Notes under the pieces: model-generated | Databases searched by the model: none | Told to the model about the DNA's origin: nothing | Seen by the model: only the letters and a program-made list of their open reading frames with translations | Made by a program: the position numbers and the translations under genes | Part shown: piece by piece, positions 1 to 42,325 of the stretch | How positions within the stretch are numbered: position 1 is the first letter of the stretch | Layout of the letters: every line of letters starts with the position of its first letter | Assembly (NCBI GenBank): GCA_030950365.1 | Contig: JAUZRQ010000028.1 | Location: 1-42,325 of the forward strand | DNA: 42,325 nucleotides | From: Candidatus Zhuqueibacterota bacterium | GTDB taxonomy: Bacteria > Zhuqueibacterota > Zhuqueibacteria > Zhuqueibacterales > Geothermadaptataceae | Reading direction: 5' to 3'

Positions 1-1643
1 CTTAAAACCCCCGCCAGCGTCCTTTCCAAATTGGGCCCGCGTAAGTCACCTTCGGTGGCCAGGATAATACCCTTCGGCGAAACCAAAATGGGTTTCGGGA
101 TGCCCAGAACCTCAAATTTTTTCGCCAGCTCGCTTTCAAAGCCCCCTTTTACAAACGTATGCAGCCAGGGCATCTTCCATTTCTTTTCGCGAAATTGTTT
201 GACAATTTCCGGCTTTTGATCGAACGACAGGCTTAGAATGACGAAATTTTTATCTTTGAATTGTTCCCACGCTTTGTGCATCGTCGGCATTTCGGCCACG
301 CAGGGGCCGCACCAGGTCGCCCAGAAATCCAGCAAGTAGTATTTGCCCAAAAGCGAAGATTTGGACACGGTCTCGTTTGAGTCCATGAGCTTCACTTCGA
401 AATCGGGCACCGGATTGCCCGCCGCGATTTTCTTATTGGGATCGAGGTATTTCTTATAGAACGCCATCATTGGAATATTGTCATACTGCTCGAGTTGGGC
501 ATACAATTTTTTCCAGGTCTCTTTATCGCCCTTCGTTTTCGCTTCCATGGCAAATGTTGCTAGCACATGAGCTCGAACTGTGGAAAGCGGATTTTTATCC
601 AGCATGGCCTGTAAATATGCCCGTCCTTTATCCGGCCCCAGCCAGCCCATAAAGGTGGAAAGAAAATTAATCCCATATCCCCAGGCCGGTGATTCCGGCG
701 GCACCACGGTCAAAATCCGTTTGTATTCGCTCGCATCGAACCGGCTGTCTGCCATGTAAGAAATGCGATAGCGAAACACGTGCGCCAGAGAGCGTAAAAA
801 TGGATGCGAAGCCGATTCGGCCTGTTGCTTAAAATAATTCAAGTAAGCACTGGCATCGAATTGAAAGTCGTCCATATTGTCATGATCTTTGCGATAGGCC
901 TGCATTTCTTTGATAAATGCCTTTTGCATCTTTTCAGCCTGTTGGATGAACTTCTGAGCCTGCATTAGCCACTGATGCTTGCTGTCAAAAGATAGCTTCG
1001 GAAATGCGCCTGCCTTGGTACGCATAAGCTTTCGCGGATCGAATACAATCCTGACCTGCTGACCGGGTTTCGTCTTCAAAACAGAACGGTAATCTCCACC
1101 GCCGTCATAGACAAAGTAATCCTGCATGGTACCATTAATTGAATGACCCTCTTTTTCCAGCCTCAATAGCTGGTAGGCCAGCGTATCGGCGCGAGCCTGA
1201 ATCGAATAAACAAAGGTACCATCCTCGCGCCGCTGCATGGGTTCGGCTGCCGAAAATTTGAAGCCATTCCAATCGCCCATAATTTTTACTTCTTGAAAAG
1301 CGTCATGATAGCTGTAAGGTTTGGGAGTGATCTGCAATTCCACCACGTCGCCGTTTTTTTCCGATCCCACCATCACCTCGGTGGCATAATGATTCACGGC
1401 AGTGATCCACACGCTGTAATAGCCGGGCTTTTCAATTGCAACCTCGAATTGGCCGTCAGCCTCGGCAGCCACAGAAAGCAGTGCATAACGGTAGAGGTTT
1501 CCCGGTTCAGCCACGTGCACATGAGCCAGCGCCGGGGGACGGCCATCGGCCCCGATGATCTTCCCTTTAATGCGGATGCCAGCAACCGCCTGAGACAGCA
1601 ATAGCAGCCATGCCAAAACCAAGAAAACAACACGAGATTTCAT
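1..1643 (-). CDS. TlpA-like thioredoxin-domain protein, exported (3' end outside window)
   Basis: The reading frame runs leftward from ATG at 1643 and is open to the window start (547 codons), so the C-terminus is missing. A Shine-Dalgarno GGGAGGA lies just upstream. A hydrophobic signal peptide (about residues 1-22) is followed by a carboxypeptidase-regulatory-like beta domain, then a segment around residues 105-190 that resembles an AMPK/CBM48-type beta sandwich (GDWNGF, later DGTFVYS), a helical stretch, and a C-terminal TlpA/AhpC-TSA thioredoxin domain with FWATWCGPC near residue 443 and a cis-Pro-containing GIPKP. Proteins of this kind act as periplasmic thiol-disulfide reductants in Bacteroidota-like bacteria. 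The thioredoxin assignment is firm. The CBM48-like reading is a weaker inference from motif resemblance only. Confidence 0.88.
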   Translation of the reverse strand, partial: MKSRVVFLVLAWLLLLSQAVAGIRIKGKIIGADGRPPALAHVHVAEPGNLYRYALLSVAAEADGQFEVAIEKPGYYSVWITAVNHYATEVMVGSEKNGDVVELQITPKPYSYHDAFQEVKIMGDWNGFKFSAAEPMQRREDGTFVYSIQARADTLAYQLLRLEKEGHSINGTMQDYFVYDGGGDYRSVLKTKPGQQVRIVFDPRKLMRTKAGAFPKLSFDSKHQWLMQAQKFIQQAEKMQKAFIKEMQAYRKDHDNMDDFQFDASAYLNYFKQQAESASHPFLRSLAHVFRYRISYMADSRFDASEYKRILTVVPPESPAWGYGINFLSTFMGWLGPDKGRAYLQAMLDKNPLSTVRAHVLATFAMEAKTKGDKETWKKLYAQLEQYDNIPMMAFYKKYLDPNKKIAAGNPVPDFEVKLMDSNETVSKSSLLGKYYLLDFWATWCGPCVAEMPTMHKAWEQFKDKNFVILSLSFDQKPEIVKQFREKKWKMPWLHTFVKGGFESELAKKFEVLGIPKPILVSPKGIILATEGDLRGPNLERTLAGVL

Positions 1644-2086
1644 AAACTGGTCCTCCCTGTTTGTTGGATGATGGGGAAAAGCGCGCTGCGGGGGGGAATT
1701 GAGAGCGTATGTTTTTTTGACGAATTAAAATGCAATTTGGTTTCGAGCTTGTTTGAAAAATTTTAAAATCGACATGATTGGCTTTCAGTAACGATTCAGC
1801 TCTTGCAACTCAATACTGGCTTTCGTAGGTTGTTAGGAAACCTTCTGCATAATGCAGAATATCTATTGAAATTGCCTGGATAGAAGGTTAAATTATTTAA
1901 AAATTAATCTTCGCCATAGCCGCTCATCTGTACGAGCAATATCGATATATATTTTGCCATTCCTGTTTTTTTCGTCACTCCTGATTGCCGTAGTGGGGAG
2001 TCTTTTGTAACCAAATGTATATTTGAAAATGGTGCCTTTCCAGAAATTGGAATTCCATGGTATCAACAATACAAGGAGGATGTGAT
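1644..2086. other. AT-rich divergent intergenic region between the TlpA-like gene and htpG
   Basis: About 440 bp with no credible gene. It must hold the promoters of both divergent genes. It contains a perfect 17-bp palindrome (see 1843-1859). A TATATTTG box at 2018-2025 resembles the Bacteroidota -7 element TAnnTTTG, but I could not find a -33 TTG at the usual spacing. No CIRCE inverted repeat was seen. Confidence 0.6.
1843..1859. promoter_or_regulatory. Perfect 17-bp palindrome, possible operator
   Basis: TTCTGCAT-A-ATGCAGAA: two perfect 8-bp arms around one base, about 230 bp upstream of htpG and 200 bp upstream of the divergent TlpA-like gene. Its size fits a dimeric helix-turn-helix regulator site. 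The cognate regulator is unknown. Confidence 0.35.
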
Positions 2087-3949
2087 ATGGCGAAAACGGA
2101 TACCGCACCAGTGCAGGAGTTTGAATACAAGGCCGAAATGAAACAGCTATTGCACCTGATCGTCCATTCGCTATACACCCATCGCGATATATTCCTGCGT
2201 GAATTGATCTCCAACGCCTCCGACGCGCTAAACAAAATCCGCTTCCGACAGTTGACCGACAAAAATGTTTTCGACCCGGATGCCAATTACGAAATCCGCA
2301 TCGAGGTAGATGAAAAGGAAAAAACCTTCTCCATCGAGGATACGGGTATCGGCATGACCCGCGACGATTTGATCAATGAGATTGGTACCGTGGCCAGCTC
2401 CGGAACACTGGAATTTGTCAAGAAAATGCAGGAAGAGGGCAGGCCGCTCGACGGCAGCCTGATCGGACAGTTTGGCGTTGGTTTCTATTCCGTTTTCATG
2501 GTCGCCGACCGGGTGACCATCGAAACCCGCCATGCCGACCCGGACTCGAAAGGCTATCGCTGGGTATCCGACGGGCAGGGCACGTTTACCATCGAAGAAA
2601 TCGATCGCCAAAACCGTGGCACCAAAATTTCTTTCACTTTTAAAGAGGATGCCGGTGAATTCGCCAGCGCCGACCGCATCAAAGAGATCATTCATAAATA
2701 CTCCAATTTTGTAGACTTCCCGATTTACGTCAACGGTGAGAAAGTCAACACCATTGAAGCCCTGTGGCACAAGCCGAAGGATCAAATCCGCGAAGAGGAG
2801 CTGACTGAGTTCTACAAATTCCTCACCAACGACTTCAATCCGCCGCTGGCGCATTTGCATCTAACCATCGAGGGCGTGGTGAATTTCAAGGCGCTGATTT
2901 TCATTCCAGAAACCGCACCACCGCTTTTCATGCGGGAGGCGTTCAAAAAATCGTTGCACCTGTATTCAAACAAAGTCTTCATCACGGACGAAAGCGAGGA
3001 ACTGCTGCCTGAATACCTGCGCTTCGTCAAAGGCGTGGTGGATACCGAGGACCTGCCGCTCAACGTGTCGCGCGAAGTGACGCAATCCAGTCCGGTGATG
3101 GCCAAAATCCGCAACGTGCTGACCAGCAAAATTCTGGGGTTCCTGGAAGAACTGGCGCAAAATGAGCCGGCCAAATACGAAACATTTTATAAAAACTTTG
3201 GTCCGCTATTCAAAACCGGCGTGAACACCGATTTCACCAATCGCGACAAAATCATCCATCTGCTGCGCTTCGAAACTACCAAAACAGGCAAGGGCGAGCT
3301 GATCTCGCTCAAGGATTACGTCAACCGCATGAAAGAGGATCAAAAGGGCATCTACTACCTGTCTGGCGAAACGCGAGAGGAAGTGGAAAACAACCCCAAT
3401 CTGGAATATTTCAAGAAAAACGATATCGAGGTGCTGCTGCTGACCGAGCCGGTGGACGTGTTTGTGGTGCCTGGTATCGGCGAATACGAGAAAAAGCCGC
3501 TCATCTCCATCGAAAAAGCCGACCTGGATTTGAAAAAAGATGAGCAGGACGATGAGAAGCTGGGCACCGCCCTGGCGGAAGGGCTGATAAAGACCATCAA
3601 AGAAACGCTCGGCGATAAAGTCGAGGATGTGATCGAGTCGAAGCGGCTGGTGGATTCCCCTGTAACGCTGGTTATTGGCAAAGAAGGCCTGGACAGGCAA
3701 ATGGAAAAAATGATGAAAATGATGAACCGGGATTACACCGGTTCCAAGAAAATCCTCGAGGTCAATTTATCGCATCCGCTGATCAAAAACCTGGCCCGGC
3801 TCAACCTCGGTGACAGCACCCACCCCCTATTACGCCAGTGCATCCTGCAGCTTTACGAAGGCGCCCTGCTCATCGAGGGCAATCTGACCAATCCCAACGA
3901 CTTCGTCAAACGTATGACGGCGATCATGGAAGCCGCGACGAAGGAATAA
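2087..3949 (+). CDS. htpG: Molecular chaperone HtpG (Hsp90 family)
   Basis: A 620-residue protein, the normal size for bacterial Hsp90. ATG 2087 is chosen over the in-frame ATG at 2057 because AAGGAGGA (2073-2080) sits at ideal spacing before it and the product then begins like other HtpG proteins. The N-terminal GHKL ATPase shows FLRELISNASDAL (catalytic Glu and Mg-binding Asn), DTGIGM and GQFGVGFYS. The middle domain follows (EALW, then PLNVSREV with the gamma-phosphate Arg region), and the C-terminal dimerisation domain ends without MEEVD, as in bacteria. It is an ATP-driven cytosolic chaperone for late folding and stress protection. It is monocistronic, with no heat-shock operator recognised upstream. 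Confidence 0.97.
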   Translation: MAKTDTAPVQEFEYKAEMKQLLHLIVHSLYTHRDIFLRELISNASDALNKIRFRQLTDKNVFDPDANYEIRIEVDEKEKTFSIEDTGIGMTRDDLINEIGTVASSGTLEFVKKMQEEGRPLDGSLIGQFGVGFYSVFMVADRVTIETRHADPDSKGYRWVSDGQGTFTIEEIDRQNRGTKISFTFKEDAGEFASADRIKEIIHKYSNFVDFPIYVNGEKVNTIEALWHKPKDQIREEELTEFYKFLTNDFNPPLAHLHLTIEGVVNFKALIFIPETAPPLFMREAFKKSLHLYSNKVFITDESEELLPEYLRFVKGVVDTEDLPLNVSREVTQSSPVMAKIRNVLTSKILGFLEELAQNEPAKYETFYKNFGPLFKTGVNTDFTNRDKIIHLLRFETTKTGKGELISLKDYVNRMKEDQKGIYYLSGETREEVENNPNLEYFKKNDIEVLLLTEPVDVFVVPGIGEYEKKPLISIEKADLDLKKDEQDDEKLGTALAEGLIKTIKETLGDKVEDVIESKRLVDSPVTLVIGKEGLDRQMEKMMKMMNRDYTGSKKILEVNLSHPLIKNLARLNLGDSTHPLLRQCILQLYEGALLIEGNLTNPNDFVKRMTAIMEAATKE

Positions 3950-3958
3950 AAAGCCCTT

Positions 3959-3983
3959 CCCCGGCTTCACCTGGAGGCCGGGG
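3959..3983 (+). terminator. GC-rich hairpin after htpG, probable weak terminator
   Basis: Arms CCCCGGC (3959-3965) and GCCGGGG (3977-3983) form a 7-bp GC stem ten bases after the htpG stop. There is no T-run, so intrinsic termination is only plausible. Confidence 0.4.
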
Positions 3984-4075
3984 AGTTTCGCATAGTCGGC
4001 TGGTGGCATGCCTGTGCGTCTTTTGGTAAAAATCCAATATGAGGAGATTCAAACTACCTGTCTCACTGATTCAGA

Positions 4076-6607
4076 TTAGCGTGTATCCACTCGCGACGGG
4101 ATGCCGCGATCAAAATACGGCCGACAAATAAAAATGGGTTTGCTTTTGGGCTGAGCATGGAACCAGGCGGCGTCGTCGAAATCCACCTGTTGCCAGTTCG
4201 GGGACAGCCGGTCCGAGACGAACCAGTACTTGTCCGACATCCAGACGCGAGTGCGGCCATTTTTTAGTTCCACGTGCAGATACACATTCACGCCGGCGTG
4301 GGCCTTATCGCCAAAATCGTGCACTTCCATGGCCACAACATTGTCGCCTTTTTTCAGATGCCGGGTGACGTCGAAAACACGCACCATGTTTTGATGCACG
4401 CGCAACGACAGCGCCCAGCGCGAAATAGCCTCGCCCACTTTGGCGCCGTTGACGTAGGCCGTCACGGCGCCGTCGTTGATGATCTGTAAGAACGCCCGAT
4501 GGACTTTTTCATTTAGCGAAAAACGCATCCGAAAGTAGGCTTCGGGCACCACCGCATCATCCTGATCGGTGGGGAAATAAATGAACTGACTCGGCAGGGT
4601 GGGATCCGGCAGCAGTTGCCCCTGCTGAATCTCCTCGGCGGTGATATCCCAGTACTGTCGCTGCAGATCGAATAAATTCATAATCAGCTCGAGGTTCTCG
4701 GGACGGGCATACGCCAGCCAGAGCTGCTGATACGTCTGCTTCAGCGCTTCGAGCCCTTCGCCGAGCTGGCGGCACTGGGTCACTGCGGCATCCTTGAGCT
4801 GCTGCAACTGCTCTTCAATTTCCTCATGCTGAAGGCTTTGCTGCCACAGCAGCACAAAGGCCTGCTTTTCCGCAATCCATTTGCCCATGCGCGCTGTAAA
4901 CTTCAGATAACCGATGTGCTCCCGGTTTCGTGTGGCCTGCTGCTCCAATTGTTCGCACCAGTGCAGCGCTTCTTCGGCCAGGAGCCGCATTTCAAGACTC
5001 TTGCGCAACCGCTCGCGCTTCTTCAACCGGTAGGGCGCGAACGGATGGCTCCACACTTCGTTGAAGGTTACCTGGCCGCCCATTTCCGTCAGCAGCGTGT
5101 AGATGGTTTCGGCCATGCCCGGATCGGTGCCGTAGAATTGCCGGAAAAATGCGGCCTGAAATTTTTCCACATCGGCGACTGGCGGATTCCAGGCGCAGTT
5201 CGCGGCGAAAGCATAGCCGGCCCAGTTCCACTCGCGGAAGTTGATGCCGCCGTAATCGCCCCAGGTAGAAACAATCGAACCGAGCGCGCCATGCTCAAAG
5301 CCCTGGCGGGTCAGATTCTGAATATTCAAATAAGCCGTGATGTAGTCCGGAAACACGCGCTGCCAATCGCTCATGCCCGGTGAAACGATGTATGGCTGGC
5401 CTGCCTGCTCGAACAGGCGCACGCTGGGATAATCCATGGATGCGCCATAGTGCCAGTCGACAACAATGATATCTTTCGGGAGCTGATGCAAAATCGTCGG
5501 ATGCTGCAGGATGATATCGCCGTACATCATCACTTTTTTGCCATGCTTGCGCAGCATGTCGGCGACCCGGCGGTAATGCTCCGCGTGCACGGTGGCAATA
5601 TCGGACTTTTCCACCAGGGCCCGGCTTTCGCCCTTGCCCACATCCCAGGATTCGTCTGCGCCCATGTGAAAATACGGCGAATCAAACGCCGGCGCGATTT
5701 CATCGATGAGGTCTTGCAAAAAAGCGTACACTTCCGGTTTGCCCGGACTCAGCGATGCCGCTCCCGGAAAATCGGCAAGATGGACAAATTCCGGCTGATT
5801 CAAGATGTTTTCGTAATGCCCGAGGGTCTGGAAAATCGGAATGATCTCGACAAAATAATCGCGCGCAAAATCCTGAAGTTCGCGCACGTCTTCAGCGGTA
5901 AGCGCGCCGCGGCCTTCGCCAATGGTCGGATATTTTTTGAACCGGAACATGTCCTCAAGATAGGGCATGTAAGTATTCATCTTATACCGCGCCATGAAGC
6001 GGATGATTTTCTTGAAGTGTTCCAGGGTCGACACCTGGCCGCGGCTGATGTCATCGCTGATGCCACGGAAGGCCATGGCCGGCCAGTCGGAGAGGCGCAT
6101 CGCCGGCAGCTCCGGTTTCTTCGCGCCCTCGATGAGCTGAATCAGCGACATGATGCCATAAAACAGCCCCGCCGGCTTCGGCGCGACGATAATGACGTTT
6201 TTTTCATTGACTTGCAGAAAGTAACCCTCGTTTTTCATGGCCGGGGTCACGGTCAGCTTCTGCTGGTTCAGCCAGGCTTTGCCCGCCGCACTTTGCGCGC
6301 TGGCGATGAAGATGCCGTACTCCGGCGCCGAGCCGCCCTCAGAAACCGATAGCTTCGCCTGAAAACGCGCGTTCAAGGCCTGCACCAGTTCGCGCACGGC
6401 CACCGCATCCGTAGCCATGGACGACGGTTCAACTACAATGGGTAGGCCAGAACGTACGGCAAACGGCGGTTCCTTCAGCAATTCCATTTTTTGCGGTGTC
6501 GGGATCACGGAAATCTCCTCATTCGATGATTGAGGGGGTGACATTGCCATTCCCCAGAACATGATCAGCATGCCCATCAGAAGCAGGCTCTGCCCAATGG
6601 CACTCAT
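4076..6607 (-). CDS. Secreted beta-N-acetylhexosaminidase, glycoside hydrolase family 20
   Basis: 843 residues; the start at 6607 has AGGAGGT just upstream. An N-terminal hydrophobic stretch (residues 7-22) suggests export. Residues 33-160 form the GH20b alpha/beta domain. The TIM barrel begins near 170 (RLSDWPAMAFRGISDD) and carries HMGADES at 314-320, with the catalytic Asp318/Glu319 pair of substrate-assisted GH20 catalysis. The last 250 residues, after a helical region, look like a beta-jelly-roll sugar-binding domain of beta-galactosidase type. The likely role is release of terminal GlcNAc or GalNAc from chitin, peptidoglycan or glycoprotein glycans in the periplasm or at the surface. 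No other carbohydrate-degradation gene is adjacent, so the substrate is open. Confidence 0.92.
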   Translation of the reverse strand: MSAIGQSLLLMGMLIMFWGMAMSPPQSSNEEISVIPTPQKMELLKEPPFAVRSGLPIVVEPSSMATDAVAVRELVQALNARFQAKLSVSEGGSAPEYGIFIASAQSAAGKAWLNQQKLTVTPAMKNEGYFLQVNEKNVIIVAPKPAGLFYGIMSLIQLIEGAKKPELPAMRLSDWPAMAFRGISDDISRGQVSTLEHFKKIIRFMARYKMNTYMPYLEDMFRFKKYPTIGEGRGALTAEDVRELQDFARDYFVEIIPIFQTLGHYENILNQPEFVHLADFPGAASLSPGKPEVYAFLQDLIDEIAPAFDSPYFHMGADESWDVGKGESRALVEKSDIATVHAEHYRRVADMLRKHGKKVMMYGDIILQHPTILHQLPKDIIVVDWHYGASMDYPSVRLFEQAGQPYIVSPGMSDWQRVFPDYITAYLNIQNLTRQGFEHGALGSIVSTWGDYGGINFREWNWAGYAFAANCAWNPPVADVEKFQAAFFRQFYGTDPGMAETIYTLLTEMGGQVTFNEVWSHPFAPYRLKKRERLRKSLEMRLLAEEALHWCEQLEQQATRNREHIGYLKFTARMGKWIAEKQAFVLLWQQSLQHEEIEEQLQQLKDAAVTQCRQLGEGLEALKQTYQQLWLAYARPENLELIMNLFDLQRQYWDITAEEIQQGQLLPDPTLPSQFIYFPTDQDDAVVPEAYFRMRFSLNEKVHRAFLQIINDGAVTAYVNGAKVGEAISRWALSLRVHQNMVRVFDVTRHLKKGDNVVAMEVHDFGDKAHAGVNVYLHVELKNGRTRVWMSDKYWFVSDRLSPNWQQVDFDDAAWFHAQPKSKPIFICRPYFDRGIPSRVDTR

Positions 6608-6868
6608 ACGACCTCCTGGATTTTTGGCGTTTGTGCGTCAGGAATGAACGCCCCACGGGCATCAGGCAAGTTGGCAAAGGCATGTGGCTTCGATGCCCAG
6701 TGCAAAATATTCTCAAGCAATACGACAGTCAAGCGATTCTGGTCGAATTCATCTTTTTTCTGATCATGGATAAGGCGCTTGCATTGAAAACTGGATTTGA
6801 TTACAATTAGCATAATCTTTGTCGATTCGATTACTGACTCTTCATAGTATCATTTTGGGAGTCTTTCC

Positions 6869-7180
6869 ATGCCAGTGTATTTAATTTACTTGTTGGTTTT
6901 CTTTGCCATTCCCGTGCTCATACTGGGATGGTGGCGCCGTACCACTTTCCAGCGCTACCGGCGTACATTGCTCTGGTGCCTGGTGTTCGTTCTCACGCTG
7001 GGCGGCTTGTGGGACTGGCTGAGCGTGCGCACCGGCGTGTGGTTTTATGACAGCGCGCCTACGGTGGGCATCTGGTTGGCCGGCCTGCCGGTCGAAGAGT
7101 TCATCGGTTTCTACCTGCTCGGCACCCTACTCTTCTTTCTGACCATCCATGCAATTTTTGACTGGACGAGTCGGTCTTAA
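6869..7180 (+). CDS. Lycopene cyclase domain protein (CrtYc-like half)
   Basis: 103 residues with three predicted membrane helices, the size and layout of one subunit of the heterodimeric lycopene beta-cyclases (CrtYc/CrtYd, CarR). The motif GLPVEEFIGFYLL near residues 72-84 matches the family Pro-x-Glu-Glu signature that carries the functional acidic residues. A GGGAG ribosome site lies upstream. The stop is 12 bp before the next gene, which carries a second cyclase-like domain, so the two halves probably assemble as in split cyclases. No phytoene synthase or desaturase lies in the window, so carotenoid cyclisation is inferred from family only and another polyisoprenoid substrate is possible. 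Confidence 0.8.
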   Translation: MPVYLIYLLVFFAIPVLILGWWRRTTFQRYRRTLLWCLVFVLTLGGLWDWLSVRTGVWFYDSAPTVGIWLAGLPVEEFIGFYLLGTLLFFLTIHAIFDWTSRS

Positions 7181-7192
7181 ACGGAGGGAGCC

Positions 7193-7906
7193 ATGTTCAG
7201 CCACCACAGTTATATCGGTTATACACTGCTGTTCTGCGTGCCGCCGTTGATTCTGATGTGGCTGCGGCGGGAATTTTTTGATATTTTGCGCGGGAAGGTC
7301 AAAGGCATTTTGCTGTCCACCCTGGTGCTTACGGTGTACGGCAGTTTGATCTGGCCGCTGGCGCTGAAATACGGCGCCTGGGGCTACAGCACCGACCGCA
7401 TTACCGGCATCCGACTGCTGGGCTATGTATATGTGGATGATGTGCTCTGGTGGGTTCTGGTCAGCCTGACGTTTGCTTCGTTTATTGCCATCTCGCGCGA
7501 ATACGAATCGCGCGGTATCGATATCGTGCTGCACGAAGCGACCAGCCTGCTGCGCAGTTTCAAAAGCGCCTTTCAGGGATTTCGCGCCATCACGCTCGAA
7601 CGCAATCCGACCGTGCATGTGGCCGTGGCGGTATTTGTCATTCTGGAAGGCATTTTCCTCAACATTTCTGCGGCAGAATGGTTTGTCATCGCTCTGGCCA
7701 TTGGATTGGTTATCGGATTCGAGCTTATGAATGCGGCGGTGGAGCGGTTATCCAACAAATTCGGCGACAATCCGGATGAGGACATCCGGCTGATCAAGGA
7801 TGCCGCGGCGGCGGGGGTGCTCATTGCGGCTTTGGCCGCAGCGGCCATCGGGCTGAAAATTTTCTTTGCACGGATTCTGTATTTCTTAAATCATTCCGGG
7901 CCGTAA
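7193..7906 (+). CDS. Fusion: lycopene cyclase domain (CrtYd-like) + undecaprenol/diacylglycerol kinase (DgkA)
   Basis: 237 residues in one uninterrupted frame with GGAGG upstream. Residues 1-105 form a second lycopene-cyclase-like membrane domain (KYGAWGYSTDRITG typical of these halves), but where the family usually shows Pro-x-Glu-Glu there is YVDDVLWW. Residues 120-230 match the Gram-positive-type DgkA/undecaprenol kinase: LERNPTVH, then FELMNAAVE (the ExxN-x3-E active-site signature), then IKDAAAAGVL and a final helix. The kinase would phosphorylate undecaprenol or diacylglycerol at the inner membrane. The preceding gene supplies the other cyclase half, and a PAP2 phosphatase follows 50 bp downstream. 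The fusion itself is seen directly; its function is not known to me. Confidence 0.85.
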   Translation: MFSHHSYIGYTLLFCVPPLILMWLRREFFDILRGKVKGILLSTLVLTVYGSLIWPLALKYGAWGYSTDRITGIRLLGYVYVDDVLWWVLVSLTFASFIAISREYESRGIDIVLHEATSLLRSFKSAFQGFRAITLERNPTVHVAVAVFVILEGIFLNISAAEWFVIALAIGLVIGFELMNAAVERLSNKFGDNPDEDIRLIKDAAAAGVLIAALAAAAIGLKIFFARILYFLNHSGP

Positions 7907-7956
7907 CCCCGGCCTGACCGGCTGACCGTCACTTAAAACTTGTGGATCCTTTGCCC

Positions 7957-8781
7957 ATGAAACCAATGCTATTGCGCCTCATTCTGATTGCTGTTGCACT
8001 CACCGGTCTCAACGCCGATTGCAGCATTGCTCAGCCGAAACGCGATAAGACCATTCGCGCCTTTAAAGGACTGACCCTGGGCGCGGCTGCCTATGTCAGC
8101 GGCAACATCGCCCGCGAGTGGGCCGGGCCGGATCGCTCTCTGTTTTCAGCACCCATCGGACCGGACCGATTTCTACGCCGCGTGTTCCACCAGCCTGGCA
8201 AAACCACCAACTGGCTGGATGCCAATGGTGTGTACTATTTGATCTTCGGCGGCCTGGTCACCACCGCCGTGGCGCCGATCATCCAGTCTGGCCGTTTCGA
8301 TGCGTTTGATCTCGGATACGATGTGGTGGCCTATTCCAGCGGAATTTTGCTCACTGGCGGCATCACCCGTATCATCAAAGGCATGGTCTCACGGCCGAGG
8401 CCCTACGCCTATTTCGGCACCCGGCCTATTCCCGAGGACACCAGCGAAGCCTATCGCTCGTTTGTGTCCGGCCACGCCAGCATTGCCTTTTACATGGCCA
8501 CGTTTCTGCATTACCGGCTGCGCACTCTCCTGGATTCCGCCTCTTCAACGCAGCGCACGGCCACGGACGTCCTGCTGTTTGGTCTGGCCATCTATACGGC
8601 CTATTCCCGCATGCAAATCGATCAGCACTATTTTACCGATGTGGTCGCCGGCGCGCTGTTGGGTTCAGCCATGGCGCGTCTCACGCACAACTGGTTCTAC
8701 GATGGTGGCCCTCCATCTTCGTCAAATGTCGCGCACATCCGTCCAGGCCTCCGTTTCATCCAGATTTCGATTGCGTTTTAA
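7957..8781 (+). CDS. PAP2-family membrane phosphatase
   Basis: About 274 residues from ATG 7957; an in-frame GTG at 7942 would add five residues, and neither has a clear ribosome site. A signal-like N-terminus (MLLRLILIAVALTG) is followed by membrane helices and the full PAP2 catalytic set: KGMVSRPRP (K-x6-RP), FVSGHAS (the SGH motif) and SRMQIDQHYFTD (SR-x5-H-x3-D). Members dephosphorylate lipid pyrophosphates such as undecaprenyl-PP, or phosphatidates, on the outer face of the inner membrane. Position right after the DgkA fusion suggests a paired kinase/phosphatase acting on polyprenyl carriers. The exact substrate cannot be read from the sequence. Confidence 0.88.
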   Translation: MKPMLLRLILIAVALTGLNADCSIAQPKRDKTIRAFKGLTLGAAAYVSGNIAREWAGPDRSLFSAPIGPDRFLRRVFHQPGKTTNWLDANGVYYLIFGGLVTTAVAPIIQSGRFDAFDLGYDVVAYSSGILLTGGITRIIKGMVSRPRPYAYFGTRPIPEDTSEAYRSFVSGHASIAFYMATFLHYRLRTLLDSASSTQRTATDVLLFGLAIYTAYSRMQIDQHYFTDVVAGALLGSAMARLTHNWFYDGGPPSSSNVAHIRPGLRFIQISIAF

Positions 8782-8810
8782 AGCCTGAAAGACGATTTGC
8801 GAATTTTTTC

Positions 8811-8839
8811 TTGCATTTGTGGAAATAAAATTGTATTCT
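8811..8839 (+). promoter_or_regulatory. Sigma70-type promoter of the mer operon
   Basis: TTGCAT (8811-8816) and TATTCT (8834-8839) are separated by exactly 17 bp, giving an expected start near 8846, immediately before the operator palindrome at 8851-8874. Confidence 0.65.
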
Positions 8840-8850
8840 TGGGCGCTATC

Positions 8851-8874
8851 ATATTTGAACAATTGCTCAAATAG
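8851..8874. promoter_or_regulatory. ArsR/SmtB-type operator
   Basis: A 24-bp near-perfect palindrome with core TATTTGA-x-CAATTG-x-TCAAATA. It matches the 12-2-12 style operators (TGAACA...TTCAAATA) known for ArsR/SmtB repressors. It lies just downstream of the -10 box and 11 bp before the regulator's ATG, an ideal place for autorepression. Confidence 0.8.
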
Positions 8875-8884
8875 AAGAACAAAC

Positions 8885-9283
8885 ATGAAACAGCTCACTC
8901 AGGCATCCTGCATCCGGCAGGAAGTGGATATCGAAAAGCTGCGGCGATTGAGAACCAGGCTGTTGCAGCGGACGGAACTGGATCATCTGGCCGATTTGCT
9001 GGCCATGGCTGGCAATGCCACACGGCTGAAAATTTTGTATTTGCTGACAGAGAGCCGCGAGCTGTGTGTGTGCGATCTCGCCGATGTCATGGGCATGACC
9101 GTTTCTGCGGTGTCTCATCAGTTGCGCAAGTTGCGTGACCGCAAAGTGATCGTGCAGCGCCGTGAAGGCCCGACGATCTATTACCGGCTGGCTCCGGGGC
9201 CGCTGACGGAAGTGCTCAACTTGCTGTTCCAGAGCGAAGCTCCACGCAAAAAAACAACCGCAATCAAAGAGGTTATGGAATGA
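8885..9283 (+). CDS. ArsR/SmtB-family metal-responsive repressor of the mer operon
   Basis: 132 residues from ATG 8885; a longer frame to 8819 would run through the operator and is rejected. The winged-helix core shows NATRLKILYLL, the ELCVCDLADVM metal-site helix (C61, C63), and the recognition helix SAVSHQLRKLRDRKVI with wing QRREGPTIYYRL. Cys9 may complete the site, as the N-terminal Cys does in CadC. Proteins of this family repress in the apo form and release DNA on metal binding. Its ATGA overlap with merT and the palindrome at its promoter indicate an autoregulated mercury sensor, as in ArsR-type MerR of actinobacterial mer operons, rather than a classical MerR. Confidence 0.93.
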   Translation: MKQLTQASCIRQEVDIEKLRRLRTRLLQRTELDHLADLLAMAGNATRLKILYLLTESRELCVCDLADVMGMTVSAVSHQLRKLRDRKVIVQRREGPTIYYRLAPGPLTEVLNLLFQSEAPRKKTTAIKEVME

Positions 9284-9618
9284 AGAACGCCATCTGGAAT
9301 CTGGGATCGGTCGCTGCCGCCTTTTTTGCATCGGCTTGCTGCATTCTGCCTCTGGTCTTCGCATCGCTGGGGGTGGGCAGCATGGCGTTTGCCACGGCAC
9401 TGGAACCGTACCGCCCTTACTTCATTGGCATCACCGTGGTGTTTCTGGGTTTCGGATTTTATTACACCTATCGGCCGCAGAATCAGGATTGCGAACCTGG
9501 CGAGGACTGCGCCGTGCCATCCCGGTTGCGCTTGCAACGAGCGGCGCTCTGGATCGTAACCGCGCTGACGGCCATCCTGATCGCGTTTCCGTACCTGGTG
9601 CCGTATTTGTTTGATTAA
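9280..9618 (+). CDS. merT: Mercuric ion transporter MerT
   Basis: 112 residues overlapping the repressor gene by four bases (ATGA), so translation is coupled. Three predicted helices are visible. Helix 1 holds the Cys pair SACCILP (C20, C21) that takes Hg(II) from MerP, and the cytoplasmic loop has a second pair, C71 and C77, with the six-residue spacing of MerT C76/C82. The stretch YRPYFIGITVVFLGFGFYYTYR is characteristic. It carries Hg(II) across the inner membrane to MerA. Length and topology are normal. Confidence 0.95.
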   Translation: MKNAIWNLGSVAAAFFASACCILPLVFASLGVGSMAFATALEPYRPYFIGITVVFLGFGFYYTYRPQNQDCEPGEDCAVPSRLRLQRAALWIVTALTAILIAFPYLVPYLFD

Positions 9619-9715
9619 TCTTAGCATGCTGGAACCCTGCTTCTGCAACCGTCGGAAGCGGGCATGACAAAAAACGGATGGTTAAACAGGCATCAATACA
9701 AAAGGAGGCAGAACC

Positions 9716-10069
9716 ATGAAAAACAAATGGTTACTCGGACTCAGTGTAGTCGCTCTCTCCGCGACATTTTTGACCTTCGGAATCAATGGCTGCAGCGAGA
9801 AGAAGACCGATGCGCCGAAAGCGCAGGCCAAAGCCACGGCTGGCCCCACCAAAGTGGTGGCGCTGGAAGTCGATGGCATGACCTGCAACAGTTGCGAGGT
9901 GGCCTTGAAGACGACGCTCAAGAAACTCGATGGCGTCAAGGCGGTTGAAGCGAGCTATAAAGAAAACCGGGCTGTGGTGACTGTGAACCCGGAAAAAGTC
10001 GCTGATGAGCAAATCGTCGCGGCCATTAGCAAGCTGGGATATACGGCCAAAATCAAATCAGACAACTGA
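9716..10069 (+). CDS. merP: Periplasmic mercury-binding protein MerP
   Basis: 117 residues with a good AAAGGAGG site before ATG 9716. A signal sequence is followed by Cys26 in the context INGC, so it may be a lipoprotein, although the lipobox is not canonical. An Ala/Lys linker leads to one HMA ferredoxin-like domain with GMTCNSC (C57, C60), which binds Hg(II) and hands it to MerT. The 97-bp gap after merT is slightly long but the strand and context fit one operon. Classical MerP is shorter (about 91 residues); the extra length is the linker. Confidence 0.93.
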   Translation: MKNKWLLGLSVVALSATFLTFGINGCSEKKTDAPKAQAKATAGPTKVVALEVDGMTCNSCEVALKTTLKKLDGVKAVEASYKENRAVVTVNPEKVADEQIVAAISKLGYTAKIKSDN

Positions 10070-10110
10070 GATCGTTTCCTACTGGGCTATTTAAACAGGA
10101 GTCATCTGCA

Positions 10111-10374
10111 ATGAAATGGTTCAAATCAAAAAAAGATCAGGCAGGCAGCGAGGCCGGCGTCATTGAGCTTGAGATCACAGGCATGTCGTGCGATGGATGC
10201 GCGAACCATGTGCGCCAGGCGCTTTCGGCCGTGGAAGGCGTGACCGAAGTGGATGTGCCCTCCTGGAAAGAGGGCCGGGCCATGGTGCGCACCTCCGCGC
10301 CAGTCGGAGATGCGGTTTTAGTGGCTGCAGTGGAACAGGCTGGATATCAGGCGCGGATCAAAAAAAAAGCCTGA
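10111..10374 (+). CDS. HMA domain (NmerA-like), frame-separated N-terminal part of MerA
   Basis: 87 residues, one heavy-metal-associated domain with GMSCDGC (C27, C30) and no signal peptide, hence cytoplasmic. In most proteobacterial MerA proteins this NmerA domain is fused to the reductase. Here it ends IKKKA-stop at 10374, directly at a run of nine A (10360-10368), and the reductase continues in the -1 frame without any gap. It can be read either as a separate small Hg chaperone or as the first half of a frameshifted merA. Spacing from merP is 41 bp, with AACAGGAG upstream. Confidence 0.85.
   Translation: MKWFKSKKDQAGSEAGVIELEITGMSCDGCANHVRQALSAVEGVTEVDVPSWKEGRAMVRTSAPVGDAVLVAAVEQAGYQARIKKKA
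10360..10368 (+). other. A9 homopolymer: candidate slippage site joining HMA domain to MerA
   Basis: In the HMA frame the run reads AAA AAA AAA GCC TGA. A -1 ribosomal shift, or one extra A made by transcriptional slippage, gives AAA AAA AAA AGC CTG and continues straight into the reductase. The motif A-AAA-AAA is a known slippery type. A sequencing or assembly error in the homopolymer would look the same. Confidence 0.6.
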
Positions 10375-11819
10375 ATCCCACTGATTTTCCGGCCTCCCGA
10401 AACGGCAGCGAATTCGACCTGATCGTGATCGGCACCGGCGGGGGCGGAACGGCGGCGGCCATTCGAGCGGCTGAGCTGGGCTACCGGGTGGCCATCATTG
10501 AAGCCGGCACCATTGGCGGCACCTGCGTCAACATCGGCTGTATTCCATCCAAAGCCATTATCCGGGCGGCCAAAGCCTACCACACCGCCGGGCACCATCC
10601 GTTCGCCGGCCTGCGTACCCGTGCCGAGGGGGTGGACTGGCCGCAACTCATTTCTCAAAAAGATCATCTCGTGGCGGAACTGCGCCAGCAAAAATACATC
10701 GACATTCTGCAATCCTACGATACCATCACCCTGATTCAGGGCCATGGCCGCTTCAATAGCCGCGGCGAAGTGGTCATCGACCAAAACCGCGTGCTGCGCG
10801 GCGACCGGGTGATCATCGCCACGGGGGCGCAGCCCAAAATACTGCCCATCGATGGCATCGACCAGGTGCGGGTGCTGAACAGCACCACACTAATGGCGCT
10901 GGAACGCCAGCCGGAATCGCTGCTGGTGATCGGAGGTCGGGCGATTGCCCTGGAGCTGGGGCAAGCCATGGCCCGACTGGGAACCCGCGTGACCATCCTG
11001 CAGCGCAGCTCCCGCCTCCTGCCCGAGCACGACCCTGAAATCAGTCGCGGCATTCAAGAAGCTTTGGAAAACGAGGGAATCGAGGTGGTGACCGGTGCGG
11101 TGCCGGAAAAGATCTGCGAAATCGACGGCCAAAAAGAAGTGACCGCGCGCGTGAATGGCAGCTCCCGCAAGTTTCACGCCGAAGGCGTACTGATGGCGGT
11201 AGGCCGCGTTCCCAATACCGACAATCTTGGCCTTGAGGAAATCGGTGTTACCACCGACGCCAACGGGTTCATTCTGGTCGATGCGTTTCTGCGCACCAAC
11301 CGCTCCGGCGTGTTTGCCGTTGGTGACGTCACCCGGCTGCCCAAGCTGGTGTATGTGGCCGCCGCCGCGGGCACGCTGGCAGCCGAAAATGCGTTAACGC
11401 AGGCACAACGCCAACTGGATCTGAATGTACTGCCGGAAGTCATCTTCACCGATCCGCAAATTGCGACCGTAGGCATGACCGAGCAACAGGCTCGGGAAGC
11501 CGGCCACTCCGTTAAAGTGGCGCATTTGCCGCTGGAGCATGTGCCGCGCGCGCTCACCGAGCAGGATCGCCGCGGGTTCATCCGGCTCATTGCCGATGCT
11601 GACCACAACACGTTGTTGGGCGCCCATATTCTGGCTGCGGAAGCCGGAGAGATCATCCAGACTGCAGCGCTGGCCATGGAGTTCGGCCGCCGCCATGGCT
11701 ACACGGTGGATGAATTGCGCAGCATGCTGTTTCCCTATTTGACCCAAGTCGAAGGCATCAAATTGGCGGCGCAGACATTTGACAAGGATGTGGCGAAGCT
11801 GTCCTGCTGCGCGGGATAG
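10371..11819 (+). CDS. merA: Mercuric reductase MerA, flavoprotein disulfide reductase part
   Basis: The frame encodes EFDLIVIGTGGGGTAAAIRAAE (FAD-binding GxGxxG), the redox-active GGTCVNIGCIPSK, a central NADPH-binding region (VIGGRAIALELGQAMARLG), a second FAD motif (VFAVGDVTRLP), the C-terminal dimer interface and the terminal Cys pair LSCCAG that passes Hg(II) to the active site. It reduces Hg(II) to Hg(0) with NADPH. There is no ATG near the correct N-terminus. Upstream in this frame only CTG (10371) overlaps the HMA stop as CTGA, and an upstream ATG at 10188 would translate the HMA region out of frame. Production is therefore likely by frameshift from 10111 or by rare-codon coupled initiation. 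Confidence 0.93.
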   Translation: MNPTDFPASRNGSEFDLIVIGTGGGGTAAAIRAAELGYRVAIIEAGTIGGTCVNIGCIPSKAIIRAAKAYHTAGHHPFAGLRTRAEGVDWPQLISQKDHLVAELRQQKYIDILQSYDTITLIQGHGRFNSRGEVVIDQNRVLRGDRVIIATGAQPKILPIDGIDQVRVLNSTTLMALERQPESLLVIGGRAIALELGQAMARLGTRVTILQRSSRLLPEHDPEISRGIQEALENEGIEVVTGAVPEKICEIDGQKEVTARVNGSSRKFHAEGVLMAVGRVPNTDNLGLEEIGVTTDANGFILVDAFLRTNRSGVFAVGDVTRLPKLVYVAAAAGTLAAENALTQAQRQLDLNVLPEVIFTDPQIATVGMTEQQAREAGHSVKVAHLPLEHVPRALTEQDRRGFIRLIADADHNTLLGAHILAAEAGEIIQTAALAMEFGRRHGYTVDELRSMLFPYLTQVEGIKLAAQTFDKDVAKLSCCAG

Positions 11820-11969
11820 ACATTCGAGACCGCTGCTCCGCGTTGCCCATGCGCCCATGAATACACACCTCGCTTGTCACCGCCACGCCCACCGAACTTC
11901 GATCGCAAGGAATGCTGCCATTGCTCCGTTCCTCGCGATGCCTGTACAGCGCCATTTTTAAGCGGCCAT

Positions 11970-12275
11970 TTATGGCAGCTCGATCTTTGGTTTCTCCGCA
12001 TGCCGGCGGAAGAGCAGAATGGTGCGGCCGAGCACCTGCACCAGGTGCGAGCGTGTGGCCCGTGCCAGTTGCTCGGCTACCGCTTGCCGGTCCTCGAGCA
12101 CGCTTTGCTGCAATTTGATCTTCACGAGCTCGTGCGCATTGAACGCCATTTCAATGGCCTCAATCACTGCATCGGTCACCCCCTGCTGTCCTACAAACAC
12201 AATCGGTTTGAGCGAGTTTCCCAGCCCACGCAAAAACCGGCGCTGCTTTCCGGTCAAGGTATCACCTGCCATCAT
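11970..12275 (-). CDS. yhbY: YhbY-family RNA-binding protein (CRM domain)
   Basis: 101 residues, normal for the family, with AAAGGA just before the tandem ATG-ATG start at 12275. The CRM fold is recognisable: LTGKQRRFLRGLGNSLKPIVFVGQ and, further on, IEMAFNAHELVKIKL. YhbY binds pre-50S ribosomal particles and assists ribosome assembly. It is convergent with merA and apparently monocistronic. Confidence 0.93.
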   Translation of the reverse strand: MMAGDTLTGKQRRFLRGLGNSLKPIVFVGQQGVTDAVIEAIEMAFNAHELVKIKLQQSVLEDRQAVAEQLARATRSHLVQVLGRTILLFRRHAEKPKIELP

Positions 12276-12944
12276 ATTCCTTTCAATGGATTATTAAGGA
12301 ATCTATCTGCCTAAATAAAATGAAATTTTTATTCAGCTTGATGAACAGGCTTTAACGTATGATTCAATATCATCCAGATCACAAATATTATTTCAACACC
12401 CAACTCATAATTTTTCATTGTGTTAGATCATTTCTTCGAATCCAACCTTTCATAAAAAAGGTAAATTTCTTTTGAAAAATTTTCTCAAAAAATAAAAAAT
12501 TTGTTGCATTTTATTTACAATTTCTTATGCTTTTATCATTTCAACGGCAGGCAAACGCTATAATGCAACCGAATCTTTTTTAAATGTCCGGAAATGGAAT
12601 TTTCTCAAGATTTCAGCACTGTTTGCAGGCCATCGCTTGTGATTCCCATGTCCGTGAAAGGGATCTCCTGTTCCGGATTGCTCCCACGGAATTTGCTACA
12701 ACGACAGAGCCTCCAGCCCGCTCACCGCATGTTTAGCCTTTCATCCGGATATCGCGAGAACGCCACGGTCATGCAACCAGGCTCTCGTGCCTGCATATTG
12801 TACGACGTTATTGCGCCCAGATTATTTCCCTGTTCCGCCCGTGGGCCGTAATCCGTGCCGCTTGTTTGGTGAGTTATCTTATACGAAGCACCCGTTCTAT
12901 GAATCATAAATCAGGATAATTGTTCATTAAATCAGGGTCCTATC
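12276..12944. other. Long AT-rich leader upstream of the SusC-like gene
   Basis: About 670 bp without a credible gene. The left half (12290-12590) is strongly AT-rich. A TATAAT at 12559-12564 could be a -10 box for the SusC gene, which would give a leader near 370 nt, but I found no good -35 at 17 bp. The right half is GC-richer and has short inverted segments (for example ATGCA...TGCAT near 12771-12797). No known riboswitch was recognised. Confidence 0.45.
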
Positions 12945-15938
12945 ATGAAAACGTTCAAAGCTCTTTTCTCCTGTATCGCGCTTTTTGGCGTTCTGCTGCT
13001 TACGTCACAGGCGCAGGCGCAGAGCGTCACCATCCGGGGGAAGGTTATCACCGCGGATACTGGCGAGCCTCTGCCCGGAGCCAATATTGTGGTGCTGGGC
13101 ACTTCGACCGGTACCGCCACGGATGTCAACGGCGAGTTCCGCCTGACACTCACCGACGTTTCCGATGCCACACTGGTGGTGAGCTTCATTGGTTACAAGA
13201 CTCAGCAGATCAAGGTCGATCCATCCATGGTCGGCGAGGTGATCACCATTACGATGGAAGAGGATGTGCTGCGGCTGAACGAGATCGTGGTGACCGGTCT
13301 GGCCACATCGGTGGCGCGCCGCAATCTGGCCAATGCGGTGGAAACGGTCAAATCCGATGAGCTGCTGCAGGCTTCCACGCAAACGCTGGAACGCGCGCTG
13401 GGTGGCAAATTCCCCGGTGTGTTCGTGAGTCAGAACACCGGGGCCCCGGGCGGCGGCATCAGTGTGAATCTGCGCGGCACCACCACCATCGAAGGGGCGA
13501 CTCAGCCTCTGTATGTAATTGATGGCGTGATTATGAACAACGCGGCCAATCAATCCGGTATCGACCTGGTGACCAAGGCCACTGGCGCCGGTAGCTCACG
13601 CCCGCAGGGCCAGCCCACCAACCGGATCGCCGATTTGAACCCCAACGACATTGAATCCATCGAGGTGCTAAAGGGCGCCAGCGCGGCGGCCATTTACGGC
13701 GCCAAGGCCACCAACGGCGTGATCATCATCACCACCAAACGCGGAGGGCTCGGGAAAACCCGAATTGAGATCAACCAGCAAGTCGGCTTCAATAGTCTGC
13801 TCAAAAAAATCGGCTCGCGCCGCTTCACTCTGGAAACTGCGACCAAGCAGTATGGTGATCTCGGCGCCCAGGAATTCCAGAAAAGCGGCGGTAAGTTCAT
13901 CGATTATGAAGATGTGATGTATGGCGAAAAGGGCATTCTTTCCGAGACCAGCATCAGCCTGCAGGGCGGCAACAACCGCACCCAGTTTTACGTGTCCGGC
14001 ATGTTTCGCAATGAGGACGGCATCATCAAGCGCACCGGCTACAACAAATACAGCGGCCGGGTGAACCTGTCGCACAAATTCTCCGAACGGCTGGACATTC
14101 AGGCCAACATCAACTTTGTGCGCAGTAGCTCCGATCGCGGGATCACGGGTAACGACAATAGCAACACCACCTTCGGCTTTTCGCTGGGCTTCACGCCGAG
14201 CTTCTTCGATATCCGCCCGAAAAATGGCGTGTACCCGGATCATCTGTTCAACCCGTCCAATCCCATTCACACGCGCGACGTGCTGGTCAACAACGAGCTG
14301 GTGAACCGCACCATTGCCGCCACGCAAATCAACTGGCATCTGTATAAAACGCACAATCAGTCATTGGATTTCATCATCAATGGCGGTGTAGATTTTTATA
14401 ACCAGGAAAACAAAGTGGTGTCGCCGCCGGAATTGCAGTCCGAGCGCAACGCAGACTTGCCCGGAGCTTCGCTTCTGGCTACCACGCGCAACGTCAACTG
14501 GAACCTGTACCTGAACCTGGCGCACCGCTATCAGACCGGCAACAACATCAGTTTCAGCACCACGGCTGGCGTGCAGTTCGAGGACCTCGACAAAAATTAT
14601 CTGCTCACCGAAGCGCGTGGCCTGATTGTCACGCAGACCAACGTGGACCAGGCGGCTACCATTAATGCTTTTCAGGATCGTTTCCTGCGCCGGGAACGGG
14701 GTTTCTATGTGCAGGAAGAAATCAACCTGCAGGACCGCATTTATCTGGCGTTCGGCATCCGCGGCGATGCCAGCAGTGCCAATGGCGATCCGAACAAAAT
14801 CTTCCTCTTTCCGAAGGCTTCGGCCTCCATCCGTCTTTCTGAGTACAAGTTCTGGGACAGTTTCCGTTCGTTGTCGGATGAATTTAAGCTGCGCGTGGCC
14901 TACGGCGAAACCGGTAACCTGCCGGTGCTGGATGCAAAATACACCTCGCTCACGCCGAACAACGCCGGCGGCAAGGCTGGTTTATTGCCCGCCACACGCC
15001 GCGGGGCCGCCGATATCCGGCCCGAGCGCACCAAAGAGCTGGAAATGGGCTTCGATGCCGCGCTGTTCAACGAGCGCGCCTCGCTGTCGTTCACCTTTTT
15101 CAATCAAAACATCAGCGATCTGTTCCTGATCGCCGACCTTCCGCCCTCGTCCGGCTTCGTGGAAGAGGTGATCAACGGCGGCAAAATGCGCACGCGCGGC
15201 GTGGAAATTTCGCTGGGGCTCATCCCGCTGAACAGCCCCAACCTGACTTGGCATTCTCGGATCAATTTTTACAAAACGTCGTCGGTCATCACTCAGCTCG
15301 ATGTAGATCCGTTCAACAAGGGCGGTTTCGCCACGTTTCTCGGTACCTTCCGCATTCAGGAAGGCTGGTCGCCCACGACCGTAATCGGCGCGGAGATGGA
15401 AACCCTGCCCGACGGCACCAGGCAACATAAAAAATTGGGCGATGCCACGCCCGACTTCGTGATGTCGTTCAACAACGTGTTCGAATTCGGCCATTTCGAT
15501 CTCCGGTTCCTGTGGGAATGGAAGAATGGCGGCGCGGTGATCAATCTCGGTAAGCTCATCACCGATCTGGGCGGCACCACGGCGGATTATGATGAAACCA
15601 TTGTCGTCGATGGCAAAGAAATGAAAAAAGGCGATTGGCGTTTAAGCGTTCTGGGTACGCAGACCGCCCCTTACGTGGAAGACGGCAGCTACTGGAAATT
15701 GCGTGAGCTCAGTTTGACGTACAATGTGCCGCGTCAGCTTTACGCCAGCCTCTTCGGCGAGGCGCTGACTCATCTGACGCTGAGCATCGGCGGCCGCAAC
15801 CTGCTGCTGTTCACATCCTACACCGGCTACGATCCGGAAGTGAGCCAGTTTGGCAACGTGGCCATCGGCCGTTACGTGGATACGCTGCCGTATCCATCCT
15901 CACGCAGCTTTTATTTCAATATTTCGCTGGGTCTGTAA
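12945..15938 (+). CDS. SusC/RagA-family TonB-dependent outer-membrane transporter
   Basis: 997 residues with a signal peptide ending SQAQAQS. A carboxypeptidase-D-like domain (about 27-105, GKVITADTGEPLPGANIVV) precedes a TonB-box-like LNEIVVTG, the plug domain (residues 120-250, with LYVIDGVIM and the SusC signature IESIEVLKGASAAAIYGAKATNGVIIITTKRG-type region) and a 22-strand barrel ending in an aromatic terminal strand (FYFNISLGL). With the SusD protein 21 bp downstream it forms a lidded importer for glycans, peptides or other large nutrients. No enzyme or sigma/anti-sigma gene is next to it, so the substrate is not indicated. Confidence 0.96.
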   Translation: MKTFKALFSCIALFGVLLLTSQAQAQSVTIRGKVITADTGEPLPGANIVVLGTSTGTATDVNGEFRLTLTDVSDATLVVSFIGYKTQQIKVDPSMVGEVITITMEEDVLRLNEIVVTGLATSVARRNLANAVETVKSDELLQASTQTLERALGGKFPGVFVSQNTGAPGGGISVNLRGTTTIEGATQPLYVIDGVIMNNAANQSGIDLVTKATGAGSSRPQGQPTNRIADLNPNDIESIEVLKGASAAAIYGAKATNGVIIITTKRGGLGKTRIEINQQVGFNSLLKKIGSRRFTLETATKQYGDLGAQEFQKSGGKFIDYEDVMYGEKGILSETSISLQGGNNRTQFYVSGMFRNEDGIIKRTGYNKYSGRVNLSHKFSERLDIQANINFVRSSSDRGITGNDNSNTTFGFSLGFTPSFFDIRPKNGVYPDHLFNPSNPIHTRDVLVNNELVNRTIAATQINWHLYKTHNQSLDFIINGGVDFYNQENKVVSPPELQSERNADLPGASLLATTRNVNWNLYLNLAHRYQTGNNISFSTTAGVQFEDLDKNYLLTEARGLIVTQTNVDQAATINAFQDRFLRRERGFYVQEEINLQDRIYLAFGIRGDASSANGDPNKIFLFPKASASIRLSEYKFWDSFRSLSDEFKLRVAYGETGNLPVLDAKYTSLTPNNAGGKAGLLPATRRGAADIRPERTKELEMGFDAALFNERASLSFTFFNQNISDLFLIADLPPSSGFVEEVINGGKMRTRGVEISLGLIPLNSPNLTWHSRINFYKTSSVITQLDVDPFNKGGFATFLGTFRIQEGWSPTTVIGAEMETLPDGTRQHKKLGDATPDFVMSFNNVFEFGHFDLRFLWEWKNGGAVINLGKLITDLGGTTADYDETIVVDGKEMKKGDWRLSVLGTQTAPYVEDGSYWKLRELSLTYNVPRQLYASLFGEALTHLTLSIGGRNLLLFTSYTGYDPEVSQFGNVAIGRYVDTLPYPSSRSFYFNISLGL

Positions 15939-15959
15939 CCTAACGTGAAAGAGGAAATC

Positions 15960-17270
15960 ATGATGAAAATGAATCGACTGCCCAAATGTCTCCATTGCCC
16001 CTTGTTTGGCCTGCTGTTGTTTGGCGGGTTGCTGTTTTCGATGGGATGCGAGACGCTCGATATTCCGAATCCCAATGCCCCCACGGTGGAGCAGGTGACC
16101 GTGCAGAGTCTGGTTACCGGCGTCGAGGCCGGTATGCGGCTGGAAATCGGCATTTACCTGCGTGTGGTGGGCATTCTTGGCCGGGAAGTGTACTATTTCG
16201 AACCGGCGGATCCACGCTACACCGGCGAGCTGCTGTTTGGCACGGTGGATCCGGGTGGCTTTCTGCTCAACCGGCCCTGGTCGGCGCGTTACCGCACCAT
16301 TGCCACTTGCAATTTCATTCTGGATAAGGCCAACGATCTGGAACCCCAGGCGGCCGCCGGCGCCCGCGGCTTTGCCAAAACCATCATGGCATATCAACTA
16401 TTGCTCAACCTGAATTATCTGGATGAAAACGGCATCCGGCTGAATTTTGACGGCGATTTGTCCAAACCGTTTGCCAGCAAGCAGGAAGCTTTCGCCCGAA
16501 TCGAATCCCTGCTGGATGAAGGATTGGCCGATCTTAACAACGCCGGCGCTGACTTTGCCTTCACCCTGACCGAAGGCTTCAGCAAATGGAACCTGCACAC
16601 ACCGGCCGGTTTCGCCAAATTCAACCGGGCCATCCGGGCGCGCGTGGCTGTGTATCAGGGCAAATACAACGAGGCCCTGCAGGCCCTCAACGCCTCGTTC
16701 CTGGATCGCAACGGACCGATGGAAATGGGCGCCTATTACGTGTTCGGCACCGGTCTCGGGGATCAGCCCAATCCGATTTTCGAAAACCCCGACGCCCCGT
16801 TTGTCAAACTGATGGCGCATCCCACGTTTGAAACCGATGCCGAGGCCGGTGATCAGCGTTTCGCCACCAAGGTGAAAAAGCGCCCCGAGCCAACCACGTT
16901 CGACAATTTGACTTCGCAACTGGGCGTCACCATCTCCAAAAGTTCCACCGATCCATTCCCGATCATTCGCAACGAAGAACTGATTCTGCTGGCGGCCGAA
17001 GCCAATATCGGGCTTGGCAATCTGGCCGAGGCGCAAAATGACATCAACCTGGTGCGCGCCGCCGCCGGACTGAGCCCGGTGACCCTGACCGCCGACAATG
17101 CAGTGACGCAGCTCCTCCACGAAAAACGCTACTCGCTGTTTGGCGAAGGCCATCGCTGGATCGATATGCGGCGCTACGGCCGGCTTGATGAACTGCCGGT
17201 GGATCGAGCCACCGATAAAGTCATCGATCGGCTACCGATTCCGGAGACCGAACGAAGTGAAGGCAAATGA
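15960..17270 (+). CDS. SusD/RagB-family outer-membrane lipoprotein
   Basis: 436 residues from ATG 15960, preferred over GTG 15945 because AGAGGA lies between them at proper spacing. A signal peptide ends in a lipobox-like FSMGC, so it is anchored in the outer membrane. TPR-like helical content and the C-terminal family signature EKRYSLFGEGHRWIDMRRYG are clear. It serves as the surface lid and ligand-capturing partner of the SusC barrel directly upstream. At 436 residues it is on the short side for SusD. Both genes end at the strong terminator at 17294. Confidence 0.94.
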   Translation: MMKMNRLPKCLHCPLFGLLLFGGLLFSMGCETLDIPNPNAPTVEQVTVQSLVTGVEAGMRLEIGIYLRVVGILGREVYYFEPADPRYTGELLFGTVDPGGFLLNRPWSARYRTIATCNFILDKANDLEPQAAAGARGFAKTIMAYQLLLNLNYLDENGIRLNFDGDLSKPFASKQEAFARIESLLDEGLADLNNAGADFAFTLTEGFSKWNLHTPAGFAKFNRAIRARVAVYQGKYNEALQALNASFLDRNGPMEMGAYYVFGTGLGDQPNPIFENPDAPFVKLMAHPTFETDAEAGDQRFATKVKKRPEPTTFDNLTSQLGVTISKSSTDPFPIIRNEELILLAAEANIGLGNLAEAQNDINLVRAAAGLSPVTLTADNAVTQLLHEKRYSLFGEGHRWIDMRRYGRLDELPVDRATDKVIDRLPIPETERSEGK

Positions 17271-17293
17271 TTTCGCCACCTGTCAGGATACAG

Positions 17294-17322
17294 GCCACCG
17301 TCGGATGACGGTGGCTTTTTTT
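17294..17322 (+). terminator. Rho-independent terminator of the SusC/SusD operon
   Basis: Perfect 9-bp stem GCCACCGTC / GACGGTGGC with loop GGAT, followed by seven T. It lies 24 bp after the SusD stop and just before the end of the convergent permease gene. Confidence 0.93.
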
Positions 17323-17327
17323 ATTGG

Positions 17328-18251
17328 CTATTCGCGGAAATAGGGACGGGCGAGCGCCTGCGGCGGGGTGGCGCGCAGGCCCATGAGGGCGGCCACCACC
17401 AGGGTGAGAATGTACGGCAACATCAGCACGATTTGATACGGAAGCGCCACACCGAAGGCCTGAAACTGGAATTGAAGAGCAGAGGCCAGACCAAACAACA
17501 GGGCAATGAAAAACGCACCGATGGGATTCCAGCGCGCAAAGATCACGATGGCCAGGGCAATGAAGCCGCGGCCGGCGGTCATGCCCTCAACAAACGTGTT
17601 GGCATGGGCGATGGACAGAAACGCGCCGGCCAGCCCGCAGGCCAGTCCGCCGAGCAAAATGGCAAGCAGCCGGATGCGCGGCACGTGCACACCGGCGGCA
17701 TCGGCGGCGGCCGGACTGTCGCCCACGGCGCGCAAATACAGCCCGAACCGGGTCCGCCGCAGCAAAAAGGCCACCAGTCCCACGCTGAGCAGGGCGAGAT
17801 AAACCAGAATGTTCTGCTGGAACAGGCTGCGGCCGAGGACGGGAAGATGGCGCAGCAGCGGCACCGGCCAAGCTGAAAACGTCGGCACGGTGATGGTCTG
17901 GCCGGTCATGCCAAACAGCTCGCGGTACAGCACACCGGTCAGGCCCAGCGCCAGCATGTTCATTCCGGCGCCGATGATGATCTGATCCACCTGCAAATAC
18001 AGCACAAAAAAGGCGAACAGCAGCGCCAGCACCACCGCCGCGACCATCCCGGCCAGCAGGCCAAGCGCCGGCGATTGCGTCCAGTAGGCCACCAGCACGG
18101 CAAAAAAGGCCGCCGCCAGCATTTTGCCTTCCAGCGCGATATCGATCACGCCGGATTTTTCCATCAACAACTCGCCCAGCGCGGCAAACAACAGCGGCGT
18201 GGCCAGTGCCACCCCGGCCGCAAGGAACGATTCGATCAGATTCAGATCCAT
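17328..18251 (-). CDS. ABC transporter permease, BMP/nucleoside type (NupQ/YufQ-like)
   Basis: 307 residues with eight to nine predicted membrane helices; the motif ALGELLMEKSGVIDIALEGKMLAAA near the N-terminus is typical of the second permease of BMP-dependent (PnrA/Nup) importers, related to RbsC. It would pair with the permease at 20460 and the ATPase at 21764. It is on the same strand as those genes but separated from them by an opposite-strand M28 peptidase gene and a palindromic repeat, so it needs its own promoter. Confidence 0.92.
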   Translation of the reverse strand: MDLNLIESFLAAGVALATPLLFAALGELLMEKSGVIDIALEGKMLAAAFFAVLVAYWTQSPALGLLAGMVAAVVLALLFAFFVLYLQVDQIIIGAGMNMLALGLTGVLYRELFGMTGQTITVPTFSAWPVPLLRHLPVLGRSLFQQNILVYLALLSVGLVAFLLRRTRFGLYLRAVGDSPAAADAAGVHVPRIRLLAILLGGLACGLAGAFLSIAHANTFVEGMTAGRGFIALAIVIFARWNPIGAFFIALLFGLASALQFQFQAFGVALPYQIVLMLPYILTLVVAALMGLRATPPQALARPYFRE

Positions 18252-18678
18252 GGCATCGGCTCTGTTGTATCCATGTTTTTCAAATCAGCCAACACGTTTG
18301 CTCCTCCATCAAAGCCCTATTCTTATTCGAATTTGCCACCAATTTCCTTGCTTATCCTGTCATTCTGCTCTTTTGTCATTCCGCAAATGCAGTCGGCAAA
18401 AGATGCTGGAAAATCATCCCGGGGAACGAGGCGAGCAGAAAATTGCGCTTTCCAGCCAATGGTCTCATTTCCATTGCCACACACGGATGCGCCGATTAAA
18501 TTTCCAACGATAAAACGTAACGACTCAGCCGTATCAATAATTTCAATATTTAATTTGTCATTCGCACGATCATCCGTTTTTTTCACCGGCCAGCCATGGC
18601 GGAATGACAAATCACGGCAAAGGTTGAATCGTATCGCATCCAATCACATTCATCAAAAAAATCAATGGCTATTTCAAC
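18252..18678. other. Divergent intergenic region containing a TIR-bounded palindromic element
   Basis: About 430 bp between the permease and the M28 gene, with no credible gene. Its base composition is clearly more AT-rich than the genes on either side. Most of it is occupied by the element at 18372-18611. Confidence 0.55.
18372..18611. repeat. MITE-like element bounded by 13-bp perfect inverted repeats
   Basis: TTTGTCATTCCGC (18372-18384) and its exact complement GCGGAATGACAAA (18599-18611) bound 240 bp. A further near copy of the end, TTTGTCATTCGC, lies inside at about 18553. Related ends occur at 21585-21706 and 25453-25542. Confidence 0.6.
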
Positions 18679-20400
18679 ATGCCCAATCGCTCTTCTATAA
18701 AAACGGTCCGATCGTTTTGTGCAATTGGTATCAGCCTTTGGAGCTTTGCCTGCAGCGAGCCGCCCCGTCCTATTGTTTCCCCGCAGCCGCTGCCGCTGAA
18801 ATTTTCCGGCGAGCGCGCGCTCGCCATCGAGACCGAGTTCGTCAGCCGGTTTCCGTACCGCAGCAGCGGCATGCCCAACAACCGCCGCGCCGCGCAATGG
18901 ATACAGGCCTGGTTCGACAGCCTCGGCTGGCGCACCTACCTTCAGAAATGGCAGATCATCAATTATTCCAGACCGGTGGCCCTGCAAAACGTCGTGTGCG
19001 AGTTACCCGGCCGTTCGGACAGGAAAATCCTGGTGGTGGCGCACCACGATCAATCGCCGGCCACCATTCAGGGCGCAGACAACGACGGCTCCGGCATCGC
19101 GATCATGCTGCATCTGGCCGAAATTTTCTCGGCCGAAGGCCCGCCGGAACACACGCTAATCTTTGTCTCCACCGATGCCGAAGAGTACGGCATGATCGGC
19201 ACCAAGCACTATCTCGACACCGCGGACGACCACGAAACCATCATTGCCGGCATCTCGCTGGACAACCTGGGCAAGCGGTTTTACAACGGCATTGGCATGT
19301 CGCCGGTCGGCCAGTTTCGCGGCTACGGAGCTCTCTGGTTGCAGTTGCTGGCCCGCGAGGCCGCGCAAAAGCATCCTGGCCTCTGGGTGCCGCAGTTGCG
19401 GCCCGCGCTCTTCCAGATACTCGATCAGGCGGTACCCGTGTCGTTCATGGATCAAGGGCCAATGGTGGCCGCCGGCATCCCGGCGCTGGGCTTCCGCGGC
19501 ATCACCCCGCCGGAATGGCTCGAAATGCGCTGGAAAACCTATCACTCGCCCGAAGACCTGCTGAAATACCAGTCCGCCGAGACTCTGCAGCAGGCGGGCG
19601 CCGTGACCGAGGTGTTGATTCGCGATCTGCTGCGCCGCCGGGATTTCCCGCCAGCGCACGGGCCGTACCTCTACTTCGACGCCAGCGGCACCTGGCTCAC
19701 CGGCGCGCCGCTGTGGGCCCTTTTCGTGATACTGGTCGCGCTGTACTTCATCGCCGCGTTTGCACGCAGCGGCGGCGTTTCGCGCAGCACGTTCGCCGCC
19801 TGGAGGCAATTTGCGCCCCACTTTCTGGCCTGGTGGCTGCCGCTGGTGGCCGGCATCGTCCTGCTTTACGGCCTCGTGGCCATCGGCCTTATGGATCGTT
19901 ATCATCTGTATCCGGCCACGTCCAAAGATCCGGCGCTTTTCCATCCCCGGTGGCCGGCGGTGATCCTGTTCCTGCTCAGCCTGGCCATGCTGCTAATCCT
20001 GGCACACCGCCTGCGCCGTCGGTGGGCGCCCGGGACGTTGCAGGTGAACACGGGCCAGCGCGTCGGCTTCGGCATGTCCGTAGTGGGACTCGCCGCGGTG
20101 TATGTGCTGCTCATCAATCCGTTTTCCCTGCTTTTGATGCTGCCCACCCTGGCCTGGGCATGGATCGGGCGCCGGCGCGGTCCGACCGGCATCGTGGATG
20201 CGCTGCTGTTTCTGGCTGGCGGCGCGATGCTGTACCTGCTGATTTATTTCTTCGGCTTTGTCATTTTGCGCAACGATTTCGCCATTTTGTGGTATGTGAT
20301 GATGATGTTTTCCATCGGCATGATCGCCTTTCCCACCGCGCTGGCCATCACCGCCATTCTGGCCGCCGGGCTCGCGATGATGTTCGGGCGAGAGGCGTAA
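18679..20400 (+). CDS. M28-family metallopeptidase with C-terminal membrane domain
   Basis: 573 residues. An N-terminal hydrophobic signal (about 10-24) ends at Cys25 (SFAC), possibly a lipoprotein. The M28 zinc peptidase domain (45-315) has AHHDQ (H122, D124), GADNDGSG (bridging D134), DAEEYG (E168/E169), LDN (D195) and YHSPED (His near 292), a complete co-catalytic two-zinc set. Residues 340-573 form about six to seven membrane helices, so the peptidase is likely attached to the membrane and faces the periplasm as an aminopeptidase-type enzyme. No ribosome site is evident before ATG 18679. It lies inside the BMP transporter locus on the opposite strand and ends at a T-run terminator. Confidence 0.9.
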   Translation: MPNRSSIKTVRSFCAIGISLWSFACSEPPRPIVSPQPLPLKFSGERALAIETEFVSRFPYRSSGMPNNRRAAQWIQAWFDSLGWRTYLQKWQIINYSRPVALQNVVCELPGRSDRKILVVAHHDQSPATIQGADNDGSGIAIMLHLAEIFSAEGPPEHTLIFVSTDAEEYGMIGTKHYLDTADDHETIIAGISLDNLGKRFYNGIGMSPVGQFRGYGALWLQLLAREAAQKHPGLWVPQLRPALFQILDQAVPVSFMDQGPMVAAGIPALGFRGITPPEWLEMRWKTYHSPEDLLKYQSAETLQQAGAVTEVLIRDLLRRRDFPPAHGPYLYFDASGTWLTGAPLWALFVILVALYFIAAFARSGGVSRSTFAAWRQFAPHFLAWWLPLVAGIVLLYGLVAIGLMDRYHLYPATSKDPALFHPRWPAVILFLLSLAMLLILAHRLRRRWAPGTLQVNTGQRVGFGMSVVGLAAVYVLLINPFSLLLMLPTLAWAWIGRRRGPTGIVDALLFLAGGAMLYLLIYFFGFVILRNDFAILWYVMMMFSIGMIAFPTALAITAILAAGLAMMFGREA

Positions 20401-20425
20401 ATCAAAACACCGGCACTATTAGCGA

Positions 20426-20462
20426 AACACCTGGCGCCATGAAGGTGGCAGGTGTTTTTTTA
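20426..20462 (+). terminator. Terminator of the M28 gene
   Basis: AACACCT (20426-20432) pairs with AGGTGTT (20450-20456) with a partly paired interior and is followed by a run of seven T. The T-run contains the stop codon of the convergent permease gene (20460-20462). Confidence 0.8.
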
Positions 20463-21767
20463 AGAACCTCGTCTCCGGCCCAGCCACTGCCGCACCCGCC
20501 TCGCTTCGAAGCCGACCACCGCTAAAATCACAAACGCCTGAATGATTTCCGCCAGCACCGGACTCACGCCCAGGTTCCGCTGCAGTGCGCGCGTCGCCGA
20601 TTCGAGGCCGCCGAACAGCAGCGCTGCCGGGATCATCGCCAGCGGGTGCAGCCGGCCCAGCAGGGCCACGGCGATGGCCGTGAAACCGTATCCCGGAGAA
20701 ATATTTTCATACAGCCGATAGGTCACGCCCGCCACCTCCACGTAGCCGCCCAAAGCCGCCAGCCCGCCGCTTAGCAGCATGGCCATGACCGCCGTCCGCC
20801 GAACCGGAATACCGGCAAAGCGCGCCGCTTCGGGATTCTGCCCGATGGCGCGAATGCGGAATCCCAGCGGCAGCCGGAACAGCAGCAGCCACAGCGCGCC
20901 GCATAGCGCCAGACCGAGCAGAAATCCGGCATGCAGCCGCGTGCCCGGAATCCACCGTGCCAGCCGCGCCGCTTCCACAAGACGGTCCGATTGCGGATAC
21001 GTGCCCGCGGCCTCCTGCAGCGGTCCGTGCACCATCAAACTGATCAGTTGCAGCGCAATCAGGTTGAGCATGATGGTGGAAATGACCTCGGAAACGAACC
21101 GCCATTCGCGCAGCGCCGAGGCGATGCCCGCCCACAGACTGCCAGCCAGAAACGCACAAACGCCAATCACCGCAAACGCCAGAAGCGGCGATGGCCACAC
21201 CACCTTCACACCGAGAAACGTTGCCACCAGCGCGCCCAGCATGAACTGGCCGTCCGCGCCGATGTTCCAGATGCCGGCGCGAAAGGCTACGATCACCGCC
21301 AGGCCGGTGAACAGCAGCGGCACCGATTTGAGCAGCGATTCGGTGACGGCGTAACGGTCGCCGAACGCGCCCTCAAACATGATGCGCGCCGCATCGAGGG
21401 ATGAGTGCCCGGCCAGCGCAACGACCGCAAGCCCGGCCAGGCTGGCCACCGCCAGCGCCACCAGCGATGGCCAGGTTTGCACCGCCACGGCACGCCATTT
21501 TTCTGTCGATGATAGGGCCACGTGTATTTCAGAAATAAACTGGATTTGTAACGATTCCGCAATTTTGTTTGATGAAATTTTGCTTGTCATCGTGAGCAGC
21601 CGCCAGGAGGGTGTGCCTGTCCGATTGCTGGCGGATGGCGATCTCACGGCAGACAGGCTCATGAGATCGCGTCGTCTCCGCCAGCTGGTGGATCCTCGCG
21701 ATGACAGGGAAGATGCTGAATGGTTGCCAGGATTTACCGTTCGAATCCCGGCGGCAGCCGTTTTCAA
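20460..21767 (-). CDS. ABC transporter permease, BMP/nucleoside type (NupP/YufP-like)
   Basis: The conserved part starts near residue 85 and shows EGAFGDRYAVTESLLKSVP and FRAGIWNIGADGQFMLGALVAT, signatures of the first permease of Nup/PnrA importers, with about eight to ten helices. The longest frame uses TTG 21767, overlapping the ATPase stop as TTGA, and gives 435 residues, but residues about 21-61 are encoded by a palindromic repeat (21585-21706). Alternative starts are ATG 21590, which lies inside the repeat end (376 residues), or a GTG near 21525. Homologs have only a short N-terminus before helix 1, so the true start is uncertain; function is not in doubt. Confidence 0.88.
   Translation of the reverse strand: MKTAAAGIRTVNPGNHSASSLSSRGSTSWRRRRDLMSLSAVRSPSASNRTGTPSWRLLTMTSKISSNKIAESLQIQFISEIHVALSSTEKWRAVAVQTWPSLVALAVASLAGLAVVALAGHSSLDAARIMFEGAFGDRYAVTESLLKSVPLLFTGLAVIVAFRAGIWNIGADGQFMLGALVATFLGVKVVWPSPLLAFAVIGVCAFLAGSLWAGIASALREWRFVSEVISTIMLNLIALQLISLMVHGPLQEAAGTYPQSDRLVEAARLARWIPGTRLHAGFLLGLALCGALWLLLFRLPLGFRIRAIGQNPEAARFAGIPVRRTAVMAMLLSGGLAALGGYVEVAGVTYRLYENISPGYGFTAIAVALLGRLHPLAMIPAALLFGGLESATRALQRNLGVSPVLAEIIQAFVILAVVGFEARRVRQWLGRRRGS
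21585..21706. repeat. 122-bp palindromic repeat in the 5' part of the permease frame
   Basis: Ends TGTCATCGTGAG (21585-21596) and CTCGCGATGACA (21695-21706) match as inverted repeats in 11 of 12 positions. Two inner perfect 9-bp pairs add to the symmetry: GCTGGCGGA (21627-21635) with TCCGCCAGC (21677-21685), and GCGATCTCA (21638-21646) with TGAGATCGC (21662-21670). The layout resembles the widespread TGTCATTGCGAG-type intergenic elements. Confidence 0.75.
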
Positions 21768-23278
21768 TCCTTTGCCCGAGCTTCAGATCCGTCTGCCATG
21801 CCCACCATCCAACGGCCCACGGTTTCGATGGAGGTACTCGGATCAGCCCAGCCCATGAGCCGGCCGTTGTACAGCACGAAAAACCGGCGACTCAGCGCGT
21901 AAATCTCATCGATATCCGTGGAGACGAGCAGCACAGCGCTGCCCCGCCGGCACAGGTCACGCAGCCGCTGCTGCACCGCCGCAGCCGCCGCGACATCCAG
22001 CCCCCAGGTTGGATTCACCGCCACCACCACCGGCGGTGAGCCATGCACCGCTCGCGCAACCAACAGCTTTTGCTGGTTGCCGCCGGACAGCTCCTGCACT
22101 GGCTGGTGCGGGTCGCGGCAGACAATGCCAAACTGCGCAATGGTTTTCCGCGCCAGTTGCTCGATTTTGCGCGGCGCGTAAAACGGCCCCATTTTGAGGC
22201 CAGGATCGTCGGCATGCGCCAGAAGCAAATTTTCCGCCACGCTGAACTCCGGAACCAATCCCTGCCGCAGCCGGTCAGCGGGGATCAGCCCCATGCGAGG
22301 CGGCGAGCCGCCCGGCCAGCGAATCCGCCCGCGCGCAGGCGCCCGCAGGCCCAGGACGGCTTCCACCAGTTCCTGCTGACCACTGCCATCCACCCCGGCA
22401 ACGCCGAGAATCTCGCCGGCCTTCAATTCAAACGATATGGCCTGCAATGCCAGACCGCCGGTATCGCGTCGCACCTGAAGATGTTCAACGGTTAGAAGAG
22501 TTTTTGCTGCTTGAGATCGCGGCCAGGGTCCCTTATCCGCTTTGCGGGGTGGCTGCGCCTCGCCCATCATCATGGCCGTCAGCGCAGCAGCATCGCTGCT
22601 GTCGGCGTCGGTGGTGCCGACCGCACGCCCTTCCCGCAGCACGGTGATGCGGTCGCTGATTTCCAGCACCTCGGCCAGTTTGTGACTGATGAATACAATG
22701 CCGATGTCATTCCGACGCAGCGCCTCCAGCTCGGCAAACAGGTTACGGATTTCCGCCGGCGACAGCACCGAGGTCGGCTCGTCCAGAATCAGAAAGCGCG
22801 CCTGACGGTATAGCGCTTTCAGAATTTCCACGCGCTGCTTCTCGCCCACGGACAAATCCGCCACGCGCGCGCCAGCATCAATGGCCATGCCGCGGGCATC
22901 GATGAATTCCTGAATCCGGGTCTGCAACGCCGCCGGCTGGTAGATGCGCTCCGACAGCGCGCCAAGGGCAAAATTTTCGGCCACGGTGAGCGATTCCACC
23001 AGCGAGAAGTGCTGTTGCACAAAGCCCAGCCCCAGCCGGATGGCCTGCGCGGGCGATTCGATGACCACGGGCTGCTCATCGAACAGAATCCGGCCCGCGT
23101 CCGGCTGATACAAGCCGTACAGAATTTTCATCAGCGTGCTTTTGCCCGCGCCATTTTGTCCGAGCAGCGCGTGCACTTCGCCGGTGCGCAGGCTCAAATT
23201 CACGCCGCGCAGCGCGCGGATTGCGCTGAAGCGCTTGTGAATGTTCTGCAGATGGATGTGTCGGACGGGTACGTTCAC
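21764..23278 (-). CDS. ABC transporter ATPase with two nucleotide-binding domains (NupO/YufO-like)
   Basis: 504 residues. Domain 1 has Walker A GQNGAGKST (40-48), signature LSVGEKQR and Walker B FLILDEPTSVL. Domain 2 (from about 265) has a degenerate Walker A GVDGSGQQE, signature LSGGNQQK and NPTWGLD in the Walker B region, the usual asymmetry of RbsA/Nup-type double ATPases. It powers uptake through the two permeases of this locus. It begins 11 bp after the binding-protein stop and overlaps the permease frame by four bases if TTG 21767 is used. Confidence 0.94.
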   Translation of the reverse strand: MNVPVRHIHLQNIHKRFSAIRALRGVNLSLRTGEVHALLGQNGAGKSTLMKILYGLYQPDAGRILFDEQPVVIESPAQAIRLGLGFVQQHFSLVESLTVAENFALGALSERIYQPAALQTRIQEFIDARGMAIDAGARVADLSVGEKQRVEILKALYRQARFLILDEPTSVLSPAEIRNLFAELEALRRNDIGIVFISHKLAEVLEISDRITVLREGRAVGTTDADSSDAAALTAMMMGEAQPPRKADKGPWPRSQAAKTLLTVEHLQVRRDTGGLALQAISFELKAGEILGVAGVDGSGQQELVEAVLGLRAPARGRIRWPGGSPPRMGLIPADRLRQGLVPEFSVAENLLLAHADDPGLKMGPFYAPRKIEQLARKTIAQFGIVCRDPHQPVQELSGGNQQKLLVARAVHGSPPVVVAVNPTWGLDVAAAAAVQQRLRDLCRRGSAVLLVSTDIDEIYALSRRFFVLYNGRLMGWADPSTSIETVGRWMVGMADGSEARAKD

Positions 23279-23289
23279 GGTAGGCCGGT

Positions 23290-24294
23290 TTACTGTTTGC
23301 TGGGAACGATGATCTCGCCGGAAAGGATGTTTTGCCGGGCCTCGTCGATTTTCGCCATAATTTCGGCCGGAATTCGATCGCGCAGCTCGGGATTGATGAC
23401 GAAATCCACCACGCCTTCTTTCATACCGAGCCGGTAAATTTTGGGATCAAAGGTGCCGGACTGCACGATGCGCGCCATTTCCACATAGGCCTGCGGGATG
23501 TGACTCACGCAACTGGCGATGACATGCTGCGGGTCGAGATGGTTTTGGTTTTTATTGGTGCCGAAGACGTACACGTCGCGCTCGGCAGCGGCCTGCAACA
23601 CGCCCGCTGCCGCCGCATCCGCATTGTGGATGAGAAAATCGCAACCGCGATCAATGAGCGCCAGCGCGGCCTGCCGCGCCGCCCCGACATCCTCCCAGTT
23701 GCCGATGTAGCTCACCAGCACCTGCACTTGCGGATTCACCGCCTTTGCGCCGGCTTCAAACGCCGCAAAGGTGCTGGCCACCGGCGGAATTTCCATCCCG
23801 CCAACCGCCCCCAGCTTGCCGGTCCGGCTCATCAGCGCTGCCAGCATGCCGGCGAGGTAGGTTGCCTGCTCCAGCTCGAACACCATCGGCGAAACGTTGT
23901 CGCGCACGGTGTTGCCAGAGGTGGTAATGAACACGGTTTTGGGGAAATCCGGTGCCACCGCCGCGGCCGCATCCTGAAATTCAAATCCGTGACCAAACAC
24001 GAGGTGGAATCCCCGGCGGGCATAATCGCGAAACGCTTCCTCAAATTCCGACGGCGTTTTGGTTTCGATCTGGCTGATTTCAGCGTCGAGTTGTTTTTGG
24101 ATAAGCATCAGGCCTTCGTAGGCCGCCGCGTTCCAGCCAGCGTCGCTAATGGGGCCGGGACTGAGCAGCGCCACTTTGAACCGGCCATTCTCGGCGGCTT
24201 TTTTGCTGCATTGCATCAATCCGGCCGAAGCGGCCATCAACACCACTGGTAGCAGGAAGCGGAAGAAACAGCGAGTTTGCCTTGCGTTTCGCAT
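23290..24294 (-). CDS. BMP-family substrate-binding lipoprotein (PnrA/NupN-like)
   Basis: 334 residues from ATG 24294; a longer frame to 24492 is compositionally odd and overlaps the upstream gene, so it is rejected. AGAGGT lies upstream. The signal peptide ends with a lipobox LMQC (Cys near residue 28). The mature protein shows BMP features: KVALLSPGPISDAGWNAAAYEG, GHGFEF, the FGTNKNQNHLDP stretch and the C-terminal KEGVVDFVINP. The family binds purine nucleosides (spirochaete PnrA, Gram-positive BmpA/NupN) or related ligands. It begins the importer operon with the double ATPase directly downstream. Confidence 0.92.
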   Translation of the reverse strand: MRNARQTRCFFRFLLPVVLMAASAGLMQCSKKAAENGRFKVALLSPGPISDAGWNAAAYEGLMLIQKQLDAEISQIETKTPSEFEEAFRDYARRGFHLVFGHGFEFQDAAAAVAPDFPKTVFITTSGNTVRDNVSPMVFELEQATYLAGMLAALMSRTGKLGAVGGMEIPPVASTFAAFEAGAKAVNPQVQVLVSYIGNWEDVGAARQAALALIDRGCDFLIHNADAAAAGVLQAAAERDVYVFGTNKNQNHLDPQHVIASCVSHIPQAYVEMARIVQSGTFDPKIYRLGMKEGVVDFVINPELRDRIPAEIMAKIDEARQNILSGEIIVPSKQ

Positions 24295-24299
24295 CAGAA

Positions 24300-24329
24300 T
24301 CTGACCTCTAGTTTTCTGACCCCTAGTTT
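24300..24329. repeat. Two tandem 15-bp direct repeats in the BMP gene leader
   Basis: TCTGACCTCTAGTTT (24300-24314) and TCTGACCCCTAGTTT (24315-24329) differ at one base and directly abut. They lie just before the BMP start, and the first copy overlaps its ribosome-binding site. Confidence 0.6.
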
Positions 24330-24368
24330 TGGGATTGAACGTTCGGGATGGACCATGGATTGTCGGCC

Positions 24369-25103
24369 CTACACGGGCAGGTAATCCAGCACCCGGTCGA
24401 GCCGTTCGATGCGCCGAATGCCCTCCACCCGGGCGTGCAGTTTTTCCGGATCGAACAGTAGCGGAAACATGCCCACCTGCTCCGGGCCCCAATAATCGTT
24501 GTGAAAATCGTCGCCCACATACAGCACCTCATCAGCGCGCATGTTCAAACGGTTCAGCATGGCAAGAAAAATTTTGGGATGCGGTTTGCAGTAACCAAAC
24601 GAGGATGAAGATATCTCACATACAAAAAAGCCGGTGAGGCCCACGTTGGCAATCACACTGGGCAATTGGGCCGGGTCATCGTCGTGGGAAATCACCGCCA
24701 TGGGGATGTTGGCGGCGCGCAGCTTGCGCAACAGCCGGGCGTGCGACCGCGGGATGGTCCACTGCCGGTCTTTGAAGTACACCTCATGAAAAAACACATT
24801 GAATACCCAGGGCCAGTCGGGGATGTCCGGCTGCACGCCAAGAGCTTCGGCCATCAGCTCCGCCTGTCGGGCATACAGCTTTTGCCGGAACACATCCGGT
24901 TCCTTGAGGTCTTTTTTTGTCGGCCGGATGCGAACCAGCTCTTTCCAGGCTTTTTGTCCCGCCGCCAGGATGTCCTCGGGCGTGGCCTCCGGCGCAAACC
25001 GCTGCCACACTTTTTGCAGCGTGGTCACCACCGTGGGCTGCCCGATTTCAATGGTGTTGCCCCAGTCGAAGCAGACGGCTTTAAATGTTCGTTTCTCTTC
25101 CAT
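24369..25103 (-). CDS. HAD-superfamily hydrolase
   Basis: 244 residues. The HAD Rossmann fold is shown by motif I FDWGNT (nucleophile Asp13), motif II VISHD, motif III with KPHPKIF, and motif IV GDDFHND. The residue two after the nucleophile is Gly rather than the Asp seen in most phosphatases (DxD); DxGNT variants occur in several HAD groups. A long alpha-helical cap sits between motifs I and II. It is 74 bp upstream of the nucleoside-type importer and on the same strand, so a nucleotidase or phosphatase role in nucleoside use is an attractive but unproven inference. No good ribosome site was seen before ATG 25103. Confidence 0.85.
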   Translation of the reverse strand: MEEKRTFKAVCFDWGNTIEIGQPTVVTTLQKVWQRFAPEATPEDILAAGQKAWKELVRIRPTKKDLKEPDVFRQKLYARQAELMAEALGVQPDIPDWPWVFNVFFHEVYFKDRQWTIPRSHARLLRKLRAANIPMAVISHDDDPAQLPSVIANVGLTGFFVCEISSSSFGYCKPHPKIFLAMLNRLNMRADEVLYVGDDFHNDYWGPEQVGMFPLLFDPEKLHARVEGIRRIERLDRVLDYLPV

Positions 25104-25156
25104 GGACAGTAAAAGACCAGACCCTGGCCATCAAAATTGGATTCCTTGGATTCGCT

Positions 25157-25200
25157 GCAATGCCATCCGTGCCGGGCGCCATGCCGGGAGATGGCATTGC
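25157..25200. repeat. Inverted repeat, 11-bp perfect arms
   Basis: GCAATGCCATC (25157-25167) pairs with GATGGCATTGC (25190-25200) across a 22-base loop that contains two GCCGGG copies. No T-run follows on either strand. Confidence 0.55.
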
Positions 25201-25330
25201 GGTTACTGTGAATTGTGTTAAGAAAGAGCGCGCACGTAATTGAATTCTCGCCTCACATGTTGGTGTAATATAAAAATTTTGTCAAATTCCCCAATTATTT
25301 TTTAACAAAATGGGCGACCCGGTTTGTTCT

Positions 25331-25363
25331 CATTCTGCCAGCGTTACGGCCGCTGGCAGAATG
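25331..25363. repeat. Strong hairpin, 13-bp perfect stem with 7-base loop
   Basis: CATTCTGCCAGCG (25331-25343) and CGCTGGCAGAATG (25351-25363) pair perfectly around TTACGGC. It lies downstream of the PEGA gene on the minus strand but lacks a T-run, so it could be an mRNA-stabilising or processing structure rather than an intrinsic terminator. Confidence 0.65.
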
Positions 25364-25452
25364 GGCTTGGCGCTGGCTGATGGCTCACATCATCCGCATT
25401 TCATCCGCGTGCATCCGCGGCTCAAATAGAGCCGTCAAATCCTATCGTGACG

Positions 25453-25542
25453 TTTGTCATTCCGGCTTTCATCGGCGAACATAGGTGAGCCGCTGACATG
25501 CCGAAATCTCATCTCTGAGACCTTATTTGGCGGAATGCCAAA
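25453..25542. repeat. MITE-like palindromic element, 90 bp
   Basis: Ends TTTGTCATTCCG (25453-25464) and CGGAATGCCAAA (25531-25542) are inverted repeats with one mismatch in 12. The ends are of the same type as those at 18372-18611. It lies directly after the stop of the PEGA-domain gene. Confidence 0.55.
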
Positions 25543-25554
25543 AGTGGCGCTGCT

Positions 25555-26511
25555 TCATTGATTACGGTACACCCGAAATGCCATGCTGGCCAGTTTGCGC
25601 CCGTTTTCGTGCAGGATTTCCACCCGGTAAATGCCCGGCGGCCAGCGCCGGCGCGTGTAGTTGTACCATCCCTGCGCCGAGGCTCCGGGCAGCAGCCGGG
25701 TGCGAAACCGGCGCGTTTCCACCAGCTTTTCGCCGCGGTAAATGCGCACGCTGCGGTTGAACTCCACCGTGCGATCCGAATGGTTTCTGAAAAACAGGAT
25801 GCACAGCAGATACATCGGCGAACGGCCGATCTGAAAGTTGTTCTGGGGCGCCGCGCGGCGGAGCCAGTTCCAGTCAACGTTGAGTTTCGACTCGTATTCC
25901 ACCGCCAGCTTGGCGTTCAAAAGCTCGACGCCATCGCCCACCTGATGCGAGATTTCGTAGGTGGCATCGAATATGCGACCGCGCTCGTATTTAAAGCGAC
26001 GGAATTTATCCGCCTCCAGGTGGAAGGTGGCTGACGCATCGCCGATTTGAATTTGCACCGGCCCCACCGGGAACAACTCCACCGCCACCGGCGTGCGCTC
26101 GTTCAGCGGTTGCCCGTTGATCTTCACCGGCATGTCCGGGGGATTGCTCACCACCACAAACGAAGCCGTGGCCTGCTGCAGGGTGATGCGCCGCGACTCC
26201 CCGAGATAGCGCGAGGTAGGTACCGACGGCTTGAAATCGATTTGATAAAATAGCAGCCGGTCGGGTTGGATGGAAACTTCCCGCAGCTCCGGTCGGTAGC
26301 CCGGACGCACAAACCGCAGCATGTGCGTGCCCGGGGTGAGCTGAGCCGTCACCACCTGATCCCCATCCGGATTCGGGATCAGCACCTCATCCACATATAC
26401 CTGAACATCCGGTGCCCCCAGTTCCACTTTCAAATAGCCGTATTGCGCAATGCTTGCTTCCACCAGCGTCATCATGAGCACAAAAAGGCCCATCACGGCC
26501 CGTGTGACCAT
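25555..26511 (-). CDS. Exported PEGA-domain protein
   Basis: 318 residues with GGGAGGGAGGA before ATG 26511 and a signal peptide ending SIAQ. Residues 24-95 and about 110-170 are PEGA-like beta domains (GYLKVELGAPDVQVYVDEV and SFVVVSNPPDMPVKINGQPL, with PGTHMLRFVRPGY). Residues 190-318 form a further beta-rich domain of unclear family with conserved-looking Trp and Arg positions (GWYNYTRRRWPPGIYRVEIL). PEGA domains are common in secreted or surface proteins and likely bind partners or wall components. I do not recognise a specific function. It is divergent from the beta-propeller gene. Confidence 0.78.
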   Translation of the reverse strand: MVTRAVMGLFVLMMTLVEASIAQYGYLKVELGAPDVQVYVDEVLIPNPDGDQVVTAQLTPGTHMLRFVRPGYRPELREVSIQPDRLLFYQIDFKPSVPTSRYLGESRRITLQQATASFVVVSNPPDMPVKINGQPLNERTPVAVELFPVGPVQIQIGDASATFHLEADKFRRFKYERGRIFDATYEISHQVGDGVELLNAKLAVEYESKLNVDWNWLRRAAPQNNFQIGRSPMYLLCILFFRNHSDRTVEFNRSVRIYRGEKLVETRRFRTRLLPGASAQGWYNYTRRRWPPGIYRVEILHENGRKLASMAFRVYRNQ

Positions 26512-27124
26512 GAATCCATCCTCCCTCCCTGTAAAAGCATGGCATTCCCATGCCCGGCCTGCCTTGTGTCATCGCTTGCGCTGCCTGCGCGGACAGGCCT
26601 GTCGTTTGGTTTCCTCCGTCAGGCTATCCTGGCACACCCGATCCATCGTTTCCTTGATCGATAAAAATAGCCAGCCGAGGGGATTTTTCAAAGGAGAAAA
26701 TGGCGAAAATGTAACATCTTCAAATGGGCCATGAACTGCTCAAAGCAGAACAGCTTGCACTGGATATCTGGATAATGCAGTCTTTCATCCGCGGCTAAAA
26801 AATGCTCATTATTCAGCCTTGTGCCCATTTTAGTCGTTCTGGTCATTGGTACTCGCCTGCGGGACCTGAATGACAAGGTCCCTCGCCCGAATTTAAGTGC
26901 ATGGCTGAATTGTTTCTATTTCCGCAAATTTTCACCTTGTTTTTTATTGATTTTTGGACATATATTTTTCATATTCTTTGCATGCCGACACGTCCCCTTA
27001 TTCGCCAGGGGAACTCAACGGCCGGTGTTTTCCTTCCTGGCCGCACGCAGGTGAATCACGGCGTTCCCTCCCCGGGGAATCCATTGGCACGCGAACCCAT
27101 TTGACAGGACATTGGACGCCCATT
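26512..27124. other. Divergent intergenic region between PEGA and beta-propeller genes
   Basis: About 610 bp with no credible gene. It includes short hairpins such as GCATGG-CATTC-CCATGC (near 26539-26555) and GCCTG-CGCGGA-CAGGC (near 26584-26600), and an AT-rich stretch at 26920-26985 that probably carries the promoter of the rightward gene. A frame extending the rightward gene to 26954 exists but lacks a signal peptide at its start. Confidence 0.5.
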
Positions 27125-29965
27125 ATGCGAAAAGGAGCGGTTCTCGTACTCACGTTTCTGGCGGTCCTCACACTGGCCCGCCCCCATTCCGCGCAAATCC
27201 GCGAATCTTCCTGGTCCGACGGGAATCCCACGTTTCAATTCATTTACGATCTCAGCGGGGTCAAACTCAACGGCGTGGCCGGCCTGATTGCCAGCACGGC
27301 GCAGTTCAGCGAGCCGGACAGCTTCTCGCTGTCCCTGAGCGGCATCGATAAAATCTACAGCCGTTTCGACCCCGCGTCCATTATTCCGGAAGATTTCAAC
27401 CGGTTGCCGGACATTGATCTGTATCTGGTGACCGACGCCTTCAACCGGCGGGTGTTCGTCATCCGCCCCATCGACGGCGTGGAAGTCGGCCAGTTTCAGG
27501 GCAATCCCGGCAGCCCGGAGGCGCTGGAGCGGCCGGTGGCGGCGAAGGCGTTTCTTGTCAACGGCGCCCGCAAAGTGCTGGTGACCGATCAGGGCAGCCA
27601 CCGGGTGCTGGTTTTCGATTACGACACCCGGTTACTGGAATGGAGCTACGGCACCGGCAATCCAGGCTCCGCGCCCGGCGAGCTGATTTCGCCCATGGAC
27701 GCCGTGCCGATTGCCGACTCGTCGCAGGTGCTCATTTGCGACACCGGCAACAACCGGGTGCTGCTCATCGATATGGCATCCGGGCAAATTTTGTGGAGCT
27801 GGGGCGAAGGCATTTTGCGCGATCCGGTTGATGTGGAATGGACCGGCAGCGCGATTCTGATCACTGACCGCGGAAACCACCGGGTGATTCTGGTGCAGCC
27901 GTTCACCGGCACCATCCTGTGGCAGTTCGGCGGCGGCAGCAACGCCCTCACCGATTCCACCCTGGATGTGCCGGTGGATGCACAGTGGCTGCCGGACAGC
28001 ACGGTGCTCATCGCCGACGCAGGCAACGAGCGTCTGCTGCAAATCGACATGCAGGGGCGTATTGTGTGGCACTTCCTTGGGCGGCTCAAAACCTTGAAGT
28101 CGGTGTACCGCCTACCCGACGGCAAAACCCTGGTGGTCAGCGATAATGAGCTCAAGCGGCTGGGCTACGCCACCGAGACCTTCATCTCCGCCGTGCACGA
28201 TCTTGGCCAGCCAGTGAATTACGACTCACTGCGCTGGCAACTGGACCAGCCGCCCGGCACCGGCGCGCGTTTTCAAATCCGATCCGCCAATTCGCTGGGC
28301 GATCTGGCGGCAGCGCCGTGGCTGGGCCCCACCGGCGCGTCCGGCTACTACACCTCACCGGCGCAGCCCATCAACGCCGCCCACGACGGGCACCGGTTTT
28401 TCCAGTACCGCGTGGAATTATCGACGCAGGACCCGCTCATTACGCCGGTTTTGCAGCAGGTAACGCTGCATTACCATTTTTACAACACCGACCGCGTGGG
28501 CACGCTCACCTCACCGGTCATCCGCGACAGCGCCGGCGCGGTGATCACGCAGTGGAAACAATTGAATTTCAACACAGTTCTGCCGGGCGATCCCGCCCTG
28601 CGCGACGACATTCAGCTCGAAATTCGCCTTCTCAACGCAGAGGACAATTCGCTACTGCAGAGTTTTTCAGCCAGCTCCACGGTAAGCGAAAATCAGGTGG
28701 TGCTGTCCGGCATCCCGCAACTGCGGGCTGTGCAGGCCATCCGGTTGCAGGCCGTGTTTCTCACCAGCAATTCGGCCATATCGCCTCTGCTGGAGGACTG
28801 GAGCATTGCGTGGGAGAGCACGCGGGCGCAGGCGGCCAGCATCCGCTTCACCAATGAGCAGGGCGATCCGGTGCGTTACGTGCGCACGTTCAGCGCCGCC
28901 GATTTGCAGGGCGAGCCGCCGCGGGCGATCTTTCTGGCGCTGGTGGATGCCAATCTGCCGCCGGTGCAAAGCGGCGTGGACGTGGAGCTGACATCGCAGA
29001 TTTCGCAAGACCGCGAGCGCGTCACGCTGGAACTGCGGCCCACCGGCGAGTACGTGCTTTCGCCCGGTTTGCCGGCAGTGATCCAGGAGTTTGTCGGGGA
29101 GAACAACGGCCTCATGGAGCTGGCCGACCGCGACACCCTGGTGGTGCGCTACGCCGATCCCACCTCGCCCGGGGATGTGGCCACGGATTCGGTGGTGGTG
29201 ATCGCCTACACCACGGCCACGCTGGTCATTGAAAACGCACGCGGCGATTCCATCCGCAGCAGCGCCGTGGGAGACACGATTTTCCTGCGCATTCTGGGCG
29301 AAAACGATCACGACCTGTCACCGGCGCAGGATTCCCTGTTCGCCACGGTGTTCGATAACGTGACCGACGATGTGGAGCAGGTGCTGCTGCTGGAAGTCCA
29401 AAACGCCGGCGACGCCAATTACAGCACCGGCGAATTTGTTTCGCCCGGCGGCCTCTTATTGCGCCGGCAGCCCACCGGGGTGGATAACGACGGCATTTTG
29501 CAAACCCTGCCCGGGCATCAAATCGGCGCGCGCTACAACGACAACGAAGAGCTGCTGGTCACCATCCAGGTGCTGCCCGATTCCGCAACCCAACCGCCGG
29601 TGACCGGCCCTGGCGCCTTCCAGTTTCTGTTCGGGCCGAATCCGTACTCGGCCAGCAGCGGCGCCGATTTCCGGCTGCGCGTGTGCGCCTTCACCGGCGA
29701 TCTCGAGCTGGAAAAGGTGGAAATCTACAATCTGGCCGGCGACCGCGTGCGCACGCTGACGGCGGACGAACTGCGGCTGGATGCCGGCCCGTCGGTGGCC
29801 GTGGGCACCTGCTCGGTGTCCAACCGCTGGTGGGACCGGCGCACGCAAAACGGGCTGCTGGCCGCCAGCGGCACCTACTGGGCGAAATTTACCGGCGCGT
29901 TTCGGGATGCCAGCGGCCGCCGCAGCCGCATCAGCGTACTGAAAAAATTCGTGCTGGTGCAATAG
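27125..29965 (+). CDS. Large secreted beta-propeller protein with FlgD-like C-terminal domain
   Basis: 946 residues from ATG 27125, chosen because a clean signal peptide (MRKGAVLVLTFLAVLTLARPHSAQ) follows it; only a weak AGGA is seen upstream. Residues about 90-400 contain repeated blades with DTGNNRVLLID, DRGNHRVILV and DAGNERLLQID patterns, an NHL/PQQ-like propeller. Beta-sandwich regions follow (about 420-830), including segments with bacterial Ig-like or invasin-like character. The last 100 residues resemble a FlgD Ig-like/C-terminal secretion domain (VEIYNLAGDRVRTL, then NGLLAASGTYWAKF, ending KKFVLVQ). It is likely a surface or extracellular protein. The next gene is a PorV-type protein, which hints at type IX-like export, but this is inference. 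Confidence 0.82.
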   Translation: MRKGAVLVLTFLAVLTLARPHSAQIRESSWSDGNPTFQFIYDLSGVKLNGVAGLIASTAQFSEPDSFSLSLSGIDKIYSRFDPASIIPEDFNRLPDIDLYLVTDAFNRRVFVIRPIDGVEVGQFQGNPGSPEALERPVAAKAFLVNGARKVLVTDQGSHRVLVFDYDTRLLEWSYGTGNPGSAPGELISPMDAVPIADSSQVLICDTGNNRVLLIDMASGQILWSWGEGILRDPVDVEWTGSAILITDRGNHRVILVQPFTGTILWQFGGGSNALTDSTLDVPVDAQWLPDSTVLIADAGNERLLQIDMQGRIVWHFLGRLKTLKSVYRLPDGKTLVVSDNELKRLGYATETFISAVHDLGQPVNYDSLRWQLDQPPGTGARFQIRSANSLGDLAAAPWLGPTGASGYYTSPAQPINAAHDGHRFFQYRVELSTQDPLITPVLQQVTLHYHFYNTDRVGTLTSPVIRDSAGAVITQWKQLNFNTVLPGDPALRDDIQLEIRLLNAEDNSLLQSFSASSTVSENQVVLSGIPQLRAVQAIRLQAVFLTSNSAISPLLEDWSIAWESTRAQAASIRFTNEQGDPVRYVRTFSAADLQGEPPRAIFLALVDANLPPVQSGVDVELTSQISQDRERVTLELRPTGEYVLSPGLPAVIQEFVGENNGLMELADRDTLVVRYADPTSPGDVATDSVVVIAYTTATLVIENARGDSIRSSAVGDTIFLRILGENDHDLSPAQDSLFATVFDNVTDDVEQVLLLEVQNAGDANYSTGEFVSPGGLLLRRQPTGVDNDGILQTLPGHQIGARYNDNEELLVTIQVLPDSATQPPVTGPGAFQFLFGPNPYSASSGADFRLRVCAFTGDLELEKVEIYNLAGDRVRTLTADELRLDAGPSVAVGTCSVSNRWWDRRTQNGLLAASGTYWAKFTGAFRDASGRRSRISVLKKFVLVQ

Positions 29966-30194
29966 CGGTTCAGCCACAGAGAAACCCGGGTTGAAAGCCG
30001 CGGGCGAATGAGGATTATGCTTGCATTGAGAAAACCGCGGAAAACGCAACGACCGCTGAGTTTTATTTTCTACAGTCTCCGCGATCCCGGCGTCTCTGCG
30101 AAAGATTATTTTTTTTATGATATACCTCATTGTGCTCTTTATGTTATTGTGGTAACCCCCACTCGAACACCAAACAGGACTCACGGGTGACTTC

Positions 30195-32063
30195 ATGAAG
30201 CGTTTGAAAGCAAGGATCGCGACGGGAATCTGGTACCTGCTGATCATCGGGCTTTGGGCCGGCGAATCGCTGTGGGCGCAGGGCATCGGCAGCCTGGGGG
30301 CGCCGGTGCTGCGCATCAGTCCGAACGCCCGGCAGGTCGGCATGGGCGAGGCCTTCACCGCCATGGCCAACGATTACAACCTGCTGCGCTACAACGTCGG
30401 CGGGCTGGGCATCCTGCGCCACGTCATGCTCACCACCAACTTCCACCGCTGGATCGACGACACGCAGCAGGGCGATATTGAACTGTTCCTGCCCATGCGC
30501 TTTGGCGTGGCCGGATTTGCCGTAACCTATTTCAACGAAGGCAAGGTCATCGGTTACAACGAAAATTTCCAGCCCACCGGCATCACGGCCGAAAGCAACG
30601 ACTTGCTGCTGTCCTTTGGTTATGGCGCGTTTTTCAAATTGCTGGGCAACACCTTCGCTTTTGGCGCCGGCGGCAAGTTTATCCGCCAGGACCTGGCCGG
30701 TCACTCTGCCTCGGGGGTCGGCCTCGATGTGGGCGCCGTGTATGCCATGAAGCACATTTCCATCGGCGCCACCCTGCAAAATCTGACCGTGAACAAATTG
30801 AAATTCAACAACCGCGCCGAGCTGCTGCCGGAAACGGTGCGCGCCGGCATCGCGCTGCGGCTGCCCGTGGGCCGGCACATCAAATGGAACCTCGCCACCG
30901 ACGTGGCCAAAATGCGCCACGAGAACGACCTGCGCATTTATTCCGGCACGGAAATTCGCATTTCCGATCTCATCGCCCTGCGCGGCGGCTACAAATTCCA
31001 CGCCACCGAGCTGTCGCGCTGGGCCTTCGGCTTCGGGCTGATCGTGCCGATGCAGTGGCTGGCCGGCTCCCGCACCGAAATCGATTACGCCTTCACCCCG
31101 CTGGAGCCGTTTGACACGTTTGCGCACCGGTTTTCTTTCACCTTTGTGTTCGGCGCGGCGCGCAAAGTGGAGCCGGTGGTGCCAGTGGACACCGAGCAAA
31201 TCACCCAGTTGCAAAAGCAGCTTTCGGAAGAGCTGCTGGCCGCGCGCGAAGCCCGCCGGCGCATGGAAGAAGCCGAAGCGCGCACCCGGGCGCTGCAAGA
31301 AGAAATGGCCCGCCGTCTGGAGCACATCCAGCAAATCGCCCTGACCTCCGCGGGCAAAATCGAAGTCATCCCGGACCGCGAAGACAGTAACCGCATACTG
31401 GTCTCGCTACGCATTAATTTCGATTTCGATAGCGCCGTCATCCGTCCGGAAGAATACGACACCATGCACAAAATCGGCGAGATTCTCAACACGTATCCGG
31501 AATCGAAAGTGTGGATCGCCGGGCATACGGACAGCGTCGGCACCGAGGAGTATAACATCCTGCTGTCGCAACGGCGCATGGAAAGCGTGATGCATTATTT
31601 GATCACCAAAGAGGGGGTGGATCCGGACCGGTTTTTCATGCCGGTGGCCTATGGCGAAAGCCGGCCAATTGAGAGCAACGCCACCGAAGCCGGCCGCGCG
31701 CGCAATCGCCGCGTCGATTTCACCATCTTCACCGGCGACGCGGAGCCAGAAGTGCCGCTGGGCTCTGCCGTGCGATCCGTGGAGGCGCTCAGCGACACCG
31801 CGTTTGCCATTATTTGCAACGGCATCGTTAATTTCGAGCTGGAAGAATTCGACAACCCGCCGCGGCTGGCGGTGGATTTCCCGGGCATTTTCGATTTGAG
31901 CAGCAAAAAAGTGTTCGAGTTCAACCGCGGCATCGTCCAGCGGGCGCGCATCGGCTATCATCGCCGCGAGAAATTCACCCGCGTGGTCTTCGACCTCACC
32001 CGCCCCGGCCGCTACGCCGCCAGAGCGGTGGACAATTCGGTCGTGATTTATATTCGGGAATGA
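30195..32063 (+). CDS. PorV-type barrel fused to OmpA peptidoglycan-binding and AMIN domains
   Basis: 622 residues with a signal peptide ending LWAQ. Residues 30-320 match PorV/PorQ-family barrels (LRISPNARQVGMGEAFTAMANDYNLLRYNVGGLG and terminal RFSFTFVFG). A charged coiled coil at about 332-380 leads to an OmpA-like domain at about 398-505 (NFDFDSAVIRPEEYDTMHKIGEIL, HTDSVGTEEYN, SQRRMESVMHYL, ARNRRVDF). Residues 525-622 look like an AMIN domain (FELEEFDNPPRLAVDFPGIF, then VQRARIGYHRREKFTRVVFDL). It is likely an outer-membrane barrel tied to peptidoglycan through two domains. PorV shuttles type IX cargo in Bacteroidota; whether this one does is unknown. The preceding gene could be a client. 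Confidence 0.87.
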   Translation: MKRLKARIATGIWYLLIIGLWAGESLWAQGIGSLGAPVLRISPNARQVGMGEAFTAMANDYNLLRYNVGGLGILRHVMLTTNFHRWIDDTQQGDIELFLPMRFGVAGFAVTYFNEGKVIGYNENFQPTGITAESNDLLLSFGYGAFFKLLGNTFAFGAGGKFIRQDLAGHSASGVGLDVGAVYAMKHISIGATLQNLTVNKLKFNNRAELLPETVRAGIALRLPVGRHIKWNLATDVAKMRHENDLRIYSGTEIRISDLIALRGGYKFHATELSRWAFGFGLIVPMQWLAGSRTEIDYAFTPLEPFDTFAHRFSFTFVFGAARKVEPVVPVDTEQITQLQKQLSEELLAAREARRRMEEAEARTRALQEEMARRLEHIQQIALTSAGKIEVIPDREDSNRILVSLRINFDFDSAVIRPEEYDTMHKIGEILNTYPESKVWIAGHTDSVGTEEYNILLSQRRMESVMHYLITKEGVDPDRFFMPVAYGESRPIESNATEAGRARNRRVDFTIFTGDAEPEVPLGSAVRSVEALSDTAFAIICNGIVNFELEEFDNPPRLAVDFPGIFDLSSKKVFEFNRGIVQRARIGYHRREKFTRVVFDLTRPGRYAARAVDNSVVIYIRE

Positions 32064-32170
32064 GCCTCCCCCACTCTGCCAGTGGTTGGAACGCTAGCAA
32101 GGATAGAATTAACCCCCTTAACCCAAAACCAGGACCGCGCAAACTTAAAGCAATTTGCCGGGATGAACCA

Positions 32171-32213
32171 TAAAAAAAATCCCGTACCGTCTTGGTCGCG
32201 GCGGTACGGGATT
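32171..32213 (-). terminator. Rho-independent terminator of the DUF1858/oxidoreductase operon
   Basis: Read on the minus strand, a perfect 12-bp stem (AATCCCGTACCG at 32178-32189 with CGGTACGGGATT at 32202-32213) is followed by a T8 run (complement of the A-run at 32172-32179). It lies 22 bp beyond the DUF1858 gene. Confidence 0.92.
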
Positions 32214-32235
32214 GTCGATTAGGGGGCCACATGTA

Positions 32236-32445
32236 TCATTGATCGAGAAATTCGGAAAGCTCTTCGGTCAGCCGGGCAATGTCCTCTTCGCTGAAGCCTT
32301 TTTCGGCGGCCGCTTCGCGCAGGGTGCCCCAGATGGGCTCGCCGCAGGCAATGCAGCGGACGCCGCGCTCGGCCAGAAATTTCACCGCTTTCGGATGCGC
32401 TCGCACCAGGTCCTCAATCGTGATGTCCGGATCGATCGCAATCAT
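32236..32445 (-). CDS. DUF1858 redox-disulfide domain protein
   Basis: 69 residues, the usual length. The pattern ITIEDLVRAHPKAVKFLAERGVRCIACGEPIWGTLREAA is typical of DUF1858 (hybrid-cluster-associated redox disulfide domain, related to the ScdA/RIC N-terminus), with CIACG as the candidate redox or metal pair. It is 17 bp downstream of the oxidoreductase gene and probably cotranscribed, so it may be its thiol partner. Function of the family is not well settled. Confidence 0.88.
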   Translation of the reverse strand: MIAIDPDITIEDLVRAHPKAVKFLAERGVRCIACGEPIWGTLREAAAEKGFSEEDIARLTEELSEFLDQ

Positions 32446-32462
32446 CGTTAGCTCCCCACTGA

Positions 32463-33131
32463 TTAATTTGCTGATTCGGCTTCCATGGCTTCGGCTTGCA
32501 AAATGCCGAGCAATCGCTCACGGAACGCCTCTTCTGGCAAACCGCCGTCGATGTAGTATTTCTCATTCACCACCGTCCTGGGCACGCCCATCACATCATA
32601 CCGCTGTGACTGCTCAGGGAATTCCGACGCTTCCACCATGTCCGCGCGAATGAGCGGATTGGCCATGGCGTACTGGTGGGCCGTCATCACCGCACGCGGG
32701 CAGTACGGGCAGGTCGGGGTGACGAAGACCTGCAGGTGCACCGGCCGATCAATGGCCGCAATGGCCGTTTTGGCTTCGGGCGACAGATCGGGATCGCGGC
32801 GGCTCACGCGAATGATTGCCTCCAGCAGGGAGATAAACTCGTACCCCGACGGAATGCCGAAAAAGCGGACGCCGTAATCCTCATCGCCCATGATGACCAT
32901 CGCGGGCACCTTGTCTATGTTGAATTGCTCGACGGCTTCGTTATCGATTTGAAAATTGTGCACTTCAACGTCGATCAAATCAGACAGTTCGGCCACCTCT
33001 TTCAGCAGTTGCTCGGTTTCGGTGCAGTAGTCGCAATTGATCGATTGCGTGAAATATTTAATTTTCACTGGCGAATCCAGTTCCTTGAACCGATTCAGCA
33101 CTTCTTGTTTCGTTCGTTCATCCAGGAACAT
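32463..33131 (-). CDS. Protein disulfide oxidoreductase with two thioredoxin folds (PDO-like)
   Basis: 222 residues with AGGAGGT before ATG 33131 and no signal peptide, so cytoplasmic. Two tandem thioredoxin/glutaredoxin folds each carry a CxxC: CDYC (C33, C36) and CPYC (C140, C143), and each has a cis-Pro loop (KVPAM near 73-77 and GVPRT). This is the layout of the PDO/glutaredoxin-like proteins of thermophiles and many anaerobes, which form or isomerise disulfides with a thioredoxin-reductase partner. None is encoded nearby. It shares an operon with DUF1858. Confidence 0.92.
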   Translation of the reverse strand: MFLDERTKQEVLNRFKELDSPVKIKYFTQSINCDYCTETEQLLKEVAELSDLIDVEVHNFQIDNEAVEQFNIDKVPAMVIMGDEDYGVRFFGIPSGYEFISLLEAIIRVSRRDPDLSPEAKTAIAAIDRPVHLQVFVTPTCPYCPRAVMTAHQYAMANPLIRADMVEASEFPEQSQRYDVMGVPRTVVNEKYYIDGGLPEEAFRERLLGILQAEAMEAESAN

Positions 33132-33556
33132 CGTTATTATGACCTCCTAATTGATCATTGGTGTCATCGTCATGGTTTCACAGGTAAACAGAATCGCTAT
33201 CTGTTTTCCAAATTTCACTTCATTAGATGCAGGGGATGGGAAAATTGGTCAAGAAGTTTTGAGCAGTGGCACAAGCATCCTACACGTGTGGCGCAAGCAT
33301 CTTGCTTGCGCATGCTGTAAGATCGGCTTGAGGCAGGGATTCACAAGCTGGAAGCGTGTGCTACATACAGTGAAGCATGTGCTACAGTGAGGCGTGTGCT
33401 GCAGTGAAGCTCGTGTCCCAGTGGCGCAAGCATCCTTGCTTGCGCATGCCGTGAGATCGGATCAAGGCAGGGATTCACAAGCTGGAAGCTTATGCTACAA
33501 TGGAGTGTGTGCTACAGTGAAGTGTGTGCTACAGCTTCAATTGCCCAGCCCGGACA
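33132..33556. other. Intergenic region filled mostly by nested tandem repeats
   Basis: About 425 bp between the cytochrome stop and the oxidoreductase start, no gene. The left 130 bp is the AT-rich leader of the oxidoreductase gene; the rest is the repeat at 33265-33535. Confidence 0.65.
33265..33535. repeat. 133-bp tandem duplication with nested 17-bp minisatellite and hairpins
   Basis: A block starting GTGGCGCAAGCATC (33288) recurs at 33421, a period of 133 bp; a partial copy starts at 33265. Each block opens with a hairpin GCGCAAGCA...TGCTTGCGC (33291-33311 and 33424-33445), continues with GGCAGGGATTCACAAGCTGGAAGC, and ends in 17-bp units close to GAAGCGTGTGCTACAGT: 33372, 33389 and 33406 in block 1, and 33485, 33502 and 33519 in block 2. 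Confidence 0.9.
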
Positions 33557-35758
33557 TCATTTCCCTGGGCCGTGCAATTCTTCGTGCGTGCGCCGGGTGT
33601 GCGCGTAGGCCACGGCACGCTCATAGCGCGTGGGAAACCGCTCCTTCAAAAATTTGGCTTCCATGGCCGGCGTAAACACTGTCGGCACGCCCTCGGCATC
33701 CACCACATGGCAAGTCCCGCAGCGCAGCGGCCCGACGTGGCCGTCTGGATTGAGCTGCCGCGCCTGCTCCAGGGTCACCGGATCGGCGCCGGTGGCGGCC
33801 ACCGGATGCATCCCGTGCATGCTCTGATGGCAGCTCTGGCAGGAAATGCCGTGATGCCCCTTGCTGTAGCGCATCAAGCTGAACTTTTCCACCTGATCGA
33901 TGGGCGCATACAGCCCGCCCATGTTCTCCACAAACGGCGGCTCGTGGCAATCGGCGCATTTGGGCTCGCCTGCCGCAAGCCAGTAATCGCCGCCATCATC
34001 CACCACGCGGTACGGATCCGACGGCGGATCCTGCCACACCGCGGCCACGGCCCGCGCATTGGTTTTTGTGACCTTCGGATCGAAAAAATCCTCCACCGAA
34101 AAATCGCGATACCGGCCGTTTTCCATTTTGCGAAACGCGGCCAGAATCTCTTCCAGCGATCGATTGCGCAGGGTGCGCCCCTCAAGGGTCAGCACCTGCT
34201 TCAGGGTGTCGGCTTTGTACAGCAACCGCGAGGCCAGATTGTGGCAGTTGGTGCAGTACAGCCCGCGGCCGTCCGCCATGACGTTGTCCTTCAGCCACCG
34301 GCCGATGGCGTTCAGATGCGAACGCGTGCCCAGTACGCGTTTGGCCGCCGGGTTGGAATGCACGTCGCGGCCGAGGAAGCAGCCGCCGCGGTAGTTGCGA
34401 ATATCGCCGCCTTTGAAATGGCCGGAAGGACCCAGCGGGAATTCCAGCAAGCTGCCAGATTGCTTGTGCGCCGGATGGCATCCCTGACAACTGGCCGTGC
34501 GGCCATGCGCATCGGGATCGGGCACGGAGCGCAGGTGCGACAAATGGATGGCCGCACTGAGCGACGACACCGGACGGCCCTCAGCGGTTTTCGCGCTTTT
34601 GAGCTGTCCGATGATGTTGTCGGCGTGGCAATCCTGGCATCGAACGGGCGGCCGCCCCAGCCGGGTCACCGAGGCGCCGGTGCGGTTGTCGGGATCGTAA
34701 TGCGCCAGAAAATCGGTGCCGTGCTTGCGGTCGTGAATTTCCAGCAGCGAAATGGACGCCGCCTTGATACTGGCGTAGTAATCCGTCGTATTCGGGAAGG
34801 TATTGCGCCAGAACAGGTACTCCTTTTTCCAGAGCGTGTAGGTTTTGCCATTGGCGCGCTCCGAAGCATGGCACTTGTCGCAGCCGGGCACGTCGATGGG
34901 ATTGGTGCCGAAGAACGTCACCGGTTCGCGGCTGCGCGGGTCAGTTTCGATGCGTACCTCGGACTTCTGCGGGATGCCATCGCCGTTGCCGTCCAGCCAG
35001 CGGGCCAGCGACACCACGGCCTTCTGGTAGGGCCGCAACAGTTCCTCTCTGGCTTCGCGGATATTGCCGATGCTGCCATCGTAAAACGCGGTGAGCGGCA
35101 GGCCCAGCGCCTCCCAGTAGCTGCGCATGGCCAGCACCAGCGGCGTCTCGCTCATGCCATCGTTGGTGACGGTGTATAGCACGGTGCCGTCCGGACCGGT
35201 GTAATCGAGCTTGCCGTGGCTCATCGGTTTACCAGTGGGCCCGTGGTCCTGCGGAATGCTCAAATCGCGGCCGAGGTAGCGTTTGGTGAGCTTGCCGGTG
35301 GGATAGGGCATGTACCGCAGTGGCCGCTCCTCGTAGGTGAACAGGTGCGACCAGTAGGCATTGGCAAACGAATCGTTCGGATCGCGCAGGTCGCCGTCGC
35401 CGTTCACGTCCACGGGCACGTTCCAGTACAGCATTTTCGGACCCTCGGAATAGGTGTTGTTTTCGTGCTCGTACCAGAGAATCCAGCCGCGTTCCTGCAG
35501 ATCGGCCTCGGTGAGCAGTACCGGCAACTCGCCCGGATGCCCGGCGGTTTTCACGATTTGCGCCAGGATGCTGTTGTACGGCGGCAAAATGCAGCAGTAG
35601 GACAGATCAAAGCCGGTGCAGTGCATGCCGAGATCATAATGCACCGTGATCAAATACTGACGGGGCGGCACGTGCAGCGATTGCGCCTGCGCGCGCGGCG
35701 CGGCCATAAAAAGAAACCATCCCGTCAGCAGCGGGATGGCATAGCGTCGGTTCCACAT
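33557..35758 (-). CDS. Periplasmic heptaheme cytochrome c
   Basis: 733 residues from ATG 35758, which has GAGAGGG upstream; an ATG at 35770 would add four residues. A signal peptide ends AAPRAQAQ. Seven CxxCH heme sites are present: CDKCH, CQDCH, CQGCH, CTNCH, CADCH, CQSCH and CGTCH, nearly all in the C-terminal 60 percent. The N-terminal part is heme-free and has two Asp-rich loops (DVNGDGDLRDPND and DGNGDGIPQ) that look like calcium-binding loops. It probably moves electrons in the periplasm or at the surface. Being downstream of a Tat-exported molybdenum hydroxylase on the same strand suggests it is that enzyme's electron acceptor. I do not recognise a named family. Confidence 0.9.
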   Translation of the reverse strand: MWNRRYAIPLLTGWFLFMAAPRAQAQSLHVPPRQYLITVHYDLGMHCTGFDLSYCCILPPYNSILAQIVKTAGHPGELPVLLTEADLQERGWILWYEHENNTYSEGPKMLYWNVPVDVNGDGDLRDPNDSFANAYWSHLFTYEERPLRYMPYPTGKLTKRYLGRDLSIPQDHGPTGKPMSHGKLDYTGPDGTVLYTVTNDGMSETPLVLAMRSYWEALGLPLTAFYDGSIGNIREAREELLRPYQKAVVSLARWLDGNGDGIPQKSEVRIETDPRSREPVTFFGTNPIDVPGCDKCHASERANGKTYTLWKKEYLFWRNTFPNTTDYYASIKAASISLLEIHDRKHGTDFLAHYDPDNRTGASVTRLGRPPVRCQDCHADNIIGQLKSAKTAEGRPVSSLSAAIHLSHLRSVPDPDAHGRTASCQGCHPAHKQSGSLLEFPLGPSGHFKGGDIRNYRGGCFLGRDVHSNPAAKRVLGTRSHLNAIGRWLKDNVMADGRGLYCTNCHNLASRLLYKADTLKQVLTLEGRTLRNRSLEEILAAFRKMENGRYRDFSVEDFFDPKVTKTNARAVAAVWQDPPSDPYRVVDDGGDYWLAAGEPKCADCHEPPFVENMGGLYAPIDQVEKFSLMRYSKGHHGISCQSCHQSMHGMHPVAATGADPVTLEQARQLNPDGHVGPLRCGTCHVVDAEGVPTVFTPAMEAKFLKERFPTRYERAVAYAHTRRTHEELHGPGK

Positions 35759-35864
35759 AGACCCTCTCATCCTGTGTTTTTGCCCTTCGGCGCGAACGGC
35801 CGATCACTCGCATTGGAACTCTGCCATACGATGGCGGTCAGCGAGCGTCTCGATCCGTGGATTT

Positions 35865-36104
35865 TCAGGCCAACACGGTGGACATCGGCTCGAAACAGAC
35901 GCGCTTGCGGGTGCACTCTTCCGGGCACACCACGTCGTCATCCGGGCCGATGTTGTGCAATGTTTTCAGGCAAAAATACTGATGGTACGGATCTTCGCGC
36001 TCCAGATACACCGGATCCTGCAGGTCCGGCACGTAGCTGGCCTTGGTGCGCATGTATTTGCAGATGGTCTGATCCGGTTTGGCCGGATTTCGCATGATTG
36101 CCAT
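35865..36104 (-). CDS. Small cysteine-rich protein of unknown function
   Basis: About 79 residues from ATG 36104, favoured because GAGGG lies 6 bases upstream; an ATG at 36134 would add ten residues without a ribosome site. Five Cys are present (in the short form near residues 15, 45, 60, 64 and 70), the last three as CPEECTRKRVC. There is no signal peptide or membrane helix. The Cys spacing could hold a metal or Fe-S cluster. It is located between the FAD subunit of the molybdenum hydroxylase and the heptaheme cytochrome on the same strand, so it may be an assembly factor or electron relay. I know no family for it. Confidence 0.7.
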   Translation of the reverse strand: MAIMRNPAKPDQTICKYMRTKASYVPDLQDPVYLEREDPYHQYFCLKTLHNIGPDDDVVCPEECTRKRVCFEPMSTVLA

Positions 36105-36195
36105 GATGACCCTCAGTTTTTGAGTTGTATCCATTGGTTTTCTACAAAAGCCGCCGCCTGAGACGGGCGGCCTGTCAGCGACCTGCCATTTCCAT

Positions 36196-37173
36196 TTACG
36201 CCGACCGCAGACGCAGCAGCGCGTCTTTGACCAGATTTCGCGTCAGCAACACTTTGTATTTGTTGTGATCCAGCGGATCAGCATCGGCCACGGCGGCGGC
36301 CGCGGCTTTCTCGATCACCGCCTCGGTGAGCGCTTTGCCCAGCAGCTCGGCCTCAGCCGCTCTGGCCCGCCAGGGAATCGGCGCCACGCCGCCGAGCACG
36401 ATATCCGCCTTGCGAACGCGGTCGCCCTGCACCTGCAGCACCGCTGCAACACTGCTGATGGCAAAATCCATGCTCTGTTTTTCACGGAATTTCAAATAAA
36501 TCGATCGCGTTCCCGGAGCCGGTTCCGGCACCCGAATGCGCGTGATGATTTCATTGGCCGCCAGCCGGTTCTCAAACAGCAGGTTGTCTTCGGGCAACTG
36601 AAAAAATTCCTCGATGGGCATGACGCGACGGCCATTCGGGCCGTAGATTTCCAGGGACGCGCCAAGCGCCCGCAGCGCCGGCGCCGAATCGGACGGGTGG
36701 ACAATAAAGCACGGGCCGCCGCCGAAAATGGCGTGGTACTTGTTGATGCCCTCGGCCGCGAAGCATTTGCTGCCGTCCTTTTTGAGGCAGACGTATTCTT
36801 TACCGCGGAAATACCAGCAGCGCGGCCGCTGGCACAGATTGCCGCCGAGCGTGCCCATGTTGCGCAACTGCGCGTTGGCCACCGCGCCAGTGGCCTGCGC
36901 CAACACGGTGTAGGTTTTGCGGATTTTCTCATTTTTCGCGATGTCGGCCAGCACCGTCAGCGCGCCGATATCCAGCCCGCGACCGTTCTTGATGCCGTGC
37001 AGTTCTTTGATTTTCTTTATGTTCACCACCCGCCTCGGGCGGATGAGCCGTTCCTTCAGCAGGTCCAGAAGATCGGTGCCGCCGGCCATGACCACATTTT
37101 CATTGCGGTCAGCGCCCAGAAGCTGGGGCAGTCCTTCCAGGCTGGTTGCTTCGAAATATTCAAAGTTCACCAT
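36196..37173 (-). CDS. Molybdenum hydroxylase FAD-binding subunit with extra Fe-S motif (PaoB-like)
   Basis: 325 residues from ATG 37173, with AAGGAGG at good spacing; an in-frame TTG at 37179 is less likely. The CoxM/XdhB-type FAD domain shows VMAGGTDLLDLLKERL and AQLRNMGTLGGNLCQRPRCWYF, where the family has the flavin-binding TxGGN loop. An inserted loop with CQRPRCWYF and CLKKDGSKC matches the extra [4Fe-4S] site known in PaoB and 4-hydroxybenzoyl-CoA reductase beta subunits. It passes electrons from the 2Fe-2S centres to FAD and on to an external acceptor. It starts 2 bp before the large-subunit stop is cleared, so the genes are tightly coupled. Confidence 0.93.
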   Translation of the reverse strand: MVNFEYFEATSLEGLPQLLGADRNENVVMAGGTDLLDLLKERLIRPRRVVNIKKIKELHGIKNGRGLDIGALTVLADIAKNEKIRKTYTVLAQATGAVANAQLRNMGTLGGNLCQRPRCWYFRGKEYVCLKKDGSKCFAAEGINKYHAIFGGGPCFIVHPSDSAPALRALGASLEIYGPNGRRVMPIEEFFQLPEDNLLFENRLAANEIITRIRVPEPAPGTRSIYLKFREKQSMDFAISSVAAVLQVQGDRVRKADIVLGGVAPIPWRARAAEAELLGKALTEAVIEKAAAAAVADADPLDHNKYKVLLTRNLVKDALLRLRSA

Positions 37174-37175
37174 GA

Positions 37176-39302
37176 TCAATCCTCCTTCCCGGCAAATTGG
37201 TGGGCCTCCAGCGCGGTGAGCACCCGGTCGGGCGTCATGGGCAGTTCGTACATGCGCACGCCGGTGGCGTTGTACACCGCGTTGGCGATCGCGGCATTGG
37301 TCGGAATCGTCGGCGGTTCGCCGATGCCGATCACGCCGCGCTCCGGCTCGTCGTAAAAAATCACTTCGATGGCGGGGGTCTCTTTCGCCCCCAAAATCTT
37401 GTAATCTCCGTAGTTGGCATTGACCATGGTGCCCGTTTCGGGATCCATGTGCCGCTCTTCCAGCAAGGCATAGCTGATACCCTGCAGAATGGCGCCGTTC
37501 ACCTGGCTTTCCGTGGTCAGCCGGTTCAGGATCAGCCCGCAGTCGGCCACGGCCACAATTTTGTTAACCTGTATCTGGCCGGTCCAGGTGTCCACCGTAA
37601 CCTCGGCGAACTGGCAGCCGGCCACGCCTCGCGAGGACAGCCCTTCCACCCACTGCCCGTGCACTTCCAGGGTCTCGGTGCCGAGCAACTGGCACAGCTC
37701 ATCCCAGGTCAACTTCTTCACCGGATTGGTTTTCATATACACCGTTCCACTGTCCCAAGCCAGATCAGTAGCGGGCACTCCCAGAAACTGCGCCGCCAGA
37801 TCCATGAGTTTGGTTTTAGCACGCTCGGAGGTGTTTTTGATCGCCGGTCCCACCGACGGCGTGGTGGTGCTGCCACCCGAAGCGCCGCTCTTCGGGAAAT
37901 TCGAATCGCCCAGCATCGGCCGGATGCGCTTCATCGGGATATCCAGTTCCTCGGCAGCCACCATGGCCATGTAGGTGCGCGTGCCGGTGCCGATATCCTG
38001 CGTACCGCATTTGACATCCAGCGTGCCGTCGGGGTAGATGGTCATCGTGGCCTTGGTGCCGCGGCCCCCGGGCCACCAGATGCTGGCCGCCAGGCCCATA
38101 CCTCGCTTGTAGCGGCCGGTGTCTGCACCGGGCTTTTTATGGCGCCGCTGCCAGCCGAATTTCTTCGCGCCGAGACGCCACTCCTTCTGCCGCGTTGCAT
38201 TGCTGTCGTTTTTCAGCCGGAATTCCAGCGGATCCATGTTCAGTTTTTCCGCCAGCTCGTCCATCAACTGCTCCATTACGAACGAAGCCTGCGGACAACC
38301 GGGAGCACGAAAGGCGCGCGCCGGGCCGGCGTTGGTGAACACATCGTAATGCTCGTGTTTCCAGTTGGGAATCGTATAAATAAACGGCAACCGGATGCCG
38401 GCGTTGGTGCCAATGCCGGCGGTGCCGTAAGTTTTGGCGTAAAAAGCCGTAAGTTTGCCGTCCTTCGTCGCGGCCAGTTTCACGTGCGAAATGCTGTTCG
38501 GGCGATTGCCGCCGCCGAGAAAATCCTGCTTGCGGGTCAGCATCAGCTTCACGGGAGCGCCGGTTTCTTTGGCCAGCCGCGCGGCAATGGCTGTATAGCG
38601 GCCCGGCTGCAATTTGCTGCCGAAGCCCGCGCCCATGTGCTTGCACACCACGCGCACCTTGTTTACCGGCATATCCAAAAATTTGGCCACGCCTTCGCGC
38701 ACGCCATGCACCGCCTGAGTGGAATCGTAAATCACCAGCTCATCGCCTTCCCAGTACACCATGCTGCCATGCGTTTCCAGGGTGGAATGCGTCTGCACCT
38801 GGGTGCGGTACTCGCCTTCCACCACCGCGTCCGCTCTGGCGAAACCGGCATCCACATCGCCCTCGCCGCGCACGCGCGGATCGCGGATATTCGGACGGTT
38901 GGCAAACACGCGCGGGGCGTTTTCCTGCATCGCCGAATCGATATCCGCCACAAACGGCAAAGTTTCGTATTCCACCTCAAACAGCTCGAGCGCGTCTTCC
39001 AGAACTTCGGGGCTGGTGGCCGCCACCGCCGCGATTTCCTCGCCGGCGTAGCGCACCGTGCCGGTGGGATGCACATCGGTGAGCACGGCCTTCACTCCGG
39101 GCAACCGTCGCACTTTACTGGCATCGATCTTCACCACGCGCGCCGCCGGATGCGGCGACACCAGCAGGCCGGCATACAACAGGCCTTTGGGATGCATGTC
39201 GTGCGTGTATTTGGCCTGCCCGGCGACCTTATCCGGCCCGTCCAGCCGCGGAAGCGGCTTGCTCAAAACGGTCATGTCTTTCAACGATTTCCAGCCTGCC
39301 AT
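37176..39302 (-). CDS. Molybdenum hydroxylase large subunit (aldehyde/xanthine dehydrogenase type, PaoC-like)
   Basis: 708 residues with AAAGGAGG before ATG 39302. It spans the Ald_Xan_dh hammerhead (RLDGPDKVAGQAKYTHDM) and the molybdopterin-binding domains: GAGFGSKLQPGRYTAIAARLA, FRAPGCPQASFVMEQLMDELA, TQDIGTGTRT, and a C-terminal GVIGIGEPPTIPTNAAIANAVYNATG that carries the family's catalytic Glu. It would hydroxylate an aldehyde or N-heterocycle with water. The 708-residue size and the partner subunits fit the periplasmic PaoABC (YagTSR) group better than CO dehydrogenase, whose active-site Cys loop (VAYRCSFR) is absent. The substrate is not predictable. Confidence 0.93.
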   Translation of the reverse strand: MAGWKSLKDMTVLSKPLPRLDGPDKVAGQAKYTHDMHPKGLLYAGLLVSPHPAARVVKIDASKVRRLPGVKAVLTDVHPTGTVRYAGEEIAAVAATSPEVLEDALELFEVEYETLPFVADIDSAMQENAPRVFANRPNIRDPRVRGEGDVDAGFARADAVVEGEYRTQVQTHSTLETHGSMVYWEGDELVIYDSTQAVHGVREGVAKFLDMPVNKVRVVCKHMGAGFGSKLQPGRYTAIAARLAKETGAPVKLMLTRKQDFLGGGNRPNSISHVKLAATKDGKLTAFYAKTYGTAGIGTNAGIRLPFIYTIPNWKHEHYDVFTNAGPARAFRAPGCPQASFVMEQLMDELAEKLNMDPLEFRLKNDSNATRQKEWRLGAKKFGWQRRHKKPGADTGRYKRGMGLAASIWWPGGRGTKATMTIYPDGTLDVKCGTQDIGTGTRTYMAMVAAEELDIPMKRIRPMLGDSNFPKSGASGGSTTTPSVGPAIKNTSERAKTKLMDLAAQFLGVPATDLAWDSGTVYMKTNPVKKLTWDELCQLLGTETLEVHGQWVEGLSSRGVAGCQFAEVTVDTWTGQIQVNKIVAVADCGLILNRLTTESQVNGAILQGISYALLEERHMDPETGTMVNANYGDYKILGAKETPAIEVIFYDEPERGVIGIGEPPTIPTNAAIANAVYNATGVRMYELPMTPDRVLTALEAHQFAGKED

Positions 39303-39304
39303 GG

Positions 39305-39937
39305 TCAGCCTCCTTTCCGCATGGATTTTGCGGCGGTTTGAACGGCTTCAAACACCTTAGGATAGGTGCCGCAGCGGCACAGATTGCCCGCAAGCCCCTC
39401 TTTGATGTCATCGAGGGTCGGATTCGGATTTTCCTGCAGCAGCGCCGTTGCCGCCACCACCAGGCCGGGCGTGCAGAAACCGCACATCAGGCCGTCTTTT
39501 TCCACAAAGGCTTTTTGTACCGGAGACAGTTCGTCGCCCTTCGCCAGACCCTCCACCGTGGTGATGGTTTTGCCTCGGGCATCCACGGCCAGGGTCATGC
39601 AGGCCAGAACAGCCTTGCCATCCATGAGCACCGTACAGGCGCCGCAATGGCCGCGGTCGCAGCCTTCTTTGGGCCCGGTAAGGTTCAAGCGATCGCGTAG
39701 CGCGCTCAAAAGGGTGGTGCGCGGCTCCACCGCCAGCCGGTGCGCCCGGCCATTTACCGTCAGGGTAATGGTCGTCCGACCGCGGATGGCTTCGCCCTCC
39801 GGCCCCAGGATGCGGGCAGCCGCCTCCTTGCTAAGGAGCCCGCCCGTGGTGAGCGTGGCGGTGCTCAGGATACCGCTCCCCATCCCTTTCAAAAAGCTGC
39901 GCCGACTGATTTTGTTTGAGGAATTTTGTTTGGACAT
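39305..39937 (-). CDS. Molybdenum hydroxylase 2Fe-2S subunit with Tat signal (PaoA-like)
   Basis: 210 residues from ATG 39937, chosen over a start at 40012 because AGAGGAG precedes it and a Tat motif follows: ISRRSFLKGMGSG plus a hydrophobic stretch. Two [2Fe-2S] clusters are bound by CDRGHCGACTVLMDGKAVLAC and by CGFCTPG...NLCRCGTYPKV. The Tat signal implies the whole complex is exported folded to the periplasm, as in E. coli PaoABC. The gene order here is small, large, medium, unlike paoA-B-C. The stop is 2 bp before the large-subunit start. Confidence 0.94.
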   Translation of the reverse strand: MSKQNSSNKISRRSFLKGMGSGILSTATLTTGGLLSKEAAARILGPEGEAIRGRTTITLTVNGRAHRLAVEPRTTLLSALRDRLNLTGPKEGCDRGHCGACTVLMDGKAVLACMTLAVDARGKTITTVEGLAKGDELSPVQKAFVEKDGLMCGFCTPGLVVAATALLQENPNPTLDDIKEGLAGNLCRCGTYPKVFEAVQTAAKSMRKGG

Positions 39938-40244
39938 GATCACACTCCTCTGTTGAGGCGGGACATTACCAGCTTGCACGGCAACATTAAAAAGAATGAA
40001 GATGAAAATCAATGATTTCCGTACCAGAATCTCGATTTTTAGTAAGGTAGAATCTAGGACGTCCGTTCACGCAGAAGCGTTCAATCGCCAGACCGTGTTT
40101 TTAACAGAATGACCATCAGCCCCTCTGCCTATGGCCTAATCTTCGGTTCGAACGAAACTCCCCCTTCGGATGTCCTATATTTAAATGCGAGACATGCTTT
40201 AGACCGATCAATGACAAAGAGAATGGTTGATCTGGAGGCTCCTC
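39938..40244. other. Divergent promoter region of the Mo-hydroxylase operon and the S10 gene
   Basis: About 300 bp, AT-rich near 39990-40060, no gene. A CCTATATTTAAATG stretch near 40175 could be a Bacteroidota-type -7 box for the rightward gene. No clear operator was seen. Confidence 0.4.
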
Positions 40245-41807
40245 ATGCAATGGTTGAATCGCACCACATTGATTGTCATTTTTGTGTTGTTCGGGTTTGC
40301 CTTCATGGCGTCGGCGCAAAACAAAAAAGCTCAGTCGGCGGCCGAACCGACAAACCAACCGGAGATGTATCCCCTGTTTCAGCCGGACTTTGCCGAAACC
40401 CGGCATCAGATTCAAATCGCCGGCAAACCGCTGCGCTACCTCGCCCGTGCGGGATACATGAAAATGCTGAATGAGGCCGGCAAGCTCAAGGCCAACCTGT
40501 TTTTCATTGCCTATGAAAAGCTCGGCGTGGCCAATAAGGCCAGCCGACCGATCACGTTCGTGTTCAATGGCGGTCCCGGCTCGTCCTCGGTGTGGTTGCA
40601 CATGGGCGCGCTGGGACCGCGGCGTGCGAGAATGGGCGACGCCGGTGAGGCGCTGCCCGCGCCCTACGGCCTGACCGACAACGAACACACCTGGCTCGAA
40701 TTCACCGACCTCGTGTTCATCGATCCGGTGATGACCGGCTACAGCCGCCCGGCCAGAGGGCAGGACAAAAAGCAATTCCACGGCGTCAAAGAGGACGTTC
40801 AGTCGGTGGGCGAGTTCATTCGCCTGTATACCACAAAATATCAGCGCTGGCTGTCACCGAAATTCCTCGCCGGCGAGAGTTACGGCACCACCCGCGCCGC
40901 CGGGCTGTCTGGCTACCTGCTCGATCGCTATGGCCTGTACCTGAGCGGCATCTCGCTAATTTCCAGCATCCTGCAGTTTGGTACCGCCCGCTTCGATATC
41001 GGCAACGATCTGCCGTATGTGCTGTTTCTGCCCACCTACACCGCCACGGCGTGGTTTCACAAAAAACTGCCGGCGGACTTGCAGCAGGACCTGCGCAAAA
41101 CTCTGGAAGAGGTCGAGCAATGGGCGCTCACCGACTACTGGCTGGCGCTGGCCAAAGGCGATCAGCTTTCACAAAAGGAACGCCGGAAGGTGATCGACCG
41201 CCTGGCCCGTTACACCGGGCTGTCGAAAAGCTACATCGACCAGGCGGATTTGCGGATCGTGATTTACCAGTTCGTCAAAGAGCTGCTGCGGGACGAGAAG
41301 CGCACCGTGGGCCGGCTGGACAGCCGCTTCAAAGGCATCGACCGAACAGCGGTAGGTGAGCGCTTCGAATACGATCCCAGCTATGCGGCGATTTACGGGC
41401 CGTTCACCGCGGCGGTGAATCACTATCTGCGCACCGAGTTGAAATATGAAAACGACCTGGTTTACGAAATCCTCACCGGACGTGTGCGGCCGTGGAACTG
41501 GAGCACAGATGGCAGTCAGGGCTATGTGAATGTGGCTGAAACCCTGCGCCAGGCGATGACGAAGAATCCGTACTTGCAGGTGTTCATTGCCAACGGCTAT
41601 TACGACCTCGCCACGCCCTATTTTGCCACGGAGTACACGGTCAGCCACATGCAGCTCGATTCGAGCCTGCGTCAAAACATCCACATGGCCTATTACGAAT
41701 CCGGACACATGATGTATATCCACCGCCCTTCGCTGGAAAAATTCACCCGCGATGTGCGCGCGTTTTATCAAACGGCGCTGAGCCAGACCATGAAAAATCC
41801 TTTTTAG
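40245..41807 (+). CDS. Secreted serine carboxypeptidase, peptidase family S10
   Basis: 520 residues from ATG 40245, with GGAGG at 40234-40238; an in-frame TTG at 40227 is less likely. A signal peptide ends ASAQ. The alpha/beta-hydrolase fold shows NGGPGSSSVWLHMGALGP (oxyanion hole), the nucleophile GESYGTTR, the catalytic Asp in NGYYDLATPYF and the catalytic His in YESGHMMYIHRPS, in S10 order. It would remove C-terminal residues from peptides in the periplasm or outside, probably with an acidic optimum as in the family. It stands alone and is divergent from the Mo-hydroxylase operon. Confidence 0.94.
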   Translation: MQWLNRTTLIVIFVLFGFAFMASAQNKKAQSAAEPTNQPEMYPLFQPDFAETRHQIQIAGKPLRYLARAGYMKMLNEAGKLKANLFFIAYEKLGVANKASRPITFVFNGGPGSSSVWLHMGALGPRRARMGDAGEALPAPYGLTDNEHTWLEFTDLVFIDPVMTGYSRPARGQDKKQFHGVKEDVQSVGEFIRLYTTKYQRWLSPKFLAGESYGTTRAAGLSGYLLDRYGLYLSGISLISSILQFGTARFDIGNDLPYVLFLPTYTATAWFHKKLPADLQQDLRKTLEEVEQWALTDYWLALAKGDQLSQKERRKVIDRLARYTGLSKSYIDQADLRIVIYQFVKELLRDEKRTVGRLDSRFKGIDRTAVGERFEYDPSYAAIYGPFTAAVNHYLRTELKYENDLVYEILTGRVRPWNWSTDGSQGYVNVAETLRQAMTKNPYLQVFIANGYYDLATPYFATEYTVSHMQLDSSLRQNIHMAYYESGHMMYIHRPSLEKFTRDVRAFYQTALSQTMKNPF

Positions 41808-42136
41808 TCAATCGATTTCTCAAAAGCTCGGCTGCTTTTTTGTCTGAATAGTTGGGCACAAAAAAGCTTTCGTAATTTAGCACCGTCTGCTATTTTAGGA
41901 AAAGCCACAAATGATCCACGAAAGAAATTGATAAAGCTGTGGAATTTAACAACATGCTTATGCATTTAAGTCAGCTTTAGAGGATAGCTTTGCCATCAAC
42001 TCGTCATTGCGATAAGCCCCGCAACAAGTGAGAGATTCGCTCGCTATGCCGGGTCCTCTATTATTCGCATAAGCGGCAATTCATTTAATTTCATATAGTT
42101 ATGCAACTGACAACTGCTTTAAGTGCATGAGCGTAT
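41808..42136. other. Intergenic region between S10 gene and IS66 remnant
   Basis: About 330 bp, AT-rich, no gene. It has a weak terminator-like AAAAGC-TCGGCT-GCTTTT followed by T at 41822-41841, and a partial CGTCATTGCGATAAGCCCCG segment (from 42001) that resembles one arm of the common TGTCATTGCGAG-type palindromic elements. Confidence 0.5.
41822..41841 (+). terminator. Weak terminator after the S10 gene
   Basis: Six-bp stem AAAAGC / GCTTTT with a 6-base loop and T continuing to 41841, 15 bp after the stop. The stem is short and AT-rich. Confidence 0.35.
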
Positions 42137-42325
42137 TTAACAATATGCCATGAACCAAAGTGAGTATTTCAAGCGGTACAGCGGCAGATGGTCGACATAT
42201 TTGCTGATGGTGACATGGGCCAGAAGTCCGGGGCCGGGCTTGCCTTTTTCGATGGGCCGGCTGGGCAGCACGCCGATGAGGATGCCGTCGCCGTTGGGTT
42301 TGGCATATTTGGGCCGCACATAGCG
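42137..42325 (-). pseudogene. Truncated IS66-family transposase (TnpC) remnant, cut by the window end
   Basis: The frame enters from the right edge and reads RYVRPKYAKPNGDGILI, then SRPIEKGKPGPGLLAHVTISKYVDHLPLYR, the conserved IS66 transposase stretch after its zinc-finger-like region. Homology stops at LPLYR (about 42171) and the frame ends after 11 unrelated residues at 42137, far short of the DDE catalytic domain. So the 3' part is deleted and the gene is dead unless the rest lies elsewhere. Upstream sequence is outside the window. Confidence 0.85.

Follow-up and report, generated by a model that had tools for sequence, protein, structure and literature searches.

INTRODUCTION

Lycopene cyclases of the CrtYc/CrtYd type, along with the CrtYe/f and LitA/B proteins, are heterodimers of two three-helix halves encoded by adjacent genes, and in the single-chain CrtYcd enzymes a fourth helix links the two halves. 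CrtYcd is also found within the CarRA, CarRP, CrtYB, and CrtIBY fusions, in which one carotenoid enzyme is joined to another (PMC2889829, PMC10016063); its partners there are phytoene synthase, desaturase, or enzymes of beta-carotene cleavage. Here we describe a locus in which a cyclase-family membrane domain is likewise fused to another isoprenoid-lipid enzyme, but in this case the enzyme is a lipid kinase and the fusion contains only half a cyclase. As in the CrtYc/CrtYd systems, two three-helix halves are encoded by adjacent genes, and the protein encoded by the upstream gene (the partner) passes the family profiles PF18916 and TIGR03462 and keeps the W-D and P-x-E-E motifs. It differs from those systems in that its second half, a divergent one, is joined to the kinase, and in that the genomes carrying it have no phytoene synthase that we could find and no CrtI above its cut-off; the pair also lacks the fourth helix that links the halves of CrtYcd. 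The kinase resembles the DgkA/undecaprenol kinase family (PF01219) in its complete domain, its DgkA fold, its E-x-x-N-x-x-x-E and K-D motifs, its presence as the sole copy in the genome, and its PAP2 neighbor, but differs in having a 106-residue N-terminal membrane domain and in the replacement of the equivalent of Asp80.

The first-pass annotation of this DNA knew of no described protein with this fusion, and we too found no published description of a half-cyclase-kinase fusion. What is new is an arrangement of known parts, and it is of interest because the data point to a use of the cyclase fold outside carotenoid synthesis. Annotation of the lycopene-cyclase domain family follows its role with carotenoids, and a half-cyclase-kinase module that is conserved in genomes without phytoene synthase suggests another job for the fold. 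The fused kinase hints that this job may be to handle a lipid alcohol, be it a polyisoprenoid or some other one.

RESULTS

The window analyzed here is the whole 42,325-nucleotide stretch of contig JAUZRQ010000028.1 (assembly GCA_030950365.1, Zhuqueibacterota); its genome is designated G000 and that of a congener G073. The fusion gene lies at positions 7193 to 7906 on the forward strand and is an open frame encoding 237 aa, with a GGAGGGA ribosome-binding site (7183 to 7189, forward strand) 3 bases 5' of its ATG. It was present in 4 of the 82 genomes of the phylum, spread over two classes: G000, G073, and two genomes outside the class of the window (G005 and G006), all with the same layout. Identity to the fusion protein of the window was 84% in the congener and 61% and 57 to 58% in the two out-of-class genomes. 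Since the same uninterrupted fusion recurs in three further genomes, a chance fusion, a frameshift, or an assembly artefact is very unlikely, and the single frame proposed in the first-pass annotation was borne out. No homologues were found on plasmids or viral contigs. A search with PADLOC gave no match, and an antiphage role was set aside. The AlphaFold model of the 237-aa protein had a mean pLDDT of 79 and a pTM of 0.51.

The partner gene was found directly upstream of the fusion gene in all four carriers, giving the same [half-cyclase][half-cyclase–kinase] gene order in each. In the window it spans 6869 to 7180 on the forward strand and encodes a CrtYc-like half-cyclase of 103 aa with three predicted membrane helices. 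The gap of 12 bases between the two genes contains the ribosome-binding site of the fusion gene, and in G005 and G006 the two genes overlap by 8 bases. The partner passed both PF18916 (E = 1.1e-7, 32.8 bits, cut-off 27) and TIGR03462 (4.7e-14, 52.7 bits, cut-off 39.4). When aligned by hhalign with the first half of the canonical CrtYcd of the phylum, it gave a probability of 94.7% and an E value of 6e-8, a score reached by none of 200 shuffles. It keeps W48-D49 and G72-LPVEE77, and the W-D...GxW...P-x-E-E signature of catalytic halves, including L/I-P-x-E-E, is kept by the partner in all four genomes.

The N-terminal half of the fusion (residues 1 to 106; 7193 to 7510, forward strand) has predicted helices at residues 6 to 23, 26 to 34, 36 to 59, and 73 to 106 and falls below the cut-offs of both families, whereas the partner lies above both. 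The first-pass annotation had described residues 1 to 105 as a CrtYd-like domain and had named the lack of a PF18916 hit there as refuting it. PF18916 indeed gave no match to these residues, even at E<=1; it was TIGR03462 and profile comparison that succeeded instead. TIGR03462 matched residues 6 to 95 (E = 9.5e-6, 26.1 bits, under the cut-off of 39.4) and matched the three other fusions with E values of 1.6e-5, 2.4e-5, and 1.2e-3. By BLASTP, the fused half was 34% identical to the partner over 89 aa (39.3 bits). Alignment of the fused half to the partner by hhalign gave a probability of 86 to 90% and a score of 36.1, compared to a maximum of 22.4 for 200 column shuffles and at most about 17 for five unrelated membrane proteins. 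Because of the TIGR03462 match and a profile alignment to the partner well above the controls, we take the N-terminal domain to be one half, albeit a divergent one, of a lycopene cyclase of the CrtYc/CrtYd type, the two halves of the pair being homologous to each other and to the halves of canonical CrtYcd. The kinship to a half-cyclase thus stood, but the CrtYd label did not: the second half of canonical CrtYcd is not a closer match to the fused domain than the first half is, and its assignment to CrtYd rather than CrtYc, for which gene order is the sole ground, is not established. In place of the P-x-E-E/D of canonical halves, an invariant D82-D83 is found in the fused half (V-x-x-D-D, with Pro absent).

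The first loops of both halves are rich in positive residues, and the sequences suggest that both halves are N-out/C-in, as are those of CrtYcd; this would place the N terminus of the kinase in the cytoplasm, as in DgkA. A tandem model of the two halves, for which the stop codon was read as Q for modeling only in order to join the chains, was too weak to use (pTM 0.60, pLDDT 73), and a fold search with this weak model gave no PDB match. A first tandem alignment was left out, the fused half there having fallen on the linker-helix region of CrtYcd.

The kinase domain of the fusion (residues 107 to 237; 7511 to 7903, forward strand) was matched by PF01219 at residues 125 to 224 (E = 1.3e-22, 80 bits, cut-off 22.3) over positions 2 to 102 of the 102 in the profile, and its best structural matches by Foldseek were the crystal structures of E. 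coli DgkA (TMt 0.85 to 0.87, probability 1.00, rmsd 1.6 to 1.9). This agrees with the earlier description of a complete DgkA-type kinase with ExxNxxxE and KD motifs. No second PF01219 gene was found in any of the four carriers, leaving the fused protein as their sole DgkA-type kinase. It has an ERNxxxH motif, which we take to resemble that of Gram-positive undecaprenol kinases. Glu28 of E. coli DgkA is a metal ligand, and in most of the stand-alone PF01219 kinases of the phylum the corresponding position is Gln (loci L011 to L022).

The catalytic residues were compared in an alignment of 20 kinases, 16 of them stand-alone and 4 of them fusions. The catalytic and metal-binding motif E177-LMN180-AAVE184 (7721 to 7744, forward strand) corresponds to E69, N72, and E76 of E. 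coli DgkA, and E177, N180, and E184 are invariant in the alignment, as is K202 of the K202-D203 pair (7796 to 7801, forward strand; E. coli K94-D95), with D203 nearly so. Together with E136, the fusion thus keeps six of the seven E. coli catalytic residues (the equivalents of E28, E69, N72, E76, K94, and D95). The seventh, Asp80, is lost: its position, occupied in the window by N188 (7754 to 7756, forward strand), is N, N, A, and S in the four fusions and D in all 16 stand-alone kinases. In E. coli DgkA, Asp80 holds Lys94, and a D80A mutant was reported to be inactive (PMC4703834). With this residue missing from all four fusions, the fused kinase may be weak or altered; retention of kinase activity is likely but not assured.

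Between the congeners, dN/dS was 0.13 for the partner, 0.19 for the N-terminal domain of the fusion, and 0.07 for the kinase; the partner and both halves of the fusion are under purifying selection. Across classes, the N-terminal domain was 63 to 64% identical, compared to 52 to 57% for residues 107 to 190 of the kinase half. That the cyclase-like half is better kept than these kinase residues argues against a passive tether and makes it probable that the N-terminal domain does something specific. The fused kinases form one clade with a support of 100, their nearest relatives being the stand-alone kinases of one family (f3). Their monophyly fits a single fusion event followed by transfer or loss.

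The fusion gene is followed at 7942 to 8781 on the forward strand by a gene for a PAP2-family lipid phosphatase (PF01569, E = 3.7e-25; an alternative ATG lies at 7957), which is probably third in the operon and whose orthologue occupies the same place in G073. PAP2 thus adjoins the fusion in two of the four carriers. Five stand-alone kinases of the phylum likewise have a PAP2 gene beside them, a pattern suggesting that a plain kinase in a kinase-phosphatase gene pair was replaced by the fusion. The linkage is absent at the loci of G005 and G006. There, a winged-helix regulator (PF13601) and a membrane protein of 200 aa precede the half-cyclase pair (L055:11032-12052 and L056:3808-4826); the membrane protein gave only a very weak match to UbiA (E = 0.022). 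In the window, a mercury-resistance cluster lies directly downstream (8879 to 11819) and encodes an ArsR-type regulator, a MerT-like protein, two metal-binding proteins, and mercuric reductase (MerA, E = 4.5e-165).

The four carriers were searched for enzymes that could supply lycopene. No SQS_PSY enzyme was detected in G000 (95% complete) or in its congener (91%). G005 and G006 each have two SQS_PSY genes whose best matches are HpnC and HpnD, adjacent to HpnE, which points to a squalene pathway; the HpnD of G005 scores just under its cut-off. No phytoene synthase was found in the four carriers, and none of them has CrtI above the cut-off, whereas the same profile scored above it in both carotenogenic genomes of the phylum that were tested. 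Carotenogenic genomes of the phylum have an ordinary CrtYcd of roughly 220 to 255 residues, often near phytoene synthase. Since the carriers lack phytoene synthase and CrtI above the cut-off, the module very probably does not act on lycopene, and the same absences disfavor the earlier suggestion that a carotenoid-like lipid is phosphorylated.

DISCUSSION

The explanation that we tentatively favor, with a probability of about 0.42, is that the fusion is a lipid kinase with a repurposed two-part isoprenoid-binding module and acts on a polyprenol, most likely of the undecaprenol type. The partner and the fusion would form one membrane complex, in which the 103-aa half-cyclase and the fused half would pair like the two halves of canonical CrtYcd, making a module of six helices that binds isoprenoids, is anchored to a DgkA-type kinase, and has lost its lycopene role. 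This module would capture an alcohol of the polyisoprenoid class, with undecaprenol or a similar polyprenol as the most likely one, and would bind it rather than catalyze, so that its hydroxyl would be offered to the kinase on the cytoplasmic side of the membrane. The kinase would then make the phosphate, which in the genus of the window would be removed again by the PAP2 enzyme, whose gene appears to lie in the same operon. Undecaprenol is a first guess at the substrate, made from the type of kinase and the PAP2 neighbor; the preference for it over diacylglycerol comes from the resemblance of the ERNxxxH motif. The first-pass suggestion that the cyclase-like half may bind the polyprenyl chain to be phosphorylated is consistent with every result above.

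The pair of halves might instead still be a cyclase that protonates and cyclizes the omega end of a polyprenyl lipid while the kinase phosphorylates the alcohol end, yielding a ring-ended polyprenyl phosphate. The catalytic signature kept by all four partners, the invariant Asp-Asp at about the corresponding place in the fusion, and the better conservation of the cyclase-like half across classes are what such an enzyme would show, but the fused half has no Pro, has Asp-Asp in place of Glu-Glu/Asp, and has diverged too far to be matched by PF18916, and no precursor pathway specific to a ring-ended polyprenyl phosphate was found. We know of no such lipid. We regard this explanation as unlikely; cyclization by the module is less likely than binding, though live. 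Its boldest form, a two-subunit cyclase-kinase that puts a ring at one polyprenyl end and a phosphate at the other and so provides bacteria that make no carotenoids with a lipid carrier of a kind not seen before, is doubtful.

It is also unlikely that the protein is an ordinary diacylglycerol kinase, or one with broad activity on lipid alcohols, that the half-cyclase pair merely anchors or stabilizes. The PF01219 family takes in diacylglycerol kinases, PAP2 enzymes also act on phosphatidic acid, and E. coli DgkA is the best structural match to the kinase domain. A pure anchor should drift, however, whereas this domain and its separate partner are under purifying selection and have stayed together in two classes; moreover, kinases of the PF01219 family require no extra anchor.

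Even less probable, in our estimate, is a kinase half that is dead or weak and serves as a lipid sensor or binding subunit controlling something else. The replacement of Asp in all four fusions at a position where it is kept by every stand-alone kinase aligned, the loss of activity of E. coli D80A (PMC4703834), and the winged-helix regulator directly upstream in G005 and G006 are what would be expected of such a subunit. They are countered by the strong constraint on the kinase half (dN/dS 0.07), by its retention of the other metal- and ATP-binding residues, and by its standing as the only PF01219 kinase of its carriers, while most stand-alone kinases, which are presumably active, deviate too, with Q at the Glu28 position.

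That the N-terminal half is an unrelated three-helix membrane extension with no cyclase kinship, as the missing PF18916 match and the TIGR03462 score under its cut-off might imply, is very improbable given the TIGR03462 E value of 9.5e-6, the matches in the three other fusions, the BLASTP alignment to the partner, and an hhalign score well above those of shuffles and of unrelated membrane proteins.

The module would offer a concrete case for testing what proteins annotated as "lycopene cyclase domain-containing" do where a genome has no carotenoid genes. Among such proteins is a second CrtYcd-like family, seen in this phylum. The members of this second family are 231 to 274 aa long, have the signature TEPxFVPxYWxPPS and P-I/V/A-E-E, and are encoded at L063:11446-12141, L064:6952-7692, L065:7070-7780, L062:7078-7791, L067:18-743, and L058:2307-3131. 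No carotenoid genes were seen adjoining them, and neither a phytoene nor a squalene synthase was detected in one carrier genome (G059, with L062); in two others (G002 and G003) the gene is near a P-type metal ATPase. In a further genome (G009), two adjacent genes at L059:5778-7346 encode a PF04240 (CruF-like carotenoid biosynthesis) protein and a CrtYcd-like protein on a contig with no phytoene synthase detected; an ordinary carotenoid locus (L060) is present elsewhere in that genome.

Follow-up and report, generated by a model that had tools for sequence, protein, structure and literature searches.

The window analysed, a 42,325-nt stretch representing contig C58 of a 4.98-Mb draft genome from the candidate phylum KSB1, contains a mercuric reductase gene (merA) whose HMA domain and catalytic core lie in different reading frames on either side of a run of nine A residues (A9). 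It is probable that merA acts as one gene, from which slippage at the A9, by either agent considered below, would give both a small mercury-binding protein and the full enzyme, because a related species preserves the same split. Slippage, its agent and rate, and the role of the free domain are what we infer. The nearest named relative of the host found by search was a MAG designated 'candidate division KSB1 bacterium'.

Organization of the split merA locus

The mer cluster is compact and consists, in order, of genes for an ArsR-type regulator, MerT, a MerP-like HMA protein and MerA (Table 1). The start of the regulator was placed at the ATG at 8885 by alignment with the corresponding locus of a second species (L039). 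An ArsR-family regulator leads the part of the cluster that precedes merA (8885-10069), and the N terminus of the MerP-like protein (TFGINGC) is of the lipoprotein type. Convergent with merA, a small minus-strand ORF (11970-12275) shows by eye a likeness to the YhbY/CRM RNA-binding family, and adjoining ORFs at 12945-17270 resemble, again by eye, a SusC/RagA-type TonB-dependent receptor and a SusD-like lipoprotein.

The ORF that begins at the ATG at 10111 encodes a single HMA domain with the metal site GMSCDGC and the C terminus QARIKKKA*, and its 3′ end reads ATC-AAA-AAA-AAA-GCC-TGA. Within the run, a slippery heptamer of the X-XXY-YYZ type (A-AAA-AAA; 10362-10368) is read in the 0 frame. The −1 frame passes through AGC at 10368 and then CTG AAT CCC to the TAG at 11819 (SLNPTDFPASRNGSEFDLIVIGTG...SCCAG*), and encodes a complete MerA core from the leucine at 10371 onwards, including all of the MerA signature cysteines (the redox pair in GTCVNIGC and the C-terminal vicinal pair in LSCCAG). 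An HMA domain with its CxxC motif is therefore present, but in a different frame from the core rather than in a single NmerA-MerA ORF, and the break, at a coding-region run that reaches the nine A or T residues of Thermus-type slippage genes, coincides exactly with the domain boundary. No ATG, GTG or TTG could serve as a start for the core and leave the FAD-binding strand whole: the sole in-frame start upstream, GTG 10188, lies within the HMA-coding sequence, where it would yield a nonsense product, and the first GTG downstream falls within the FAD-binding beta strand (LIVIGTG). The original prediction, that the HMA domain ends in the A9 and the reductase resumes in the −1 frame lacking a usable start, was borne out exactly.

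Table 1. Features of the mer cluster and of the merA frame junction, in window coordinates.
Feature	Position	Strand	Basis
ArsR/SmtB-family regulator, in place of a MerR-family one	8885..9283	+	NF033788, 85.9 bits over cut-off; PF01022
merT, mercuric transport protein	9280..9618	+	PF02411, 83.9 bits
MerP-like HMA protein	9716..10069	+	PF00403, 4e-15; lipoprotein-like N terminus TFGINGC, lipobox by eye
0-frame ORF, 87-aa HMA domain (NmerA-type), predicted free mercury chaperone	10111..10374	+	PF00403, 1.5e-11
Inverted repeat GGAU.UCAGGC ... GCCUGA.AUCC, A9 at 3′ end of loop	10342..10378	+	hairpin in each species, z −2.0 and −1.5
A9, candidate slippage site (T9 on template strand)	10360..10368	+	sequence; same 22-nt context in L039
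−1 frame, linker and MerA catalytic core	10368..11819	+	TIGR02053, 550.1 bits against cut-off of 454.45
CTG overlapping the stop (CTGA), only plausible alternative core start	10371..10373	+	kept in L039
0-frame TGA stop, one codon past the A run	10372..10374	+	frame reading

Conservation of the split and A-run sites in the lineage

Only one other species of the genus (G001) was included in the genome set, so that the comparison within the genus is one of two species. Its locus (L039, also L010; WFVT01000080.1, MAG S140_5) has the gene order and the merA split seen in the window. The core is 81% identical between the window and this KSB1 MAG, and the 22 nt of the junction, CGGATC-A9-GCCTGAA (CGGATCAAAAAAAAAGCCTGAA), are identical, so that the arrangement in the window is not due to chance. 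Synonymous divergence is near saturation and the dS values of ∼1.40 for the HMA part and ∼1.35 for the core are therefore approximate; the corresponding dN/dS values of 0.08 and 0.10 indicate purifying selection on both halves. AAA is the favoured lysine codon, 21 of the 23 AAA codons of the window's merA and merP that align to a lysine in L039 being AAA there as well, and the three AAA codons kept at the junction are therefore not significant alone. Conservation of the A9 was accordingly set aside as proof in itself, this strong codon preference being able to explain the identity of the run. The argument lies in the shared frame break together with the selection on both halves, run identity alone being weak.

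In one member of the same family (G004; L040/L011) the HMA domain and the core are fused in one frame, in another (G003; L041/L012) the HMA tail and the core share one open frame as far as the contig edge, and the other members of the phylum that have an HMA domain are also fused in frame. Among the loci surveyed, an HMA domain in another frame just upstream of the core was found only in the window and the genus mate. Because relatives outside the genus are fused, the split is, on this sequence comparison, derived within the genus; the conservation check that had been proposed thus finds it identical in the genus-mate species and absent from the sister genera. The merA site had no exact match in IMG/VR.

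Long A runs with comparable properties can be detected elsewhere in the lineage. In dnaX of the window genome, the genus mate and two sister genera (L154, L155, L156, L157), an in-frame A10 is located just past the clamp-loader domain and both other frames stop within 8 codons. Across the KSB1 class, the first A or T run of at least 7 past this domain is A9-A11 in 17 of the 30 dnaX genes read (including L215-L241). Such in-frame runs, with the other frames closing early, are common in dnaX of KSB1 genomes and suggest Thermus-type tau/gamma production across the class. A pattern search for runs of at least nine A residues identified 45 in the window genome and 13 in G001. Seven runs share their position in the two, namely those in merA, dnaX and a TPR-repeat gene, and four that are apparently non-coding or at gene edges. 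The TPR-repeat gene is split at an A10, with a change to the −1 frame, in the window genome and the genus mate alike (L184:1492-1501, equivalent to G000:C112:52373-52382, and L185:1492-1501) and is intact in four sister species, where a single frame encodes 455-458 aa; the DNA following the A10 is unusually conserved, being 94-98% identical, and has a stable downstream fold in both species.

Ordinary in-frame A9 runs served as a small control of three genes. In a LOG-type gene the run is A7 in the G001 counterpart, which is 93% identical, a second run has been lost in G001, and for the third gene no counterpart was found in G001; within this small control, ordinary runs are not kept between the two species. 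Two further frame-switch candidates were rejected: an A9 in G001 (L202) joins two adjacent ORFs overlapping at the run, which we take to be DUF1670-like, rather than interrupting a split gene, and at the transition flagged in L146 a single frame continues uninterrupted across the run, the overlap there being a matter of chance. An element of ∼166 nt that begins with an A9 (L147:1501 and, on the minus strand, L198, 1501) is 93% identical between the two species but lies in different surroundings; it is non-coding, has no match in Rfam and is possibly a dispersed repeat. We tentatively entertain the broader idea, at somewhat less than even likelihood, that A9-A10 polymerase slippage is a general device of this KSB1 genus (dnaX, merA and the TPR gene) and sets the ratio of free chaperone to reductase in merA.

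Proposed expression and alternative explanations

The computed products depend on the length of the run in the transcript. In both species, A9 and A12 transcripts encode the HMA domain alone (87-88 aa), A8 and A11 transcripts append a few other residues to it (PESH or PEIHR; 90-92 aa), the stop in this third frame coming after PESH, and A7, A10 and A13 transcripts encode the complete HMA-MerA (568-571 aa). All run lengths that do not yield MerA lead, in the window and in the genus mate, to a stop only a few codons past the run, and the outputs would therefore be free HMA or full-length HMA-MerA only. Unslipped A9 (or A12) transcripts would supply the free HMA protein and those lengthened by a single A (A10; likewise A13 or A7) the fused enzyme, and the expected outcome would be full mercuric reductase accompanied by a surplus of a free NmerA-like chaperone that may draw Hg(II) off cellular thiols and pass it to MerA. 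NmerA reportedly removes Hg(II) from proteins and hands it on to the core (Ledwidge et al. 2005), and because of this a surplus of free NmerA would be a sensible product. MerA cores without NmerA are common, so that the fusion is not strictly required. The original prediction, that slippage gives free HMA and full MerA, is favoured by the second species, the selection on both halves, the stops in both non-MerA frames and the A run in dnaX of the lineage; against it, only two species carry the split and the CTG is conserved as well.

RNA polymerase slipping on T9 would be the likeliest agent, and it is slightly favoured as the main one at merA. Nine A's suffice for efficient slippage by bacterial RNA polymerase in published cases (PMC5009743), and the Thermus-like form of dnaX in the lineage also speaks for the polymerase. 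Ribosomal −1 slippage on A-AAA-AAA, a sub-case with the same two products, could contribute further, although as the source of the fusion it seems unlikely. The heptamer is perfect in the 0 frame and followed immediately by a stop, a layout described as 'reversed dnaX' (PMC5009743), and 20 nt beyond the TPR A10 site both species of the genus have a stable structure. At merA, however, no conserved downstream stimulator was detected, the folds having z values of +0.16 and −0.28 and differing between the two species, which weakens the ribosomal version; no clear Shine-Dalgarno stimulator is seen upstream by eye, and an A9 alone is enough for the polymerase. Both tRNA-Lys isoacceptors are present in the genome, as in Thermus, which also counts against the ribosome, although that argument concerns AAG codons. 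The UCAGGC/GCCUGA hairpin formed by the inverted repeat around the A9, possibly due to chance, was rejected as a stimulator and is given no role because it includes bases that would already be inside RNA polymerase or the ribosome during slippage.

The frame break could instead be a mutation tolerated since slippage rescues it, with no benefit from free HMA. Such 'saviour' slippage occurs in insect endosymbionts. This reading overlaps mechanistically with the two-product explanation, from which it is distinct in purpose. Neutral fixation of such mutations would be possible where runs are prone to slippage, as in this lineage, and no need for a short product is obvious for the TPR gene; but the merA split persists over a dS of ∼1.4 with dN/dS low and both other frames stopping at once, and the cut falls exactly at a domain boundary, so that this reading deserves some weight while being on the whole unlikely. 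It is distinctly improbable that two separate proteins are made, the HMA ORF stopping at the TGA and the core restarting by coupled initiation at the overlapping CTG. The CTGA overlap noted in the original prediction is indeed present and is kept in both species, and the hairpin over the CTG could tie initiation to upstream translation. CTG is, however, a rare start codon, and its Shine-Dalgarno pairing of −3.3 kcal/mol, the same in both species, compares with −6.9 for the merA ATG, −6.5 for merT and −11.8 for merP. It thus amounts to no Shine-Dalgarno site for the core, which makes a CTG start weaker than slippage, and restarting would leave the retention of the A9 and the parallel A-run cases unexplained.

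A sequencing or assembly error concealing a fused gene with ten A's, the outcome that was to overturn the original prediction, has become highly improbable. Homopolymers are error-prone and both genomes are draft assemblies, but assemblies of two distinct species agree on exactly A9 with the same outcome, the A10 runs of dnaX in the family were assembled in frame, and among the 45 runs of at least nine A's in the window genome a convincing frame switch occurs only in merA and the TPR gene. Error as the main reading was rejected on the identical split in the second species; error and decay are both strongly argued against because two assemblies show the A9 and both halves are under purifying selection.

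Relationship to known recoding systems

No earlier report of recoding in a mercuric reductase was found in the open-access library searched or in PMC3711429. If the two-product reading is true, copper and mercury resistance have separately reached the release of an HMA chaperone from a detoxification enzyme by a frame change, and an uncultured phylum offers a testable set of slippage genes; it would also serve as a warning that annotation pipelines label such genes broken or drop the merA start.

The arrangement resembles canonical NmerA-MerA (TIGR02053; NF010311) in having an HMA domain followed by the core with all signature cysteines, but differs in that the two parts occupy two frames, whereas relatives outside the genus are fused or lack the HMA domain. 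As in insertion sequences and cellular genes with 9A/9T slippage (PMC1088944), the full product of a disrupted ORF would be restored at the mRNA level; in contrast to those cases, merA is a cellular metal-resistance gene in which a functional domain would be freed when slippage does not occur. In Thermus thermophilus dnaX, a run of nine A's leads RNA polymerase to make transcripts that vary in length, and stops lie close by in the other frames (PMC1088944; PMC5009743). The merA site shares the nine A's and the early stops in the frames lacking the long product, and dnaX of the KSB1 lineage itself has the Thermus layout, but the long product of Thermus dnaX is encoded without slippage and that of merA requires it. 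The analogy with dnaX tau/gamma drawn in the original prediction accordingly holds in its logic and not in its polarity, since the short product is zero-frame here, the reverse of dnaX in E. coli and Thermus.

The nearest functional parallel is E. coli copA, the 5′ part of which encodes an HMA domain whose free product is called CopA(Z). Programmed −1 frameshifting in that gene produces a putative copper chaperone of 70 aa from its 5′ part (PMC5009743). Both are metal-resistance genes in which a −1 change just past the HMA domain would separate a short chaperone from the full enzyme, although in merA it is the short product that is read in the 0 frame and the full enzyme that depends on the shift, the slippage site would be an A9 lacking a clear stimulator, and the metal and enzyme are mercury and a flavin reductase.
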